Positions 1 to 64,000 of a stretch of DNA of 64,000 nt are shown in pieces. Numbering within the stretch: position 1 is the first letter of the stretch; each line of letters opens with the position of its first letter. The DNA is from Mucilaginibacter terrenus. Lineage in GTDB: Bacteria; Bacteroidota; Bacteroidia; Sphingobacteriales; Sphingobacteriaceae. The stretch lies in contig NZ_QWDE01000001.1 in the NCBI RefSeq assembly GCF_003432065.1, forward strand, positions 496,001 through 560,000, read 5' to 3'. The position numbers and the translations under genes are program-made. Below the pieces are notes generated by a model. That model saw only the letters and a program-made list of their open reading frames with translations, had not been told where the DNA came from and did no database searches.

Positions 1-13
1 AACTGTTTACAAG

Positions 14-198
14 TGTCCCACCATGCTATTGTAAAATACGTGAAATGGATGTATGAAGCTGTATATCATATAATTGTGTTTGTTATATAAAGTATTTGTA
101 CTGTCCCGGGGTGTCCCGCTATGAGTTGGTAACTTATTGTGAATCAATTATATGAATTTTTTAGGTGTCCCGGGTGTCCCGCTTTCCAAGCGGGACAC
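14..198. repeat. TGTCCCG box array, locus 1
   Basis: This gene-free stretch holds direct copies of TGTCCCG at 102-108, 112-118, 166-172 and 175-181, and a TGTCCCA at 14-20. The last direct box forms the left arm of a perfect 11-bp inverted repeat (174-184 with 188-198, 3-nt loop). The right arm carries the inverted box CGGGACA at 191-197. Box starts counted from 102 are 0, 10, 64, 73 and 89. The same layout recurs at 27379-27473 with a different core. No coding potential was seen here. Function is unknown: a protein-binding array, a REP-like mobile repeat or a structured RNA are all possible. Confidence 0.75.
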
Positions 199-208
199 TT
201 TATAATAC

Positions 209-244
209 AAAAGCGACTATGAACTAATGTTCGTAGCCGCTTTT
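209..244 (-). terminator. Intrinsic terminator after the secreted-protein gene at 267-1277
   Basis: Two 16-nt arms (209-224 and 229-244) pair with one wobble and one mismatch around a 4-nt loop. The minus strand continues into a T-rich run and the plus strand into TTTTATT, so it could act in both directions. It lies 22 nt downstream of the stop codon of the minus-strand gene and separates it from the TGTCCCG array. Confidence 0.7.
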
Positions 245-266
245 TATTAAGATATCTACTTAAGTG

Positions 267-1277
267 CTATTTAGAAAAGCATACGGTTTTCAGCTTAAGA
301 GTATAGTCCGGGTGTAAAGGCTCATTTGTTTGTGCAAGGCGTTGCGACCCCACATTTGCCGGACACGCAATTCCATTCGGAGCATCGTAAATAAGGTCTG
401 GTTTAACTGCGATCAACTCTTTAGGCGCATAGATCTGTGTTTTAGTGATAGAGTAACCACTTGGAATAAAACGTATATAATAACCATCGGGATGTAAGGA
501 CCAGATACCTGATGGTACTTCAGGGTCGGGTTGCGGAGCAAGTCCCGCCAGTATAGCGTATCTCTCCATTTCTTCATAAGACGAGGAACCCGAAGCCGCA
601 AGCCTGCGGATATTGTTCTCTGCTTCAAAAACGCTTTGTACAGCCGGCGGCAATTGGTCCTTAGCTTTCGCCATGAGGTTTGCCGGTAACACGCCAAGAG
701 CGCCACCTTCCAGCATAAGTAATTGCTGTGGTGTTAACAGTGTACTTGCGGTAAGTTTAATGTCGTTACCCATATCTACAAAACGGGTGCGGGCAATAAT
801 AGCCCAAAGCAGTACTTGTATGCTGTGCTGACTTACTTCGGGGTGCTTTTCGCCGTTCTTCAGGATTAGTATTACTACATCCTTTTTTGGTCCCAGCACA
901 GGTGCCAGCATATAACCGTCGCCGCTGCTTGGTCCGCGAGTACCCGCGTGCAGGCAATAGCTTTTATTGGTCATTTCGTAAAAGCCTTCGCAAAGTTTGT
1001 AGCCGCCGGTTGGTGCTTTAGGTAAAAGGTAAAGCGGCTGTGGCTGCTGCCCCTCGGTAAACGACGGCGGTTTAGAACCTTTTTTATCAACGTCCTGAAA
1101 GCTTGTAGTAATAGCCTGTGGCTGTTTTAATATCTTGTTTAATCCGCCGCCGGATAATGCATCAGTACCTTTATCTAACAGTTTCTTGCCAAGTCCGCCA
1201 AACTGCGCGTCGGCGCTTAAGTTAAAGAACAGGCATAACGCCAGCGAAAAGTAAGTAATAATAAGGTGTTTTTTCAT
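267..1277 (-). CDS. Secreted protein of unknown function
   Basis: This 336-residue protein was not recognised. It starts with a clear signal peptide (MKKH, a hydrophobic stretch to about residue 20, then a SADAQ cleavage region), so it should be exported to the periplasm or cell surface. The mature N-terminus is rich in Gly, Lys and Leu. The middle has a Pro-rich segment (about 70-90) and the C-terminus holds several Cys residues. No catalytic motif stands out. A hairpin terminator follows the stop codon, and the gene appears monocistronic. It is divergent from the broken secreted-protein gene that starts at 1400. Confidence 0.75.
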   Translation of the reverse strand: MKKHLIITYFSLALCLFFNLSADAQFGGLGKKLLDKGTDALSGGGLNKILKQPQAITTSFQDVDKKGSKPPSFTEGQQPQPLYLLPKAPTGGYKLCEGFYEMTNKSYCLHAGTRGPSSGDGYMLAPVLGPKKDVVILILKNGEKHPEVSQHSIQVLLWAIIARTRFVDMGNDIKLTASTLLTPQQLLMLEGGALGVLPANLMAKAKDQLPPAVQSVFEAENNIRRLAASGSSSYEEMERYAILAGLAPQPDPEVPSGIWSLHPDGYYIRFIPSGYSITKTQIYAPKELIAVKPDLIYDAPNGIACPANVGSQRLAQTNEPLHPDYTLKLKTVCFSK

Positions 1278-1399
1278 AGAGGCAATTTTAAGTGCCGCAA
1301 GTTAAACGAAAGAAATTAACTAATCGTTATGTTTGATGCCCTGAAGTATATGTAACACTCGAACCTAACGTTAAAGGTGCTTGATAAGCTGGAAAAAAT

Positions 1400-1903
1400 A
1401 TGATCAAAACCAGTGCTCTAATCATTTTTATCTTATTCATTTACGGTAAAACTTTTGCGCAATCAGCTGCAAGTTCGGCCGACATAAGCGCTATCAGACA
1501 ACATTATAAGGCCATATCTGAGCTTAAGCTATCCGCCCGGCACTTTACCTACGAATCTCCCGGGTGTGTGGAAGATGGGGTAGTGGACTTCTATTTTAAT
1601 GGGAAGGAAATAGTTAAAATAATTGAATCGGGCTCGATAGGAGATGGTAGCTAGGTTAACGAGTATTATTATGAGAAAGGTAAAATGTTTTTTGGTTTGG
1701 AAACCATCATTGGAGGCCCTGCAATTGGTAAGGTAACTAAAACGCAATATCGCTATTACATAAAAGACGGCCGGCCGATTCGCGTTATGGAGGACGCGAA
1801 AATTATACCTTCTGGTAGCAAAGCCGCAGAAATGCTGGGCACCTCCCGCCGGATTTTAAAAGCATATACTACCAAAGATTTTGCAGCAGCAGTGTGCAAT
1901 TAA
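1400..1903 (+). pseudogene. Small secreted protein gene interrupted by one in-frame TAG
   Basis: An open frame begins at ATG 1400 with a signal peptide (MIKTSALIIFILFIYG, then KTFAQS). It stops at TAG 1652-1654 after 84 codons. The same frame then stays open with no other stop until TAA 1901-1903, adding 82 codons with good protein character (for example VNEYYYEKGKMFF and TKTQYRYYIKDGRPIRV). Without the TAG the product would be a periplasmic protein of about 167 residues. A CAG-to-TAG change is the simplest explanation, since Gln fits the context. The family was not recognised. It may be a recent pseudogene, a sequencing error or a readthrough site. The part after the TAG could only be made alone from an internal start such as ATG 1685. 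Confidence 0.7.
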
Positions 1904-1979
1904 TATATTTCCTAATTATTGATATAAGCCACCCTTGTAACTTGAACACGCTAAGTACTCAAAACGATAGCTGAATGAA

Positions 1980-3065
1980 TTAGGCCGTATAACCCACAAC
2001 CAGGTGTATCTTCTCGTCCAACTCAAGCGCTGCTTTTTCCATTAGCGTTATTTCTTCAATGTCTTTCAGGCGTTCATCGTTTTTTAAAAGGTTCATTAAG
2101 CCAAGGATAGAAGCTACAGGACGTCTGAGTTCATGTGATTGAATAAATGCAATTTCCCGAAGCGATTGGTTCTGTAGGTTAACCGTATGTTCATGTTCGA
2201 CTCTTGTTGTCACGTCAGTTGCATTGATAGAAACACCTATAATGAAACCGTCAGGATCAAAGGCGGGTTCATATTTAATAAGCCACCAAACTGTACGGCT
2301 GGAATAATCGATTCGTCGTTGTTCAAATGCCGCAGTGCCTTTTAACGCGCGCTGATAATTAAGATAAAATTCTTTAAGTATCTCCGGTGTAAGGTAATCT
2401 GCCATTGATCTGCCACGCTCCAACACTTTATTATATTGTGAGAACATGTGACGCTCCAAAGATTTGTTGAAAGCCAGCAACTCAAATTCTTTTCCAAGCA
2501 ACCAATGACAGTCAATTGAACTTTCGAAGAAGGAGCGCAGCTCTATTTCGGAGCGCTTAGCTTCTATAAACTGTTCTTTAAGTAACTTTATACTTACGTC
2601 AAATTCAAGCAGGTGAATCACCTGTTTGGATAGCGCTTTCAAAGTTTTTTGTTGCAGGTCGCTTAATTGGTTTGGCACTTTGTCTATTACACATAGGCTC
2701 CCCAGCGTATAACCATCCTGAGTAGTTAAAGGTGCTCCTGCATAAAACCGGATATTTGGATCGCCTGTTACCAATGGATTGTCAACAAACCTGTTATCCA
2801 GGCTGGCATCTCCAACCATCATGAAATCATCCTGCGTTATCACGTGATTACAAAAAGCATCTTCCCTCGCGGTCGTTTTTTTGTCGAGACCGACCTTAAA
2901 ACGAATATGTTGAGTGTCTTCGGAAAGCAGCGTGACTAAGGCAATAGGTGTATTACAAACCTCTGCTGCAAGATTTACTAGTTCCTGAACTTCATTTTCT
3001 TTGCTGAAATTTAAGTTTAGAAAGCGATTTACCGCCGCAAGCCGTTCCAGTTCTCTTAAAGGCAT
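1980..3065 (-). CDS. GAF-PAS-HisKA sensory protein lacking an ATPase domain
   Basis: This 361-residue cytoplasmic protein has a GAF domain (about 20-165, with typical AFCNHVI and IRFYAGAPL strings), then a PAS domain (about 175-290), then a HisKA-like dimerisation helix pair. The phospho-acceptor H-box reads QSHELRRPVASILG near residue 310. The protein ends about 50 residues later, so the HATPase_c domain expected in a full histidine kinase is absent. The end is a normal stop codon with no ATPase remnant seen downstream. Proteins of this shape could be phosphorylated in trans or serve as phospho-relay or dimerisation partners. No response regulator is adjacent. Confidence 0.8.
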   Translation of the reverse strand: MPLRELERLAAVNRFLNLNFSKENEVQELVNLAAEVCNTPIALVTLLSEDTQHIRFKVGLDKKTTAREDAFCNHVITQDDFMMVGDASLDNRFVDNPLVTGDPNIRFYAGAPLTTQDGYTLGSLCVIDKVPNQLSDLQQKTLKALSKQVIHLLEFDVSIKLLKEQFIEAKRSEIELRSFFESSIDCHWLLGKEFELLAFNKSLERHMFSQYNKVLERGRSMADYLTPEILKEFYLNYQRALKGTAAFEQRRIDYSSRTVWWLIKYEPAFDPDGFIIGVSINATDVTTRVEHEHTVNLQNQSLREIAFIQSHELRRPVASILGLMNLLKNDERLKDIEEITLMEKAALELDEKIHLVVGYTA

Positions 3066-3210
3066 AATTCTATATATCCTTGATACGGATTAAAGCGATT
3101 CAGGGTTTTAATACACCTTTATTTATCAGGCCTTAAATTTCAGGAATACTTATGTAGAAGATTTGACCACTGACCTTGCCGCTGTTAAGAACTGTATTGC
3201 TATAAAATAG

Positions 3211-3234
3211 CTATATATATATATATATATATAT
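3211..3234. repeat. (TA)n dinucleotide tract
   Basis: About twelve TA units lie in the 283-bp gap between the GAF-PAS protein gene and the tRNA pair. No gene is visible in that gap. The tract may be length-variable through slippage, but it is not placed at an obvious promoter. Confidence 0.85.
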
Positions 3235-3283
3235 GAGATACTAAATTAAGTAACGGTCGCTAATTCTATAGATGAAGGGCTTC

Positions 3284-3321
3284 TAAATAAAAAAGCCCTT
3301 AAATCATAGATTTAAAGGCTT
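3284..3321 (-). terminator. Terminator of the tRNA-Gly/tRNA-Leu transcript
   Basis: Arms at 3293-3305 and 3309-3321 pair over 13 bp with one wobble and a 3-nt loop. On the minus strand they are followed by a T-rich run. It lies 27 nt downstream of the tRNA-Leu 3' end, so the two tRNAs probably share one transcript. Confidence 0.85.
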
Positions 3322-3348
3322 TATAAAGCGATTTAGATCAGCTTCAAG

Positions 3349-3433
3349 TACTCAGAGCGGGAATCGAACCCGCACTCCGTTTACGGGAACAGGATTTTAA
3401 GTCCTGCGTGTCTACCAGTTCCACCATCTGAGC
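3349..3433 (-). tRNA. tRNA-Leu (anticodon UAA)
   Basis: The minus strand gives an 85-nt cloverleaf. The acceptor arm pairs GCTCAGA with TCTGAGT, with a first G-U pair. The anticodon stem CAGGA/TCCTG encloses loop CTTAAAA, giving anticodon TAA, which reads UUA. There is a long variable arm and a GGTTCGATTCC T-arm, as expected for a class II Leu tRNA. The CCA end is not encoded in the DNA. It lies downstream of tRNA-Gly. Confidence 0.97.
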
Positions 3434-3490
3434 ATATGTTATAAGGTATATTCACCCTCTAACAATAAATCCCTTCGGGCGGGAAGGGAT

Positions 3491-3566
<76 letters not shown>

Positions 3567-3679
3567 ATTGGTATTTCCTGCTTAGCTTTTTGACGTATGC
3601 CTTACTGCGTTTGCGGGAGTGCAAATATAGGCAGAAAACGATACTCTGCAAGGAAAATTTAAAACTTTTTTAAATTATT

Positions 3680-4165
3680 TTATAAGTCGCTGTCTTTCAA
3701 AACTTCTAAAATTAGCTCGCTCTCAAAACCCCGGCTTATGGCATACTGTTGCAGTTTATACCGGCGTTTGTAAGGGGTTATCTCTTTTATAGCGGGTGCC
3801 TTTTTCTCCAGTATATTAGTTAATGTAACCATATAGTCGCTTGCATCTATAGTGGACAACGCTTTTTTTATAAGCGGAGGAGATACTCTCTTCAATTGCA
3901 GCCCTTGTTTTATCTTGATTTTACCCCACGCCTTTTGATTAAACTTACCCAAGGCATAAGCTTTGGCAAACCGCTCTTCGTTGAGGTAGTTGCCTTCAAT
4001 AAGCTTGGTGATGATGTTTTCTACAGCGGCGGTCCACAAGCCCCATTCATAAAGCTTGTCTCGCACTTCCTGTTGCGAACGCTCCTGGTAGGCACAATAG
4101 TGTTCAGCTTTAGCTAAAGCAACTTTTTCGTCTGTTATTTTTTGCTTTTTAGGTTCGTCCATCAA
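3680..4165 (-). CDS. recX: RecX-family regulatory protein
   Basis: This 161-residue protein has the helical three-repeat character of RecX, which binds RecA filaments and modulates recombination and SOS activity. Visible family strings include the N-terminal ALAKAEHYCAYQERSQQEV, the EERFAKAYA helix near residue 65 with a following W-G-K-I-K segment, and the C-terminal KRRYKLQQYAISRGF. Length is normal. It is divergent from murF-alr with 54 bp between the starts, so the two share a promoter region. RecA is not next door. Confidence 0.9.
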   Translation of the reverse strand: MMDEPKKQKITDEKVALAKAEHYCAYQERSQQEVRDKLYEWGLWTAAVENIITKLIEGNYLNEERFAKAYALGKFNQKAWGKIKIKQGLQLKRVSPPLIKKALSTIDASDYMVTLTNILEKKAPAIKEITPYKRRYKLQQYAISRGFESELILEVLKDSDL

Positions 4166-4219
4166 ACCAAAATAAGCTAAAAATTCTTCTATTCACATAA
4201 ATATAAGCAAATTCGTCCT

Positions 4220-6685
4220 ATGCAGAATTCTTACCCGGTAAGTGAGGTTAAAAGCATTATCAATGCTTCGGGAGACATCATCAACCACAACTCGATAAGC
4301 GTGTTGCTCACGGATAGCCGCAGAATTACCAACCCTGCCGCTTCGTTGTTTTTTGCTTTGAGTGACCGGCGTAATGGTCATGAGTTCATAGCGGATGCTT
4401 ATGCTTCCGGCGTGCGAAACTTTGTGGTAAAGCAGCAGCAAGCCTTTATGATGCCTGACGCAAACTTCCTGATGGTGGATAATGTGCTTGCGGCACTACA
4501 AAAACTTGCCGCTCATCACCGGTCGCAGTTTAATATTCCCGTGATAGGCGTTACCGGCAGCAATGGTAAAACCATAGTGAAAGAGTGGCTGTATCAGCTT
4601 ATGTGCCCTGACGGCAACATTGTTCGTAATCCTAAAAGTTATAATTCTCAAATAGGTGTACCGCTTTCTGTATGGCAGATAAACGAAACACATACGCTGG
4701 GTATCTTTGAAGCGGGTATCTCTACTTATAATGAAATGGACCTGCTGGAAGCGGTCATACAGCCTTCTATAGGTGTGCTTACGCACATGGGCACCGCGCA
4801 TGACGAAGGCTTTAAGTCTGCCGAAGATAAACTTGCAGAGAAATTGAAGCTTTTTACAAACTGCAGCTTGCTTGTACATAATTACGATGTACTGGTTAAT
4901 GTTAAAACTGATCTGAAAACCGAAACGCGATGCTTTACATGGAGCCGCAAGTTTAAGCAGGCAGATCTGTATGTATTTAGCGAAACAGTTATATCAGGTA
5001 AATACTACCTGAGGGCAATGTATAAAGACAGTGAAATAGAATGCCTGATCCCGTTCCGCAACCAGGCAGCGGTGGAGAATGCTATTGTATGCTGGGCAAC
5101 CATGCTGGCCATGGATTACAGCCCTGCCGATGCCGACGAGCGTATAGAACGCCTTACCGCAGTAAGCATGCGATTGGAGCTGAAGAACGGCATAAATGAT
5201 TGTTCTATTATAGACGACTCCTACAATTCAGATATACAATCGCTGGAAATTGCGCTTAATTTCCTTAGTCAGCAAAACCAGCATCAAAAGAAAACGCTGA
5301 TCCTTTCAGATATCTTTCAGTCGGGCTTATCGCAGCAGGAGCTGTATACACAGGTAGCTCACCTTGTAAAAGACAAGCAGGTAGAACGCTTTATAGGTGT
5401 GGGGCCATCTATAAACGAGCATAAAGCCTTGTTCAACGTGCCCAAAATGCATTTTTATGCAGATACATCAGCTTTGTTGCGCGATATGGCTAAACTGCAC
5501 TTGCGAAGCGAAACCATCCTCATAAAAGGATCACGGAGCTTTGAGTTTGAAAAGGTTAGCAGAGCACTCGTGCAAAAAGCCCACGAAACAGTACTGGAGA
5601 TAAATCTTAACAGCCTTTTGGGCAACCTCAACTTTTATAGGTCAAAGCTGAACCCCGGTGTAAAGGTGATGGCCATGGTAAAAGCTTTTTCTTACGGCAG
5701 CGGCACGTTCGAGCTGGCCAATATGCTGCAATATAACAAGGTAGATTACCTTGCCGTTGCGTACACCGACGAAGGAATAGACTTGCGCGAAGGTGGCATT
5801 ACCTTGCCCATTGTAGTGCTAAATCCTGAGCCGCTTGCTTACGATAAGCTCACAGCCTACAAGCTGGAGCCGGAGATATACAGCTTTACATTGCTTGATG
5901 AGTTTGTTAAGTACGCTCAGGAAGCAGAGATTACCAATTACCCCATCCATATAAAAATAGATACGGGAATGCACCGGCTGGGCTTTGAAGATTTAGAAAT
6001 AGAGACATTATGCGACCTGCTGGAAATTAACAAATATGTGAATGTACGGTCGGTTTTCTCGCACCTGGTAGCCAGCGATGCCGAACAGCATGACCTTTTT
6101 ACCTTAAAACAGATTGGCATATTTGATAAGGCTTGTGCGCAAATAGAGGAGGCGCTCGGCTATCATTTTATGAGGCACATTAGCAATACATCAGGTATTA
6201 CCCGCTGGCCAAACGCGCAGTACGACATGGTACGGTTGGGCATAGGCTTGTACGGTGTAGATGCAGCAGTATCACCTGATGAAGCAGGTTTAAAACCGAT
6301 TGCCACCTTAAAGACCACCGTTTCGCAGGTGAAAAAGCTGCTTGCTAATGAAACTGTGGGCTACAATCGTAATGGCAGCTTGAAGAACGACGGCGTTATT
6401 GCAACCGTTCGTATAGGGTATGCCGACGGCTATTTACGGGCTTTTGGCAATGGCGTAGGCACTATGCTGGTAAATGGTGTGCTTGCCCCAACCGTTGGCA
6501 ACATCTCTATGGATATGTGTATGATAGATATCACCGAAGTCCCTAATATAAAAGAAGGAGATGAGGTGATTGTGTTTAACGAGCAGCAACGTATTGAGGA
6601 GCTTGCCCGTCAGATCGGCACCATTCCGTATGAGATACTCACCAATATTTCGCACCGGGTTAAACGGGTGTACTTTTACGAATAG
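4220..6685 (+). CDS. Bifunctional MurF ligase / alanine racemase fusion
   Basis: This 821-residue fusion joins two steps of peptidoglycan precursor synthesis. The N-terminal half is MurF, which adds D-Ala-D-Ala to UDP-MurNAc-tripeptide with ATP. It shows the Mur-ligase P-loop GVTGSNGKT near residue 110, and the NPKSYNSQIGVP and FEAGIS strings. The C-terminal half, from about residue 460, is a PLP alanine racemase. Its cofactor Lys sits in MVKAFSYGSG near 487, followed by IKIDTGMHRLGF, RLGIGLYG and ISMDMCMID. Coupling racemase to ligase would channel D-Ala toward the wall in the cytoplasm. This fusion is established in Bacteroidota. The next gene follows by 14 nt. Confidence 0.96.
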   Translation: MQNSYPVSEVKSIINASGDIINHNSISVLLTDSRRITNPAASLFFALSDRRNGHEFIADAYASGVRNFVVKQQQAFMMPDANFLMVDNVLAALQKLAAHHRSQFNIPVIGVTGSNGKTIVKEWLYQLMCPDGNIVRNPKSYNSQIGVPLSVWQINETHTLGIFEAGISTYNEMDLLEAVIQPSIGVLTHMGTAHDEGFKSAEDKLAEKLKLFTNCSLLVHNYDVLVNVKTDLKTETRCFTWSRKFKQADLYVFSETVISGKYYLRAMYKDSEIECLIPFRNQAAVENAIVCWATMLAMDYSPADADERIERLTAVSMRLELKNGINDCSIIDDSYNSDIQSLEIALNFLSQQNQHQKKTLILSDIFQSGLSQQELYTQVAHLVKDKQVERFIGVGPSINEHKALFNVPKMHFYADTSALLRDMAKLHLRSETILIKGSRSFEFEKVSRALVQKAHETVLEINLNSLLGNLNFYRSKLNPGVKVMAMVKAFSYGSGTFELANMLQYNKVDYLAVAYTDEGIDLREGGITLPIVVLNPEPLAYDKLTAYKLEPEIYSFTLLDEFVKYAQEAEITNYPIHIKIDTGMHRLGFEDLEIETLCDLLEINKYVNVRSVFSHLVASDAEQHDLFTLKQIGIFDKACAQIEEALGYHFMRHISNTSGITRWPNAQYDMVRLGIGLYGVDAAVSPDEAGLKPIATLKTTVSQVKKLLANETVGYNRNGSLKNDGVIATVRIGYADGYLRAFGNGVGTMLVNGVLAPTVGNISMDMCMIDITEVPNIKEGDEVIVFNEQQRIEELARQIGTIPYEILTNISHRVKRVYFYE

Positions 6686-6687
6686 TA

Positions 6688-6695
6688 TATATTTG
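6688..6695 (+). promoter_or_regulatory. Candidate -7 box (TATATTTG) of the DUF502 gene
   Basis: TATATTTG matches the Bacteroidota -7 consensus TAnnTTTG and ends 4 nt before the ATG at 6700. Use of this box would give a leaderless or nearly leaderless mRNA. No convincing TTG -33 element was found at the expected distance, and the gene may simply be cotranscribed with murF-alr. Confidence 0.3.
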
Positions 6696-6699
6696 CGAA

Positions 6700-7293
6700 A
6701 TGAAAAGGTTCGCACGCATACTGCTCAATTACTTTGTTAAGGGGCTGCTTATAGTTGTGCCCCTGGGCGCGGCTTTCTTTTTGATCTACTGGGCAATCTC
6801 TACAGTGGATAAAAGTCTTAACCTGAGCGACTACCTTTGGGTGGGTAAAGATGGTAAGCCAATGTACATACCCGGTTTGGGTATTGTTAATGTATTGGTG
6901 ATAATCCTTATAGCGGGTGTACTGGTTACCAATGTAATTACCGATCCCATTAAGGCATGGTTCAACCGCTGGCTTAACCGCTTGCCTTTGTTCAAGTTCT
7001 TGTATTCCTCCATTAAGGACCTTACCGAAGCATTTGTTGGCGAAGAAAAGAAATTTAACGAACCTGTGCTGGTAGAGGTGAACGAATTCGGCCTGAAGAA
7101 GATAGGCTTCCTGGTGCGGAAAGATATGGCCAAAATAGGTTTACCGGGCGAGGTAGCTGTGTACTTCCCGTACTCGTATTCTTTTGCCGGGCAAGTGGTT
7201 ATTATATCTGCCGACAAGGTAAAACACATCAATCAAAGTGCCGCTGATGTAATGAAATTTGTAATTTCCGGTGGTGTTAGCGGGCTTGATTAA
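6700..7293 (+). CDS. DUF502 family inner-membrane protein
   Basis: This 197-residue protein matches the DUF502 pattern. It has two N-terminal membrane segments (about 9-32 and 58-82), then the conserved NRLPLFKFLYSSIKDL string, then a soluble beta-rich domain with GLPGEVAVYFPYSYSFAGQV. The biochemical role of the family is not established. The gene follows murF-alr by 14 nt. Its 3' end overlaps the convergent MFS gene by 17 nt, an arrangement that leaves no room for a terminator. Confidence 0.88.
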   Translation: MKRFARILLNYFVKGLLIVVPLGAAFFLIYWAISTVDKSLNLSDYLWVGKDGKPMYIPGLGIVNVLVIILIAGVLVTNVITDPIKAWFNRWLNRLPLFKFLYSSIKDLTEAFVGEEKKFNEPVLVEVNEFGLKKIGFLVRKDMAKIGLPGEVAVYFPYSYSFAGQVVIISADKVKHINQSAADVMKFVISGGVSGLD

Positions 7294-8545
7294 CTTCTTT
7301 AGGCAGCAGAATAGCTTCTTTCTTTTTAAAACTTCGGATGGTGAGCAATATGCTTACCGCCATCATAACAGCACCCAACAGGAAAGGTGCACCCGGAAAG
7401 TAATAGGGCGAACTTTTAGCTGTAAAGTGGTGGAATATAGAAGTCATCATTAAAGGACCTACAATTGTAGTGACACTTACCAGGCTTGTTAACGCTCCTT
7501 GCAGCTCACCTTGCTCCTTATTAGAAACATGTTCTGATATAAAGCCCTGCAAAGCTGTGCCGCCAATACCGCCTATACAATAAGGAATCATAAACACATA
7601 CATGAGCCATGCGGTATTGTTAAATGATATCAATATCAACCCTATGCCGTAAAATGCGATACCCGCCATGATGTTTTTGCGCAGGCCAAATTTGGGTATG
7701 GTCCAGCGCACCAAGCCCCCCTGTACGCCGACAATGAGCAATCCCAGGAAAATACCAAGCGCGCCAATGCTGGTTTCAGACCATTTAAACTTCTCTACAA
7801 CGTAAAAAGGCAGTACGCTTTCTACTGCTTTTTGGCCAATGTAAACAATGGTATAAGCTGTAATAAGTGTGCTTACTGCTGTTGAATAATGACGTAACCG
7901 CGCTAATGATCCGATAGGGTTGGCGCGCTTTATATCAAACTTACGGCGGTTCTCTTTATCAAGTGATTCCGGGAGTACAAAAAAGCCGTAAATGGCGTTA
8001 ATAAACGCCAGGCCGGCCGCTACGAAGAATGGCAGCCTGATGAAAACTCCACCAAGGAAACCACCCAGGCCAATGCCTAATATAAAGCCCAAGCCGGTGG
8101 CTGCACCAACAAGTCCAAAATTAGCGGCTCGTTTATCACCGCTGCTCACATCAGATATATAGGCGGTAGCAGTGGTAGTACTTGCACCTGCTACACCGGC
8201 TATAAAGCGGCCTACAAACAGCCAGAGTATAGATGGGGCAAACCCCATGAAAAGGTAATCTATACCAAAGCCCAGCAGGGAAATAAGCAATACCGGCCGC
8301 CTTCCGTATCTGTCGCTTAAGTTGCCTAATATAGGCGCGCAAACAAACTGCATGGTGGCATACGTAAATGTAAGGTAGCCGCTGTACTGGCTCGCCATAC
8401 TCACGCCAACATGCCCTAATTGCTCTAAAAGGGTAGGGAGGATGGGGATGATAATGCCAAGCCCCATGGTATCAATAAGTACCGTTACAAAAATAAATCC
8501 CAGCGCACCGTGCCGCTTTTGCGGCTTCTCCTGATTATCTGCCAT
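7277..8545 (-). CDS. Tet-type MFS efflux transporter (second of a tandem pair)
   Basis: This 422-residue protein has twelve predicted membrane helices and the features of the TCR/Tet subfamily of MFS drug:H+ antiporters. These include the D-R-Y-G-R-R-P motif A between helices 2 and 3 ([14 protein letters not shown]), a G-x-x-G-rich helix 5 (GLVGAATGLGFILGIGLGG) and a basic linker after NRRKFDIKRANP. It is closely related along its whole length to the upstream gene at 8603-9865, so the pair is a tandem duplication. The substrate cannot be told from sequence, and tetracycline resistance should not be assumed. Confidence 0.9.
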   Translation of the reverse strand: MADNQEKPQKRHGALGFIFVTVLIDTMGLGIIIPILPTLLEQLGHVGVSMASQYSGYLTFTYATMQFVCAPILGNLSDRYGRRPVLLISLLGFGIDYLFMGFAPSILWLFVGRFIAGVAGASTTTATAYISDVSSGDKRAANFGLVGAATGLGFILGIGLGGFLGGVFIRLPFFVAAGLAFINAIYGFFVLPESLDKENRRKFDIKRANPIGSLARLRHYSTAVSTLITAYTIVYIGQKAVESVLPFYVVEKFKWSETSIGALGIFLGLLIVGVQGGLVRWTIPKFGLRKNIMAGIAFYGIGLILISFNNTAWLMYVFMIPYCIGGIGGTALQGFISEHVSNKEQGELQGALTSLVSVTTIVGPLMMTSIFHHFTAKSSPYYFPGAPFLLGAVMMAVSILLTIRSFKKKEAILLPKEVNQAR

Positions 8546-8602
8546 GTATAATATATTGCTTAGAACAGATAAGAGAGTGAAAGTTTCATTAAAGTACGAT
8601 TT

Positions 8603-9865
8603 TTAGTGTGCAGCGGGATCAATGGGCGCCACGTTTTTGGTTTCTCTCGCGCGTTTAAAGCTCAGCATAGCCAATATGGTGCTTAACAGCATTAATATAG
8701 CACCAGCAAAAAACGGAGCACCGGGAAAATGCACCGGCGCGCTTTTTCCTGTGAATAAGGCAAACAAGTTGGTCATCATAACAGGCCCAACGATAGAAGT
8801 TACACTCATTAGGCTGGTCAGTCCGCCTTGTAGTTCACCTTGTTCGTTTGGCGGTATTTGCCCGCTGATGAGGCCTTGTAATGCTGGGCCTGCAATACCG
8901 CCCAGGCAGTAAACCACCAGTATGGCATACATCATCCAGCTTTGGCTGGCAAAAGCGAACAGAAATAACCCTATTGTATAAAGTAACAGGCCGTAAATGA
9001 TGCTCTTTTTTTGCCCCAGCTTGGGTATAGTTACCCTGATGAGCAGTCCTTGCACCAAGCCGGAAAGCACACCAACAAAGCCGAGTGAGTAACCCACCAG
9101 CGATTCGGTCCAATGAAACCGCTGCATGGTGAAAAATGTCCACGTGCTTTGTACGGCATGTGCAGCAAGGTAAATCAATATAAGTGAGGCGATAAGGCCG
9201 CTTACCGCAGGATATTTTTTCAGCTGCATTAGCGAACCTACCGGATTTGCCCTGCGCCACTCGAAAGGGCGGCGAAGTGATTTGTCGAGTGATTCGGGTA
9301 ATACAAAATACCCGTACAACGCGTTGATCAGTGCTAATCCTGCTGCCGCTAAAAACGGAAGCTTGGTACTATACTGGCCAAGTATACCGCCTAACACCGG
9401 CCCTACAATAAAGCCAAGCCCAAAAGCCGCACCAATGATGCCGAAGTTTTGCGCCCTTTTCTCCGGCGGACTAACGTCTGCAATATAAGCTGACGCGGTT
9501 GTGAAACTGGCACCTGTTATCCCGGCTATTATACGGCCTACGAAAAGCCACCATATAGTAGGTGCAAAAGCCAGGAAGCAATAGTCAATAGCAAAGCCGA
9601 GCAGTGAGCCAAGTAATACCGGCCTTCGGCCGTACTTGTCGCTCAGGTTACCAAGTACCGGTGCAAACAAAAACTGCATTACCGAATAAGAAAACAGCAG
9701 CCAGCCGCTCCATTGCGCAGCAGAGCTAAGGTCGCCGTGTATTAATTTTTCAATAAGCTTGGGGAACACAGGTATGATAATACCAAAGCCGGTAATATCA
9801 ATTAGCAGTGTGACAAAGATAAAGCCGAGGGCTGCAGGTTTTTTGGTTTGGGCTGTAGAGTCCAT
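8603..9865 (-). CDS. Tet-type MFS efflux transporter (first of a tandem pair)
   Basis: This 420-residue paralogue of the next gene has the same twelve-helix plan. It has motif [17 protein letters not shown], a [19 protein letters not shown] helix 5 and a [11 protein letters not shown] linker. The proteins align from end to end, including the C-terminal [18 protein letters not shown] segment, with clear divergence in helices 7-9. The 57-bp gap to the downstream copy suggests cotranscription. Such duplications usually give pumps with differing substrates. The substrate here is unknown. Confidence 0.9.
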
Positions 9866-9959
9866 ACCGTAAAGATGTGATAAAAAATTGAAAACCGGAT
9901 GGTGGCATCCGAATTAACCAGGATCCGCACCTCGGATACTGGATTTTAGTTGCGTAGTC

Positions 9960-10033
9960 TGAACTTGAATTTTAAGGATTACCTGTAATTAGCAGCATTC
10001 TGCCAACCCAACAATTCTTAAAATTCAAGTTCA
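9960..10033. repeat. Perfect 17-bp inverted repeat with 40-nt spacer
   Basis: The arms TGAACTTGAATTTTAAG (9960-9976) and their exact reverse complement (10017-10033) lie in the 178-bp gap between the LOG-family gene and the MFS gene. The minus-strand LOG transcript would pass through it. There is no following T-run, so it is not a standard terminator. It may be a small palindromic repeat element or a 3' stabilising hairpin. Confidence 0.8.
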
Positions 10034-10043
10034 AACAAGATAT

Positions 10044-10751
10044 TTAGAAGTTTGGTTTCAGCACATATTTATCGTAGAAACGGAAAATGTGTTCAACGGC
10101 TTCTTCGGCAGTATCTACAACACGGTAAAGGTTCAAATCGTCCGGGCTAATGTTATGTTCTTCATTCAGCATATTGCTTTCTACCCAATCAAATAAGCCT
10201 TTCCAATAATCTTTTCCGACGAATATAATTGGGAAGCGCGCTATCTTACCGGTTTGGATAAGTGTTATCGCTTCAAAAGATTCATCCATAGTACCAAAGC
10301 CACCCGGCAGGATAATAAAGCCTTGCGAATACTTCATAAACATAACCTTGCGGATAAAGAAGTAGTCGAACTCAAGTACTTTATCCCTGTCGATGTATTT
10401 GTTATGGAACTGCTCAAATGGCAACTCAATGTTTAAACCTACAGATTTACCGCCTGCTTCGTAAGCACCTTTGTTGGCCGCCTCCATGATACCTGGCCCG
10501 CCGCCAGATATTACACCATAGCCACGCTCTGTTAGCAGGGCGGCAGTTTTTTCAGCCAGTTGATAGTATTTGTTGTCGGTTTTAGTTCGTGCAGAACCGA
10601 AGATGGATACGCAAGGGCCAATCTTGGCCAGTTTCTCAAAGCCGTCTACAAACTCGGCCATTATCTTAAATATCTGCCAGGAGTCGGTAACCTTAATCTC
10701 CTGCCAGTTTTTGTTCTCAAATGCTTGTCTTATTTTATCGTCGCCAGTCAT
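10044..10751 (-). CDS. LOG-family nucleotide hydrolase (TIGR00730-type)
   Basis: This 235-residue Rossmann-like protein carries the LOG signature. It has SGGGPGIMEAANKGA near residue 80 and LPGGFGTMDESFEAIT near 150, where the PGGxGTxxE motif forms the active site. Family members act as cytokinin riboside 5'-monophosphate phosphoribohydrolases or as nucleotide 5'-monophosphate nucleosidases releasing ribose 5-phosphate. The physiological substrate in Bacteroidota is uncertain. It is cytoplasmic and appears to be transcribed alone. Confidence 0.9.
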   Translation of the reverse strand: MTGDDKIRQAFENKNWQEIKVTDSWQIFKIMAEFVDGFEKLAKIGPCVSIFGSARTKTDNKYYQLAEKTAALLTERGYGVISGGGPGIMEAANKGAYEAGGKSVGLNIELPFEQFHNKYIDRDKVLEFDYFFIRKVMFMKYSQGFIILPGGFGTMDESFEAITLIQTGKIARFPIIFVGKDYWKGLFDWVESNMLNEEHNISPDDLNLYRVVDTAEEAVEHIFRFYDKYVLKPNF

Positions 10752-11020
10752 AGTAGTTGTTAAATCCGGATAGCCGAAAACCGGTAAAGTCCCGGAAAGT
10801 ATAATTAGTTAAATATTAATTGATGTTATAAATACCTTTCCAAAATTTCGGAAAGTTCGAAAGTTAATAAACGATTTTGATAGTACAATAGTTGCACGTT
10901 TAAGTTTTTTATTAGGGGATAGAGCTTGCGCTTCAATGTCAAATATACAAGCCCCTTGGCCCAGCGGGATGACATAACTTTGAAACATCATGAAAATTCC
11001 GTATATTGTAGATGAGCCTT

Positions 11021-12508
11021 CTAAACTATTGCCACGGCAGTCTTTTTTCTTGAAGATGTTGCCAATAACCCCAGGAATGTGATCAGGCCATTTACAATAA
11101 TCAGTTCATTATCGAAGACGTAGCCGTTCAGCAAAGTTTTGGATTCCGTGCTCAGGAAAAAGCAAACTGCCGGCGAAATCAGACAGATAAACGGCACCAG
11201 CTTATCTGCAACTTGCCGGTTCTTTACAAACAATCCAAACGAGTATAAGCCGAGAAGTGGGCCATAGGTATATGACGCCACCTTGAATATCGCGCCGACC
11301 ACAGCATCGTTGTTAATCGCATTAAAGATGATAATGGTTATAAACATCAGCCCCGAAAAGGCAATATGCACATAGTGGCGGGTGTTCACATTTTTTTTGC
11401 TGTTTACATCGTCGCGCTTGTTAAAGCCGAGGAAATCTACACAGAACGAGGTGGTAAGCGCGGTAAGTGCCGAGTCTGTAGTGGCAAAGGTGGCTGCCGT
11501 TAACCCCAGCATAAACACCATGGCAGGTATTACGCCAAGGTACTGCAGCGCTATGGTAGGGTAGAGGTAGTCGGTTTTTTCTACTTTGATGCCGTTTTTG
11601 GCAGCGTACATATACAGCAGTGCGCCTACGCTAAGAAAGAAGATGTTGATCACAACAAACACCGCTGTAAAGCTGAACATGTTCTTTTGTGCTTCCTTTA
11701 TATTTTTAAGGCTGAGGTTCTTTTGCATAAGATCCTGATCCAGCCCGGTCATGCCAACAGTAATGAACAATCCGCCAAGAAATTGCTTGCTGATGTGGAA
11801 CTTGCTGGTCATGAAATCCTCAAAGAAAAAGACTTTAGAATAGCTGCTGTTCTTAATGGCTTCTGCGGCTTCAAAAACATTGTAGTTGAGGCTGCGGCAA
11901 ATGAAATAGATGGACAAGAACACCGATGCCACCAGGAAGAAAGTTTGAAGGCTATCGGTAATGATAATGGTTTTTAAACCGCCTTTAAACGTGTACGACC
12001 AGATAAGCACTAAAGAGATCAGCACCGTTACGGCAAAAGGCACACCATAACTGTCGAAGATAAAACGTTGTAAAACAATTACCACCAGGTACAAACGGAA
12101 TGATGAACCAATAGTGCGGCTAATGAGGAATATGCCCGCGGCCGTTTTATAGCTCCATGTGCCTAAGGCATGCTCTATATAACTGTAAATAGAGGTCAGC
12201 TTCATGCGGTAGTACAACGGCAGCAAAACTGTAGCAATGATGATAAAGCCCGCCGCATTGCCCAGCACAAACTGGAAGTAGGCGAACTGATCGCCGCTTG
12301 GTGCACCCACCTTTCCCGGCACTGAAATGAAAGTGACGCCGCTAAGCGCAGTGCCTATCATCCCGAAGGCAACCAGGTACCACTTGGAATTGCGGTTGGC
12401 AACAAAGAAGGTATCGTTATTGGCAGAGTTCTTTGATGTGAGGTAAGAGATTACCAGCAATACCAAAAAATAACCAATGATAAAAGTGAGCAGTATTCCC
12501 GGAGCCAT
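11021..12508 (-). CDS. Sodium:solute symporter (SSS family)
   Basis: This 495-residue protein has about thirteen hydrophobic helices and SSS-family features. The N-terminal helix is followed by YLTSKNSANNDTFFVANRNS, a segment seen in many bacterial SSS members. Helix 2 has MIGTALSGVTFISVPG. Further in are a GMTGLDQDLMQKNLS stretch near residue 260 and LTAATFATTDSALTALTTS near 345, the Na2-site region. It should couple Na+ entry to uptake of a small organic solute. The substrate is not predictable. The gene stands alone, divergent from trpA. Confidence 0.88.
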   Translation of the reverse strand: MAPGILLTFIIGYFLVLLVISYLTSKNSANNDTFFVANRNSKWYLVAFGMIGTALSGVTFISVPGKVGAPSGDQFAYFQFVLGNAAGFIIIATVLLPLYYRMKLTSIYSYIEHALGTWSYKTAAGIFLISRTIGSSFRLYLVVIVLQRFIFDSYGVPFAVTVLISLVLIWSYTFKGGLKTIIITDSLQTFFLVASVFLSIYFICRSLNYNVFEAAEAIKNSSYSKVFFFEDFMTSKFHISKQFLGGLFITVGMTGLDQDLMQKNLSLKNIKEAQKNMFSFTAVFVVINIFFLSVGALLYMYAAKNGIKVEKTDYLYPTIALQYLGVIPAMVFMLGLTAATFATTDSALTALTTSFCVDFLGFNKRDDVNSKKNVNTRHYVHIAFSGLMFITIIIFNAINNDAVVGAIFKVASYTYGPLLGLYSFGLFVKNRQVADKLVPFICLISPAVCFFLSTESKTLLNGYVFDNELIIVNGLITFLGLLATSSRKKTAVAIV

Positions 12509-12690
12509 AATTTAGTTTTATCAGTGCAGATGTAAGCCCTAAAGTAGCGGTTTGCGGCGTATCAACCAAATCGACGTATGAAGCCGTTTTAAATACTCCC
12601 AAAAAGTGTGGAAAGTGAAGATTTTTAACGGTATTTTTGTCCAATTAATGCGAATACAAGCTAATTTCAATGGTTGATACAATTGCACCG

Positions 12691-13461
12691 ATGAACAGGT
12701 TGAACCAACTTTTTTCGACAAAAAAAGAGAATTTACTATCTATATATTTTACTGCGGGCTATCCGGAACTAAACACCACCCTTGATATTGCAGCAGCCCT
12801 TGAACAGGCCGGTGCCGACTTCCTGGAGATTGGTTTTCCGTACTCAGATCCTGTAGCAGACGGGCCAACCATTCAGCATAGTTCAGAAGTTGCGCTGCAG
12901 AACGGGATGACGCTAAGCGTGTTGTTTGAACAGCTTAAAGAACTGCGCACCCGGGTAAGTATTCCCGTGTTGCTGATGGGATACGTGAACCCTATAGTGC
13001 AATACGGTGTAGAACGCTTTTGCAAGCAGGCAGCCGCTGTAGGGGTAGATGGTATTATCGTGCCGGATCTGCCTATGTACGAGTATGAAATGCTGTATAG
13101 CAACTACTTCGGAGAGAATAACTTAAGTAACATTTTCCTGGTTACACCGCAAACATCAGAGGACCGCATCCGTAAAATAGATGGTTTGAGCAATAGCTTT
13201 ATTTACCTTTTATCTTCATCAAGCATAACAGGCGGGAGCCTTAAGCTAACCGAAAGCATAGAAGAGTACTACAAGCGTGTTAAGGCAATGGAACTAAATA
13301 ATCCAGCTATTATAGGCTTTGGTATTTCAGATAACGCATCCTTTAGCAAAGCATGCGAATACGCTAACGGTGCAATAGTGGGCAGCGCGTTTGTTAAGTT
13401 GTTAGGTGAAGATGATTATATGAGTAAGATACCCACCTTCATCAACAATATAAAAGGTTGA
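12691..13461 (+). CDS. trpA: Tryptophan synthase alpha subunit
   Basis: TrpA cleaves indole-3-glycerol phosphate to indole and glyceraldehyde 3-phosphate and passes indole to TrpB. Visible motifs are IYFTAGYPEL, the catalytic-Glu string FLEIGFPYSDPVADGPTIQ, IVPDLPMYE, LVTPQTSEDRI, YLLSSSSITGG and IIGFGISD, so the active site looks complete. I place the start at ATG 12691 (MNRLNQLF), which matches usual TrpA N-termini. An upstream in-frame ATG at 12670 would add seven residues. No other trp gene is in the window. Its stop lies 1 bp from the stop of the convergent yciO-like gene. Confidence 0.95.
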   Translation: MNRLNQLFSTKKENLLSIYFTAGYPELNTTLDIAAALEQAGADFLEIGFPYSDPVADGPTIQHSSEVALQNGMTLSVLFEQLKELRTRVSIPVLLMGYVNPIVQYGVERFCKQAAAVGVDGIIVPDLPMYEYEMLYSNYFGENNLSNIFLVTPQTSEDRIRKIDGLSNSFIYLLSSSSITGGSLKLTESIEEYYKRVKAMELNNPAIIGFGISDNASFSKACEYANGAIVGSAFVKLLGEDDYMSKIPTFINNIKG

Positions 13462-13462
13462 G

Positions 13463-14083
13463 TTATAGATAATCCTCCAGGATACCCTTACCTTCACGTA
13501 TAACCTCGAACTCGCCTGATGTGCAATCTATTATGGTAGAAGGGGTGTTGTCGCCATAACCACCGTCTATTACTATATCTACTTGTTCCTGGTATTTTTC
13601 GTATATAAGTTCTGGATCGGTGGAATACTCGATAATGTCATCATCATCATGAATAGATGTGGAGACTATAGGGTTGCCTAACACACGTACGATCTCCCTT
13701 GCTATGTTATTGTCCGGGACGCGTATTCCCACCGTCTTTTTGTTGCTGCTGAGCAGCTTTGGCACTGCATGACTGGCGTTGAATATAAATGTAAATGGGC
13801 CTGGCAGCGCCTTCTTTAATACTCTGAATGTGGCGTTATCAATAGGTTTTATGTAGTCTGATATGTGGCTAAGGTCATAGCAGATGAACGAGAAGTTAGC
13901 CTTTTCAGGTTTGATGTTCTTGATGCGGCAGATTTTTTCGATCGCTTTTTGATTGGTGATATCGCAGCCGAGGCCGTAAACCGTGTCAGTAGGGTAGATG
14001 ATGAGCCCGCCCTTTCGCAGCACTTCTGCAACTTGCTCTATAGCTTTAGGGTTAGGATTTTCAGGATAGATCTTTATCAGCAT
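13463..14083 (-). CDS. YciO-like member of the Sua5/YrdC/YwlC family
   Basis: This 206-residue single-domain protein belongs to the family of threonylcarbamoyl-AMP synthases, which make the precursor for tRNA t6A. Strings such as RKGGLIIYPTDTVYGLGCD, AIEKICRIKNI, PGPFTFIF, VGIRVPDN and IIDCTSGEFEVIREG are present. Its length, the NFSFICYDLSHIS segment and the VDIVIDGGYG ending resemble Escherichia coli YciO more than TsaC. I therefore call it YciO-like rather than the essential t6A enzyme. It is convergent with trpA. Confidence 0.85.
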   Translation of the reverse strand: MLIKIYPENPNPKAIEQVAEVLRKGGLIIYPTDTVYGLGCDITNQKAIEKICRIKNIKPEKANFSFICYDLSHISDYIKPIDNATFRVLKKALPGPFTFIFNASHAVPKLLSSNKKTVGIRVPDNNIAREIVRVLGNPIVSTSIHDDDDIIEYSTDPELIYEKYQEQVDIVIDGGYGDNTPSTIIDCTSGEFEVIREGKGILEDYL

Positions 14084-14120
14084 ATAACGTTAACAAAGAT
14101 ACACACAGATAGGTTTAAAA

Positions 14121-14154
14121 AAGAAAGCCACCTAATCAGGTGGCTTTCTTTTTT
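14121..14154. terminator. Bidirectional terminator downstream of yceI
   Basis: Arms 14121-14133 and 14138-14150 form a perfect 13-bp stem (AAGAAAGCCACCT) with a 4-nt loop. T-runs follow on both strands. It ends the minus-strand yceI transcript just before the yciO-like gene. Confidence 0.9.
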
Positions 14155-14230
14155 AAATGCTGGTGGAGGCTATGGACACAACATCAAAACTCACTCAAAA
14201 TATCACCTCCACCCGCATTTATAACTTAAA

Positions 14231-14767
14231 TTATTTCTGTTTTGCAAATTGTACGTTGATGATAAGCTTGATGTCTTCACCAACTACTATTGAACCTGCT
14301 TCTGTTACGCCATCCCAGGTAAGGCCAAATTCTTTACGGTTTATTTTACCACTAACTTCGAAGCCTGCTTTGGTGTTACCGTAAAAGTCATCGGCAGAAC
14401 CACCGAATTCTGCTTTAAGAGTAACTGGTTTAGTAACATCTTTTATAGTAAGGTCGCCTGTGATAGCGTACTCATCATCACCGCTAGCCTTTATTGAAGT
14501 AGATTTAAAAGTGATCTTCGGATAAGTTGCAGCGTCAAAAAACTCTGCCGATTTCAGGTGCTCATCGCGCTGTGTTTGAGTAGTGTCAATGCTGTTCACA
14601 TCAAGAGAGAAGTTAACCTGTGCATCTTCAAAATTGTCATCAGTTGTTTCCAACTCGCCTTCAAATGTTTTGAAAAAGCCGGTAACTGTAGAAATTACCA
14701 GGTGTTTAACTTTAAATTGTACTTCTGAGTGCATTGGGTCTAAAACCCATTTTGTTGCTGTTGCCAT
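14231..14767 (-). CDS. YceI-family lipid-binding-like protein
   Basis: This 178-residue protein shows the YceI lipocalin-like pattern. It begins KWVLDPMHSEVQFKVKHLVIS, continues with DEHLKSAEFFDAATYPKITF and DLTIKDVTKPVTL, and ends in a GLTWDG...VGEDIKLIINVQF strand pair. Family members bind isoprenoid-like lipids, often in the periplasm. Here the protein starts directly with MATATKWVL and has no signal peptide, so a cytoplasmic location is expected. A TACCTTTG box and a strong terminator suggest a single-gene transcript. Confidence 0.92.
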   Translation of the reverse strand: MATATKWVLDPMHSEVQFKVKHLVISTVTGFFKTFEGELETTDDNFEDAQVNFSLDVNSIDTTQTQRDEHLKSAEFFDAATYPKITFKSTSIKASGDDEYAITGDLTIKDVTKPVTLKAEFGGSADDFYGNTKAGFEVSGKINRKEFGLTWDGVTEAGSIVVGEDIKLIINVQFAKQK

Positions 14768-14809
14768 TGTTTTATTTGTTTAAATATTGTTTCTCATTTG
14801 TTTACACAA

Positions 14810-14817
14810 CAAAGGTA
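14810..14817 (-). promoter_or_regulatory. Candidate -7 box (TACCTTTG) of yceI
   Basis: On the minus strand TACCTTTG matches the TAnnTTTG consensus and lies 42 nt upstream of the yceI start. No clear TTG was found 19-21 nt further upstream, so this rests on the -7 element alone. Confidence 0.4.
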
Positions 14818-15151
14818 ATATTATATGTTTAAACATCTATTATTGTTTGATACATATTACAATTGGTAGACATTCCTGTTCTACTAAGGCACTTCTTGCT
14901 AATATGTTTTATAAATAAACAGCTAAGAAAACTGTTCAAGTGTTCAGCTTTTTTGAAGATAAAGCATTTGAACACTTTTTTATACGGCCGCATCCGCCTT
15001 CAATAAAGTGGCTGATTAGATGTCTAATCGCATTTTTGGATCAAATTACCTTGTTCAGCCTTTAAAAACCACACTGTTTTTGCACGCTGTTTTCAAGTTT
15101 ATTTGGAAGTAATAGCATAAATTATAGGTGCTATGATCGACTCAAAAGTGC
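14818..15151. other. Gene-free stretch with two terminator-like hairpins
   Basis: No open frame of note lies between yceI and sucC. Two hairpins on the plus strand are followed by T-runs. The first has arms AAGTGTTCA (14938-14946) and TGAACACTT (14969-14977), with inner GCTTT/AAAGC pairing and a following T5. The second has arms GATTAG (15014-15019) and CTAATC (15024-15029) followed by GCATTTTT. A perfect ATGTTTAAACAT palindrome sits at 14826-14837. A small plus-strand RNA ending at the first hairpin is possible but not shown. Confidence 0.4.
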
Positions 15152-15185
15152 AAAAAAAGAAGGGCTGCCTTGTTGGGCAGCCCTT
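15152..15185 (-). terminator. Terminator of sucC
   Basis: A perfect 10-bp stem (AAGGGCTGCC at 15160-15169 with 15176-15185) is followed on the minus strand by a run of seven T. It lies 23 nt beyond the sucC stop codon. Confidence 0.9.
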
Positions 15186-15208
15186 GGCTTTATCTTTCTA
15201 AAAAGAAA

Positions 15209-16402
15209 TTATTTGTTTAATACTTCGGTAACCAATTGTGCGGCTTCCTTAAGCAGGATAGCAGAGTACACCTTTAAGCCCGAGTTGTCTATCAGCTCTT
15301 TTGCTTCTTCCGCGTTAGTGCCTTGCAGGCGTACAATAATAGGAACCGGGATATCGCCGATTTCTTTGTAAGCATCAATAACACCTTGTGCAACACGGTC
15401 GCAACGTACTATACCGCCAAAAATGTTGATCAGGATTGCCTTTACATTAGGATCAGACAGGATGATGTTGAAACCAGCTTTAACGGTTTGGGCGTTTGCA
15501 GTACCACCTACGTCCAGGAAGTTAGCCGGCTCGCCACCTGCAATCTTAATAATGTCCATAGTGGCCATTGCCAAACCTGCACCGTTAACCATACAGCCCA
15601 CGTTTCCGTCAAGCTTTACATAGTTAAGGTTGCTCTTGCTTGCCTCAACTTCTGTAGGATCCTCTTCGTCGGTGTCGCGCATTGCTGCGTAATCCGGGTG
15701 ACGGTATAAAGCATTGTCGTCAAGGTTTACCTTGGCATCAACAGCTAATATTTTATTATCGGAGGTTTTAAGAACCGGGTTTATTTCAAATTGTGAAGAA
15801 TCTGTTGCTTCGTAAGCTTTATATAAAGCGGTGATAAATTTCACCATATCTTTAAAGGCGTCGCCGCTTACACCAAGGTTAAAAGCAATTTTACGTGCCT
15901 GGAAGCCTTGCAGCCCAACCTTAGGGTCAATTTCTTCTTTAAATATTTTATCAGGTGTAGAGTGGGCCACTTCTTCAATGTCCATACCACCTTCTGTAGA
16001 ATACATGATTATGTTGCGGCCTTTAGCACGGTCAAGCAATACACTCATGTAAAACTCTTTAGTTTCGCTTTCGCCAGGGTAGTAAACGTCCTGTGCTACT
16101 AAAACTTTCTTTACTTTCTTACCCTCAGGGCCGGTTTGTGGGGTAACCAGCTGCATGCCTATTATCTGGCCTGTAATATCTTTTACCTGGTCGTGGTTTT
16201 TAGCCAGTTTAACGCCACCGCCTTTACCGCGGCCACCAGCATGTATTTGTGCTTTTATAACAACCCAGTCCGAAGCGTAGTCTTCCTTCAGTTTCTGAGC
16301 GGCTGCTACTGCCTCTTCGGGCGTATCGGCAACAATGCCTTCCTGTACTCTAACGCCAAAGCTTTTTAAGATCGCTTTGCCCTGATATTCGTGGATATTC
16401 AT
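15209..16402 (-). CDS. sucC: Succinyl-CoA ligase (ADP-forming) subunit beta
   Basis: SucC carries the ATP-grasp and CoA-ligase halves of succinyl-CoA synthetase, the substrate-level phosphorylation step of the citric acid cycle. The start MNIHEYQGKAILKSFGV at 16402 is the family N-terminus and gives 397 residues, the normal length. The open frame extends 40 codons further upstream, but that part has no family character. Other motifs are VVIKAQIHAGGRGKGGGVKL, the EINPVL metal-binding string, GLAMATMDIIK, NFLDVGGTA and ILINIFGGI. SucD is not adjacent, as is common in Bacteroidota. Confidence 0.96.
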   Translation of the reverse strand: MNIHEYQGKAILKSFGVRVQEGIVADTPEEAVAAAQKLKEDYASDWVVIKAQIHAGGRGKGGGVKLAKNHDQVKDITGQIIGMQLVTPQTGPEGKKVKKVLVAQDVYYPGESETKEFYMSVLLDRAKGRNIIMYSTEGGMDIEEVAHSTPDKIFKEEIDPKVGLQGFQARKIAFNLGVSGDAFKDMVKFITALYKAYEATDSSQFEINPVLKTSDNKILAVDAKVNLDDNALYRHPDYAAMRDTDEEDPTEVEASKSNLNYVKLDGNVGCMVNGAGLAMATMDIIKIAGGEPANFLDVGGTANAQTVKAGFNIILSDPNVKAILINIFGGIVRCDRVAQGVIDAYKEIGDIPVPIIVRLQGTNAEEAKELIDNSGLKVYSAILLKEAAQLVTEVLNK

Positions 16403-16547
16403 GTTTTTTGAAAGATTTGCGGTAAAGCTACAATTTTGTTTAGAGAATAGCGGATAGCCGTAAGAGATTTGTTGCAGCGCAAAATGACATGGTAACCCAA
16501 TTTTTACTTTACAATAACTCATTACCTAATCTAAAACCGCTAATCGT

Positions 16548-16555
16548 TATCTTTG
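16548..16555 (+). promoter_or_regulatory. Candidate -7 box (TATCTTTG) of the LolD-like gene
   Basis: TATCTTTG fits TAnnTTTG and ends 4 nt before ATG 16560, the same distance as the box before the DUF502 gene. If used, the mRNA would begin at or next to the start codon. Confidence 0.4.
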
Positions 16556-16559
16556 GCTC

Positions 16560-17219
16560 ATGCTTAAAGCACTATCTATAAACAAATCCTACGGGCAGCT
16601 TAACATTTTAAAGGGCGTAAACTTGGAGGTTGACCGCGGGGAGATTGTTACAATTGTTGGTGCGTCCGGTGCGGGTAAAAGTTCGCTGCTTAATATCCTG
16701 GGTACGCTTGACAAGCCCGACTCTGGACAAATATTTATTGATAATGTTGAGGTTAGCAAGCTTAACAACAAAGACCTGAGCGATTTCCGTAATCACAAAA
16801 TAGGTTTCATATTCCAGTTTCATCATTTACTGGTAGAATTTAACGCCCTGGAGAATGTGTGTATGCCTGCGTTTATAGCAGGCAAGCCAAAGGCCGAAGC
16901 GGAAAAACGGGCCAAAGAGTTGCTGGACATGTTAGGTTTGGGCGAGCGGATGACGCATAAACCAGCTCAGTTGTCGGGCGGCGAGCAGCAGCGTGTCGCA
17001 GTTGCAAGGGCGCTGATCAATCGGCCCGCGTTGATATTCGCGGATGAACCATCCGGCAACCTCGATTCAAAGAACGCGTTGGAATTACACGAGCTTTTTG
17101 TGCGCCTGCGGCAGGAGTTTAACCAAACCTTTGTGATTGTAACCCACAACGAGGATCTGGCCGCAATGGCAAACCGCACCATACTGATGAAAGATGGGTT
17201 AATAGTGGAGGAGCTGTAG
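16560..17219 (+). CDS. LolD/FtsE-like ABC transporter ATP-binding protein
   Basis: This 219-residue ATPase has Walker [13 protein letters not shown] near residue 37, Q-loop [18 protein letters not shown], signature [15 protein letters not shown] near 140 and Walker [14 protein letters not shown]. The sequence fits the MacB/LolD/FtsE branch, where such ATPases drive FtsX-type permeases that pull lipoproteins or other substrates from the inner membrane. No permease lies beside it, so its partner must be elsewhere. A TTG-initiated gene begins directly after the stop codon. Confidence 0.9.
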
Positions 17220-17519
17220 TTGAAGATATTAATAACCAATGCCACTTCCGCGGCAGCTTACAAGTTAAAGAATAAGTACCCTGGCGACCACGTGTTGTTG
17301 GGCGATCACCAGGAACTGCCCTTGTTCCTTGGTAACACCGTAAAACTTCCAAATCCAACATCAGCAAGCTATCAGCATGAAATGCTAACGCTATGCCTGG
17401 ATGCAGCAGTAGAAAAAGTTTTTGTTATGACAACCGAGGAATTGCTGCTGCTGAAGGAATCGGAACTGTTGTTTAATGAATATAATATAGAGATTTTAGA
17501 TGGCAGCAATGCAATATAG
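17220..17519 (+). CDS. Small protein of unknown function (TTG start)
   Basis: This 99-residue protein begins with TTG immediately after the LolD-like stop codon. Its frame overlaps the next gene by 20 nt, so it sits inside a tight operon. The first 30 residues (MKILITNATSAAAYKLKNKYP) look like a Rossmann-type beta-alpha start. The pattern resembles the pre-ATP-grasp domain of larger enzymes, but no ATP-grasp part follows. No catalytic motif was recognised. The coupling to its neighbours supports it being a real gene. Confidence 0.6.
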   Translation: MKILITNATSAAAYKLKNKYPGDHVLLGDHQELPLFLGNTVKLPNPTSASYQHEMLTLCLDAAVEKVFVMTTEELLLLKESELLFNEYNIEILDGSNAI

Positions 17520-18117
17520 CGATATAGATGCACGTAAGAAGGCATTTATATTTGAGCTGGATAATGTATTATATCCCGAGAAGGACTATTTATACCAGGT
17601 GTATTACCTTTTTGCTGGATTACTGGAATATACCGATCTTACTGACGCTACGAAGACAACCAACTTTATGGTTGATGCGTATACAACTAAAGGACCTGAA
17701 AAAGTTTTCGACGAGTTGGTTGAACAATTAAAGGTTGATGAAAAATATAGGCCAAATCTTGATGTTTTGCTGGATACTGCCCGGCTGCCGTTGAAGTTGC
17801 TTTTATATCAAAACATGTTAACTTTAATGCAGGAAGTGGTGACCGACCGAAAGAAGCTTTTTATAGTGACCAATGGTAAACCGGAACGGCAGCTTAACAA
17901 GATTAAACAGGTGGAGTGGCATGGGCTGGAACCTTACCTAATCTGCTATTTTGCGGAGGAGGTAGCAGCTAAACCGGAACCGGATATTTTTCATTTGCTG
18001 ATGAAACAGCATGGGTTGGAAAGAAGAGACCTAATAATGATAGGGAATAGCAAAGCAGACTCCCTTTGTGCTGAAGCTACCGGGATAGACTACCTGAATG
18101 TCAGTAAGTTGCTTTAG
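17500..18117 (+). CDS. HAD-superfamily protein with Glu in the nucleophile position
   Basis: This 205-residue protein has the HAD fold motifs but with an unusual motif I. Where active phosphatases have DxD, this one reads IFELDNVLY, so the nucleophilic Asp is Glu19 while Asp21 is kept. Motif II (FIVTNGK), motif III (AAKPEPDIF) and motif IV (MIGNSKADS) are recognisable. Replacement of the nucleophile should abolish or strongly reduce phosphatase activity, so a binding or regulatory role is possible. The start at 17500 lies inside the preceding gene. An in-frame ATG at 17509 is an alternative. Confidence 0.82.
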   Translation: MAAMQYSDIDARKKAFIFELDNVLYPEKDYLYQVYYLFAGLLEYTDLTDATKTTNFMVDAYTTKGPEKVFDELVEQLKVDEKYRPNLDVLLDTARLPLKLLLYQNMLTLMQEVVTDRKKLFIVTNGKPERQLNKIKQVEWHGLEPYLICYFAEEVAAKPEPDIFHLLMKQHGLERRDLIMIGNSKADSLCAEATGIDYLNVSKLL

Positions 18118-18169
18118 TGTGTCGCTGTACTATTATTAGTAATACATCGTTATTCAACATAAAAACTAT

Positions 18170-19699
18170 ATGCGTAAATTTATATACCTTATTATAGCAT
18201 CGGCAGCAATGCTGACCTCGTGTAAGAAAGAGAAAGTTGCTTCAAGCGAGCTTGATCTTATGCGCGACTCGGTATTTTACTATGAAAAACAGCTTTATTA
18301 CTGGAATGACGCGATCCCCGAATACGCTACGTTTCAACCGCGGAGATATACCGGCAGCAACGACCTTGACGCGCTGAACAAGGAGCTGTTTGCGCTTTCT
18401 CAGTATAAGATAAACCCTGCTACGGGCAAGGCTTACGAGTATTATGCTGCTGACCCCACACACCCAAAATATTCTTTTATAGACGATGGTAGTATATCGC
18501 AGGAACTTAACGGAGTTACCGGAGATTTTGGTTTCGCGCCGATATGGAACGATCTGGACGATTTGCGTATAAGATATGTTGCACCTAATTCGCCGGCAGC
18601 CACAGCGGGAATTAAGCGGGGATATCAGATTACCAAGATAAATAATAGAACCAACCTTACCTACGATGGTGACGGTGGAGGTGGAGCGAACCTTAATTTT
18701 GTTATTAATGCCTACGCCAACAGTACTACTATTTCGATGACGCTTAAAAGGCCTGATGCATCAACTTTTGATGTAACACTAAATACTGCCACTTATACCA
18801 TTAACCCGGTTTATAACTATAAGGTTATTACTCAGGGGGGCAAGAAAGTTGGATACTTTGTATTTAATGAATTTACATCTCTTGACAACTCCAAAGCAAA
18901 TATAAACCAGGCATTTAACGAATTTGCTGCACAAGGCATTACAGAACTGGTAGTTGACTTGCGGTACAACGGTGGTGGCAGGGTAGAAACATCTGAGTAC
19001 CTGGCTAATGTAATAGCACCTGCAGCCAAGGTAGGCTCTAAAATGTACACTACTTATTATAATAGCTTGATGCAGAGCGGTAAAGCAGATGATTTGTTAA
19101 GAAAGCAGACACGCAAAGATGAAGAGACCGGAAAGAGCTATACTTATGCTGATTTTGACTACTCTGAAGAAAGGAATATTTCAATGTTTAGCCGTGAAGA
19201 TGTGAGCGTACCTGCACTTGCTCTTAATCACGTTTTCTTTATTGTGACTGGTTCAACTGCATCGGCCAGTGAGTTACTGATAAATAACCTTAAACCTGTT
19301 ATGGACGTCAAGCTGATAGGTACAACAACTTACGGCAAACCTGTTGGTTTTAGCTACCTGCAAATAAATAAATACCAGATGTACACACCGATGTTTGAAA
19401 CCAAGAACTCGGTTAACCAGGGTGGATATTTCACCGGTATGCTACCAGCTAGTCCGGACTATCCGGGTTTTAAAGATTTTGATGACGTGACCCACGACTT
19501 TGGCGATCCAACAGAAACGCTTTTGGCTCATGCATTAAAGTTTGTGGAAACCGGTACTTACACTATTAATACGCCGCAGATACAAAGTACACAACGGCAG
19601 CGGACAATGACGATAGACCAGGCCCGCGAAGCAGCCATTCAACTTGATGCGCCGAAATTCAGGAGCATGGTTTTAAGCAGGCCGGCATTTAAAAAGTAG
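18170..19699 (+). CDS. S41-family peptidase, predicted lipoprotein
   Basis: This 509-residue protein has a lipoprotein signal (hydrophobic stretch to lipobox MLTSC, Cys about 18). A PDZ-like region follows (about 115-200, with VAPNSPAATAGIKRGYQI). The C-terminal-processing-protease domain holds LVVDLRYNGGGRVETSEYLA near 265 and the nucleophile region VTGSTASASELL near 363, with a following TTYGKPVG carrying the likely general-base Lys. It would cleave proteins at the periplasmic or surface face of the envelope. An intrinsic terminator follows the stop codon. Confidence 0.92.
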   Translation: MRKFIYLIIASAAMLTSCKKEKVASSELDLMRDSVFYYEKQLYYWNDAIPEYATFQPRRYTGSNDLDALNKELFALSQYKINPATGKAYEYYAADPTHPKYSFIDDGSISQELNGVTGDFGFAPIWNDLDDLRIRYVAPNSPAATAGIKRGYQITKINNRTNLTYDGDGGGGANLNFVINAYANSTTISMTLKRPDASTFDVTLNTATYTINPVYNYKVITQGGKKVGYFVFNEFTSLDNSKANINQAFNEFAAQGITELVVDLRYNGGGRVETSEYLANVIAPAAKVGSKMYTTYYNSLMQSGKADDLLRKQTRKDEETGKSYTYADFDYSEERNISMFSREDVSVPALALNHVFFIVTGSTASASELLINNLKPVMDVKLIGTTTYGKPVGFSYLQINKYQMYTPMFETKNSVNQGGYFTGMLPASPDYPGFKDFDDVTHDFGDPTETLLAHALKFVETGTYTINTPQIQSTQRQRTMTIDQAREAAIQLDAPKFRSMVLSRPAFKK

Positions 19700-19722
19700 T
19701 TTTGCTGACATATGATTGATTG

Positions 19723-19752
19723 AAGGTGCGCCTGTTTGGTGCACCTTTTTTG
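19723..19752 (+). terminator. Terminator of the S41 peptidase gene
   Basis: Arms AAGGTGC (19723-19729) and GCACCTT (19741-19747) form a 7-bp stem followed by TTTTT. It lies between the convergent S41 and smc genes, directly against the smc stop codon. Confidence 0.8.
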
Positions 19753-22700
19753 TTAGTCGGCTAATTGGCGCAGGTCTACAGGCACTACACGCGATATGCC
19801 CTGTTCTACCATCGTAACACCATAAATTATGTCTGTACAAGCAATTGTGCGCTTGTTATGCGATATGATGATGAACTGCGATTCTTTTGAGAATTTACGG
19901 ATGATATTATTGAACTTGTCGATATTGGTATCATCAAGTGGGGCATCAACCTCATCAAAAATACAGAAGGGTGCCGGTTTAAGCAGGTAAAGCGAGAAAA
20001 GGATGGCTGTAGCCGTGAGTGTTTTTTCTCCGCCTGAGAGCTGGTTGATGGACAGCGGCCGCTTGCCTTTTGGGCGTGCAATGATGTCAATATCCGATTC
20101 CAGCGGGCGGTCAGGGTCTGAAAGTATCAGATCGCATGAATCCTCTTCGTTAAACAAGGAACGGAACACTTTGATGAAGTTCTCTCGTACCAATGTAAAG
20201 GCCGTCATGAATTTTTCCCGCGCGGTATCATCAATCTCCTGAATGGTAGAGAGGAGAGAGGCTTTAGCTTCCGCAAGGTCTTTCTTTTGTGCCTGTATAA
20301 AGGTGTGGCGCTCGTTCATTTCGTTATACGCCTCAACAGCCATCGGGTTTATAGCGCCAAAATCGTCCAATTGGCGCTTCATCTTTTCAGTTTTATCCCG
20401 TATGTCGGCTTCAGATCCAGTTTGCGTGTCCTCTTTTTCGGGAAGATCTGTTATATCTACGTTGAACTCTACGGAAAGTCGCTCTTTTAATGCATTCAGT
20501 TCTATTTTGAGGTTGTTGCGGGCATCTTTAAGCTCGTTCTCTATTGTTTCCGAGTTGTCTTTTTTACGGCGAAGGTTGCTTACCTCGTTTTCATTTTCGG
20601 TAATAGTACCACGCCATTGGTAGTATTCTCGTTCTGCCTCTTGCGTGGCTTTCTCCAGGTTCTCCTTTTGCTCGTACATCTCCAGCAAACTGTCGTCGCT
20701 GTTTTCAGTATGCTGCAGGTTTTCCTTAATCAAGGCTTTAACCTTTTCCAGTTCGCTGCTGTTTTGCATTATGCGGCTGTCCAGGTTCTCCAGTTGCGAC
20801 TCCCGGTACTCCAGGTCCTTTACTAATCCTGATACTTTATTTTGCTGCTGGTGAAAGCGTATATTCTCCTGGTTGTAAGCGTTGGAGCGTACCGATAACA
20901 TCTCATTCAACTCGTTGAAGACCTGTTGTTTTTCCAGCAGCAGTTCGCTTTGTTCCTGCTTTTGAGCTTTCAAGTCTAAAAGCTGCGGTTGTAAAGTGAT
21001 GATATCGTTCTTGATGCCTGCAATGCGATTAGCTATATCCTGCTTACGATTTAAGCTGTTTTCTATAAACGCTTGGTATTGCTCCTGTTTGGTTCTTACA
21101 GTTACCAGCTCTGTATTCAACTGGTTAAGTTCTACCTGCTTCTGGCGTATTTCTGCTGCTTTACCCGCGGCTTTCAGGGCCGTTAACGTGCTTTGCAGTT
21201 CCTCATTTTTATTTTTAAGGCTGTTGATACGTGCTTCTGCCTGCTTTATCTCTTTAAGCAGATTATCCAGGTTTTTAGCCCGCCCTATACGCTTACCTTC
21301 AAACAAGCCTACCGATCCGCCGGCCATGGTAAATTTAGATTTATTGAACTTGCCGCTCTTGCCGATAAGTACAACATCGTCCGGCAGAACAGCGTTGTTG
21401 ATATCCTGTTCGGTAGTGTCATTTATCAGGTATACGTTTTTTAACAGGTGTACGCACAACAGCTTGTAACGCTCATCCACTTCAATAACCGACAACGCTG
21501 GCACAGCGGCAACCTCTAAACTTTTGTGATCAGCAGCTTCATTTTCCCCACCAAAATTGTCGAGTATAAAGAACTGCGCCCGGCCCTTTGAAGAATTACC
21601 CAGCAGGTTGATAGCTGCTATGGCTTCGTCGTAGCTGTTCACTACATAGTAGTTCATTAACGGCTCCAGGTAATTCTCAATAGCAATGCGGTATTCTTCT
21701 TTACAAAAAAGTATATCGCTGAAAAGGGTAATGTTTTTTGCCCAGCTTGTGTTCTTTTTCAAAAAGCGTATAGACTCCGGGAAGCCTTCAAGATTATCTA
21801 CCAGGCTTTTGGTAAGATTATATTCGTTCTGCTTCGCGTCCAGTTTGCGCACATCAGCAGCAATGTCCGCTGTGATGGCTTTTATCTGGGTTTCTGTATC
21901 AGCAATCTGTTCCTGTAACTTGGTCTCGATGTCAACGGCACTATCATATTCGCTCTTTAAAGTGTCTGCGCGCGAAGCAAGTTCTGCAACTACCTGGTTA
22001 AAGTGCGAAAGTTCCACCTCCTTGTTACTGGCATCCTCCATGTTGCGCAGGCTTTCCTGTTCCAGGGCCTGCTGCTGTATATTCAGGATATCAATATCCT
22101 TTTCTGTTTTATAAACCTGGCTTTGCAGGCGGTTACTTACCGAGTTCAGTTCATTTAACTCACCACGGGCTTCCGCTTGCTCGGCACGCAGTTCCTCTAC
22201 GGCTTCTTTAAGATCGGCCAGGCTTGATGTAATGCGGGCAAGATTCTCATCCTCCTGCATCTTTTCCTCGTTGAGGCGTTTAATGTTATACTGAACGTGT
22301 TTATGCTGATTAGTGTCGCGTTCAAGCTCATCCTTTAGCCGGGCTTCTTTATCCTGCTGATGCTTTAGCTGCTCGTTTTTTACACGCTTTTCGCTTTCGT
22401 AAGCACGGATCTTAGAGACAAACTCATTTGTTGTCTTTTGTTGGGCAGCAAGGTTTTTCTCGCGTGTTATGCTTTCCAACTTTTGCTGCTGCAAGGCTGC
22501 TTCCAAGGTATCTATCTGCGCAACAATTGCTGTCTTTTCCGCACGTTGTTTTTGTTCTTTTTCTTCTATCTCTGCCAGTGTCTTGCTGAAACCAGCTATC
22601 CGAAAGGATGCAAGCTGTATGCTGAGCACCTTGTACTGATCGCGGATCCTGTAATACCGTTCAGCTTTTTTCGCCTGGTTTTCCAGCGTTTTCAGGTTCT

Positions 22701-23298
22701 TTTCTATTTCGAAAAGAAGATCGTCTACACGCTCCAGGTCAGCCTCGGTATCTTTAAGTTTGCTGAAGGTTTGCTTTTTTCGCAGCTTGTATTTGGATAT
22801 GCCGGACGCTTCCTCAAATAAGTTCCTTCGGGAGCCTTCCTTGTTATTAATGATCTCGTCTATCATGCGCAGCTCGATGATAGAGTAGGAGTCGGCACCA
22901 ACGCCGGTGTCCATGAAAAGGTCCGTTATATCCTTTAGGCGGCACTGCACATCGTTAAGGCGGTACTCGCTTTCTCCGCTGCGGTAAAGCCTTCTGGTGA
23001 GGGTTACCTGCGAAAAATCGGTAGGCAGGATGTTTTTGGTATTGTCGAACGTGAGGGATACTTCAGCAAGGTTGGCTGCCTTGCGGCTTTTGGTGCCATT
23101 AAAGATGACGTTGTCCATCTTTTCGGACCGGAGCATGCGGGTACTTTGCTCCCCCAAAACCCAACGTATCGAATCCACCACGTTAGATTTCCCACAGCCA
23201 TTAGGGCCTACAATAGCGGTAACACCCTCATTAAAATTAATGGTGATCTTATCGCCAAAGCTTTTGAATCCCTTTATCTCTAATTGTGTAAGCTGCAT
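19753..23298 (-). CDS. smc: Chromosome segregation protein SMC
   Basis: This 1181-residue ATPase is the core of the bacterial condensin that compacts and separates chromosomes. The N-terminal head has Walker A IVGPNGCGKSNVVDSIRWVLGE near residue 32. Long Glu/Lys/Gln-rich coiled coils (about 170-500 and 670-1010) flank a hinge domain (about 510-660). The C-terminal head has the signature LSGGEKTLTATAILFSLYLL and Walker B FCIFDEVDAPLDD. Length and order are normal. ScpA and ScpB are not in the window. Confidence 0.97.
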   Translation of the reverse strand: MQLTQLEIKGFKSFGDKITINFNEGVTAIVGPNGCGKSNVVDSIRWVLGEQSTRMLRSEKMDNVIFNGTKSRKAANLAEVSLTFDNTKNILPTDFSQVTLTRRLYRSGESEYRLNDVQCRLKDITDLFMDTGVGADSYSIIELRMIDEIINNKEGSRRNLFEEASGISKYKLRKKQTFSKLKDTEADLERVDDLLFEIEKNLKTLENQAKKAERYYRIRDQYKVLSIQLASFRIAGFSKTLAEIEEKEQKQRAEKTAIVAQIDTLEAALQQQKLESITREKNLAAQQKTTNEFVSKIRAYESEKRVKNEQLKHQQDKEARLKDELERDTNQHKHVQYNIKRLNEEKMQEDENLARITSSLADLKEAVEELRAEQAEARGELNELNSVSNRLQSQVYKTEKDIDILNIQQQALEQESLRNMEDASNKEVELSHFNQVVAELASRADTLKSEYDSAVDIETKLQEQIADTETQIKAITADIAADVRKLDAKQNEYNLTKSLVDNLEGFPESIRFLKKNTSWAKNITLFSDILFCKEEYRIAIENYLEPLMNYYVVNSYDEAIAAINLLGNSSKGRAQFFILDNFGGENEAADHKSLEVAAVPALSVIEVDERYKLLCVHLLKNVYLINDTTEQDINNAVLPDDVVLIGKSGKFNKSKFTMAGGSVGLFEGKRIGRAKNLDNLLKEIKQAEARINSLKNKNEELQSTLTALKAAGKAAEIRQKQVELNQLNTELVTVRTKQEQYQAFIENSLNRKQDIANRIAGIKNDIITLQPQLLDLKAQKQEQSELLLEKQQVFNELNEMLSVRSNAYNQENIRFHQQQNKVSGLVKDLEYRESQLENLDSRIMQNSSELEKVKALIKENLQHTENSDDSLLEMYEQKENLEKATQEAEREYYQWRGTITENENEVSNLRRKKDNSETIENELKDARNNLKIELNALKERLSVEFNVDITDLPEKEDTQTGSEADIRDKTEKMKRQLDDFGAINPMAVEAYNEMNERHTFIQAQKKDLAEAKASLLSTIQEIDDTAREKFMTAFTLVRENFIKVFRSLFNEEDSCDLILSDPDRPLESDIDIIARPKGKRPLSINQLSGGEKTLTATAILFSLYLLKPAPFCIFDEVDAPLDDTNIDKFNNIIRKFSKESQFIIISHNKRTIACTDIIYGVTMVEQGISRVVPVDLRQLAD

Positions 23299-23343
23299 TA
23301 ACGCGGTAGCGGACTAATTTAATTAAGGTCTTAAATTTACGGT

Positions 23344-24189
23344 TTATACCTTAAAGCAAAAAGTGCTAAATAGAAGCTTATAAAAGACTTTTCTGGCGAG
23401 GTAAACTGTTATAGAACCTCTTAGGAAAGTTACCGCCTTGCCGGCCATCAATACACGGTCGCCTTGCAGTTCGCACCAAAGCTCGCCCTTGCGTGCCGAT
23501 ACCTGGTAAGCGTGTAGCTCATTTTTGCCTAGCTTACCTGCCCAGTAAGGTATCAGGTTACAGTGAGCCGATCCGGTTACCGGGTCTTCGGGCACGCCGG
23601 CTGCAGGTGCAAAAAACCGGGATACAAAATCTACATCTTTGCCGGGAGCGGTAACGATAACACCAAGTGTGTCTATCTTTGCCAGAGCAGAATGATCAGG
23701 AATCATAGATGTTATATCATCTTCAGTTTTGTACACCAGCATGTAATCCCGTGAGCGGAGTACCTCAATAGGTTGTCTACCGCCTAACGCTGCCAGCAAA
23801 CCCTCGGGCAACTCAGCAGGGCTAGCAGGGCGTGATGGAAAGTTCATAGCGTACTTGTCTCCATCACGGGTCACCACCAGGGTTCCTGCTGTCATTGTAT
23901 TAAAGTGGATAGTGTCACCATTGTGGCCAAGTTCTGTAAAAAGGATATGGGCCGACGCCAGCGTGGCATGGCCGCAAAGGTCTATCTCCAGTTCCGGGGT
24001 GAACCACCGCAGCAAGTAGGTACCATCAGGGTTTGCTACAAAGAAGGCCGTTTCTGCAAGGTTGTTTTCCATTGCAATCCTTTGCATAATGTTGTCTGGC
24101 AGCCATTCGGTAAGCGGGCAAACAGCAGCAGGATTACCGCCAAACAGTTTGTCGGTAAAGGCATCGGCCTGGTACATAGGTATAGTCAT
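23344..24189 (-). CDS. PhzF-family isomerase/epimerase-like protein
   Basis: This 281-residue protein has the double hot-dog-like PhzF fold signature. It begins with MYQADAFTDKLFGGNPAAV, holds the catalytic Glu in NNLAETAFFV near residue 45, CGHATLASAHILF near 73 and GVPEDPVTGSAHCNL near 208. Family members isomerise dihydroanthranilate-like or other small acids. The substrate is unknown outside phenazine pathways, and no phenazine genes are nearby. The last 17 or so residues (KVFYKLLFSTFCFKV) extend past the usual end and look unlike the family. It follows the ABC ATPase gene by 9 bp. Confidence 0.9.
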   Translation of the reverse strand: MTIPMYQADAFTDKLFGGNPAAVCPLTEWLPDNIMQRIAMENNLAETAFFVANPDGTYLLRWFTPELEIDLCGHATLASAHILFTELGHNGDTIHFNTMTAGTLVVTRDGDKYAMNFPSRPASPAELPEGLLAALGGRQPIEVLRSRDYMLVYKTEDDITSMIPDHSALAKIDTLGVIVTAPGKDVDFVSRFFAPAAGVPEDPVTGSAHCNLIPYWAGKLGKNELHAYQVSARKGELWCELQGDRVLMAGKAVTFLRGSITVYLARKVFYKLLFSTFCFKV

Positions 24190-24198
24190 AAAGCAATG

Positions 24199-24855
24199 TT
24201 ATAGGCCGCTAATATAACCGTAAGTGACTAATTCATCTTTATTGGTGATCTGTTTTGTTTCTCCGTTATGCAGTAAAACAATGCGGTCGCTTACGTCGAG
24301 GATGTTGTAATACTGATGATCTGTAATAATAATGCCTTTGCGCTTAGCACAAGCTCTGATTACAGGTTTAAATTCATCAGCTTGTATAGGGGATATGTGG
24401 GTGAACGGCTCGTCCAGTAATATAAACTCGGCTTTGCTATGGATAATCATCATAGTTTCAAGCTGCCGCAGCTGTCCGCCGGATAGTTCGTCAACCGCCT
24501 TATTGTAGCTCTTTTGGTATACAGGCAGGTTGGTAAACGCCTTCCACGATTGCGGGTCGACTATGATACGTGCCAGCTTTTCTGTTCTTATTCCTGCCGG
24601 AAGATAATTGTGCTGTGGCAGGTAAGCAATACGGTTATTTAAATAACCTTTATGGATGAACTCACCATCAATACTCACGTACTTATGCGTTGCTGTTAAA
24701 GTGCCAAAGATTATCTTCAGCATAGATGATTTACCACAGCCATTGCGGCCCAGCAGGCCAAGCACTTCGCCTTGTTTACAGCTTAAGAATATGCTCTGCA
24801 AAATCTTACGCCCGTCAAATTCCAGTTGTATGCTGTCGGCTTTAAGCTCCTTCAT
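24199..24855 (-). CDS. ABC transporter ATP-binding protein
   Basis: This 218-residue ATPase has Walker A GLLGRNGCGKSSMLK near residue 35, signature VDELSGGQLRQLE near 127 and Walker B FILLDEPFTHISP. The D-loop region is atypical, with HISP in place of the usual LD pair. Its start codon overlaps the stop codon of the upstream membrane gene as ATGA, so the two are translationally coupled. They may form one small transporter or signalling unit. The substrate is unknown. Confidence 0.85.
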   Translation of the reverse strand: MKELKADSIQLEFDGRKILQSIFLSCKQGEVLGLLGRNGCGKSSMLKIIFGTLTATHKYVSIDGEFIHKGYLNNRIAYLPQHNYLPAGIRTEKLARIIVDPQSWKAFTNLPVYQKSYNKAVDELSGGQLRQLETMMIIHSKAEFILLDEPFTHISPIQADEFKPVIRACAKRKGIIITDHQYYNILDVSDRIVLLHNGETKQITNKDELVTYGYISGL

Positions 24856-25157
24856 GCTGTTAAGGTAATGAGGATAGCAAGCGCAAACAGATAAGTAAGA
24901 AGATCCAGGGAAAATACGTAAAAATACATTCTGCGCACGCTTATACCGGCATTACGGTAATACATATACACGTTTTTTGCAGTATAACTTTGCAGGAAAA
25001 TGGTGGCTGCATAGCCCAGGAGCTTAAAGAAGAGTACAAAGCCGGCAACCTTTACACCATAGACGGACACCAAAAAAAGGCAGGTGATACTGAACGCAAT
25101 GTTCCAAAGCATTAATGGTTTATAAAAGTACCAGATAAGCTTAGGTAAATTAGACAT
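24852..25157 (-). CDS. Small membrane protein coupled to an ABC ATPase
   Basis: This 101-residue protein has three to four hydrophobic helices (about 12-30, 33-55 and 77-100) with basic loops such as NAGISVRRMYFY. It was not assigned to a family. Its 4-nt overlap with the downstream ABC ATPase suggests it is the membrane partner, though it is short for a permease. It would have to act as an oligomer or in company with another protein. Confidence 0.65.
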   Translation of the reverse strand: MSNLPKLIWYFYKPLMLWNIAFSITCLFLVSVYGVKVAGFVLFFKLLGYAATIFLQSYTAKNVYMYYRNAGISVRRMYFYVFSLDLLTYLFALAILITLTA

Positions 25158-25218
25158 CTACTGCGTTCAGATAAAGTTTAGTGATGAACGTAGTTACCTG
25201 CGGCATTATTGCAAATGC

Positions 25219-25252
25219 ATAAAAAAAGCCCTTGCTGCTAAGCAAGGGCTTT
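25219..25252 (-). terminator. Terminator of the primary sigma factor gene
   Basis: Perfect 12-bp arms AAAGCCCTTGCT (25225-25236) and 25241-25252, with a 4-nt loop, are followed on the minus strand by a T-run. It lies 18 nt beyond the sigma factor stop codon. Confidence 0.9.
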
Positions 25253-25269
25253 AAAAAAACTTGATATAA

Positions 25270-26130
25270 TTAGCCCAGGTAGGACTTCAATATTTTGCTA
25301 CGTGATGTATGGCGTAAACGTTGTAGAGCCTTGTCTTTTATCTGGCGTACACGTTCGCGGGTAAGGTTAAATTTCTCACCAATCTCTTCAAGTGATAATG
25401 GGTGATTGGTACCTAATCCAAAGAACAACACGATGATCTCGCGTTCACGTTCGGTAAGGGTAGACAATGAACGTTTAATCTCTTCTGACAACGATTCATT
25501 TATCAGGATAGAGTCGGTATTTGGTTCCTGGTTTTCTAATACATCCAGCAACGTATTTTCTTCACCCTGAACAAAAGGAGCATCCATAGATACATGGCGG
25601 CCGCTGTTGCTCAGCGTGTCAGATATTTTATCAACTGTAGTTTCAAGTATATCAGCAAGTTCTTCCGGTGACGGCTCGCGTTCGTATTCCTGCTCCAGCT
25701 TGCTAAATGCTTTGCTGATTTTACTTAACGAACCTACCTGGTTAAGCGGCAAACGTACTATACGGCTTTGTTCGGCAATAGCCTGCAAGATAGATTGACG
25801 GATCCACCAAACGGCGTATGAGATAAACTTGAAACCTTTTGTTTCGTCGAAACGCTTGGCAGCTTTAATAAGACCTAAGTTACCTTCGTTAATAAGGTCA
25901 CCAAGTGTAAGTCCCTGATTTTGGTATTGTTTTGCTACGGAAACCACAAAGCGCAAGTTGGTTTTTGTTAACCTTTCTAACGCAGCCTGGTCTCCTTCGC
26001 GGATTTTTTGGGCTAATATTACTTCTTCTTCGGCAGTAATTAAGTCAACTTTACCAATTTCGTGTAAGTATTTGTCGAGGGATTGCGACTCACGATTGGT
26101 AATGGATTGAGTTATTTTGAGTTGTCTCAT
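25270..26130 (-). CDS. rpoD: Primary RNA polymerase sigma factor (RpoD/SigA type)
   Basis: This 286-residue sigma-70 protein is the short form typical of Bacteroidota housekeeping sigma factors, without the long region 1.1 and non-conserved insert. Region 1.2 reads [15 protein letters not shown]. Region 2 has [36 protein letters not shown] (near 80-120) for -10 recognition and melting. Region 4 has [25 protein letters not shown] near 255 for the upstream element. It should direct most transcription from TAnnTTTG promoters. Confidence 0.93.
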
Positions 26131-26172
26131 TTATGTTTTATAACCTCGATTCTGTTATCTGGAATGAACGTG

Positions 26173-26180
26173 CAAAGGTA
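26173..26180 (-). promoter_or_regulatory. Candidate -7 box (TACCTTTG) of the sigma factor gene
   Basis: On the minus strand TACCTTTG lies about 42 nt before the sigma factor start codon, the same sequence and distance as the box before yceI. No strong -33 TTG was found at the standard spacing. Confidence 0.45.
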
Positions 26181-26391
26181 AACATTTGTTTACACATTTT
26201 TGTACTAGAATATTGATTAATTGCAATATTTTGCTATAGCAAAAATGATGCCCAGTGTGGTTAATCATGCAACTTTTTAGTGGCAATTCTTTTAATCTGA
26301 AAACACGGTTTCAAGTAAAAGAAGTACTTAGCACAAGTTAGCTTTTTTACATTGTTAAGTACCTACACCTGCGAAAGAAATACTCTTATAC

Positions 26392-27231
26392 TTATAACTC
26401 GTCCAGCCGGAAGGTGTCTTTTACTCTGATGCCCTTATCTGTAGCCTGGACAGTACAGCACTCGTTAACCGGATCGTGTTCCAGGTAGAGCACATATTCG
26501 TTGTCTACGGCTTCCTGCCAGTATTGGTTACGTTCCTCCAGCGTTTTCATCGGGAACATATCATACGCCATTACATAAGGCAGGGGCAGGTGTCCAACGG
26601 AAGGCAGCAGATCGGCCATGTACAGCAATTGCCTCCCCTTGTAATTAATCTGCGGCAGCATCATCGCGTCGGTATGGCCATACGCAAACCGTATTTTCAT
26701 CTCTGAAGAAAAACTGATGCCGTCCTCAGCGTCGATAAACTGCAGTTGTCCGCTTTCCTGTATAGGAAGTATATTTTCTTTTAAAAAAGAGGCCTTTTCT
26801 CGCTCATTGGGGTTAACTGCCCAATCCCAATGTTGTGGGTTGCTCCAGTAAATAGCATTTTTAAATGCAGGATGCAGATTATCGCCATTGCGCTCTACAG
26901 CTCCGCCAACGTGATCAAAATGCAGGTGAGTCAAAAATACATCTGTTATATCGTTTCGGTGAAAGCCTTTTGCAAGCAAACATTTATCAAGGCTCGCATC
27001 TCCATGGAGGTAATAGTGACTGAAGAATTTTTCACTTTGCTTATTGCCTATGCCAGTGTCAACCAGTATCAGCCGGTCGCCCTCTTCGATAAGAAGGCAG
27101 CGCATTGCCCAGGTACAAAGGTTGTTTGAGTCGGCCGGGTTGGTCTTCTGCCAGATGGACTTTGGCACAACACCAAACATGGCTCCCCCATCCAGTTTGA
27201 AAAAGCCTGTATCTATAGTATGAAGTTTCAT
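26392..27231 (-). CDS. MBL-fold metallo-hydrolase
   Basis: This 279-residue protein has the metallo-beta-lactamase fold. The zinc-binding motif is FLTHLHFDHVGGAV (HxHxDH) near residue 105, followed by downstream metal ligands in RFAYGHTDAM near 190 and LYLEHDP near 250. The overall pattern resembles lactonase-like or generic hydrolases of this superfamily. There is no signal peptide, so it is cytoplasmic. The substrate is unknown. It is divergent from the alcohol dehydrogenase operon, and the TGTTTCG array lies between them. Confidence 0.88.
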   Translation of the reverse strand: MKLHTIDTGFFKLDGGAMFGVVPKSIWQKTNPADSNNLCTWAMRCLLIEEGDRLILVDTGIGNKQSEKFFSHYYLHGDASLDKCLLAKGFHRNDITDVFLTHLHFDHVGGAVERNGDNLHPAFKNAIYWSNPQHWDWAVNPNEREKASFLKENILPIQESGQLQFIDAEDGISFSSEMKIRFAYGHTDAMMLPQINYKGRQLLYMADLLPSVGHLPLPYVMAYDMFPMKTLEERNQYWQEAVDNEYVLYLEHDPVNECCTVQATDKGIRVKDTFRLDEL

Positions 27232-27266
27232 TTGGCGGAAAGTTAAGGTATTTGATCGAAAATGGT

Positions 27267-27473
27267 TGTTTCGCTATTAAGCTTTATGATGCATTCAATT
27301 CTAAATTGTCAATCTGCTTTCAGTTACATAATAGGTTATTAATTAACGATATAGCTAAATCATGTGAAGTTTTTGTACTGTTTCGGTTTGTTTCGCTCTG
27401 ATGTGTTAAGTAGTTGGTATTTAAATCTTTACCGTAAATTGCTGTTCCGGGTGTTTCACTTACAAGCGAAACA
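27267..27473. repeat. TGTTTCG box array, locus 2
   Basis: This 373-bp gene-free region between the MBL gene and the alcohol dehydrogenase holds TGTTTCG at 27267-27273, 27379-27385 and 27389-27395. It also has TGTTCCG at 27443-27449, TGTTTCA at 27452-27458 and the inverted CGAAACA at 27467-27473. Counted from 27379 the starts are 0, 10, 64, 73 and 88, matching locus 1. The last boxes form an 11-bp inverted repeat with one mismatch. The left flank AAGTTTTTGTACTG differs by one base from that of locus 1. No other gene or clear promoter was seen here. Confidence 0.75.
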
Positions 27474-27604
27474 CTTTCAGCGCTTATCAAAAGCCATTTG
27501 TCGACTCGACTCTTTTATTGGATTATTCTTAAGGTAATTTTTTTTCGTAAAACTATAATTGAGGTTGTTGTGTTATCTTGATAAACAAAGCTAAATAAAC
27601 ACAA

Positions 27605-28762
27605 ATGAAAGCAGCCGTATTCCACAAGCCAGGCGACATCAGCTACGACACCGTTGCTGATCCTAGAATAGAAAATTCCCGCGATGTTATTTTAAAAGTT
27701 ACATCAACTGCCATATGCGGATCAGACCTGCATATATTAAGCGGGGGAGTTCCGCAAAAAGAAGACATGATAATGGGCCATGAATTCATGGGGATAGTTG
27801 AAGAGGTTGGCTCTGAAATTACAAACCTGAAAAAAGGCGACCGCGTAGTGGTACCGTTTCCGATAGCCTGCGGCCATTGTTTTTTTTGCCAGCATGACGC
27901 ATCTCCTGCCTGCGAAAACTCTAACTATAAGCATTATGGCCCTAATGGTGACATGCTCGATCAAAAAGGAGCGGCATTGTTTGGTTATACTGATTTATAT
28001 GGAGGTTACTCCGGCGGACAGGCGGAGTACGTGCGTGTGCCTTATGCTGATATAAGTCCGCGTAAAGTGCCGGATGATATGACCGACGAACAGGTACTTT
28101 TCCTTACAGATATTTTTCCTACTGGTTGGTCTGCAATAGACTGGGCACAACTTAAAGGCGGGGAAGTAGTAGCCATATTCGGTTCAGGCCCGGTTGGGCT
28201 TATGGCACAGAAGGCAGCCTGGATAAATGGCGCCAGCAGGGTTATTGCAATTGATCCGCTGAATTACCGGTTGGAAAAAGCGAGGGCGGTAAATAAAGTA
28301 GAAACCCTTAATCCTCACGAAGTAGATGTTGTGGAAGCAATTCGCGAAATGACGGGTGGCCGCGGTGCCGATGTATGTGTAGATGCCGTAGGTTTTGAAC
28401 CGGAGCGGAGTTTTCTGGACAAAGCTAAAGCCGCCGTGAATTTTGAGGTAGGCAGCATGAAAGTACTTGATATGGCTTTTAAAGCGGTAAGGCGTATGGG
28501 AACGGTTACTATCATGGGTGTTTATGGTTCTACTTATGACAATTTCCCTTTGCACCGCCTGTTTGACAAAGGAATAGTTCTGAAGATGGGACAAGCGCCT
28601 GTGCTGAACTATATAGACCACCTGATAGATCTTGTTACTCAGGAAAAGGTAGTGCTGGACGACATTATCACCCACACCTTGCCGCTAAGCGAAGTAGCCC
28701 ACGGATACAAAATATTTGACGATAAAGAAGAGGATTGTGTGAAGGTGGTATTAAAACCATAA
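27605..28762 (+). CDS. Zinc-dependent alcohol/formaldehyde dehydrogenase-type MDR
   Basis: This 385-residue medium-chain dehydrogenase has the catalytic zinc ligands in STAICGSDLHI and GHEFMGIVEEVG, and the structural zinc Cys cluster CGHCFFCQHDASPAC near residue 95. The Rossmann motif FGSGPVGLMAQ lies near 195 and is followed by the IDPLNYRLEKA segment that selects NAD. The insert and length resemble the glutathione-independent formaldehyde dehydrogenase branch. The exact substrate is uncertain. It heads an apparent operon with two SDR genes. Confidence 0.9.
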   Translation: MKAAVFHKPGDISYDTVADPRIENSRDVILKVTSTAICGSDLHILSGGVPQKEDMIMGHEFMGIVEEVGSEITNLKKGDRVVVPFPIACGHCFFCQHDASPACENSNYKHYGPNGDMLDQKGAALFGYTDLYGGYSGGQAEYVRVPYADISPRKVPDDMTDEQVLFLTDIFPTGWSAIDWAQLKGGEVVAIFGSGPVGLMAQKAAWINGASRVIAIDPLNYRLEKARAVNKVETLNPHEVDVVEAIREMTGGRGADVCVDAVGFEPERSFLDKAKAAVNFEVGSMKVLDMAFKAVRRMGTVTIMGVYGSTYDNFPLHRLFDKGIVLKMGQAPVLNYIDHLIDLVTQEKVVLDDIITHTLPLSEVAHGYKIFDDKEEDCVKVVLKP

Positions 28763-28813
28763 TTGAAACATACAGAACCAACATCATCAACTGACCCCAA
28801 AATAAAACTTACA

Positions 28814-29674
28814 ATGGAAAATGACGCAGGAGTAAAAATAGCGGATAAACAAGAACATCAGCCGGGAGTAGAGGCGGAGATGGATCCGAAACCAGAGTAT
28901 ATCAAATCAACCTACAAAGCGGCCGGAAAGCTGGAAGGTAAGGTAGCGTTAATTACAGGCGGAGATAGCGGCATTGGCAGGGCTGTAGCGGTGCATTATG
29001 CACATGAAGGTGCAGATGTTGCTATAGTTTACCTTGAAGAGGATGCAGACGCACAAGAGACCAAAGAAGCAGTAGAAGCTGCAGGAAAGCGTTGCCTGTT
29101 GATACCAGGCGATGTTAAAGATCGTGCGTTTTGTAAGCAAGCTGTAGAACAAACAGTTGCTGAATTAGGTAAACTGAACATCTTAGTTAACAATGCGGGT
29201 GTGCAATTTCCGCAAAAGGAGTTTAAAGATATCAGCGAAGAACAGCTTGAAACTACTTTCAAGACCAATATTTTCGCTTATTTCCACTTTGTGAATGCAG
29301 CTATTGATCACCTGAATGAAGGCGACACAATCATCAACACTACCTCTGTAACAGCGTATCGTTCCTCGCCCAATTTGGTAGACTATTCGTCAACAAAGGG
29401 GGCCATAACAACTTTTACACGGTCGCTGGCTACTAACCTGGTAGAAAAGAAGATTCGTGTAAATGCTGTTGCGCCAGGACCTATTTGGACGCCCTTGATT
29501 GTATCCACCTTTGAGGAAGAAAAGATAAAGGAGTTTGGTAGTGAAACGGCGATGAAACGTGCGGGTCAGCCATCAGAATTGGGGCCGGCATACGTGTTTC
29601 TCGCTTCAGACGATTCATCGTACATCACCGGGCAAGTAATCCACGTCAACGGTGGCGAAGTAGTTAACGGATAA
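28814..29674 (+). CDS. Short-chain dehydrogenase/reductase (YghA/YhdF-like)
   Basis: This SDR has the cofactor motif TGGDSGIGRAVAVHYAHEGADV, the structural NNAG (VNNAGVQFP) and the catalytic Ser and YSSTK. The N-terminal extension before the Rossmann fold (QEHQPGVEAEMDPKPEYI) is typical of the YghA/YhdF branch, often linked to stress. I start it at ATG 28814 (286 residues). The frame is open back to a TTG at 28763 directly after the preceding stop codon, so a longer form is possible. C-terminal ITGQVIHVNGG is standard. Confidence 0.9.
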   Translation: MENDAGVKIADKQEHQPGVEAEMDPKPEYIKSTYKAAGKLEGKVALITGGDSGIGRAVAVHYAHEGADVAIVYLEEDADAQETKEAVEAAGKRCLLIPGDVKDRAFCKQAVEQTVAELGKLNILVNNAGVQFPQKEFKDISEEQLETTFKTNIFAYFHFVNAAIDHLNEGDTIINTTSVTAYRSSPNLVDYSSTKGAITTFTRSLATNLVEKKIRVNAVAPGPIWTPLIVSTFEEEKIKEFGSETAMKRAGQPSELGPAYVFLASDDSSYITGQVIHVNGGEVVNG

Positions 29675-29699
29675 CAAACATCAACTAGAAAATAAAACC

Positions 29700-30494
29700 A
29701 TGGAAAACACAAAAGGATACGCCTTAATTACCGGTGCAAGCAGCGGTATAGGCTACGAATTGGCAAAGTTATTTGCCAAAGACCAATATAATTTAATAAT
29801 TGTGGGCCGCAACCAGGCCGAACTTGAGAGCAAAGCAGCAGAGTTCAGGCAGAATGGTGTGGATGTGATCAGCATTGAAAAGGATCTGTTCAACCGCGAA
29901 GAAGTATTTCAACTTTGCGAAGAAGTAAGCAGCCGCAATTTACTGGTAGATGTATTGGTGAATGATGCAGGGCAGGGCGTTTACGGCTTATTTAAAGATA
30001 ATGATATAAAGCGTGAACTGAAGATCATTGACCTGAATATCGGCGCCCTCACCATTCTCACCAAACATTTCCTGAAAGAAATGGTAAGCCGCAACCAGGG
30101 TAAGATACTCAATTTGGCGTCTATAGCTAGTACGACCCCAGGCCCGTGGCAGGCAGTGTATCATGGTACTAAAGCTTATGTATTGTCCATTACAGAAGCA
30201 ATACGTGAGGAGATTAAAGATACTGAGGTTACAATTACAGCCTTGCTGCCTGGCCCGGTAGATACTGACTTTTTCAACAAAGCAGATATGCAGAGCAGCA
30301 GGATTGTGCAGGATAAGAGTTCGTTGTCTGATCCCGCTGATGTTGCCAAAGACGGCTATGACGCGTTGATGTCCGGTACAGACAAGATTGTGTCAGGGTT
30401 TAAAAACAAAGTTACTGTGGCAATGAGCAACATAACACCAGACACTACCGTCGCACATATGATGAATGAAATGCAGAAACCAGTAGAAGAATAA
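29700..30494 (+). CDS. Short-chain dehydrogenase/reductase
   Basis: This 264-residue SDR has TGASSGIGYELAK for cofactor binding, VNDAGQG in place of the usual NNAG, and the catalytic pair in LASIAST and YHGTKAY. The ITALLPGPVDTDFF segment closes the active-site region. It follows the other SDR by 25 bp and is the last gene before a strong terminator. The three oxidoreductases probably form one operon for carbonyl or aldehyde handling, which is an inference from context. Confidence 0.9.
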   Translation: MENTKGYALITGASSGIGYELAKLFAKDQYNLIIVGRNQAELESKAAEFRQNGVDVISIEKDLFNREEVFQLCEEVSSRNLLVDVLVNDAGQGVYGLFKDNDIKRELKIIDLNIGALTILTKHFLKEMVSRNQGKILNLASIASTTPGPWQAVYHGTKAYVLSITEAIREEIKDTEVTITALLPGPVDTDFFNKADMQSSRIVQDKSSLSDPADVAKDGYDALMSGTDKIVSGFKNKVTVAMSNITPDTTVAHMMNEMQKPVEE

Positions 30495-30512
30495 TCTGTA
30501 ACTGTGTCAAAG

Positions 30513-30539
30513 AAAAAGCCGCCTACAAGGCGGCTTTTT
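30513..30539. terminator. Bidirectional terminator between SDR and deacetylase genes
   Basis: Perfect 11-bp arms AAAAAGCCGCC (30513-30523) and 30529-30539 have a 5-nt loop and T-runs on both strands. It ends the plus-strand oxidoreductase operon and the minus-strand glycosylation operon. The stop codon of the deacetylase gene lies within the hairpin. Confidence 0.92.
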
Positions 30540-31332
30540 CTTTGACTGAGAAATTTATGTTCTTTTCAAACACGGAATCTGCTATGGTGCCGAAAAGCAG
30601 ACCGTTTTGTTTGAATGTTGATATAAGACGGTTCATCCGGCTCACCATTGAATCACCAGAGTTTTTACTTACATAACCAGGGAAACCGAAACGTTTTCTA
30701 TCATTCAAATCAGTAAATTCCCATGGATGGAAGTACAAATTAAGATATCCATCGGCTTTGTAAGTTCTTAGGCACATGCGTTGGTATAATGCGAGTGGCA
30801 GGTTATGTATAGATAACCAAAACAGCGGAAACCTAAACCCGGGAGTAACCGAAGCAGGTAGCTGTAGCACACCATCCTGCCAGAACATGTTTCTTGAGAC
30901 TTTAAGGTTGTTATATCTGCCGGGAAGCCAAGTAGGGTTGATCGAACTATTGTACAGGTAGCCGGCTTTCTTGATTTCTGCACCGTCCACGGGCATCATT
31001 CTTGCCATACGGTAGCCTTTTACGGTAGTCTCGCTAATTTCTTCCAGAACTTTCTTCGAGCTGTATAAATCAGCAGGCTCGAATTTAGAATGGTAATGCC
31101 CATGGGATGCCAGTTCATGGCCTGCAGCAACCATTTCTTTAATTAGCTCAGGTTTGCTTAACGCAAAGGTCGCAGTACAAAAGAAAGTGGCTTTTATTTC
31201 ATGTTTGGTCAGAAGATCTAAAATACGCCTTGTGCCTGTTGCAGAAATATTTATCTGGTCGTCGAAAGAGATTTCCTTGCCATATTCCAATGGCATGTCA
31301 AACTCCTCTATATCAAAACTCAACAAGATCAT
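30523..31332 (-). CDS. Polysaccharide deacetylase family protein
   Basis: This 269-residue protein has a NodB-like fold. The first metal motif is LSFDIEEFD at the N-terminus, followed by KATFFCTATFALSKPELI and the metal-binding SHGHYHSKF near residue 80. The C-terminal YLNLYFHPWEF supplies the last motif. There is no signal peptide, so it acts in the cytoplasm or at the inner face. It overlaps the upstream GT2 gene by 20 nt and is the last gene of a three-gene operon. A role in deacetylating a lipid-linked sugar is likely but inferred. Confidence 0.88.
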   Translation of the reverse strand: MILLSFDIEEFDMPLEYGKEISFDDQINISATGTRRILDLLTKHEIKATFFCTATFALSKPELIKEMVAAGHELASHGHYHSKFEPADLYSSKKVLEEISETTVKGYRMARMMPVDGAEIKKAGYLYNSSINPTWLPGRYNNLKVSRNMFWQDGVLQLPASVTPGFRFPLFWLSIHNLPLALYQRMCLRTYKADGYLNLYFHPWEFTDLNDRKRFGFPGYVSKNSGDSMVSRMNRLISTFKQNGLLFGTIADSVFEKNINFSVKEKAAL

Positions 31333-32317
31333 ATTGTGGCTGCTTTATGCTGGTGCTTTGTATGATGTAATTTGGCCGCAATTTGCTTTGCAGGAATATC
31401 TTGCCTACATAAATGCCTATTATGCCCATTATAATGAGTTGTAGTCCGCCTAAAAAGAAAATAGACATTAGAATTGATGCCCAGCCCGCAGAAGCATAGC
31501 CTATATTGGTGTTACCAGTGTAATAGCTATAAAGTACATAAGGCAGGCAAACACCAGTTATTGCCGAAAATGCAAAGCCAAGGTATACTGCAAAGTATAA
31601 CGGCCGTATGCTAAATGAAGTTATCCCCTGAAAGGCAAACTTTATCATGCGCGACAAAGAATACTTGCTTTTACCGGAGTACCTAATATCTGCAGAATAA
31701 TTGATACCATGCTGCGAAAATCCAAGCCACTTGATAATGCCCCGTAAAAACGGATCAATCTCATTAAACTGAAGCAGTGCATCCGCTACCTTGCGGTCAA
31801 TCAACCGAAAATCGGCGGTACCGGGCTCCATATGTATTTCGGACAGCCTATTCACCAGCGCGTAGAACATGTTAGATGTGGCGCGTTTAAACCACGATAT
31901 ATTTTCTGTGGAGATACGGCGGCTGTAGACAATATCAAACCCTTCTTCCCATTTTGATAAAAAGGCAGGGATAAGTTCTGGCGGGTGCTGCATATCGCCA
32001 TCCATACAAATTACACAATCTCCATCGGCATGGTCCAATCCTGCTTTAAGTGCATTCTGATGGCCAAAGTTCCTGCTCAATTTTATATACTCAATCCTGC
32101 CATCAAGATTATTCAGGGTCCTTAGTACAGATATGGTTCCGTCTTTACTGCCATCATCTACAAATATTACGTTGTAATCGTATGTCAGCTTATCAAGCAC
32201 CTTTCTCAATGCTTGTACAAGTACCGGGATGTTCTCCTGTTCGTTAAATGCTGGTATAACCACCGATATTTTTTTCGTTGACCGGTGTGAGTTTGATCGT
32301 GCTGCGATGTGTCTCAT
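31313..32317 (-). CDS. Polyprenyl-phosphate glycosyltransferase, GT2 family
   Basis: The GT-A domain begins ISVVIPAFNEQENIPVL. It carries the nucleotide/metal motif CMDGDMQHPPELIP near residue 107 and ends with two membrane helices, the layout of DPM1/ArnC/GtrB-type enzymes that load a sugar onto undecaprenyl phosphate. I place the start at 32317 (MRHIAARSN, 334 residues). There the ATG overlaps the previous stop codon as TAATG. An upstream in-frame ATG at 32431 lies inside the GT87-like gene and adds an unrelated-looking 38 residues. It pairs with both neighbours in one operon. Confidence 0.92.
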   Translation of the reverse strand: MRHIAARSNSHRSTKKISVVIPAFNEQENIPVLVQALRKVLDKLTYDYNVIFVDDGSKDGTISVLRTLNNLDGRIEYIKLSRNFGHQNALKAGLDHADGDCVICMDGDMQHPPELIPAFLSKWEEGFDIVYSRRISTENISWFKRATSNMFYALVNRLSEIHMEPGTADFRLIDRKVADALLQFNEIDPFLRGIIKWLGFSQHGINYSADIRYSGKSKYSLSRMIKFAFQGITSFSIRPLYFAVYLGFAFSAITGVCLPYVLYSYYTGNTNIGYASAGWASILMSIFFLGGLQLIIMGIIGIYVGKIFLQSKLRPNYIIQSTSIKQPQYDLVEF

Positions 32318-33573
32318 TAATTTTTTAGGGTAGGGGCTATATTGGGCTGAGTTGGGTAATCGGAAACAATTTCCTCGCCATCTTTTCTTGTAAGCATTTC
32401 GGCTATCAACGCAAGCCATATGAGCAAGCATGGTAGTGCTTTAAGGGCATAGCGATTGATGAAATGTAATTTGATGTAAGATGGAAATATATCGGTACGG
32501 TAAAGGCTTCCAAAATAGACTGCAAAGACAAATAAGGTGATTTGAAGTGCTGTAAACGGCCTTGGTGCAGTAACAAACCAAATTGCTATTCCTGGATAGG
32601 CTATGATATAGGTAACGTATTCCGAACCGGTGCTGAATAGAACAATAAACAGCAAACTGGAGCATAGCAACAGAAACTTTTGACGGTGAACACTCGTGTT
32701 TAAAACTTTAAGGCTGGAAATGCAGAATGTTGCTGCGGCGGTTAACAAGACAGGCAGTATAGCTATAGAATGGCCGATTATTCGGCGTGTCATACCCATT
32801 ACAGAGATATCCTGGTATTGGGTATCCATGCTTACATTTTGAGCATTCTTTTCCACAAGTGAGTGGTACCAGTCTCCATACGATTGTAATATAAACTGTG
32901 GTGTAAAGACTAACATAGGCAGAACAAAGAGCACCACCGCCCAAACAAACAAGCCGGCCACAAATTGCTTCTTCTGCTTAGATATTAAAAAGAACACCAC
33001 GCCTATAACGCCATAGAGCTTAATAAAAAACCCGAGCATGATAAACAGCCCGGCCCAAAAGTCCTTCTTGTTATCTACCATTACCCAGGCAAGTATTACC
33101 AGGGCAGCAATGGCGCCATTAGTTTGAAACTCCCTTAACATCACGATGAGCTCCTGTGTGCAGATGATGCAGATAATATTCTTTTTGGTGGTGTCCAGCG
33201 GTAGTTTGTGTATTGCCCAAAAAAGCACTGATACATTAAATATTTGCCAGAAATACAGTCCTAAGTCGCCAGGGAGGACTGCAAATGGCGCCATTATCAA
33301 TGAGAATACCGGCCCGTAGTGATTGCTGTCGAAATAGTATTGAGGGTATTGAGCGTAAAGGTTTTGCCCGTGCAACGCGTTGAAGTAGGTGTATTTAAAA
33401 ATAAGATAGTTGTTTACACCGTGGTAGCCAATGCATTTGTACGTATAAAATGCCGCGATGATTATCCAAATTGATAAAACAAAGTGTTTGTTGTCAATAA
33501 GCTTATAAAACACATTCCTGGTGCCATTTGCGGCCATTAGTTCCGATAATATTTGCGGTATATGGCAAGCCAT
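32317..33573 (-). CDS. Integral membrane glycosyltransferase, GT87/DUF2029-like
   Basis: This 418-residue protein has about ten hydrophobic segments with short loops, including the N-terminal KHFVLSIWIIIAAFYTYKCI helix and a periplasmic NHYGPVFSLIMAPFAVLP segment. The pattern is that of DUF2029/GT87 polyprenyl-phosphate-sugar glycosyltransferases, which take sugars from a lipid carrier on the outer face. It is first in the operon with the GT2 enzyme that would make the lipid-linked sugar. A second ATG at 33537 is a possible start. The family call is moderate because sequence motifs are weak. Confidence 0.72.
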   Translation of the reverse strand: MACHIPQILSELMAANGTRNVFYKLIDNKHFVLSIWIIIAAFYTYKCIGYHGVNNYLIFKYTYFNALHGQNLYAQYPQYYFDSNHYGPVFSLIMAPFAVLPGDLGLYFWQIFNVSVLFWAIHKLPLDTTKKNIICIICTQELIVMLREFQTNGAIAALVILAWVMVDNKKDFWAGLFIMLGFFIKLYGVIGVVFFLISKQKKQFVAGLFVWAVVLFVLPMLVFTPQFILQSYGDWYHSLVEKNAQNVSMDTQYQDISVMGMTRRIIGHSIAILPVLLTAAATFCISSLKVLNTSVHRQKFLLLCSSLLFIVLFSTGSEYVTYIIAYPGIAIWFVTAPRPFTALQITLFVFAVYFGSLYRTDIFPSYIKLHFINRYALKALPCLLIWLALIAEMLTRKDGEEIVSDYPTQPNIAPTLKN

Positions 33574-33784
33574 GCTGCTGCACCGCAGGGTTTAACAATA
33601 GTTTTGAACCGCCTTAAGGATTGCAATTCTTTACAAATGTAATTTATGTAACGTGTTTTTTACACATAGTGCAACAATCCTGATAAATATTTTTTTGCTT
33701 TTGATAATTAGGGTTTGCTTTAAAAGCTAAAGCAAACAAAAACAATGTAAAGAAGGTATTTAATTTAATAATTTCTTAACATCA

Positions 33785-34270
33785 ATGAACGTCTTCATTA
33801 GCATTTTTGGCGAAGGGAAAGACTTAAGTTTGTTCCAGATGTCTGCCCGTGCTATAGTAATTTACTTTGTAGCAATGATACTAATACGTGTGTCTGGCAG
33901 GCGCACCTTCGGTAAAAAGTCGTCCTTTGATATCACCATATCCATAATCTTAGGAGCAGTACTCAGCAGGGCGATAGTTGGTGCTTCGCCCTTTATCTCT
34001 ACCGTAATTGCAAGTTTCGCTCTCGTGTTGCTGCACAGGTTAATAGCGATGGCTATATGGCACAGTAAAATAATGGGTCAGCTGGTAAAAGGTGAAGGCC
34101 GAATGCTTTATGAAAATGGTAAGTTTAACGAAAATAACTTACGCAAGTGCCTCCTGACCCGCGACGATATCATGACTGATCTACGTATTAAAACAAACAG
34201 CAAGTCGCTTGACGACGTAAAAACCATTTACATGGAAAATACCGGTGAACTAAGTTTCGTTACTAAGTAA
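33785..34270 (+). CDS. DUF421 (YetF-like) membrane protein
   Basis: This 161-residue protein has two to three N-terminal helices, with the conserved RVSGRRTFGKKSSFDITISIILGAVLSRA region near residues 37-68. A cytoplasmic domain follows that contains EGRMLYENGKFNENNLRK. This is the DUF421/YetF layout. Function of the family is not well defined and has been linked to the envelope and to spore germination-like roles in Bacillus. It stands alone here. Confidence 0.88.
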   Translation: MNVFISIFGEGKDLSLFQMSARAIVIYFVAMILIRVSGRRTFGKKSSFDITISIILGAVLSRAIVGASPFISTVIASFALVLLHRLIAMAIWHSKIMGQLVKGEGRMLYENGKFNENNLRKCLLTRDDIMTDLRIKTNSKSLDDVKTIYMENTGELSFVTK

Positions 34271-34330
34271 TCGGCACAAGAACAAATCGTTCATCTTTTA
34301 AGCCTGCTTTAATAATATTACTTTTACGCA

Positions 34331-35035
34331 ATGGAAGGTACATCAGGTGCTGACATCTTCGGCCATGCGTTATACGATCATTTTAAAGGCAATAAGCCCG
34401 CAAAACTCTGGATAAACAATAAATACGGCCCTAAGGAAGAGATGCCGGTGAACATATACTTTAGAGATGCGGTCGACATGCCCGAGCTGGAATTAGTTGC
34501 GCTCGATGCATGCAAGGGCAAGATTTTGGATATAGGTGCTGGTGCAGGAAGCCATACTCTTATACTGCAAAATAGCGGTAAAGATGTAACTGCTTTGGAT
34601 GTATCTTCGGGTGCGGTAAGCCTAATGAAGGAGCGCGGTGTCACAAAAGCAATCAATCAGAATATCTTCTTATATAACGATGAACGTTTTGATACCTTAT
34701 TATTGCTTATGAACGGTATCGGCCTTTGTGGCAATATCAGAAATTTACGCTTATTTTTACGGAATACCAAAACCCTGCTTAAGCCGAGTGGCCAATTATT
34801 ATTTGATTCTTCTGATATTTCTTATTTATACAACGGCAATGTGCCGGTAGATAACTATTATGGCGAACTCTGGTACCAATATGCTTATAAAGGCAAAAGA
34901 ACAGAGTGGTTCCAATGGTTATATATCGACAAGGATACGCTGATGGGTATATCCTCAGAAGAAGGCTGGGCAATAGAAATATTGTTTGAAGACGATTTTG
35001 ATGGCTACCTGGCACGGCTGATGGTAGCCGAATAA
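34331..35035 (+). CDS. Class I SAM-dependent methyltransferase
   Basis: This 234-residue protein has the SAM-binding motif GKILDIGAGAGSHTLIL near residue 66, followed by the acidic VTALDVSSGAV strand. The FDTLLLLMNGIGLCGNI string near 120 and the later LFDSSDISYLY segment complete the Rossmann-like fold. The target is unknown. It ends 8 bp before the GH130-like gene, so the two are probably cotranscribed. Confidence 0.88.
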   Translation: MEGTSGADIFGHALYDHFKGNKPAKLWINNKYGPKEEMPVNIYFRDAVDMPELELVALDACKGKILDIGAGAGSHTLILQNSGKDVTALDVSSGAVSLMKERGVTKAINQNIFLYNDERFDTLLLLMNGIGLCGNIRNLRLFLRNTKTLLKPSGQLLFDSSDISYLYNGNVPVDNYYGELWYQYAYKGKRTEWFQWLYIDKDTLMGISSEEGWAIEILFEDDFDGYLARLMVAE

Positions 35036-35043
35036 CAATTTAG

Positions 35044-36180
35044 ATGATGAAACACCTGTATAAAGCGCTATTTTCTTTTTCGCTGATCATTATTTCGGCG
35101 ACAGCTCTAGTTGCACAAACAAGCAAGTTGCCTTTATGGGCTTTCGGACCATTCGTGAGGCCGGCGGGGGTGAACCCTTTGATAAGTCCTGACACAACAA
35201 CCAAGTTTTACGATCCTATGCGCAAGCGCATGATGGACTGGGAGTCAAACGACACCTTTAACCCGGCGGCAACAATCAAGGATGGAAAGATATTTATACT
35301 TTATCGGGCGGAAGATAAATCGGGTGTTGGCATAGGGGGGCGCACATCACGGCTCGGGTTAGCCGAAAGTAAGGACGGCTTGCATGTTAAAAGGTCGCCG
35401 GTACCTGTTTTTTATCCCGCTAACGATAGCCAGAAAGAGTTTGAATGGACAGGCGGTTGCGAGGACCCCAGAGTAGCCGTGACCGCTAACGGTACATACG
35501 TGGTATTTTACACACAGTGGAACCATGACCTGCCACGACTTGGCGTAGCAACCTCAAAAGACCTGAAAAAATGGACGAAGCATGGTCCTATATTCCGTAA
35601 AGCTTACAATGGTAAGTTCCATAAAATAGCAAGCAAATCGGCATCTATAATTACTAAGATGGTGAACGGAAAACAGGTAATCGCTAAAATAAATGGAAAA
35701 TATTGGATGTATTGGGGCGAAACCGGTGTGTATGGCGCCACGTCTACAGATCTGGTGAACTGGTCTCCTGTTATAAACGCCGATAGTACTTTGCGACCCT
35801 TTATATCACCACGCAGACATTATTTCGATAGCGACCTTACTGAGTGTGGTCCTCCGGCCATAATTACGTCTAAGGGTATCCTGCTATTATACAACGGCAA
35901 AAATAACCCTGTATATGGCGATAAAGCCTACACTGCTAACAGTTATTGCGGTGGGCAGGTTATTTTTTCGGCAAGTGACCCTACAAAGCCCCTTGCAAGA
36001 TTGGATAAGCCTTTCTTTGTACCACAGGAATCCTTTGAAAAAAGCGGCCAATATCCTGCAGGTACAGTATTTATGGAAGGGCTGGTATTCTTTAAGAGTA
36101 AATGGTTCCTGTATTATGGTTGTGCAGATTCGAGGGTTGCGGTTGCGGTATATAATCCATTACAAAAAACACAGAAATAG
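35044..36180 (+). CDS. Secreted GH130-like glycoside hydrolase/phosphorylase
   Basis: This 378-residue protein has a signal peptide (hydrophobic to about residue 22, then LVAQTSK). It shows the five-bladed beta-propeller features of GH130. These include a first blade with FNPAATIKDGKIFILYRAED, the acid-bearing GGCEDPRVAV near 138, VVFYTQWNHD and a repeated W/Y-rich blade pattern. Known GH130 enzymes phosphorolyse or hydrolyse beta-mannosides. The substrate here is not certain. It would work in the periplasm. Confidence 0.85.
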   Translation: MMKHLYKALFSFSLIIISATALVAQTSKLPLWAFGPFVRPAGVNPLISPDTTTKFYDPMRKRMMDWESNDTFNPAATIKDGKIFILYRAEDKSGVGIGGRTSRLGLAESKDGLHVKRSPVPVFYPANDSQKEFEWTGGCEDPRVAVTANGTYVVFYTQWNHDLPRLGVATSKDLKKWTKHGPIFRKAYNGKFHKIASKSASIITKMVNGKQVIAKINGKYWMYWGETGVYGATSTDLVNWSPVINADSTLRPFISPRRHYFDSDLTECGPPAIITSKGILLLYNGKNNPVYGDKAYTANSYCGGQVIFSASDPTKPLARLDKPFFVPQESFEKSGQYPAGTVFMEGLVFFKSKWFLYYGCADSRVAVAVYNPLQKTQK

Positions 36181-36287
36181 ATTTAGATAATATTCGGATA
36201 ATATGCTACTTACCAGCAGATAAATTTGGAATTATAAATTATCTGCATATATTTACAACCAGTTATACCCCTAATAGACCTGATCTG

Positions 36288-36842
36288 GTGAAACGGATTT
36301 TCTCGATATGCATCCTTTGTGTGCACCTGTTCTATACAGGCGGCTGCTTGCTTATCGTCCAATATTTCATCAATCGTTCCGAAGATCAGATGGTAAAACA
36401 GATCTACGAAAATAAAGTAGATGCCACACAGCTTATCCAGATAAAGCTACCGGTACACATGCCTGAAATACAGGATTGGCCCGATTATGAAAAAGTGCAG
36501 GGGCAAATTCAATTTAAAGATAACTACTACAATTATCTTGGCGTTAAAATGACAAGGGACACTATGTACCTTGTTTGTATTGCAAATGCTGTAAAAACAA
36601 GGTTGGCTAATTCTAATCTCATCGTAGCTAAAGATATTACAGATGTGCCATTAAGCAAAAAAGGTACTGAAGCACCAAATGCCAAGAAGGCAACCGGCGG
36701 TTTTGAATACCAGCCAGTCGCTTTTGAATATAACTACCTTGCGTTCTTCGAAACCTTGAAGGAACATGAGAACCCTATATCTACCTCTCTAACCGATCCG
36801 TATATCGAATCTCCCGGTAAGCCGCCAAACGCCGCTTGCTAA
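36288..36842 (+). CDS. Membrane-anchored or secreted protein of unknown function
   Basis: This 184-residue protein starts at GTG 36288. It has one N-terminal hydrophobic segment (about 3-28), which may be a signal anchor, and then a periplasmic domain of mixed structure ending in a Pro- and Asn-rich tail. The KVQGQIQFKDNYYNYLGVKM string is its most distinctive part. It was not assigned to a family. Confidence 0.7.
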   Translation: MKRIFSICILCVHLFYTGGCLLIVQYFINRSEDQMVKQIYENKVDATQLIQIKLPVHMPEIQDWPDYEKVQGQIQFKDNYYNYLGVKMTRDTMYLVCIANAVKTRLANSNLIVAKDITDVPLSKKGTEAPNAKKATGGFEYQPVAFEYNYLAFFETLKEHENPISTSLTDPYIESPGKPPNAAC

Positions 36843-36872
36843 CTCTCCAATATATTTGATTTTATAAGTATT

Positions 36873-36964
36873 TATCTAATGCATTTTTTGCTTCACAGCT
36901 TAAAGGCATAGTTATTTTCATCTTGCATTGCCATTAAGCATGCTGGTGAAAAGTGCATTAGATA
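36873..36964. repeat. 92-bp imperfect palindrome (MITE- or structured-RNA-like)
   Basis: Outer arms TATCTAATGCA (36873-36883) and TGCATTAGATA (36954-36964) are exact reverse complements. Inside them, GCTTAAAGGCA (36898-36908) and TGCCATTAAGC (36929-36939) pair at 10 of 11 positions. Partly paired CAC/GTG and T/A runs lie between the two stems. The element occupies about half of the 176-bp gap before the barrel gene at 37019. No target duplication was certain. Confidence 0.7.
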
Positions 36965-37018
36965 TATAATATGACGGTATATCTGTCCTATTGCTCTTAC
37001 CCTTTTTAATGAACTTTT

Positions 37019-37957
37019 ATGAAACACTTTCTACAATATACTTACAGGTATTGTATTGCTATAATCTTATTCCTGAGCGCTTTCCAAGCAGCAAATGCGC
37101 AAACAGAAAGCGACGCTTTAATGATACCTAAAAACTACTTCTGCGCGGCAGGTATCTACACCCACAACAGTTGGGATCAGTACTGGGAAGGTACACTTAA
37201 ACGCGAGAACCTTAATATGGGCACTGTCAGCAGCAACGTTTATGCCGTTGGCGGTAATTACGGCCTAAGTAATCGCATCAACCTGCTTGCTATGCTGCCG
37301 TTTGTAAAGTCTAACGCATCTGCCGGGACACTGCGCGGAGAGGATGGTTTGCAGGATATTAACCTTGCCGTAAAATGGATGGCTGTTCGCGAGCAACTTG
37401 GCAGCGGGCTGTTAAGCTTCCACGCTATATTATCTGGTGTTATACCGGTGCGTAAGTACCAGGCAGACTTCCAGCCGCTAGCCATCGGTATGCAAACCAA
37501 AAGCATTGCTTTACGCGGGTTGCTTAACTACCAGGTTGGTCGCTTGTTTGTTGCCGGTGGTGGTCAATACATCCGTAAGGATAACATTACTATTGACCGT
37601 GATGCTTATTATACTACCGAGATGCATTACACCAACCAGGTGGCTATGCCTAATGCAACAAATTTCTTGCTGAGTGCAGGTTTCCGCAGTCTAAAATTTA
37701 ATGCAGAGGCAACGCTTACCAGGTATACTTCTCTTAGCGGCTTTGATATTACCCGCAATAACATGCCGTTCCCAAGCAATAAAATGAACGCTACTGCTGC
37801 CGGTGCAATATTTAAATACATGTTCCAGAACATACAGGGACTGGAGTTTACCGCCGGTGGTAATTATGTGGTTGCTGGTCGTAATGTAGGTCAGAACTTA
37901 TCGGCTTTTGGCGGAGTGTACTACGTGTTTGCGGTGAAAAAGGAAAAAAGCAATTAA
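37019..37957 (+). CDS. Outer-membrane beta-barrel protein, cluster partner of a PAP2 lipoprotein
   Basis: This 312-residue protein has a signal peptide (cleavage near ANAQTESD). Its strand pattern alternates polar and aromatic residues and continues to the C-terminus, with repeats such as YGLSNRINLLAMLPFV and ending GGVYYVFAVKK. The layout resembles transporter-type barrels of the phenol-degradation MetA class (PF13557-like), but the match was not computed. It is followed by the PAP2 gene after 11 bp, so the two are coupled in one operon. Confidence 0.7.
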   Translation: MKHFLQYTYRYCIAIILFLSAFQAANAQTESDALMIPKNYFCAAGIYTHNSWDQYWEGTLKRENLNMGTVSSNVYAVGGNYGLSNRINLLAMLPFVKSNASAGTLRGEDGLQDINLAVKWMAVREQLGSGLLSFHAILSGVIPVRKYQADFQPLAIGMQTKSIALRGLLNYQVGRLFVAGGGQYIRKDNITIDRDAYYTTEMHYTNQVAMPNATNFLLSAGFRSLKFNAEATLTRYTSLSGFDITRNNMPFPSNKMNATAAGAIFKYMFQNIQGLEFTAGGNYVVAGRNVGQNLSAFGGVYYVFAVKKEKSN

Positions 37958-37968
37958 GAAGAACAGTT

Positions 37969-39513
37969 ATGAGAACAAGAATACTATATATATCAATACT
38001 AACAGCCGCTACAATATTTACAGGAGCGTGCAAGAAGGACATTACAGAACGGAATGAAACGTTTCCGGCATTATCGCCAGCAAACATTGATCTGAATGCC
38101 GATACCTGGTCGCCAATACTTACTGCATCGTCCACGTTTACCGTGGCTACTCCTGATGCGATAACCGCACCAAATTACATCGCGGACCTAAATGAGATTA
38201 AAAGCTATCAGAAAAACCTGACAGATGATCAGCGCGCAATAATAAAGTACTGGAGCGCAGGATCGGTGTTGCGTTGGAACGAAATATTGCGTGAGCTGGT
38301 TGCAAAACATAACCTACCTCCTTACCAAAATGATGACGGATCGTACCCGTTCCCAAGTGCGGCTAACCCCTTAGCTTATCCGCTGTTTCCGTTCTCTAAT
38401 CCGCCGTATGCTGCCCGTGCTTACGCCTATGTAAGTGCAGCGCAATACGATGCGTTGGTGCAGGCTTGGAAATTCAAAAAGCAATTTAATCGTGCGGCGC
38501 CTTACAAAAACGACGTAAACGTACAGGCACTTGTACCAAAGTCTGATCTGCCTTCGTACCCAAGCGAAGACGCGGTGGTAGCAGGGGTAACCTCCAAAAT
38601 GATGGAGTTATTATTCCCTGGTGACCTGGATTATATTCGTCAGAAAGTGGCTGAAGAAAAGCTTTACCGCATTATGGCCGGAGCAAACACACGGTCAGAC
38701 ATAGACGCGGGAGAGAATCTGGGCAGGCAGGTTGCCGATGTTTTTCTGGCTCGCGCCAGGGGCGATAAAGCCGGCGCTGCAATTGGTACACAAGCCGACT
38801 GGACAAACTTTGAAACTGTAGCTAAGGCAGCTGGTAATACGCCATGGATAAGTCTTGAAACACCGCATCGTCCGCCAATGTTGCCGTTATTTACAAAAGT
38901 AACGCCGTTCCTGTTCTCTACAACTACAGTTGCGGCAATACGCCCGCCGGCGCCTTACAAAGAAGGCTCTCCTGAATACGAAAAAGATCTCAAAGAAGTG
39001 ATGGCTATGAGCCAGGACAAGAGCCGCGAACACGAACGTGTTGTTGCTTTTTGGGCTGATGGAGTAGGTACCGCAACCCCTCCGGGGCATTGGAATACTA
39101 TAGCCGCTGAAGAGTTTGTAAAGCATAACTACAGCGAAGTACGGTGGGCGCGTAACCTGGCATTATTGAATATGGCAGAAATGGACGCTGCTATAGTTTG
39201 CTGGGATGCGAAGTACTATTACTTCAATCCACGTCCTACACAGATGATAGCCGGTATTAAAACGTTAACCGGCATTCCAAACTTCCCTTCGTATACCTCC
39301 GGTCACTCTAATTTCAGTGGCGCCGCTGCTACGGTGTTAGGCTATTTGGTGCCGGAACGCGCTAACGACTTTATGGTAATGGCCCAAGAGGCGGCAAAGT
39401 CAAGGCTTTGGGGCGCTATACACTATCGTAACGACTGTGAAGTGGGTTTAACAACCGGTATTAAAGTAGGGGAATACGCCGTAGCGCGAGCCAAAGCTGA
39501 CGGAGCAAACTAG
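37969..39513 (+). CDS. PAP2 / vanadium-haloperoxidase-like lipoprotein
   Basis: This 514-residue protein has a lipobox (IFTGAC, Cys 21). Its C-terminal third carries the full acid phosphatase/vanadium haloperoxidase signature: KYYYFNPRP (K-x6-RP), SYTSGHSNF in place of PSGH, and SRLWGAIHYRND (SR-x5-H-x3-D). All core residues are kept. The long N-terminal helical domain fits the bacterial vanadium-dependent haloperoxidase-like proteins better than small PAP2 phosphatases. Whether it oxidises halides or hydrolyses phosphate esters cannot be told. It would be anchored in the envelope. Confidence 0.88.
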   Translation: MRTRILYISILTAATIFTGACKKDITERNETFPALSPANIDLNADTWSPILTASSTFTVATPDAITAPNYIADLNEIKSYQKNLTDDQRAIIKYWSAGSVLRWNEILRELVAKHNLPPYQNDDGSYPFPSAANPLAYPLFPFSNPPYAARAYAYVSAAQYDALVQAWKFKKQFNRAAPYKNDVNVQALVPKSDLPSYPSEDAVVAGVTSKMMELLFPGDLDYIRQKVAEEKLYRIMAGANTRSDIDAGENLGRQVADVFLARARGDKAGAAIGTQADWTNFETVAKAAGNTPWISLETPHRPPMLPLFTKVTPFLFSTTTVAAIRPPAPYKEGSPEYEKDLKEVMAMSQDKSREHERVVAFWADGVGTATPPGHWNTIAAEEFVKHNYSEVRWARNLALLNMAEMDAAIVCWDAKYYYFNPRPTQMIAGIKTLTGIPNFPSYTSGHSNFSGAAATVLGYLVPERANDFMVMAQEAAKSRLWGAIHYRNDCEVGLTTGIKVGEYAVARAKADGAN

Positions 39514-39538
39514 TGGTCGAAATAGAGAGCGAATTAAA

Positions 39539-40339
39539 ATGAAAACGGAAGTAATTGTACACTACGTATTGCGTATAGCTATAGCCATGTGCTTTATTGG
39601 CCATGGAGCGTTTGGTGTTATTACCAAAGAAATTTGGTGTAACTATTTCGCCGTATTTGGTATAGACAAGGCAACTGCATACATGTTTATGCCTTGGGTA
39701 GGCAGTATAGATATACTGTTGGGCATTATAATGCTTTTTCACCCAAACAGGGCGGTTTGTTTCTGGCTGATTGGCTGGGGCGCAATTACCGCCTTTTTGA
39801 GGCCTATGTCTGGTGAGCCTTTTGCCGAGTTTATAGAACGTGCAGGAAATTTTGGAGCGCCTTTAGCACTAATAATTCTTTCAGGAAATTTCAACCCCCG
39901 TAGCCAGTTATTTACAAAGCTAGATCCCAATGCCCAGACCTCACCTGGTACTTTAGAAACTGTAAGCTATTGTTTAAAGGTTGTGGTTTTTATGTTGCTG
40001 ATGGGCCATGGCTGGCTGAACCTCCTGGAGAAAAAAGGACTTCTTAATCAATATGCTTCTCTCGGATTTGCTAATCCCGCTAAGGTCGCATTAATCGTTG
40101 GCGCATTTGAAGTCGCCGCGGCCTTTATCGTGCTTATAAAGCCCGTACGTTGGATGTTGCTTGTGCTATTTGTCTGGAAAGCCTCAACGGAACTTTTCTA
40201 TCCTCATTACGAACTGTTTGAGTGGATAGAAAGGGGAGGGAGTTACGGGTCAATACTGGCGCTTTGGTTTACACTAAAGCAAACGTCTGAGAAATTCAGT
40301 CCGACGCCTTTTAATAATCTAATTAACAAAATTTATTAA
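39539..40339 (+). CDS. DoxX-like integral membrane protein
   Basis: This 266-residue protein has about eight hydrophobic segments arranged as two similar four-helix halves. Each half carries an MGHGWLN or IGHGAFG glycine-histidine string, followed by helices and a W-rich segment. The pattern fits DoxX/DoxD-like membrane proteins, but the assignment is by appearance. It lies 25 bp after the PAP2 gene and 67 bp before a second barrel gene, so it belongs to the same cluster. A role in membrane redox or thiol chemistry is a guess from the family. Confidence 0.65.
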   Translation: MKTEVIVHYVLRIAIAMCFIGHGAFGVITKEIWCNYFAVFGIDKATAYMFMPWVGSIDILLGIIMLFHPNRAVCFWLIGWGAITAFLRPMSGEPFAEFIERAGNFGAPLALIILSGNFNPRSQLFTKLDPNAQTSPGTLETVSYCLKVVVFMLLMGHGWLNLLEKKGLLNQYASLGFANPAKVALIVGAFEVAAAFIVLIKPVRWMLLVLFVWKASTELFYPHYELFEWIERGGSYGSILALWFTLKQTSEKFSPTPFNNLINKIY

Positions 40340-40406
40340 TCAATTACACCGGTTAATCACCGGTACACAGTGAGTTCATACTCGCATTTACCTTTAATCT
40401 TAAATC

Positions 40407-41507
40407 ATGAAACTTACATACAAATTAATTGCAGGTACTGCTATAGCCTTATTTCTAAATAATACCGGTGCAAAAGCTCAGGGCTGCGTAGCTATTCGCG
40501 GGACCGGTGGCCTTTGTACTATGGCCGATCACCCGGATAGCTTAGGTTCTGAAGGAGCATGGTTGTTTAACAGCAACAGCCGTTATTACCGCTCTTACAA
40601 GCACTTCGTTGGCAGAGAAGAGCAAAAGCAGCGTATAGAACTTGGCACAAACGTAATTAATCATACATACGCTCAGGACCTTACGCTTACCCGCGTCTTT
40701 AACAACAGGTGGTCGGTGTCTTTAGATGTGCCTGTAATATCTAACAGCCGTTCATCTTTGTACGAGCATGGTGGTAAAGAACGCCGTACAACGCACTCTT
40801 TTGGCGTAGGTGATATCACTATTAAGGCATTTGCCTGGTTGCTTGATCCGCATAAATCAACAAAGGCCAACATCCAAGTAGGTTTGGGTTTAAAACTGCC
40901 TACAGGCTCTTACACTTATACCGATTATTTCTACAACACAGGCGCAAATGGCGCCCGTACTTTAGGGCCTGTAGATCAGTCAATTCAATTGGGTGACGGT
41001 GGTACAGGCATCACTGCAGATGTTAATGCATTTTACAACTTCTCACATAATTTCGGCCTGTACGGCACTTTTTACTACCTGATGAGTCCTCGTGAGGAAA
41101 ACGGTGTTTCTTCTGCACGTGGCAGCGCGCCAAGCGCTAAGGCTGTAGCCAACGGTAGTGATATCATGAGCGTTCCAGACCAGCTAAGCGCGAGGATTGG
41201 TGCAAATTACATGGCAGGTAAATGGAATTTCTCTGCCGGGGCACGGTACGAATGCCTTACTGCCAAAGATTTAGTAGGCGGAAGCAATGGTTTCCGCAGG
41301 CCTGGTTTTATCATTTCTGCCGAACCGGGTATAACCTACCGCCTGCACAAGTTCTCGGTTTACACTTTTGTTCCTGTTGCACTGGTGCGTAACCGTACAC
41401 AGAGCGTACCGGATAAAATTACAACCCAGCTAACTGGAATATATACCCAAGGCGATGCAGCATTTGCAGATTACGCCGTAAACATTGGTTTTTCGTTTAA
41501 ATTATAG
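40407..41507 (+). CDS. Outer-membrane beta-barrel protein, second in cluster
   Basis: This 366-residue protein has a signal peptide (cleavage near GAKAQGC). A Cys- and Gly-rich start (GCVAIRGTGGLCTMAD) follows, then barrel-like strands with aromatic ends, such as RYYRSYKHFVGREEQKQRI and LTLTRVFNNRWSVSLDVPVIS. It ends in NIGFSFKL, a typical barrel terminus with a final hydrophobic residue. Its general pattern resembles the barrel at 37019, though sequence similarity is low. A terminator ends the transcript soon after. Confidence 0.72.
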   Translation: MKLTYKLIAGTAIALFLNNTGAKAQGCVAIRGTGGLCTMADHPDSLGSEGAWLFNSNSRYYRSYKHFVGREEQKQRIELGTNVINHTYAQDLTLTRVFNNRWSVSLDVPVISNSRSSLYEHGGKERRTTHSFGVGDITIKAFAWLLDPHKSTKANIQVGLGLKLPTGSYTYTDYFYNTGANGARTLGPVDQSIQLGDGGTGITADVNAFYNFSHNFGLYGTFYYLMSPREENGVSSARGSAPSAKAVANGSDIMSVPDQLSARIGANYMAGKWNFSAGARYECLTAKDLVGGSNGFRRPGFIISAEPGITYRLHKFSVYTFVPVALVRNRTQSVPDKITTQLTGIYTQGDAAFADYAVNIGFSFKL

Positions 41508-41529
41508 TGTCGGTTTATTTTAAATTAGG

Positions 41530-41557
41530 AGCCGGGCGTAACGCACCCGGCTTTTTT
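41530..41557 (+). terminator. Terminator of the barrel-PAP2-DoxX-barrel cluster
   Basis: Arms AGCCGGG (41530-41536) and CCCGGCT (41546-41552) are followed by TTTTT. It closes the four-gene plus-strand cluster that starts at 37019. Confidence 0.85.
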
Positions 41558-41616
41558 ATTGGTTTGAAATGACTAACCAAATTGCTGAGCACAGTCAAAA
41601 TTGATATGTTTACCAA

Positions 41617-42084
41617 ATGAATACTGCCGAACAAAACTTTGCAGCGCTTGGCCTTAATTTGCCGCCCGCGCCAAAACCACTGGGCGTTTATAAACCTTGC
41701 CTTGTTGATGGGAAATATATCTATTTATCTGGCCATGGTACCGTTCAGGACGATGGCTCCCTTATAATAGGCCGTATTGGAGCCGATATGTCACCTGAAG
41801 AAGGAAAGGTAGCCGCAAGGCAAGTAGGCCTGGCCATGCTGGCTACTATTAAAGCTAACCTAGGCAGCCTGAATAAGGTAAAACGCGTGATTAAAGTACT
41901 GGGCATGGTCAATTGCACACCTGATTTTGAGAAGCATCCGTTCATCATCAATGGCGCAAGCGAACTGTTTGCAAAGGTTTGGGGCGAAGAGAACGGAATA
42001 GGCGTACGCAGCGCTGTTGGAATGGGATCATTGCCAGACAATATTCCTGTTGAAATAGAGGCACTGTTTGAATTAGCAGAGTAA
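41617..42084 (+). CDS. RidA (YjgF/UK114) family protein
   Basis: This 155-residue protein has the RidA-like fold. The conserved Arg that binds the substrate carboxylate lies in GVRSAVGMGSLPDNIPVEIEA near residue 130, after PFIINGASELFAKVWGEENG. RidA enzymes hydrolyse reactive enamines and imines made by PLP enzymes. The protein is longer than canonical RidA (about 128 residues) and fits a longer subgroup. It is encoded 5 bp before a PLP D-amino-acid enzyme, which could generate exactly such intermediates. Confidence 0.9.
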   Translation: MNTAEQNFAALGLNLPPAPKPLGVYKPCLVDGKYIYLSGHGTVQDDGSLIIGRIGADMSPEEGKVAARQVGLAMLATIKANLGSLNKVKRVIKVLGMVNCTPDFEKHPFIINGASELFAKVWGEENGIGVRSAVGMGSLPDNIPVEIEALFELAE

Positions 42085-42089
42085 TTATT

Positions 42090-43199
42090 ATGGCAACCGA
42101 TTGGTATACTATTAATAATGTGGCTGAACTGGATACCCCGGCTCTGGTGGTATACCCGGAACGTGTTCAATACAACATTGACCAGGTAAAAGGCATGGTA
42201 AGCGACGTGAGTAGGCTGCGTCCGCATATAAAGACACATAAAAGCCCGAACGTTACGGCCATGATGCTTAACGCAGGTATCAGTAAGTTCAAGTGTGCAA
42301 CCATAGCAGAAGCCGAGATGTTAGGTATTATCGGTGCACCTGATGTTTTATTCGCTTATCAGCCAAACGGACCAAAGTTAGCGCGGTTTGTTAAACTTTT
42401 GCAGACATATCCCTCAACCAGCTATTCATGTCTTGTTGATAACGCTGCAACTGCACAAGCTATATCAACAGCGGCTTTAAGCGCGGGTATTAATGTATCG
42501 GTATTTATTGATCTGAATGTTGGCATGAACCGCACCGGGATTGTACCACGGCGCGCGTTCGAGCTGTACCAGTTATTGATGAATACACGCGGTATAAAGC
42601 TGCTAGGCTTACATGCTTATGATGGGCATATACATGATGAGGATTTTTCCTTGCGTGAGCAGCGTTTTCATGAAGCAATTACGCCGGTTCTGAACCTGAA
42701 AGAAATCATTCTGGGGGCGGGATATGCCCCACCTATTATCATTGGCGGATCATCACCCACGTTGCCAATTGCCGTTCACTTGGAAGATATTGAGTGTAGT
42801 CCGGGTACGTTCGCATACTGGGACAAGGGTTACGAGAGTGCTTTTAAGGAGCAGCATTTCCAAACAGCAGCACTTGTAGTTGGCAGGATAATATCGCTGC
42901 CTGACGAAACAAAGATATGCATAGATATAGGTCATAAATCTGTATCGGCTGAAAACGAATTGAGCAAGCGCATCTATTTTCTAAATGCACCCACACTGTC
43001 GTTTGTAAGCCAAAGTGAAGAGCACCTTGTAGCAGAAGCGGGCAACGGGCACACCTATCAGGTTGGTGATGTTCTATACGGATTACCTTATCACATCTGC
43101 CCTACAGTAGCGGTTTATGAACGAGCTTATATTATAGAGAACAGGCAATTGAAGGGAGAGTGGCTTAATACCGCCCGTGATAGAAAGATCAACATATAA
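42090..43199 (+). CDS. PLP/zinc D-amino-acid lyase (D-threonine aldolase/D-serine dehydratase-like)
   Basis: This 369-residue fold-type III PLP enzyme starts with ELDTPALVVYPERVQYNI. It has the cofactor Lys in HIKTHKSPNV near residue 50, FKCATIAEAEML and a FIDLNVGMNRTGI strand. The C-terminal metal site reads GLPYHICPTVAVYE, with the His-x-Cys pair seen in zinc-dependent D-serine dehydratases, and IDIGHKSVSAENE lies before it. It should deaminate or cleave a D-beta-hydroxy amino acid. The exact substrate is uncertain. Confidence 0.88.
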   Translation: MATDWYTINNVAELDTPALVVYPERVQYNIDQVKGMVSDVSRLRPHIKTHKSPNVTAMMLNAGISKFKCATIAEAEMLGIIGAPDVLFAYQPNGPKLARFVKLLQTYPSTSYSCLVDNAATAQAISTAALSAGINVSVFIDLNVGMNRTGIVPRRAFELYQLLMNTRGIKLLGLHAYDGHIHDEDFSLREQRFHEAITPVLNLKEIILGAGYAPPIIIGGSSPTLPIAVHLEDIECSPGTFAYWDKGYESAFKEQHFQTAALVVGRIISLPDETKICIDIGHKSVSAENELSKRIYFLNAPTLSFVSQSEEHLVAEAGNGHTYQVGDVLYGLPYHICPTVAVYERAYIIENRQLKGEWLNTARDRKINI

Positions 43200-43208
43200 T
43201 ATCGACTG

Positions 43209-43224
43209 TTTACATTAATGTAAA
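43209..43224. promoter_or_regulatory. Perfect 16-bp palindrome TTTACATTAATGTAAA
   Basis: The palindrome lies in the 45-bp gap between the D-amino-acid enzyme gene and the dipeptidase gene, 21 bp before the dipeptidase ATG. Its size and symmetry fit a dimeric repressor site. No regulator gene is adjacent. It could control an internal promoter in the cluster. Confidence 0.5.
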
Positions 43225-43244
43225 TAGTTAAACAATAGCGAAGT

Positions 43245-44321
43245 ATGTTTACCATAGATGCCCATTTGGATCTTAGCATGAATGCTTTGGAATGGAACCG
43301 AGATCTTCGGCGACCTGTTGCAGAAATAAATGCCCGTGAAGAAGGCCTAACCGACAAGCCGGATCGTGGTTTAGGTACGGTGTCACTTCCGGAACTTCGT
43401 AAAGGAAACATCGGCTTGGTAGTGGCAACCCAAATAGGACGCTATGTAGCACCGGGTAATAAGCTACCCGGCTGGCATTCACCGGAACAGGCTTGGGCGC
43501 AAACGCAAGGGCAGGTAGCCTGGTATAATGCTGTGGAGGCAGCCGGCGAAATGACGCAAGTGACGGATCTTACCTCGCTTGATAAACATTTGGCGCTCTG
43601 GCTGAATGACGACATCGACAACTTGGCAAAACCGGTTGGGTATATCTTAAGCCTGGAAGGTGCAGATTCTATAGTCAACGTAAGTTACCTTGAACATGCT
43701 TATAACTACGGCTTGCGTGCTTTAGGTCCGGCTCATTATGGCCCTGGCAGGTATGCCAACGGTACAGACGCAACGGGTAAGATGGGTGATAACGGTTTGG
43801 AACTGCTTAAAGAGATGGAGCGGCTGAACATTATCCTGGATGCCACCCATTTATGTGATGATGCCTTTTGGCAAGCGTTAGACAATTTTGGAGGCCATGT
43901 TTGGGCCAGTCACAACAACTGCCGGGCCCTGGTTGATCATAACCGCCAGTTCACCGATGAAATGATAAAGGCGCTTGTTGAACGAGGTGCGGTGATTGGC
44001 GCAGCTTTAGACGCCTGGATGATGGTTCCCGGTTGGGTAAGGGGTAAGTCTACACCACGAGGGATGAATTGCAGTTTGGAGGTAATGGTGGATCATATTG
44101 ATCATATTTGCCAGATTGCCGGCAATACACTGCACGTGGGAATAGGAACAGACCTTGATGGCGCATTTGGTAAAGAGCAGTGCCCATATGACTTGGAAAC
44201 TATTGCAGACCTCCGGAAGGTCCCGCAGCTTTTAGAAAAGCGTGGGTATAGTGAAACGGATATCGAAAATATGATGCATGGTAATTGGCTGCGGTTTTTA
44301 AAGAATGCCTGGAAGCAATAA
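43245..44321 (+). CDS. Membrane dipeptidase, peptidase family M19
   Basis: This 358-residue zinc enzyme has the M19 metal ligands. These are IDAHLDLSMN at the N-terminus, the bridging Glu in LSLEGADSI near residue 143, the His in LDATHLCDDAFW near 198, the second His in VWASHNNCRALVDH near 220 and GIGTDLDGAFG near 300. M19 enzymes cleave dipeptides and often accept a D-residue at the C-terminal position. No signal peptide is present. It is coupled to the D-amino-acid enzyme upstream, and its stop codon lies 2 bp before the next start. Confidence 0.92.
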   Translation: MFTIDAHLDLSMNALEWNRDLRRPVAEINAREEGLTDKPDRGLGTVSLPELRKGNIGLVVATQIGRYVAPGNKLPGWHSPEQAWAQTQGQVAWYNAVEAAGEMTQVTDLTSLDKHLALWLNDDIDNLAKPVGYILSLEGADSIVNVSYLEHAYNYGLRALGPAHYGPGRYANGTDATGKMGDNGLELLKEMERLNIILDATHLCDDAFWQALDNFGGHVWASHNNCRALVDHNRQFTDEMIKALVERGAVIGAALDAWMMVPGWVRGKSTPRGMNCSLEVMVDHIDHICQIAGNTLHVGIGTDLDGAFGKEQCPYDLETIADLRKVPQLLEKRGYSETDIENMMHGNWLRFLKNAWKQ

Positions 44322-44323
44322 TT

Positions 44324-46921
44324 ATGAGTAAAGAACAGGAACGCCTCCGGGAAGCAGGTTGGAAAAAATGGGGCCCTTATGTTAGCGACCGCCAGTGGGG
44401 TACGGTACGTGAAGATTATAGTGCAAATGGAAATGCCTGGGGCTATATCACACATGATATTGCCCGTAGTAAAACATACCGATGGGGAGAGGAGGGAATC
44501 GCTGGCATATGTGATGTTAATCAATATTTGTGCTTTGCTATAGCCCTTTGGAACAAGCGCGATCCTATCATTAAAGAACGGTACTTCGGACTTAGCAACA
44601 GTGAAGGCAACCATGGCGAGGATGTGAAAGAGCTGTATTATTATCTGGATAATACACCCACCCACAGCTATATGAAAATGCTGTATAAATATACCCAGCA
44701 GCCTTATCCATACGATCAGCTAACAGCTGAAAACCGGCGCAGGGGCCGCAACGACTCGGAGTATGAACTGCTTGATACAGGTATCTTCAATAACAATGAG
44801 TACTTCGATGTATGCGTAGAGTATGCAAAAGCCGGGCAGGAGGACGTTGCCATAAAGATTACCATTCACAACAGAAGCGACGTGGATGCACAATTAAATG
44901 TGCTACCTACACTTTGGTTTAGAAATACCTGGAGCTGGGGATATGATAATACAAAGCCTTCACTCTCGGCAATAGCTGAAAAGGAAATTTCAATAAAACA
45001 TCACGAGCTCGGCGAGCTTTATCTGAAAGCAGAAGGGAATGCAGAGATGCTGTTTTGTGACAATGAAACTAATCTTACGCGTTTTACGGGTGCAGTAAAG
45101 GATGGCGCTTTTTACAAAGACGGTATAAACGATTATATCGTTAATAAAGCCAACACGGTAAACCCAGCTAAAACAGGCACAAAAGCAGCTGTAAACTACG
45201 ACATCAGTATACCAGCAAATGGCAGCCGCGAGATCAGATTGAGGTTGTCTCCAAACAGCAACGCTTCCTTTGATGATTTTGACGATGTTTGCGCTGCCAG
45301 GATAACCGAGGCTGATGATTTTTACAGCGATCTGCTCGTCAAAGACAATAAGGACAAAGCTTTAATTCAGCGGCAGGCATTTGCCGGCATGTTATGGAAC
45401 AAGCAGTTTTATTATTATGATATTCACCAGTGGTTAAACGGTGACCCCGGAGAGCCACAGCCTCCATCGTCGCGGCTAACTGCGCGTAACAGCAAATGGC
45501 AACATTTCAACAATAGGGGAGATATCATTTCCATGCCTGATAAGTGGGAGTTTCCATGGTTTGCCGCGTGGGACCTTGCATTTCACTGCATCCCCTTAGC
45601 TAGTTTAGATATGGACTTTGCCAAGCGGCAGCTGCTCCTGCTTACCCATGACTGGTATATGCACCCTAATGGCCAGCTCCCAGCTTATGAGTGGGACCTT
45701 GGTGATGCCAACCCGCCGGTGCATGCCATGGCTACATGGAAGATATATTCGCTTGACAAGGATAAAAACGGTGGTAAAGGTGACACTGTTTTCCTTGAGA
45801 GGGTGTTCCATAAGTTGATGCTCAATTTTACCTGGTGGGTTAATCGGAAAGACGAAGCGGGTAACAACATATTCGAAGGTGGCTTCCTGGGGTTAGATAA
45901 CATAGGTGTGTTCGATCGTAACACACACTTTAGCAACGGCACGCACCTGGAGCAGGTGGACGGCACGAGTTGGATGGCTATGTACTCGCTTAACTTGCTA
46001 CAGATTGCTACAGAACTGGCGGTTACCAACAAATCTTACCGCGATATCGCCGGTAAATTCTTTGAGCACTTTATTTACATAGCCAACGCGATAGGGTCAG
46101 GAGGGGAGAACAACACCGGGCTGTGGGACGATGCCGATGGTTTCTTCTACGACCAGCTGAGAATGGCAGACGGCAGCATACAGAAAATGCGGGTGCGCAG
46201 CATGGTTGGCTTAGTGCCGCTGTTTGCTGTACAGGTACTTGCCGATAGCGCCATTACAGAGAACCCCATCTTTAAAGGCCGGATGGACTGGTTTACGGCC
46301 AACCGGCCAGATCTTGCAGCTCTTGTTTCCCGCTGGAATCAAACGCGCTCCAATGGTACACACTTGATAAGCCTATTGCGTGGTTTCCGCATGAATACCT
46401 TGCTAAAGTATATGCTGGATGAGAATGAGTTCCTAAGCGAATACGGCATCCGGTCGCTATCCAAATACCATCTCCACAACCCGTACAGCGTAAAGGTTGA
46501 CGGCGTCGATTTTAGCATTAAGTACATCCCCGCGGAGAGCGACAGCGGGTTGTTTGGGGGCAACAGTAACTGGCGCGGCCCGGTTTGGATCCCAATGAAT
46601 TACCTTATTATCGAAAGCCTTAACATGTACCACGACTACTATGGCGAAGACTACAAGGTAGAATGCCCCACAGGGTCTGGTAATATGCTGACGCTAAAAG
46701 AGGTAGCTAACGAGATATATCGCCGGGTATCAAAGCTGTTCCTGAAGGATGAGAATGGTCGCCGTGCCGTGTTCGGCAATCACGAAAAGCAGCAGACCGA
46801 TACAGAGTTTAAAGACCACATCCTATTTTACGAGTACTTTAATGGTGATACCGGACAAGGTTTGGGTGCTTCCCATCAAACCGGGTGGACCGGGCTCATT
46901 GCCAATTGCCTGTATCACTAG
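44324..46921 (+). CDS. GH63-like alpha-glucosidase (MGH1-type)
   Basis: This 865-residue protein starts at ATG 44324 (MSKEQERL); the open frame begins 39 nt earlier inside the dipeptidase gene. It has the (alpha/alpha)6 catalytic domain of the GH63/mannosyl-oligosaccharide-glucosidase-like family. Strings include WEFPWFAAWDLAFHCIPLA near residue 408, GQLPAYEWDLGDANPPVHA near 446 and GLWDDADGFFYDQL. The SNWRGPVWIPMNYLIIESL segment near 750 carries further active-site residues. There is no signal peptide, so it is cytoplasmic. The substrate is likely an alpha-glucoside. Its link to the D-amino-acid genes is unclear. Confidence 0.9.
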   Translation: MSKEQERLREAGWKKWGPYVSDRQWGTVREDYSANGNAWGYITHDIARSKTYRWGEEGIAGICDVNQYLCFAIALWNKRDPIIKERYFGLSNSEGNHGEDVKELYYYLDNTPTHSYMKMLYKYTQQPYPYDQLTAENRRRGRNDSEYELLDTGIFNNNEYFDVCVEYAKAGQEDVAIKITIHNRSDVDAQLNVLPTLWFRNTWSWGYDNTKPSLSAIAEKEISIKHHELGELYLKAEGNAEMLFCDNETNLTRFTGAVKDGAFYKDGINDYIVNKANTVNPAKTGTKAAVNYDISIPANGSREIRLRLSPNSNASFDDFDDVCAARITEADDFYSDLLVKDNKDKALIQRQAFAGMLWNKQFYYYDIHQWLNGDPGEPQPPSSRLTARNSKWQHFNNRGDIISMPDKWEFPWFAAWDLAFHCIPLASLDMDFAKRQLLLLTHDWYMHPNGQLPAYEWDLGDANPPVHAMATWKIYSLDKDKNGGKGDTVFLERVFHKLMLNFTWWVNRKDEAGNNIFEGGFLGLDNIGVFDRNTHFSNGTHLEQVDGTSWMAMYSLNLLQIATELAVTNKSYRDIAGKFFEHFIYIANAIGSGGENNTGLWDDADGFFYDQLRMADGSIQKMRVRSMVGLVPLFAVQVLADSAITENPIFKGRMDWFTANRPDLAALVSRWNQTRSNGTHLISLLRGFRMNTLLKYMLDENEFLSEYGIRSLSKYHLHNPYSVKVDGVDFSIKYIPAESDSGLFGGNSNWRGPVWIPMNYLIIESLNMYHDYYGEDYKVECPTGSGNMLTLKEVANEIYRRVSKLFLKDENGRRAVFGNHEKQQTDTEFKDHILFYEYFNGDTGQGLGASHQTGWTGLIANCLYH

Positions 46922-46934
46922 TACCCTTACGCAC

Positions 46935-46973
46935 TGTATCAGGAGAAGGTGTTACACCTGATACACTTTTTTT
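46935..46973 (+). terminator. Terminator of the RidA-to-GH63 cluster
   Basis: Arms TGTATCAGG (46935-46943) and CCTGATACA (46957-46965) form a 9-bp stem followed by CTTTTTTT. An alternative inner stem AGGTGT/ACACCT overlaps it. It lies 14 nt after the GH63 stop codon. Confidence 0.85.
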
Positions 46974-47086
46974 AAGGTGAATTTTGTTAAGGTATTCAAT
47001 TATAGCTTGTTACGGTTTTTACATGTTGCAACATGTTACAGTTTTCAAAACCATGTTACACTTTTGGTGGCATGTTACAGTGTAAA
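46950..47086. repeat. TGTTAC box array, locus 3
   Basis: TGTTACA or TGTTACG occurs at 46950, 47008, 47034, 47054 and 47073, with a TGTTGCA at 47024 that is part of the palindrome ATGTTGCAACAT. Spacings are 58, 16, 10, 20 and 19. The last box is followed by TGTAAA, which makes a TTACA-g-TGTAA inverted pair. The array precedes the isomerase-like gene by about 100 bp. It resembles loci 1 and 2 in box form and in one 10-bp spacing, but the overall layout differs. Confidence 0.55.
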
Positions 47087-47181
47087 GTCGCATCAATGCG
47101 TTTAAAAGACACAATAAAGTTTGTTTATTCAAATCAATATTTTAGCTTTACTACAACCAATTAAAACTAAAGCATTTGAAT

Positions 47182-48111
47182 ATGAATACAAACAGACGTG
47201 GGTTCTTAAGAACTACAGGTACGCTGGCGCTTGGTGCCGTTGCACTATCGGGTAAGGCAGCATCATTATTTGAGGGGATGGCGCAGCACCCAGTAGGGAT
47301 ACAGCTGTTCACCTTTTTTAACACCATTGATGCCGATGTAAAAGGCACCCTTTCTAAAATATCTGCTGCCGGCTACAAGGAGATCGAATCCGCTTTCAGC
47401 AAAAAAGGCGGGTACTATGGCATGAAGCCGAAAGAGTTTAAAGCCATAGCGAATGGCGAGGGCTTAACCTGGAGATCGCACCACGTTTTGGGTGCACCAT
47501 TTAAGCTGCCTGCCGGCGCTAAAATGCCAACTACACCTGATGGTAAACCAATGGTGATACCGCCAATGGCTAACCTTACCGACAATATGCAGCAACTGGT
47601 AGACGAAGCTGCCGAAGGCGGTGTGCAGTACTTGGTATGTGCCAATGCGCCTACAGGTACGTTGGACGAAGTAAAGTCTACTATTGCTATACTGAATAAA
47701 ACCGGCGAGGCGGCTAAAAAGGCTGGGATGCAGTTTTGCTACCACAACCACGATATGGAATTTAAAGCCATAGACGGCAAGGTGCCTTACGACCTAATGC
47801 TTACCGAAACAGATGCACAGAATGTTAAAATGGAACTTGACCTGGCCTGGTCCATCAAAGCGGGTAAGGACCCGGTGAAGATGTTTAAAGAAAACCCCGG
47901 CCGTTTCCCGCTATGGCATGTTAAAGACCTTGACGCGGCACGTGAGACCATCCTGCCAGTAGGTAGCGGAACTATCGACTTTAAACCAATCTTCGCGGCT
48001 GCTAAGTCTTCCGGTATGAAGCACTTTTTTGTAGAGCACGATATGCCTAAAGATGCTTTTGCCAGCATGGCAAGCAGCATTGCTTTTATCAACAAAAACT
48101 TGAACGTATAA
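47182..48111 (+). CDS. Tat-exported sugar phosphate isomerase/epimerase-like protein
   Basis: This 309-residue protein begins MNTNRRGFLRTTGTLALGAVAL, a twin-arginine signal (RRGFLR), so it should reach the periplasm already folded. The AP-endonuclease-2-type TIM barrel shows GIQLFTFFNTI, GYKEIESAFS, FCYHNHDMEFKAIDG near residue 195 and ELDLAWSIKAGKDP. These carry likely metal-binding Glu, His and Asp residues. I start at ATG 47182 rather than the TTG 6 nt upstream. Periplasmic proteins of this type act on sugars in some Bacteroidota, but the substrate is unknown. Confidence 0.88.
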   Translation: MNTNRRGFLRTTGTLALGAVALSGKAASLFEGMAQHPVGIQLFTFFNTIDADVKGTLSKISAAGYKEIESAFSKKGGYYGMKPKEFKAIANGEGLTWRSHHVLGAPFKLPAGAKMPTTPDGKPMVIPPMANLTDNMQQLVDEAAEGGVQYLVCANAPTGTLDEVKSTIAILNKTGEAAKKAGMQFCYHNHDMEFKAIDGKVPYDLMLTETDAQNVKMELDLAWSIKAGKDPVKMFKENPGRFPLWHVKDLDAARETILPVGSGTIDFKPIFAAAKSSGMKHFFVEHDMPKDAFASMASSIAFINKNLNV

Positions 48112-48138
48112 TAACGTTCTTACTAATAGTAATAAGCC

Positions 48139-48399
48139 TTATTGTAAGTACGCCTGCACAAACTCATCGTTGCTTATGGCGCTTACAATAAGGTTTATCG
48201 CGTTTTTGCCTGCGTCGTTGTCCGTAGCAGTGGCAAAATCTTCCAGCGTGTCCAGGTAGCTTACCGCCTGCTCTTCGTCATCAAACAACAGTATTACGTC
48301 ACCGTTCACTTCGATGTCTGTACCGTTAAGCGGTTTTGGAATATCATTCCTGTCGAATATCGATCCATCTGCCTCAGCAGGTAAGCTTATCTTTAGCAT
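48139..48399 (-). CDS. Small acidic protein of unknown function
   Basis: This 86-residue acidic protein has no signal peptide and no recognised motif. It contains a DVILLFDDEEQAVSYLDTLEDF helix-strand pattern. Its start lies 2 bp after the stop codon of the DUF4251 gene on the same strand, so the two are probably translated from one mRNA. Confidence 0.6.
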   Translation of the reverse strand: MLKISLPAEADGSIFDRNDIPKPLNGTDIEVNGDVILLFDDEEQAVSYLDTLEDFATATDNDAGKNAINLIVSAISNDEFVQAYLQ

Positions 48400-48401
48400 G
48401 G

Positions 48402-48920
48402 TTACTTTTGTTTTGGTTTCGGTTTTTCATCTACATAGCCGTCAAACCGTATCTGCTGCCTGTTATTGCTGATCACGCTTAAATCCGCGTTGCCATTGCT
48501 GGCTACAGTTAGTATCATTTGATTAACGGTACGTACATCAGTTGGTTTAAAATAAATTTTCCAACCACCTTTTTTATCGCCTTCCGTGCGATAGTTAAAC
48601 TTGGTAGAGGTAAATTTTATGCCGTTATCGTCCGGGTTATTATAACCAGCGCCTGAGTAGGCCACACCCCAGTACGGCAAAAAGGATGTAACTGTATCTT
48701 TATTCACGCGCAGATCATAATACGGATCAATATACCTTTGTCCGCCACCCATGGGGTACATAAAACGTGCGGTAAAAACAAAGTCCTTAGCTTCTATCAT
48801 TTGTTTTACAGCTGCTTCCTTAGCAGCCTTTTTTGCAGCTTTGGAACTCTGTGCCAGTGTTGTTTGCCAACTCGCGGCAACAAATAGCATTATGAGTAAA
48901 TACTTTATTAAAGCTTTCAT
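48402..48920 (-). CDS. DUF4251 secreted protein
   Basis: This 172-residue protein starts at ATG 48920 with a signal peptide (MKALIKYLLIMLFVAASW, then TTLAQS) and a lysine/alanine-rich mature start. The domain contains FVFTARFMYPMGGGQRYIDP, then PYWGVAYSGAGYNNPDDNGIKF and a GGWKIYFKPTD segment, which is the DUF4251 pattern. The frame is open 105 nt further upstream, but that part lacks a signal peptide. The role is unknown, and the location is periplasmic. Confidence 0.85.
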   Translation of the reverse strand: MKALIKYLLIMLFVAASWQTTLAQSSKAAKKAAKEAAVKQMIEAKDFVFTARFMYPMGGGQRYIDPYYDLRVNKDTVTSFLPYWGVAYSGAGYNNPDDNGIKFTSTKFNYRTEGDKKGGWKIYFKPTDVRTVNQMILTVASNGNADLSVISNNRQQIRFDGYVDEKPKPKQK

Positions 48921-49109
48921 TTTTAGTGTACTGTTTAAATCATTTGTTGTAGTTATTAGACTTAAATAACTACCTGATGGTTTAATGCAACGTGCATTTA
49001 CGTTGCCGTTTGCTGATGTTTTCATGGCTTGTTTATCTCCTTTATTTTTTATCTCGCAACTATGATGTCGGCATCAGCAATTTTCCATAAACAGTAGCAA
49101 AAAATCCTC

Positions 49110-49146
49110 CAAAAACATAAAAGCCGCCCATTTTGAGGGCGGCTTT
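49110..49146 (-). terminator. Terminator of htpG
   Basis: Arms AAAGCCGCCC (49120-49129) and 49137-49146 form a perfect 10-bp stem with a 7-nt loop. A T-rich run follows on the minus strand. It lies 20 nt beyond the htpG stop codon. Confidence 0.88.
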
Positions 49147-49166
49147 CATAACAAATATTTAGAAGC

Positions 49167-51050
49167 TTATATCAGGCTAACGCTGCGGTTAACAAATTCG
49201 GTAAGTTCCGCACCGGTTAACAAGCCTTGCGACAGCAATGCCAGGTCGAACGCTTGTTTGGCAAGCTGTGCCTGCGCGTCGGTATTGTCGTTCTCCAGTA
49301 TACGGCTTATTAATTTATGGTTGCCATTTACAATTACCTTGTAGTTGTCTGGCATGCTGCCATAAAAGCTCATGCCACCGCCCATAGCGGCCATATCTTT
49401 CATACGGCGCATAAACTCATCCATGGTAACGGTTACCGGCAACTCATCCGGGCTAAGGCTTTCCAGCTCCACTTTGTAGGCAGGCTTGTTAATGGCCTTA
49501 TCAAATATCTCTTTTATTTTGGTCGACTGCTCTTCGGTCAATACGTGTTCCGGGGCGTCGTCCTTCTTTATCAGTTTATCAGCCACATCCGCATCCACGC
49601 GTTTAAGGGAGGTTTTCTCCAGCTTCTGCTCTAACTGGCTGATAAAGTGCGTATCAATAGGAGAGTCCATCACCAATACATCATAGCCCTTTTTGTTGGC
49701 CGACTGGATGAAAGCGTCCTGCTTTTCGGCATTGTTGGTGTAAATGTATACCAGCTGGCCGTCCTTGTCAGTTTGGGTAGATTCTATCTTCTCTTTGTAT
49801 TCCGGCAGGGTGAAGTTCTCCTTTTTGGTGTTGGTCACCAAAACAAAGTCTTTAGCCTTGTCATAGAACTTATCTTCGCTGATCATACCGTACTTCACAA
49901 ACAGGCCAATATCTGTCCATTTGTCTTCATATGCTTTGCGGTCGTTCTTAAACAGCTCGGCAAGTTTATCAGCCACTTTTTTGGTAATGTAGCTGTTTAT
50001 CTTTTTAACGTTGCTGTCGGCCTGCAGGAAGCTCCTCGAAACGTTCAACGGAATATCCGGTGAGTCAATCACACCATGCAGCAACATCAGGAACTCGGGA
50101 ACAATATCTTTAACTTCATCGGTGATGAATACCTGGCGCGAGAAAAGCTTGATCTTGTTTTTCTGGAACTCGAAATCGTTCTTCACCTTAGGGAAGTACA
50201 ATACACCCGTAAGGTTAAAAGGATAATCTACATTGAGGTGGATCCAGAACAAAGGATCTTCGCTGAACGGATAAAGCTCTTTGTAGAACTTTAGGTAATC
50301 CTCATCAGTAAGTTCATTTGGCGACTTTGTCCAGATAGGGGTAGTATCGTTAATGATGTTGTCAACTTCAAAAGAAGTATACTTGGTTTTACCTTCTTCG
50401 TCAACCCCATCTTCTTCACTCTCGGTTTTTGTACCGAATTTGATAGGAACCGGCAGGAACTTGCAATACTTATCAAGTATCTCGCGTAGTTTATGTTCGC
50501 TCAGGAATTCTTCGCTTTCGGCATTAATGTGCAGGGTAATTTCGGTACCGCGCTCTGCAAGCGACCCTTCGGTGATCTCAAACTCGGTGCTGCCGTCGCA
50601 GGTCCAGTGCGCAGGCTCGGCGCCGTCCTGGTAGCTTAAGGTTTCAATTTCAACACGGTCGGCAACCATAAACGCAGAATAGAAGCCCAAACCAAAGCGG
50701 CCAATGATCTCATTTGCATCCTTAGCTTCCTTAAATTTCTCCATAAACTCGGTAGCGCCGGAGAAAGCTATTTGGTTGATGTATTTCTTTATTTCGTCGG
50801 CGGTCATACCAATACCGTTATCAGAAATGGTAATGGTCTTTTTGTCGGCATCAAATGCCACTTCAACACGCAGGTCGCCCAGTTCGCCGTTGTACTGGCC
50901 AAGAGAGGCAAGGCGCTTTATCTTCTGTGTAGCATCTACCGCGTTGGATACCAGCTCGCGCAGAAATATCTCATTATCAGAATATAAGAATTTTTTAATG
51001 ATCGGAAAAATGTTCTCGGTGTGTATCGAGATGGTGCCTTTTTCTTGCAT
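49167..51050 (-). CDS. htpG: Molecular chaperone HtpG (Hsp90)
   Basis: This 627-residue chaperone has the GHKL ATPase head with LRELVSNAVDATQKIK (catalytic Glu and Asn), ISDNGIGMTADEI and the GRFGLGFYSAFMVADRV lid region. The middle domain has FFKE-like and PLNVSRSFLQADSNVKKI segments, and a C-terminal dimerisation domain follows. Length is normal for HtpG. It acts in the cytoplasm in protein folding under stress. No CIRCE element or other heat-shock operator was seen upstream. Confidence 0.96.
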   Translation of the reverse strand: MQEKGTISIHTENIFPIIKKFLYSDNEIFLRELVSNAVDATQKIKRLASLGQYNGELGDLRVEVAFDADKKTITISDNGIGMTADEIKKYINQIAFSGATEFMEKFKEAKDANEIIGRFGLGFYSAFMVADRVEIETLSYQDGAEPAHWTCDGSTEFEITEGSLAERGTEITLHINAESEEFLSEHKLREILDKYCKFLPVPIKFGTKTESEEDGVDEEGKTKYTSFEVDNIINDTTPIWTKSPNELTDEDYLKFYKELYPFSEDPLFWIHLNVDYPFNLTGVLYFPKVKNDFEFQKNKIKLFSRQVFITDEVKDIVPEFLMLLHGVIDSPDIPLNVSRSFLQADSNVKKINSYITKKVADKLAELFKNDRKAYEDKWTDIGLFVKYGMISEDKFYDKAKDFVLVTNTKKENFTLPEYKEKIESTQTDKDGQLVYIYTNNAEKQDAFIQSANKKGYDVLVMDSPIDTHFISQLEQKLEKTSLKRVDADVADKLIKKDDAPEHVLTEEQSTKIKEIFDKAINKPAYKVELESLSPDELPVTVTMDEFMRRMKDMAAMGGGMSFYGSMPDNYKVIVNGNHKLISRILENDNTDAQAQLAKQAFDLALLSQGLLTGAELTEFVNRSVSLI

Positions 51051-51301
51051 TGTTATAGTAGTTTATAAGTTTTTGTGATCGTTAATAGGGCAATGAACAA
51101 TGCCCGTTCCAAACAACAATGCGTTGACAAATTGGCAGAGGATATGTGTCTGAATCAAGATTTTCAGAATTTAAAAATGAACAGAATTAGGCTAGGCTTG
51201 TATGTGATTAGCAAATCTTATGATTGAATTAAGCTTTGCATGCAAATAATTCTGTATTAAACGGAGTACTGTAAGAGATCTTATATCTAGCTTGTTCATT
51301 C

Positions 51302-52057
51302 TTATGCCTTCAACTTCTTTTCCTTAATATCGAAATAGCACTGATTGCAAACTACCTTAATATTTGCAAAAACAACCGCATTATCTGTCCATTCGCCCTC
51401 CTTAAGTCTAACCTTTTCACATTCGTCGCACCATGCTTGGCAATCGTCATTATTTTCAATTGAAGGGTCTGTTTCGAAAGGCTCGTTAAAACCAATGGAT
51501 TTTTCATTAAGTAAATGCTGACAAACAAAAGCAGTACGGTCTGCTATATGACTGGCGCAATCCACATATTTATCTTTCAATTGGTTATACTCTTCCAGCG
51601 TAAGTTCGTTAGTGAAAATAAAGTAAACAAAAAGATGTTTGTGAGGGATGCGGTAAGAGCCTATAGCGTTTAATAAATTAGCTGAAATTGCCGTCATTGC
51701 CCACCCGGTAAATTCATCTCCCTTGTATAAACCGGATGTTAATTCTTCAAAATTATTTATTGATCCGATTTGTCTTACTTTCTCAAGAGGCCTGCTAACG
51801 TGTTTTGGCGTACTCGTGTTCGCCCAACCCCAATTCCATGTGTCCGTTTTTGTAGAAAACGAACCAACATCAACATATTTGAAAAACAAATTTCTACCGT
51901 CGCTTGATTTAAAATGGAAAGCACCAATGCTGTGGTCATAAAACCATTCTTCATAAGTATCTATGTCATACAACTTCATAAATTCGGGCTGTAAAGACAT
52001 TAGATCGTCTAGACATTGGTCTTTAAACTCTTCGAAATTTTGGTGTTGTGAATGCAT
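51302..52057 (-). CDS. DUF6882-like protein with C-terminal zinc ribbon
   Basis: This 251-residue cytoplasmic protein has a DUF6882-like N-terminal domain. The W-rich DTWNWGWANTSTPKHVSRPL motif lies near residue 75, followed by FTGWAMTAISANLLNAIGSYRIP. The C-terminal 55 residues carry two CxxC pairs (CDEC and CNQC), a zinc-ribbon-like arrangement absent from the bare family. The function is unknown. DUF6882 members often sit near toxin-immunity or stress genes, but no partner is visible here. Confidence 0.65.
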   Translation of the reverse strand: MHSQHQNFEEFKDQCLDDLMSLQPEFMKLYDIDTYEEWFYDHSIGAFHFKSSDGRNLFFKYVDVGSFSTKTDTWNWGWANTSTPKHVSRPLEKVRQIGSINNFEELTSGLYKGDEFTGWAMTAISANLLNAIGSYRIPHKHLFVYFIFTNELTLEEYNQLKDKYVDCASHIADRTAFVCQHLLNEKSIGFNEPFETDPSIENNDDCQAWCDECEKVRLKEGEWTDNAVVFANIKVVCNQCYFDIKEKKLKA

Positions 52058-52168
52058 TTATAAACAATTTCTACAATCATAATAAAATCCGGCGTTCGAG
52101 CACGCATAGACTGGCTGGATAGGCTTAGGTGCTCTCCAAACTAACAATTTGCAACATATAAAAACCTG

Positions 52169-52774
52169 TTAATTGGTACCTGCCGGAACTGCAGCCGTTT
52201 TCGCCGGGGCGGGAGCAGGCCTGTTCATAGCGAAGCGCTTGCTGATAAGGGCGAGCTGCTCATCGTTTATTTTTGAGGTGGCTTTAAGTATATTGGTGAA
52301 AAAGGCTACTTCGCTGTCACTGGCCGGGCAGCCAACGTTTTCGCCATAGGTGTTTAATGATGCGCCGGCAGGCCTCACCTGACTGTCAGCCAGTACGGTT
52401 CCTTTCGGGTCAAGTACAACCCAGAATGGCAAGCCGGCTTTATCACCTTTAAGTTTGGTCATAACCTCCATGGCCCCCGGGTTCTCCAGGTTCTTTTTGG
52501 CGGGTTGCTCCTGTACATCCAGCGTTGCTATCACATAATTGTCGTCTATGCTCTTTTTAACAGTTGGATCAGCCAGCGATGCTTCCATCTTTTTGCACCA
52601 CCCGCACCATGAGGCGTGAAATATCAGCATCACCTTCTTATTCTCTTTAGCAGCTTTGGTATAAGCTTCTTTTAATACGGTTTCTGATGCGGGCATTGCG
52701 GGTGTAGTCTGCGCGAAACTGTTGGTTATGCCTGTGAAAATAATAGCGGTGAAAATGAAGATCGCTTTTTTCAT
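52169..52774 (-). CDS. Exported thioredoxin-fold protein
   Basis: This 201-residue protein has a signal peptide (to about residue 21, FAQTTP). The thioredoxin domain holds the active-site motif HASWCGWCKKME (Cys-Gly-Trp-Cys) and FWVVLDPKG with a cis-Pro region. An Ala/Pro-rich tail ends the protein. It should act in disulfide exchange in the periplasm, in the DsbD/TlpA-like manner. It lies between the Arr gene upstream and the DUF6882-like gene downstream on the same strand. Confidence 0.88.
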   Translation of the reverse strand: MKKAIFIFTAIIFTGITNSFAQTTPAMPASETVLKEAYTKAAKENKKVMLIFHASWCGWCKKMEASLADPTVKKSIDDNYVIATLDVQEQPAKKNLENPGAMEVMTKLKGDKAGLPFWVVLDPKGTVLADSQVRPAGASLNTYGENVGCPASDSEVAFFTNILKATSKINDEQLALISKRFAMNRPAPAPAKTAAVPAGTN

Positions 52775-52887
52775 GATGATGCATTTGATACTGTAAGGTA
52801 AGAATATTAATCAACCAAGACAAGTTCAGGGCCGGCTTGAGTACTTTACTTTGACACCTGGGACTCGTTATTGATGTTATAATATTA

Positions 52888-53316
52888 TCAATCCTCAATG
52901 GCCTCGATGCCGAGTTCCTTAAGGCGCGCAATATTCTGTTTCATTGTTGTAAGCTGTTCATGGGAGTGCCCTTGCCAATGCTTTATTTCGTCAACGATCA
53001 AAAGCGGCTCCCGGGTACGGTAAGACTTGGTTGGGTTTCCCGGAAATTTCTTGTCTGTAAGGTTGGGATCATCCTCAATAGGTCCCGTTGGCTCTACTAC
53101 GTAAATCCTTTCCGGTGCGTCGCCTAATGCAAGTTCGGCTCCCCAGATAGCAGCATCTAAAGTAGCAGACAGGTAGACAAATAGAGCCTTCTTCTGCTTG
53201 CCGTAATTGGAATTAAAGCCTGCTGAAATAAGATCGCCCTTCTTCAGCTGGGCCTTAGTGCCATGGAAAAATTGTTGTGGTTTTGAGTCATGTTGCGTTT
53301 CAATAGACTTGCTCAT
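52888..53316 (-). CDS. arr: Rifampin ADP-ribosyltransferase (Arr)
   Basis: This 142-residue protein has the Arr signature over its whole length. It begins with QQFFHGTKAQLKKGDLISAG, and FNSNYGKQKK follows. YLSATLDAAIWGAELALGDA and RIYVVEPTGPIEDDPNLTDK come next, with KFPGNPTKSYRTREPL near the end. Arr enzymes transfer ADP-ribose from NAD to the C23 hydroxyl of rifamycins, which blocks their binding to RNA polymerase. The His-Tyr-Asp-type NAD site appears intact. No mobile element flanks it, so it is likely an ancestral chromosomal gene. Confidence 0.92.
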   Translation of the reverse strand: MSKSIETQHDSKPQQFFHGTKAQLKKGDLISAGFNSNYGKQKKALFVYLSATLDAAIWGAELALGDAPERIYVVEPTGPIEDDPNLTDKKFPGNPTKSYRTREPLLIVDEIKHWQGHSHEQLTTMKQNIARLKELGIEAIED

Positions 53317-53479
53317 ACGTGATTATTTAATTGGTTTAAAACCAAAAATATGTTCAGCAAAGCAATAATAATGAAGTTTTTAACTATAAATTTTTAAACA
53401 CAATACCGTTTTTAAATCGGCGTTATCTTACAAAAAGCACTGCACTTATTTTCTGGTTAAGGCAAGTAAAAGTTGAATT

Positions 53480-54889
53480 CTAAGTTGCCTGGCTTACTGC
53501 TTGTTTTGCCTCATTAACAACAGCTGCATCAGCCTTGGGCGCAGGCGGGTTGAGTGTAAGGATAAATGCAGAGCCTTTACCCTCGGTAGACTGCACCTGT
53601 ATATTGCCCTTATGCAGCAGCATAATTTGCTTACAGAGGCTAAGGCCGATACCGCTGCCGGTTTTACGCGTACTGAAGAATGGGATAAAGATCTTGTCCA
53701 GCAACTCGGGCGGCATGCCCACACCGTTATCTATTACTTTTACCACCAGTTTATTGTTGGCCAACTCAGCAGACAGAGTTATCTGCGGTTCGGGGCGGTC
53801 CTTTACTGCTTCAATGGCGTTCACCAGCAGGTTTATCATTACCTGGTCAAGCAGATTAACGTCGGCCTCAATGGCAAGAGCCGGGTCGCGCAGGATGATG
53901 TCCAGCTCGATGTTCTTCTTTTCGAGCGTTGGTGTCATGAGGCTGTTCAGGTTCTCGAACATATCGCGCACCAGCATCTTATCAAGGTCAAGCTTTGTGA
54001 TCTTGTTGAGGCTGCGGTAGCTTTCAGTAAATTTGAGTAGACCTTCGCTCCGGCGTTTAATAGTGTCAACGCCAAGCTCAATATCCTCCAGGTCTACATT
54101 GTGCAGGTTTTCGGTAATGTCCGGGCTTTTCAGGCGGTTCTTCAGTGTATCTGCAAGAGATGATATCGGTGCAACAGAGTTCATGATCTCATGCGTCATT
54201 ACGTTCAGCAGTTTCGACCACGCTTTTGATTCCGTTTCATCCAGCGCCTCGCTTACGTTCTGGAAAGCGACCAGCTTGTACATTTTGCCGTCGCTGCGCA
54301 TGATGCTGGCACTTACCAGCATTTTTACCTGCTGCTGGTTGCGGGTGATGGCCATAACCTTTGCTTCACCCGGCTTTAGTTGCATAAGGTCGGCATAAAG
54401 TAAAGGTTCGCGTTTTTCGAGCGAATGGATGGTTTTCAGATACGGTACGCCGATGAGGTTCTTAAAGGCCTCGTTTATCCAGCCGGTTTCGCCGGTTTCC
54501 AGTTCGAAGGAGAGCAGGCCGGTATCCACCAGCTCCAGTATCTTTTGCAGGTAGTGGTATTGGGTTTCGCGTTCGCGGCTGATGAGCTTAAAGGTGCTGT
54601 TGATCTCGTTAAAACCTTTTCGCAGCGGCTTCAATTCATTTGGCGCGCGGCGGACATCAAAGTGCCGGCTGAAGTCGCGGTAGTGGATAGATTCAACAAA
54701 CTGGTCTACCTCGTCCATGGCCTTCCTCTGAAATCGGATAAGGTCCAACACAGAATAAATCACCAGCGGAACGGTAATAACACCGTACATGTAACGTTCC
54801 TCTACTACCACAATAGATGTGGCAGTTATCGCAATAAACAGCAGAAATATGCGCAGCAGCAGCCGCCATTCGTAACGGTTAAATGTCAT
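53480..54889 (-). CDS. NtrY/NtrB-like sensor histidine kinase
   Basis: This 469-residue kinase has two N-terminal membrane helices (about 10-26 and 29-45), a HAMP-like or linker segment and a PAS domain (about 110-210). The HisKA H-box is MTHEIMNSVAPISSLADTL near residue 232, with the phospho-acceptor His. The HATPase_c domain has VMINLLVNAIEAV, IDNGVGMPPELL and GSGIGLSLCKQI. It overlaps the downstream end of the response regulator gene by 11 nt, so it is translated after it from one mRNA. Confidence 0.92.
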   Translation of the reverse strand: MTFNRYEWRLLLRIFLLFIAITATSIVVVEERYMYGVITVPLVIYSVLDLIRFQRKAMDEVDQFVESIHYRDFSRHFDVRRAPNELKPLRKGFNEINSTFKLISRERETQYHYLQKILELVDTGLLSFELETGETGWINEAFKNLIGVPYLKTIHSLEKREPLLYADLMQLKPGEAKVMAITRNQQQVKMLVSASIMRSDGKMYKLVAFQNVSEALDETESKAWSKLLNVMTHEIMNSVAPISSLADTLKNRLKSPDITENLHNVDLEDIELGVDTIKRRSEGLLKFTESYRSLNKITKLDLDKMLVRDMFENLNSLMTPTLEKKNIELDIILRDPALAIEADVNLLDQVMINLLVNAIEAVKDRPEPQITLSAELANNKLVVKVIDNGVGMPPELLDKIFIPFFSTRKTGSGIGLSLCKQIMLLHKGNIQVQSTEGKGSAFILTLNPPAPKADAAVVNEAKQAVSQAT

Positions 54890-56240
54890 ACTTGCTCAGG
54901 CGGCGGTAAAGTGCCGTACGTGTTAAACCAAGTTCTTTAGCGGCACGGGTGATGTTGCCGTTATGTTTTTCTATCACGCGGAGAATGGCATTTTTTTCCA
55001 TAGCGCTCAGCGGGATATTGCTGTCGTTCTCCGTAGTTTGCTCTCCGGGTGCTTCCAGTATAGAGAAGATGAGGTCATCGGCACGGAGTACATGATCGTC
55101 GGCCATAATCACAGCACGTTCTATGGTGTACTGCAGCTCGCGCACGTTACCCGGGAAGTTGTATGATTTTAGCTTTTGTACCGCGGTATTATCAAAATCC
55201 ATACTCGGCTTTAGGTACTTACCCGCGTACATCTTTGCAAAGTGCCTTGCCAGCAACACAATGTCTTCGGCGCGGCAACGCAATGGCGGCATGTTAATTT
55301 CTACGGTGTTTATACGATAGATCAAATCCTTACGGAAACGGTTTTCATTCGCCAGTTCGCTCAGCGGAACGTTGGTAGCGCATATCAGCCGGATGTCTAC
55401 ATCTACTGCTTTGTTGGTACCCAGACGGGTCACTTGCCGGTTTTGTAATATGGTGAGCAGTTTGGCTTGCTGCTGCAGGCTGATGTTGCCAATTTCGTCC
55501 AGGAACAGGGTGCCGCCGTGCGCTTCCTCAAAGCGGCCCATGCGGTCTTCACGGGCATCGGTATAAGCACCTTTCTTATGACCAAACAGCTCACTCTCGA
55601 ATAAGCTGTCTGTAAGTGCGCCTACGTCCACCTTTACAAATGGCTTATCTGCGCGTAATGACCGCTCGTGTATAGCTTTTGCCATCAGGTCCTTACCGGT
55701 GCCGTTTTCGCCTAGTATCAAAATATTAGCATCTGTAGGAGCAATCTTGTTCACTTTATGAAAGATATCTTCCATCACTTCAGATTCGCCGAGAATATTG
55801 GTTTGCCCGGCACCACCTTTTGCAGATGGCCTGCTGCTTTTGCTGCTGCCTTCTTTTTTATCAAGTAGGTCTTTAATGGTTTCTATCAGTTTCTCGTTGT
55901 GCCATGGCTTTACTACAAAATCGTTAGCACCTTCTTTTAGCGAACGCACCGCCAGGTCAATATCACCGTAAGCGGTTATCATGATCACGCAGACATTCGG
56001 CTTCCATTCTTTTATTTTGCGCAGCCAGTAAATGCCTTCATTGCCGGTGTTAATGGCGCTATTAAAGTTCATGTCCAGCAACACCAAATCTACCTGATTA
56101 CGTTGCAGCAGCCAGTTCAGGTTTTCAGGATTTTTTTCGGTAATTATTTCCTGTGTTTCCGGTTTCAGCAGTAATTTAACAGCCGTTAACACATCCGGAT
56201 CGTCATCAACAATTAAAACGGTAGCTTTCTTTAATATCAT
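54879..56240 (-). CDS. NtrC-like sigma-54-dependent response regulator
   Basis: This 453-residue regulator has a receiver domain with the phospho-acceptor Asp in DLVLLDMNFN near residue 54. The AAA+ domain has Walker A ILGENGTGKDLMAKA near 168 and LFLDEIG. The sigma-54 contact loop reads GAYTDA in place of GAFTGA, a variant common in Bacteroidota. The C-terminal FIS-type helix-turn-helix ends with TRAAKELGLTRTALYRRL. With the kinase gene it forms a two-component pair divergent from the exporter operon that it probably controls. Confidence 0.92.
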   Translation of the reverse strand: MILKKATVLIVDDDPDVLTAVKLLLKPETQEIITEKNPENLNWLLQRNQVDLVLLDMNFNSAINTGNEGIYWLRKIKEWKPNVCVIMITAYGDIDLAVRSLKEGANDFVVKPWHNEKLIETIKDLLDKKEGSSKSSRPSAKGGAGQTNILGESEVMEDIFHKVNKIAPTDANILILGENGTGKDLMAKAIHERSLRADKPFVKVDVGALTDSLFESELFGHKKGAYTDAREDRMGRFEEAHGGTLFLDEIGNISLQQQAKLLTILQNRQVTRLGTNKAVDVDIRLICATNVPLSELANENRFRKDLIYRINTVEINMPPLRCRAEDIVLLARHFAKMYAGKYLKPSMDFDNTAVQKLKSYNFPGNVRELQYTIERAVIMADDHVLRADDLIFSILEAPGEQTTENDSNIPLSAMEKNAILRVIEKHNGNITRAAKELGLTRTALYRRLSKYDI

Positions 56241-56481
56241 CTGGTGTAATGGGTCGTGGTTTAGTGTATAAAAATACCCTGCAATTTAATATTTGATCGC
56301 TAAATATCATACCATTTATATTATAATAGCTATGTGTTTGATAATCAGTTGTACATCATAAATAGCCTTATCTACACACGTTTTTACCATTGTATCAATA
56401 CCGAACACATGATGTAACAATAGCGTACGGTGAAAATACGATAATATGGTTTAATTAACTGAAATACAGCAATTTAATTTG

Positions 56482-56497
56482 TGGCATGTGATTTTGT
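56482..56497 (+). promoter_or_regulatory. Imperfect -24/-12-like element before the adaptor gene
   Basis: TGGCATGTGATTTTGT resembles the sigma-54 consensus TGGCAC-N5-TTGC, but the GG-to-G spacing is one base too long. It lies 29 nt before GTG 56526. The divergent NtrC-like activator makes a sigma-54 promoter plausible. The spacing defect keeps the call tentative. Confidence 0.3.
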
Positions 56498-56525
56498 ATA
56501 GGTATACCAAACATAGATAAATACA

Positions 56526-57779
56526 GTGGACAGAGTTATACAAAAAAAGAAATGGAGTAATAAGCGCCTGATGACCATAGCAGGTGTAGCAGGTGTGGTA
56601 TTACTGGTTGCCGGCAGCGTGATGTTCACCTCCGGAAAAAGCAAGCTAAACGTTGATCTGGAGCGCATTACTATTAGTGAAATAAAGAAGGGCGATTTTC
56701 AGGAGAATATACCGGTTAATGGTGTAGTTATGCCGCTAACCACTATTTACCTTGATGCTGTTGAAGGTGGCCGTGTTGAGGAAAAGTATGTTGAAGACGG
56801 CGCCAACCTGAAAAAAGGTGATCCGATTATAAAGCTGGCAAACACCGATCTTGAACTGAACCTGGCTAACCAAGAGACAGCAGTTTACGCGGCACAAACA
56901 CAAATGCAGATATCGCACAACGCTGCACAGCAAAATACAGTTACCAAGCTTAACCAAATGGCCGATGTAGACAACGCTTTTAAAGAAGCCGAACGCGTGT
57001 ACATGCTGGACAAAAAACTATTAGATCAGAAAGCCATAGGCCTGCAGGAATTTAAGGCTGCCGAAAACAACTACAATTACCAGGTTAGGCGTAAAAAGCT
57101 TACCACCCAAATATTAAAACAAGACACCAGTCTTACTAAGCAGGAGGGTGTGCAGGCCCGTGAGCAATACGCGCACATGAAAAGCACACTGGAGTTAATG
57201 CGCAAAAAAGTAGCCGACCTTACCGTGCGTGCACCTATAGACGGGCAGTTAACATCAATGGATGCCGAAGTTGGCCAGAACAAGAATAAGGGCGAGCACC
57301 TGGGCCAGATTGACGCGCAAAGCGGATTTAAGGTAAGGGTAGATGTAGAAGAGCATTACTTATCACGTATTTACACAGGCCTAAAAGGAGACTTTCAATT
57401 TGCTGATAAGACGTATAATCTTGTTATCAAAAAGGTGTATACGCAGGTTACTAACGGCCGTTTCCAGGTAGATATGCAGTTTGTTGGCCAGGTGCCAAAG
57501 GGCATCCGCAAAGGGCAAACCTTACAGATTAGACTTGCTCTGAGCGACCCAACCAAAGCATTGCTATTACCAAAAGGTGGCTTTTACCAGCAAACCGGCG
57601 GTAACTGGATATTTAAAGTAAGTGAAGATGGTAAAACAGCCTACAGGGTAGACATACAGATAAACCGCCAAAGCCCCGACTATTATGAGCTGACAAATGG
57701 TTTGCAACCCGGCGACAAGGTTATTACATCCAGCTACGAGAACTACGGGGACATACAGGAACTGGTGCTAAAGAAGTAG
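56526..57779 (+). CDS. HlyD/MacA-type periplasmic adaptor protein
   Basis: This 417-residue adaptor starts at GTG 56526. It has one membrane anchor (about 18-37), then a lipoyl-like half (IYLDAVEGGRVEEKYVEDGANLKKGDPI). A coiled-coil hairpin (about 115-235) is followed by the second lipoyl strand VRAPIDGQLTSMDAEVGQNKNKG, a beta-barrel domain and a membrane-proximal domain. It would bridge the inner-membrane ABC permeases encoded downstream to an outer-membrane channel. It is the first gene of the exporter operon. Confidence 0.92.
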   Translation: MDRVIQKKKWSNKRLMTIAGVAGVVLLVAGSVMFTSGKSKLNVDLERITISEIKKGDFQENIPVNGVVMPLTTIYLDAVEGGRVEEKYVEDGANLKKGDPIIKLANTDLELNLANQETAVYAAQTQMQISHNAAQQNTVTKLNQMADVDNAFKEAERVYMLDKKLLDQKAIGLQEFKAAENNYNYQVRRKKLTTQILKQDTSLTKQEGVQAREQYAHMKSTLELMRKKVADLTVRAPIDGQLTSMDAEVGQNKNKGEHLGQIDAQSGFKVRVDVEEHYLSRIYTGLKGDFQFADKTYNLVIKKVYTQVTNGRFQVDMQFVGQVPKGIRKGQTLQIRLALSDPTKALLLPKGGFYQQTGGNWIFKVSEDGKTAYRVDIQINRQSPDYYELTNGLQPGDKVITSSYENYGDIQELVLKK

Positions 57780-57780
57780 T

Positions 57781-57832
57781 CCCCCTAACCCCCTGAAGGG
57801 GGGGACAACCCCTAGCCCCTAAAGGGGGAACA
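57781..57832. repeat. Tandem C-rich/G-rich hairpin repeat
   Basis: Two similar units of about 20 nt follow the adaptor stop codon. Each has the form CCCCTA-x-CCCCT with a short linker and then AGGGGG, so each can fold as a C/G hairpin (CCCCCT with AGGGGG). Units of this kind recur between genes in many Bacteroidota genomes. No T-run follows, so it is not a standard terminator. It may be a REP-like element. Confidence 0.75.
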
Positions 57833-57896
57833 GGAGATGGGCGCAGTAAATAGATAGTTAAAAATTAAAATATACAAATCACAATTAAATCAAAAC

Positions 57897-57934
57897 AAGC
57901 TCCTAAGCCGAAAGGCTGGGAGCTTTAAAGGAGG
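57897..57934 (+). promoter_or_regulatory. 5' leader hairpin with strong Shine-Dalgarno
   Basis: Arms AAGCTCC (57897-57903) and GGAGCTT (57919-57925) enclose an inner AGCC/GGCT stem capped by a GAAA tetraloop. The perfect ribosome-binding sequence AAAGGAGG (57927-57934) begins 2 nt past the hairpin and ends 4 nt before the ATG of the ATPase gene. Such a strong signal is unusual for this phylum. Confidence 0.6.
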
Positions 57935-57938
57935 CCAA

Positions 57939-58616
57939 ATGATAAAAATTACTAATCTTGAGAAGTTCTACCGTACTGAAGAGGTAGAGACCATCGCGTT
58001 AAACAAGCTGTCGATGGAAGTTAACACCGGGGAGTTTGTTGCTATAATGGGGCCTTCGGGCTGCGGCAAATCAACCCTGCTGAACATTTTAGGCATGCTT
58101 GATGATCCGGATGCGGGCAGCTACGTGTTCAACGGTACCGAGATAGCCCACTTTAATGAGCGCAAACGTGCCGACCTGCGCAAGCACAATATTGGATTTG
58201 TATTCCAAAGCTTTAACCTTATTGACGAGCTTACCGTATTTGAGAACGTTGAGCTCCCGCTGATATACACCGGTGTAAGCAGTGCCGACCGCGTAAAAAG
58301 GGTGGAAGAAGTGTTAGATAAAATGCAGATCATGCACCGCCGCAACCACTACCCGCAGCAATTATCGGGCGGTCAGCAGCAGCGTGTTGCAATTGCGCGT
58401 GCCGTTGTAAACAAGCCCAAATTAATACTTGCGGATGAGCCTACCGGTAACCTGGATAGCAGCAATGGTAACGATGTAATGGAGTTACTGACCGACCTTA
58501 ACGAACAGGGTACAACCATTATAATGGTAACCCACTCTGAGCATGACGCCCGTTACAGCCACCGCATTATCAGGCTGTTAGACGGCCAAACCGTAATGGA
58601 GAACATTATGGTGTAA
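57939..58616 (+). CDS. MacB-type ABC transporter ATP-binding protein
   Basis: This 225-residue ATPase has Walker A MGPSGCGKSTLLNILG near residue 35, Q-loop FVFQSFNLIDELTVFENV, signature LSGGQQQRVAIARAVV near 142 and Walker B LILADEPTGNLD. It is of the MacB/LolD type. It lies between the adaptor gene and the tandem permease genes, so it should energise all of them. Its leader carries a hairpin and a strong Shine-Dalgarno. Confidence 0.94.
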   Translation: MIKITNLEKFYRTEEVETIALNKLSMEVNTGEFVAIMGPSGCGKSTLLNILGMLDDPDAGSYVFNGTEIAHFNERKRADLRKHNIGFVFQSFNLIDELTVFENVELPLIYTGVSSADRVKRVEEVLDKMQIMHRRNHYPQQLSGGQQQRVAIARAVVNKPKLILADEPTGNLDSSNGNDVMELLTDLNEQGTTIIMVTHSEHDARYSHRIIRLLDGQTVMENIMV

Positions 58617-58675
58617 GTATATACAAGACAAAGACCTTCAGTTAATATATAGTTTAGTGTGTGCCTCCGGCTATA

Positions 58676-58702
58676 CCTGCCGCCAACCTAATTGGCGGCA
58701 GG
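58676..58702. repeat. Perfect 11-bp hairpin CCTGCCGCCAA
   Basis: Arms CCTGCCGCCAA (58676-58686) and TTGGCGGCAGG (58692-58702) are exact reverse complements with a 5-nt loop. They lie between the ATPase and the first permease gene. No T-run follows, so it is not a terminator. It may be a repeat element or an mRNA processing or stability structure that tunes the ATPase-to-permease ratio. Confidence 0.8.
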
Positions 58703-58744
58703 GTTGGCTTGAGATTAGCCTGCTTATTGAAAAAAACAGCGAAT

Positions 58745-61105
58745 ATGTTTAAGAATTACTTGAAAATAACCTGGCGTAACCTGTTAAAGAGCAAAGGTTT
58801 TACAGCAATTAATATTGCCGGACTGGCAGTTGGCATGGCCAGCGCTGCACTAATATTGTTCTGGGTACAAAACGAGGTGAGTTACGATCGTTTCCACGAT
58901 AATAAAGATCGCCTTTACCAGATGTACAACAGGTCGGTTTTTGATGGTAAACTTTGGTGCTGGGGTACTACGCCTAAAGTGATGATGAAAACCTTGAAAC
59001 AGGAGTATCCGCAGGTAGAACAAGCTGCGCGCACCACTAATGCCAATTTTCTTTTCACTATCGGCAATAAGCACCTGAATCTCCCCGGTAACTTTACTGA
59101 TCCGGACTTCCTGACCATGTTCAGCTTTCCATTAGTTAAGGGTAATCCTAAAACCGCGCTTAACGATATGAAAAGTGTTGTTATCACCGAGAAAACAGCA
59201 AAAAAGTTGTTTGGTGATGAAGACGCCATGGGCAAAACCATCAAAATAGACAGCGTTGATTACTTTACGGTAACAGGCGTAATGAAAGACCTGCCCAACA
59301 ACACACGTTTTGATTTTGAGTACCTGATGCCGTGGTCATACCTGGAGAAGACCAACAAGTTTGTAGATAAGAACTGGGGGAATAACTCTGTACAAACATG
59401 GGCTATGCTTAAACCAGGTGTAACAGAAGCTTACGCCAACAAACTTGTAAAGAATATTACCCGCTCACACTCCGAAATAAAAGATATTGACGTGTTTATG
59501 CACCCGGCCCTTAAATGGCGGTTGTATTCCAAATTTGAGAACGGCAAAATAGTGGGCGGCAGGATAGAGACCGTAAACCTGTTTAGCATTATAGCAGGTT
59601 TTATATTGTTAATAGCCTGTATAAACTTCATGAACCTGAGCACCGCTCGCAGCGAAAAGCGCGCTAAAGAGGTGGGTATCCGCAAGGTAGTCGGCGCAGG
59701 TAAGAGCAGCCTTATCGCGCAGTTTTTGGGTGAGTCTATCATGATCGCGTTTTTCGCGGGCATACTAGCGCTGATCGTCATCCAGCTTTCCATGTCGGGC
59801 TTTAATCACCTTACAGAAAAGCAATTGTTTATACCTTATCAGAGCGGTACATTTTGGTTAATATTTATTGCTTTTATAGTATTCACAGGTGTATTATCGG
59901 GCAGTTACCCGGCCTTGTACCTTTCTTCCTTTGCACCGGTAAAGGTTTTAAAAGGAACCTTTAAAGCTGCCAATGCCGCGCTATCTCCGAGAAAAGTATT
60001 GGTTGTTACGCAATTCACTTTTGCTATTGTACTTATCATCTCCACTATAATTGTTCGGGAGCAACTGGAATATGCGCAGAACCGCGATACAGGTTACAAA
60101 AAGAACAATCTTGTTTACAGCTTTATGTCAGGTAATATTGAGAAGAATTACTCACTCATTAAGAATGAACTGCTAACAAGTGGTGCAGCTTCTGCAGTGT
60201 CTAAAACCAGCGCGCCCATGACGGAGGGCTGGAGCGATACCTGGGATTATACCTGGGACGGTAAGCAAGAGGGCGCTAAGATTGATTTTAACGTTTTTAA
60301 CACCGACGGTGAATTCACCAAAACCATGGGCCTCAAGATTGTTGATGGCCGGGATATCGACATCAATAAATATCCTTCAGACTCATCGGCCATTATGCTT
60401 AACCAGGCAGCTGTTAAAGTAATGGGATTCAAGAACCCGGTTGGACAAATTGTGCGTAATAGTAATAACGCAAAGCTTACTGTAGTTGGGGTGGTTAAAG
60501 ACTTCATCCTGCAATCTCCTTACGAGCCGGTAAAAGCAATGGTGATACAGGGACCTAAAGCCTGGTTTAACGTAGTTCATTACAAGCTTAACGATAAGAA
60601 CACCACTGCCCAGAACCTGAAACTTGCAGAAGGCATATTCAAGAAATACAATTCAGAATATCCGTTCGATTACCATTTTGTTGACGAAGAATACAGCAAA
60701 AAGTTCCAGGATGAGCAGCGTACCGGCGTTTTAGCAACGCTTTTTGCCGGCCTTACCATCTTTATATCTTGCCTTGGTTTGTTTGGCCTCGCCACTTATA
60801 TGGCACAAAACCGCATTAAAGAAATTGGGGTGCGTAAAGTACTTGGGGCAACGGTTACGGGCATAACCTCTATGCTGTCGCAAGACTTCTTAAAGCTGGT
60901 TGGCATAGCGTTCATAATTGCGACACCATTAGCCTGGTATGGCATGCACACCTGGTTACAAGGTTATTCTTACCGGGTCAATATCAGTTTCTGGGTATTT
61001 GCAACTGCGGCATTCGTTACAACGTTGCTATCTATAATTACAGTTAGTTTCCAGGCAGTTAAAGCCGCGTTGGCCAACCCAGTGAAAAGTTTACGCAGTG
61101 AATAG
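58745..61105 (+). CDS. MacB/FtsX-like ABC permease (first of a tandem set)
   Basis: This 786-residue protein starts at ATG 58745 (MFKNYLKITWRNLLKSKGFTA). The open frame continues 84 nt upstream through the hairpin, but that part looks unlike the family. It has an N-terminal helix (about 20-42), a large periplasmic core domain and a first FtsX-type block with NFMNLSTARSEKRAKEVGIRKVVGA near 300. A second periplasmic part and a C-terminal FtsX block with NRIKEIGVRKVLGA near 690 follow. It is a full-length relative of the next gene. Confidence 0.94.
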   Translation: MFKNYLKITWRNLLKSKGFTAINIAGLAVGMASAALILFWVQNEVSYDRFHDNKDRLYQMYNRSVFDGKLWCWGTTPKVMMKTLKQEYPQVEQAARTTNANFLFTIGNKHLNLPGNFTDPDFLTMFSFPLVKGNPKTALNDMKSVVITEKTAKKLFGDEDAMGKTIKIDSVDYFTVTGVMKDLPNNTRFDFEYLMPWSYLEKTNKFVDKNWGNNSVQTWAMLKPGVTEAYANKLVKNITRSHSEIKDIDVFMHPALKWRLYSKFENGKIVGGRIETVNLFSIIAGFILLIACINFMNLSTARSEKRAKEVGIRKVVGAGKSSLIAQFLGESIMIAFFAGILALIVIQLSMSGFNHLTEKQLFIPYQSGTFWLIFIAFIVFTGVLSGSYPALYLSSFAPVKVLKGTFKAANAALSPRKVLVVTQFTFAIVLIISTIIVREQLEYAQNRDTGYKKNNLVYSFMSGNIEKNYSLIKNELLTSGAASAVSKTSAPMTEGWSDTWDYTWDGKQEGAKIDFNVFNTDGEFTKTMGLKIVDGRDIDINKYPSDSSAIMLNQAAVKVMGFKNPVGQIVRNSNNAKLTVVGVVKDFILQSPYEPVKAMVIQGPKAWFNVVHYKLNDKNTTAQNLKLAEGIFKKYNSEYPFDYHFVDEEYSKKFQDEQRTGVLATLFAGLTIFISCLGLFGLATYMAQNRIKEIGVRKVLGATVTGITSMLSQDFLKLVGIAFIIATPLAWYGMHTWLQGYSYRVNISFWVFATAAFVTTLLSIITVSFQAVKAALANPVKSLRSE

Positions 61106-61164
61106 TGAACCTGTACAGTTAAAGACAGCTACCAGTTAAATATTAACAATCCTGTAGATACAGG

Positions 61165-61175
61165 AAGTTAGGAGG
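61165..61175 (+). promoter_or_regulatory. Strong Shine-Dalgarno before the second permease
   Basis: AGGAGG at 61170-61175 ends 4 nt before ATG 61180. A short CCTGT/ACAGG hairpin (61151-61164) lies just upstream. This is the second gene of the operon with a near-perfect ribosome-binding sequence. Confidence 0.55.
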
Positions 61176-61179
61176 ATAA

Positions 61180-63546
61180 ATGTTACGCAACTACCTTAAG
61201 ATCGGCTTTCGTAATCTGATCAAGAACAAGACTTTTTCTTTGATCAACATCACCGGTTTAGCGGTGGGTATGGCCAGTGCCGTGTCGATATTGCTGTGGA
61301 TACAGAACGAGGTAAGCTTTGATCGTTTTCATGTTAATGCCGACCGCATATACGAGGTTTACAACCGGTCGGCATTTGGCGGCAGGATTGATACCTGGGC
61401 ACTAACATCAAAACCACTGGCGGAAGAATTGCGTGCCGAGCATCCGGAGATAGAACAAAGCGCCCGAACGTATGACGCCAACTTTTTGCTTAGCTCGGGC
61501 GAAAAACACCTTAACGTACACGGTAACTTTACCGATAACGGCTTCCTTAATATATTTACGTTTCCGGCATTGTATGGCAACAGCAATAACGCGTTGACAG
61601 AACCGCACACCATCGTTATCACGCGTAAACTTGCTATAAAGCTTTTTGGTAAAGAGAATGCAATAGGTCAAGAAGTAAGGATTGATAGTGTAGACCGCTT
61701 TAAGGTTACCGCTGTGCTGCAGGATCTGCCAAACAATACCAAGTTTAGCTTTGAGTATCTATTACCCTGGAGTTACCTGAAACAGATAAATAAGGATGAT
61801 AACAACTGGGGCAACAACTCGTGCTTTACGTATGTACTCCTGAAACCGGGCGTTTCGCTGCAAACAGCCAACAACAAAATTAAAAACATTGTAAACCCAC
61901 ATGTCGAAAGAAAGGATACCGAAACCTTCCTTTACCCGGCATCGCAGTGGCACTTGTATGCCAAGTTTGAGAACGGCGTACCAAGCGGCGGCAACATTGA
62001 TTCAGTAAAACTTTTTGCTATAATAGCCGGCTTTATACTGCTTATTGCATGTATTAATTTCATGAACCTGAGTACCGCCCGCAGTGAAAAACGGGCCAAA
62101 GAGGTTGGCATTCGCAAGGTATCCGGCGCGTTAAAGGGTTCACTCGTGCTGCAGTTCCTGATAGAATCGATACTTATTTCAGCAGGAGCGGGCATCATTG
62201 CGCTCTGTATAGTTAACTACAGCCTTCCAGGATTTAACGTGCTAACCAATAAGCAGCTGTTTATACCTTACAGCGCACCAGCGTTCTGGCTCGCCTGTAC
62301 GGCGTTCGTTGTTTTTACAGGTGTTTTGGCCGGCAGCTATCCTGCATTCTTTTTGTCTTCTTTCAAACCGGTCAGCGTTTTGAAGGGCTCACTTAAATCG
62401 GCAAACGCCTTGATCACGCCGCGTAAAGCACTGGTTGTGGTCCAGTTTACCTTTGCCATTGTAATGGTGATTTGCACCATTATAGTGCAACGGCAGATAA
62501 ACTTTGCGCAAAGCCGCAATTTAGGTTACAGTAATACTAACCTGGTGTATACCAGTATGACCGGCACAACCGACAAAAACTACGGGCCGATAAAAACCGA
62601 GCTGATAAGCAGCGGCGCGGCTGTGGCTGTTACAAAAACCAGCGCCCCTATGACACAAAGCTGGAGCAGCACCAACGATTATACCTGGCAGGGCAAAGAC
62701 CCATCGGCCAAGCTGGAAGTGCGCATGTTTAACACCGAAGGCGACTTTACAAAAACCATGGGCCTAAAGATAGCAGAAGGCAGGGATATTGATGTAAGCC
62801 GCTACCCGTCAGACTCGACTGCTGCGCTAATTAACGAAACCGCGGCAAAAGCAATGGGCTTTAAGGATGCGATTGGTCAGAACATCACACTGCCGGACCC
62901 CGCTAAGCCCCAAGTATGGCATGTAGTAGGTGTGGTGAAAGATTTTATAATGGAATCACCGTATGAGCCCATACAGCCAATGGTTATACAAGGGCCAAAG
63001 GGATGGTTCAACGTTATCAATTTTAAGCTAAACCCAAGCATCAGTACAGCCGAAGCAATAAAAAGGGCTGAAGCTGTGTTTAAGAAATACAATCCTGATT
63101 ATCCATACGAATATTACTTTACAGATGCCGAGTACAAAGACAAATTCTTTAACGAGCAGCGTACCCGCACACTGGCCGGTTTGTTCTCCTCGCTAACTAT
63201 CATCATTTCGTGTATGGGTTTATTTGGCCTTTCTGCCTACATGGCCGAAAGCCGTATTAAGGAGATTGGTGTACGCAAGGTGCTCGGCGCGTCATCGGCC
63301 AGTATAGCTGCGCTGTTATCAAAAGACTTCCTAAAGCTTGTAATTATTTCCATTGCTATTGCCTCCCCGCTTGCCTGGTATGGCATGAGCAGGTGGTTGC
63401 AAGGGTATACCTATAAAATAGCCATAAGCTGGTGGCTATTTGTGCTGGCTGGCGCGGCATCCATCTTGATAGCTGTAATAACAGTAAGCTTCCAGTCGGT
63501 GAAGGCTGCCATCAGCAACCCGGTTAAAAGTTTAAGGAGTGAGTAA
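61180..63546 (+). CDS. MacB/FtsX-like ABC permease (second of a tandem set)
   Basis: This 788-residue paralogue of the preceding permease keeps the same domain order. It starts MLRNYLKIGFRNLIKNKTFSL. The first FtsX block again reads NFMNLSTARSEKRAKEVGIRKV, and the C-terminal block reads SRIKEIGVRKVLGASSASI. Long stretches match the first permease with conservative changes, while the periplasmic domain differs more. That is the expected place for substrate divergence after duplication. It is 74 bp after the first permease gene. Confidence 0.94.
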   Translation: MLRNYLKIGFRNLIKNKTFSLINITGLAVGMASAVSILLWIQNEVSFDRFHVNADRIYEVYNRSAFGGRIDTWALTSKPLAEELRAEHPEIEQSARTYDANFLLSSGEKHLNVHGNFTDNGFLNIFTFPALYGNSNNALTEPHTIVITRKLAIKLFGKENAIGQEVRIDSVDRFKVTAVLQDLPNNTKFSFEYLLPWSYLKQINKDDNNWGNNSCFTYVLLKPGVSLQTANNKIKNIVNPHVERKDTETFLYPASQWHLYAKFENGVPSGGNIDSVKLFAIIAGFILLIACINFMNLSTARSEKRAKEVGIRKVSGALKGSLVLQFLIESILISAGAGIIALCIVNYSLPGFNVLTNKQLFIPYSAPAFWLACTAFVVFTGVLAGSYPAFFLSSFKPVSVLKGSLKSANALITPRKALVVVQFTFAIVMVICTIIVQRQINFAQSRNLGYSNTNLVYTSMTGTTDKNYGPIKTELISSGAAVAVTKTSAPMTQSWSSTNDYTWQGKDPSAKLEVRMFNTEGDFTKTMGLKIAEGRDIDVSRYPSDSTAALINETAAKAMGFKDAIGQNITLPDPAKPQVWHVVGVVKDFIMESPYEPIQPMVIQGPKGWFNVINFKLNPSISTAEAIKRAEAVFKKYNPDYPYEYYFTDAEYKDKFFNEQRTRTLAGLFSSLTIIISCMGLFGLSAYMAESRIKEIGVRKVLGASSASIAALLSKDFLKLVIISIAIASPLAWYGMSRWLQGYTYKIAISWWLFVLAGAASILIAVITVSFQSVKAAISNPVKSLRSE

Positions 63547-63579
63547 TAAGATATTAATAACCTGTAAAGTCAAAGTATT

Positions 63580-64000
63580 ATGATACGTAACTATTTCAAA
63601 ACAGCATGGCGCAACATTCTTAGCAATAAGTTCTACGCCGCAATTAATGTTACCGGCCTAACTGTAGGGTTGGTAGTCGGCTTGTTTATGCTGCTGTGGG
63701 TGCAGGATGAGCTGAGCTTTGACAGGTTCAATAAGCAGTCTGATAACATTTACAAAGTGGCTATCGAAGCCGGTACAGGCTTAAGCAAACAGATATTCAA
63801 TAACATCATAGCACCGGTAGCACCATTTGCTAAAAACGAGATACCTGAGGTAAAGGACGCCATGCGCATTAGTACGTTTGGTGGGGCTCCCCTAAGCTAC
63901 AAGGACAAGGTTTTTGTTGAAGACAATGCATGTTTTACTGATCCATCATATTTCAGTATGCTAGATTTTCCGTTGCTCCAAGGAAATAAAAATAATCCTT
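63580..64000 (+). CDS. MacB/FtsX-like ABC permease (third, partial)
   Basis: An open frame starts at ATG 63580 and runs without a stop through the end of the window, giving at least 140 codons. It begins MIRNYFKTAWRNILSNKFYA and continues AINVTGLTVGLVVGLFMLLW, an N-terminal membrane helix. DELSFDRFNKQSDNIYKVAI then matches the start of the periplasmic core domain in the two preceding genes. It is therefore a third tandem paralogue, truncated only by the window. Its sequence is less close to the other two than they are to each other. Confidence 0.9.
   Translation, partial: MIRNYFKTAWRNILSNKFYAAINVTGLTVGLVVGLFMLLWVQDELSFDRFNKQSDNIYKVAIEAGTGLSKQIFNNIIAPVAPFAKNEIPEVKDAMRISTFGGAPLSYKDKVFVEDNACFTDPSYFSMLDFPLLQGNKNNP

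Follow-up and report, generated by a model that had tools for sequence, protein, structure and literature searches.

How can all the boxes of a DNA element change their cores together while the layout stays the same? This question of joint switching is posed by two box arrays in a 64,000-nucleotide stretch of DNA, hereafter the window (contig C1:496001-560000), from the 4.6-Mb genome of Mucilaginibacter terrenus (G000). The original prediction held that the arrays share their spacing, their left flank and their trailing sequence, that each has its own core, and that the inverted last box follows the direct ones. The sequence reads as predicted in every one of these respects. Array 1 has TGTCCC at 102-107, 112-117, 166-171 and 175-180 and CGGGACA at 191-197 (offsets 0, 10, 64, 73 and 89), with CCC in all direct boxes; array 2 has TGTTTC at 27379-27384, 27389-27394 and 27452-27457, TGTTCC at 27443-27448 and CGAAACA at 27467-27473 (offsets 0, 10, 64, 73 and 88), its direct boxes being mostly TTC with one TCC. 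AAGTxTTTGTACTG and the trailing ACACTTT are common to both.

Alignment of copies showed that both arrays belong to copies of a dispersed non-coding repeat of ~220 bp (about 205–225 bp). The boxes described for the arrays stand, but the element is larger, starting ~75–110 bp upstream of box 3, and its one or two left boxes (14-19 and C1:495990 in copy 1, 27267-27272 in copy 2) had been missed. The left boxes are followed by AT-rich sequence and then by boxes 3 and 4, which are spaced by 10 bp and usually preceded by TTTGTAC. About 50 bp further on come boxes 5 and 6, mostly at a distance of 9 bp, and the element closes with box 7, which is inverted and pairs with box 6 in a hairpin; each copy comprises some six or seven boxes. 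Boxes typically read GTG-NNN-CAC or GTG-NNN-CGC, with TG-NNN-C as the minimum; the variant boxes of genome G152 (loci L406, L411, L415 and L420) are CGTTTCAC/CGTCTCAC, and the letter preceding GT is thus not fixed either. The outermost boxes are mutually inverted (GTGTTTCAC...GTGAAACAC) over only 8–9 bp, and the same motif recurs internally. In genome G052, 35 of 37 left ends have a middle part at ~+95 to +97, the remaining two lying at contig ends, and of 36 middle parts, all but the one at C30:1327 have a left end when up to 3 mismatches are allowed.

The window contains three copies, assigned to families by the NNN core of their boxes. Copy 1 (TCC family, 1..200, + strand) has its left end outside the window: box 1 lies at G000:C1:495990-495995, just beyond the edge, and box 2 of the left pair, TGTCCC, at 14..19 (+). 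The TTTGTAC anchor (95..101, +) precedes box 3; the four TGTCCC sequences of array 1 are boxes 3 to 6 (+), box 6 being the 5' arm of the terminal hairpin, and inverted box 7 (GCGGGACAC, 190..198, - strand) is its 3' arm and the right end. Copy 2 (TTT family, 27265..27476, +) has one recognisable left box, TGTTTC at 27267..27272 (+), followed by TGTTTC as boxes 3, 4 and 6 (+) and inverted box 7 (GCGAAACAC, 27466..27474, -). Its odd box, TGTTCC, is box 5 (+), which is also the odd one in four further TTT copies of G000. Copy 3 (46933..47082, -), a diverged member of the TAA/TAT family, was missed by both covariance models described below. It has TGTAAC boxes at 47079-47074, 47060-47055, 47040-47035 and 46956-46951, a TGTATC box at 46965-46960 and an inverted GATACA at 46940-46935 (all -); the last two pair in its hairpin, and relatives of this family are L236-L243 and L245.

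The spacing recurs well beyond the window. Exact matches to TTTGTACTGTNNCNNNNTGTNNC, the anchor plus two boxes, number 20 in G000 versus 0 for the reversed control, and TGTCCCN{2,22}TGTCCC has 61 versus 6; comparison of coordinates places all 61 within 23 TCC-family copies. A covariance model of 120 positions (R1) detected 42 full-length copies in G000 (E 2.8e-7 or better) and, at E 1e-4, matches in 24 of 149 genus genomes including G000 itself. The sequence was inspected for at least 16 of these 24, several others having one to five weak matches. Up to 24 candidates were scored per genome, and the copy numbers given for genomes other than G000 and G052 are minimum values. With a more diverse model (R2), scoring up to 11 candidates per genome, matches were found in 7 of 301 family genomes, all of them Mucilaginibacter, one of 25 genera; the genome searches with either model used strict filters. 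Scanning 40 further stretches of G000 (0.76 Mb) with R2 gave no additional copy at E 0.1 (best 0.21). Among the 149 relatives, TTTGTACTGTNNCNNNNTGTNNC occurs in 6 genomes: G000, G052 (34 times), G019 (once) and G020, G062 and G107 (once each), the single matches in the last three having no array. In a pattern search of contigs, 39 of the 80 stretches listed among 112 matching ones are titled Mucilaginibacter, and only one of the other 41 listed, L051, passed the array filter; it is the same DNA as genome G174. Sixty-seven viral stretches have the loose pattern, and the one that passed the filter for further boxes with the same core is not an array. Window positions 1-215 had no blastn match in plasmid or phage records, and a literature search with limited terms gave no paper on such a Mucilaginibacter repeat.

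The cores seen are TCC, TTT, ATT, ATC, TTC, TAC and TAA. G000 has three families: 23 TCC copies (TGTCCC), 20 TTT copies (TGTTTC; 19 strong, one weak) and some ten diverged TAA/TAT copies. Among tabulated copies, those of G052 and G186 have TTT; ATT is the core in G068 and, with one TTT exception among 12 copies, in G174, and ATC is the core in 11 of 12 copies of G019. G189 has ATT, ATC, TAC and one TTT; G169 has ATT, ATC and TAC; G010 and G062 have mostly TTC, and G165 has a mixture of TCC, TTC and TTT. After repeat fetches, a weak second hit in L070 and a reverse hit in L168 had been dropped, 170 copies were aligned, two of them G052 copies truncated by contig ends, and 164 were tabulated, 28 of which, with a gapped or malformed box, were excluded from the five-box count. 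Five identical cores were found in 116 of the 136 copies with five readable boxes, versus 3.5 (most 10) expected from shuffling among all copies and 75.8 (most 83) from shuffling within genomes; for G000 alone the figures are 25 of 36 versus 1.7 (most 6), and for G189 10 of 11 versus 0.6 (most 3). The left boxes lie outside the covariance model and were unseen by it, and they too have the core of their own copy, in 19/20 TCC, 66/71 TTT, 39/39 ATT and 18/20 ATC cases (other cores in 0–2), and in 2/4 TTC and 3/4 TAA cases. Seventeen of the 20 non-uniform copies have one box off (box 5 in 9 of them) and L177 has two. The orthologous copies L303 and L256 have two cores in the order TAC, TTC, TTC, TAC, TAC; L196 and copies of G165 are likewise two-core elements. 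The boxes are therefore uniform in most copies and do not vary independently, and the view that the repeat has several alternative specificities on a constant layout held both for the recurrence of the array and for the uniformity of its cores. To account for them the original prediction offered paralogous DNA-binding proteins, a REP-type transposase family and structured RNAs.

Structured RNAs find their best evidence in the terminal hairpin. In 43 diverse copies, 100% of cells are paired between boxes 6 and 7 and 46 are changed on both sides, neither value being reached in any of 500 shuffles, and if the repeat were a family of small non-coding RNA genes, with the inverted box pairing with a direct box and the boxes acting in RNA, such compensatory changes would be accounted for. 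However, box 4, which lies outside the hairpin, co-changes with box 7 almost equally (99.6% of cells paired and 42 changed on both sides in 43 copies, again reached by 0 of 500 shuffles), which pairing with a single partner does not need, and so the co-change is not merely that of hairpin pairing. Two of the five covariation measures (pairs with changes on both sides, and pair types) were not above shuffles because only three positions per box vary, and related sequences may exceed shuffles even without structure. Apart from the terminal hairpin no conserved structure was predicted in 80 aligned copies. A search of the window against Rfam 15 gave two tRNAs as the sole matches at the gathering threshold, and only a chance-level match (E 0.5) in positions 1-260. 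RNA genes are accordingly a weak candidate, and we consider them improbable.

Matched cores might also be the footprint of a few master copies, if the repeat were an old immobile element whose copies are kept alike by RecA gene conversion. Identity outside the boxes is indeed high within G052 (0.80) and G186 (0.76), and the ATT copies behave as a lineage across species: those of G189 share 0.58–0.63 outside the boxes with the ATT copies of G068, G174 and G169, versus 0.53 with the ATC copies of G189 itself, which in turn are slightly closer to the ATC copies of G019 (0.55). In G000, identity outside the boxes within a family is only 0.41–0.48 and the cores are nonetheless matched, which implies that the boxes are held by something other than recent copying; we therefore give this explanation little likelihood. 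Copies with the same core are not always one lineage, since the TTT copies of G000 are no closer to one another (0.41) than to every other group (0.41–0.43), including the TTT copies of G052.

Comparison of the same places in different species is informative about turnover. Both flanks match in 35 cross-species pairs, none of which includes G000, and by a scripted count the offsets agree in 25. Eleven of these 25, at four places, have different box-6 cores, the copy of the other species at the same spot having another core that is mostly matched internally. In most such pairs the two elements resemble each other no better than random copies do: the ATC copy L299 of G169 and the ATT copy L255 of G189, for example, have flanks 88–90% identical and share 0.57 outside the boxes versus a mean of 0.56. 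Identity at or near the level of random copies was also found in many same-place pairs. True orthologues do exist, namely L303 of G169 with L256 of G189 (0.94) and L084 of G052 with L310 of G186 (0.90), and all the other agreeing pairs of G052 and G186 have 0.78–0.85 versus means of 0.75–0.78 with other copies. The site of one gene pair is occupied in G169 and G189, the element being absent from the same gene pair in G052, G174 and G068; another is occupied in G169 and G189 and lacks the element in G000. The alignments of these empty sites are too diverged for the junction to be read, and no target-site duplication was readable.

Other sequences were noticed around the copies of G052 and G186. 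Between L064 (G052) and L319/L121 (G186) the right flank is orthologous (~92% over 2.6 kb) and the left is unrelated from the element outward, a rearrangement breakpoint at the element. Many copies in G052 (seen at L055, L056, L076, L108 and other loci of G052 and G186) are followed by a nearly identical short sequence (ACATCACCTTTTTTAATGTAATAACCGTTACT), and recurrent pieces (GACGGGTCA, GGGGTCGC) lie upstream of copies at the same loci, so another dispersed repeat seems to be present around them.

The explanation to which we lean, tentatively, is that the repeat is a non-autonomous mobile element on which a family of DNA-binding recombinases of diverged specificities acts in trans, recognising and moving it. 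It takes in the dispersion of the copies, the near-constant unit length, the co-changing boxes and the different families at the same place between species, as well as the resemblance of ATT (weakly, ATC) copies to copies with the same core in other species and the presence or absence of the element between species at a given gene pair. The likelihood of this explanation is lowered slightly by the weaker sign of a lineage among the TTT copies of G000. One protein would bind every box of a copy and each family would have its own paralogue, the hairpin end may be the processing site, and copies would spread in trans, through transposition or conversion. Turnover at old sites could come about as newer families insert there anew or convert the resident copy, and insertion of the TCC family may perhaps be coupled to replication near the terminus; the clustering of the TCC copies and their orientation relative to GC skew, described below, count in favour of the mobile element as well. 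Of the mechanisms first offered, paralogous DNA-binding proteins or recombinases give the best reading, although none was found.

Against the mobile element stand the searches for its enzyme, its parent and its target site, which gave no linked enzyme, no autonomous copy and no target-site duplication; the two-core elements weigh against it too. The expected recombinase, transposase or regulator could not be tied to the boxes. The neighbouring genes of 50 hits in G000 fall into the four orientation classes 15/13/10/10, with 2 hits having no upstream ORF; the gene context looks random, which speaks for the mobile element. A Pfam search of the 98 flanking ORFs, some of which are truncated at the locus ends or possibly in the wrong frame, gave no mobile-element family among the 25 listed of 132 matched families; those listed are all common (AraC HTH 4, AAA_25 4, and ABC, SMC_N and Lactamase_B 3 each). 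Blast among 19 loci around 20 copies of G000 gave no shared neighbour genes. No long autonomous copy was found by pairing left and right ends in G052 or among the TGTCCC pairs of G000, and L232 (C1:1265 kb), a strong copy of G000 that lacks recognisable left boxes, has unrelated sequence in their place with no recognised transposase-like ORF. None of the nine Phage_integrase matches in G000 has three boxes of the same core within 200 bp in loci of ~3.4 kb; the candidate of a tyrosine-integrase attachment site with arm-type boxes was rejected, no cognate integrase lying beside such a site at these nine loci. A candidate of another kind was parS, as TGTTTCAC equals half of it, and it was rejected as a general explanation since the layout also accommodates other cores.

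A REP-type transposase was sought in the same genome. High copy number, intergenic location and a terminal hairpin are what one would expect of REP/REPIN-type palindromes that depend on a Y1 (RAYT) transposase for their movement. The only Y1 match in G000, L326:1426-1971 (C1:68.6 kb), is of the REP-associated type and has its own GC-rich palindromes on both sides, which are unrelated to the boxes, and no box cluster was found within 1.5 kb of it in the 3.2-kb locus. The sequence before the hairpin is variable in alignments A1, A3 and A5, with no constant tetranucleotide of the GTAG type, and a length of ~220 bp contrasts with the 20–50 nt of REP. Membership of the REP/RAYT group fails on the two features tested, the tetranucleotide and the physical link to Y1, and this origin of the repeat is very unlikely.

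The place of the copies on the chromosome leads to the main rival of the mobile-element reading, in which the repeats stay fixed on the chromosome as sites for host proteins that organise it, in the style of MatP/matS or KOPS, with a paralogue for each family co-evolving in place. Seventeen of the 23 TCC copies lie within 720 kb (C1:458-1178 kb, including the window), a region that spans a switch in GC skew, and none of 20000 simulations of uniform placement reached this number; E. coli has 23 matS repeats in 800 kb (PMC3330122). In contrast, the 20 TTT and 10 TAA copies of G000 are not clustered (p 0.92 and 0.49), which counts against fixed sites. Of the 19-kb samples of C1, 9 of the 10 taken up to 879 kb have positive skew and 10 of the 12 beyond it have negative skew, and by the usual convention this switch would be the terminus; the sign also changes in samples on C2 and C3. 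Of the 19 TCC loci of G000 entered in the test, 15 have positive skew when read in the orientation of the element (t-test, p 0.0004), and orientation follows skew in G189 (13/17, p 0.005), G019 (10/12, p 0.03) and G169 (7/8, p 0.12), as sites of this kind might. However, the bias is absent from the TTT copies of G000 (10/19) and from G052, G186 and G068, and G174 leans the opposite way (p 0.06), which tells against fixed sites and mobile element alike. With strand tested against side in G000, Fisher p is 0.028, 0.020 and 0.065 for a switch at 740, 780 and 820 kb and 0.062 for one at 900 kb, the tested value nearest the skew profile. TCC copies in C1:458-1178 kb point towards the skew switch more often than away from it. 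Near one TCC copy, at ~718 kb of C1, L017:1126-1745 contains tandem copies with a period of ~145 bp that are ~80–83% alike.

Position and content bear on the fixed sites in opposite ways. That positions are kept between species, with the 25 pairs of agreeing offsets, favours them, and this retention is more than a freely moving element needs. One copy bears on them more closely: L280 of G019 (ATC) shares 0.66 outside the boxes with L256 of G189 (next best tabulated G189 copy 0.60) and 0.63 with L303 of G169 (next best G169 copy 0.62), the right end of all three is at the same base, and all five boxes have changed. These seem to be one orthologous copy whose boxes were altered where it stood. 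That hints at selection acting on resident copies, and it would be more readily understood if the host has a use for them. On the other side, the contents at kept places have often been replaced, their identity being near that of random copies, and matches in only 24 of 149 genus genomes and one of 25 genera mean either that a fixed site is dispensable or that the models miss it elsewhere. We regard fixed sites as possible but on balance unlikely. A bolder proposal, which is more doubtful still, is that the genome has chromosome-wide, mutually insulated families of ~220-bp seven-box sites, each with its own paralogue and one of them marking the terminus, in which specificities turn over and positions persist; turnover would occur either by in-place rewriting of all boxes or by whole-site swaps between families.

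Four known systems resemble the repeat in part. 1) MITEs are non-coding and 50–500 bp long (PMC10969869), and the repeat agrees with them in size and in being non-coding. It is also dispersed, intergenic and present in many copies, with subfamilies and with end boxes that are inverted, though only over 8–9 bp, and in its size, dispersal and absence of genes it works like a MITE and is a candidate member of that class. It is unlike a MITE in that its end motif recurs several times internally, at fixed spacing and with a core that is switched as a set, and in that neither an autonomous parent (among ends in G052 and TGTCCC pairs in G000) nor a target-site duplication (at diverged empty sites) was found. 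2) REPs are palindromes of 20–50 nt after a conserved tetranucleotide, mostly GTAG (PMC8266576). REP/REPIN sequences with RAYT (TnpA-REP) share with the repeat the intergenic location, the high copy number, the hairpin and families with their own recognition sequence, whereas the repeat is about five to ten times longer and has mostly direct boxes without a tetranucleotide tag. 3) Transposition with TnsE reportedly clusters near termination and follows replication in orientation, and the orientation of the IS200/IS605 family also follows replication (both PMC5371812). The TCC family in G000 resembles Tn7 TnsE and IS608 clearly in its clustering and weakly in its orientation, but clustering was found in one family of one genome only. 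The layout of Tn7 ends differs from that of the repeat, in which all boxes are direct except the last. 4) The matS sites of the E. coli Ter macrodomain offer a parallel to the clustering of the TCC family, 17 of 23 copies being in 720 kb around the skew switch while TTT and TAA copies are spread; matS is a 13-bp target of MatP, whereas the repeat is ~220 bp long with six or seven boxes, has at least three families in one genome, and has no match in most congeners at the threshold used.

The repeat probably documents how a protein has changed its DNA specificity time after time. Each copy offers six or seven boxes and a genome dozens of copies, with at least seven cores in all; in a large alignment they could reveal the recognition code as soon as the protein has been identified. 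Should the sites organise the chromosome, they would do so with several specificities at the same time, and insulated families, if they exist, would amount to a rapidly evolving counterpart of MatP/matS or KOPS with more than one specificity.
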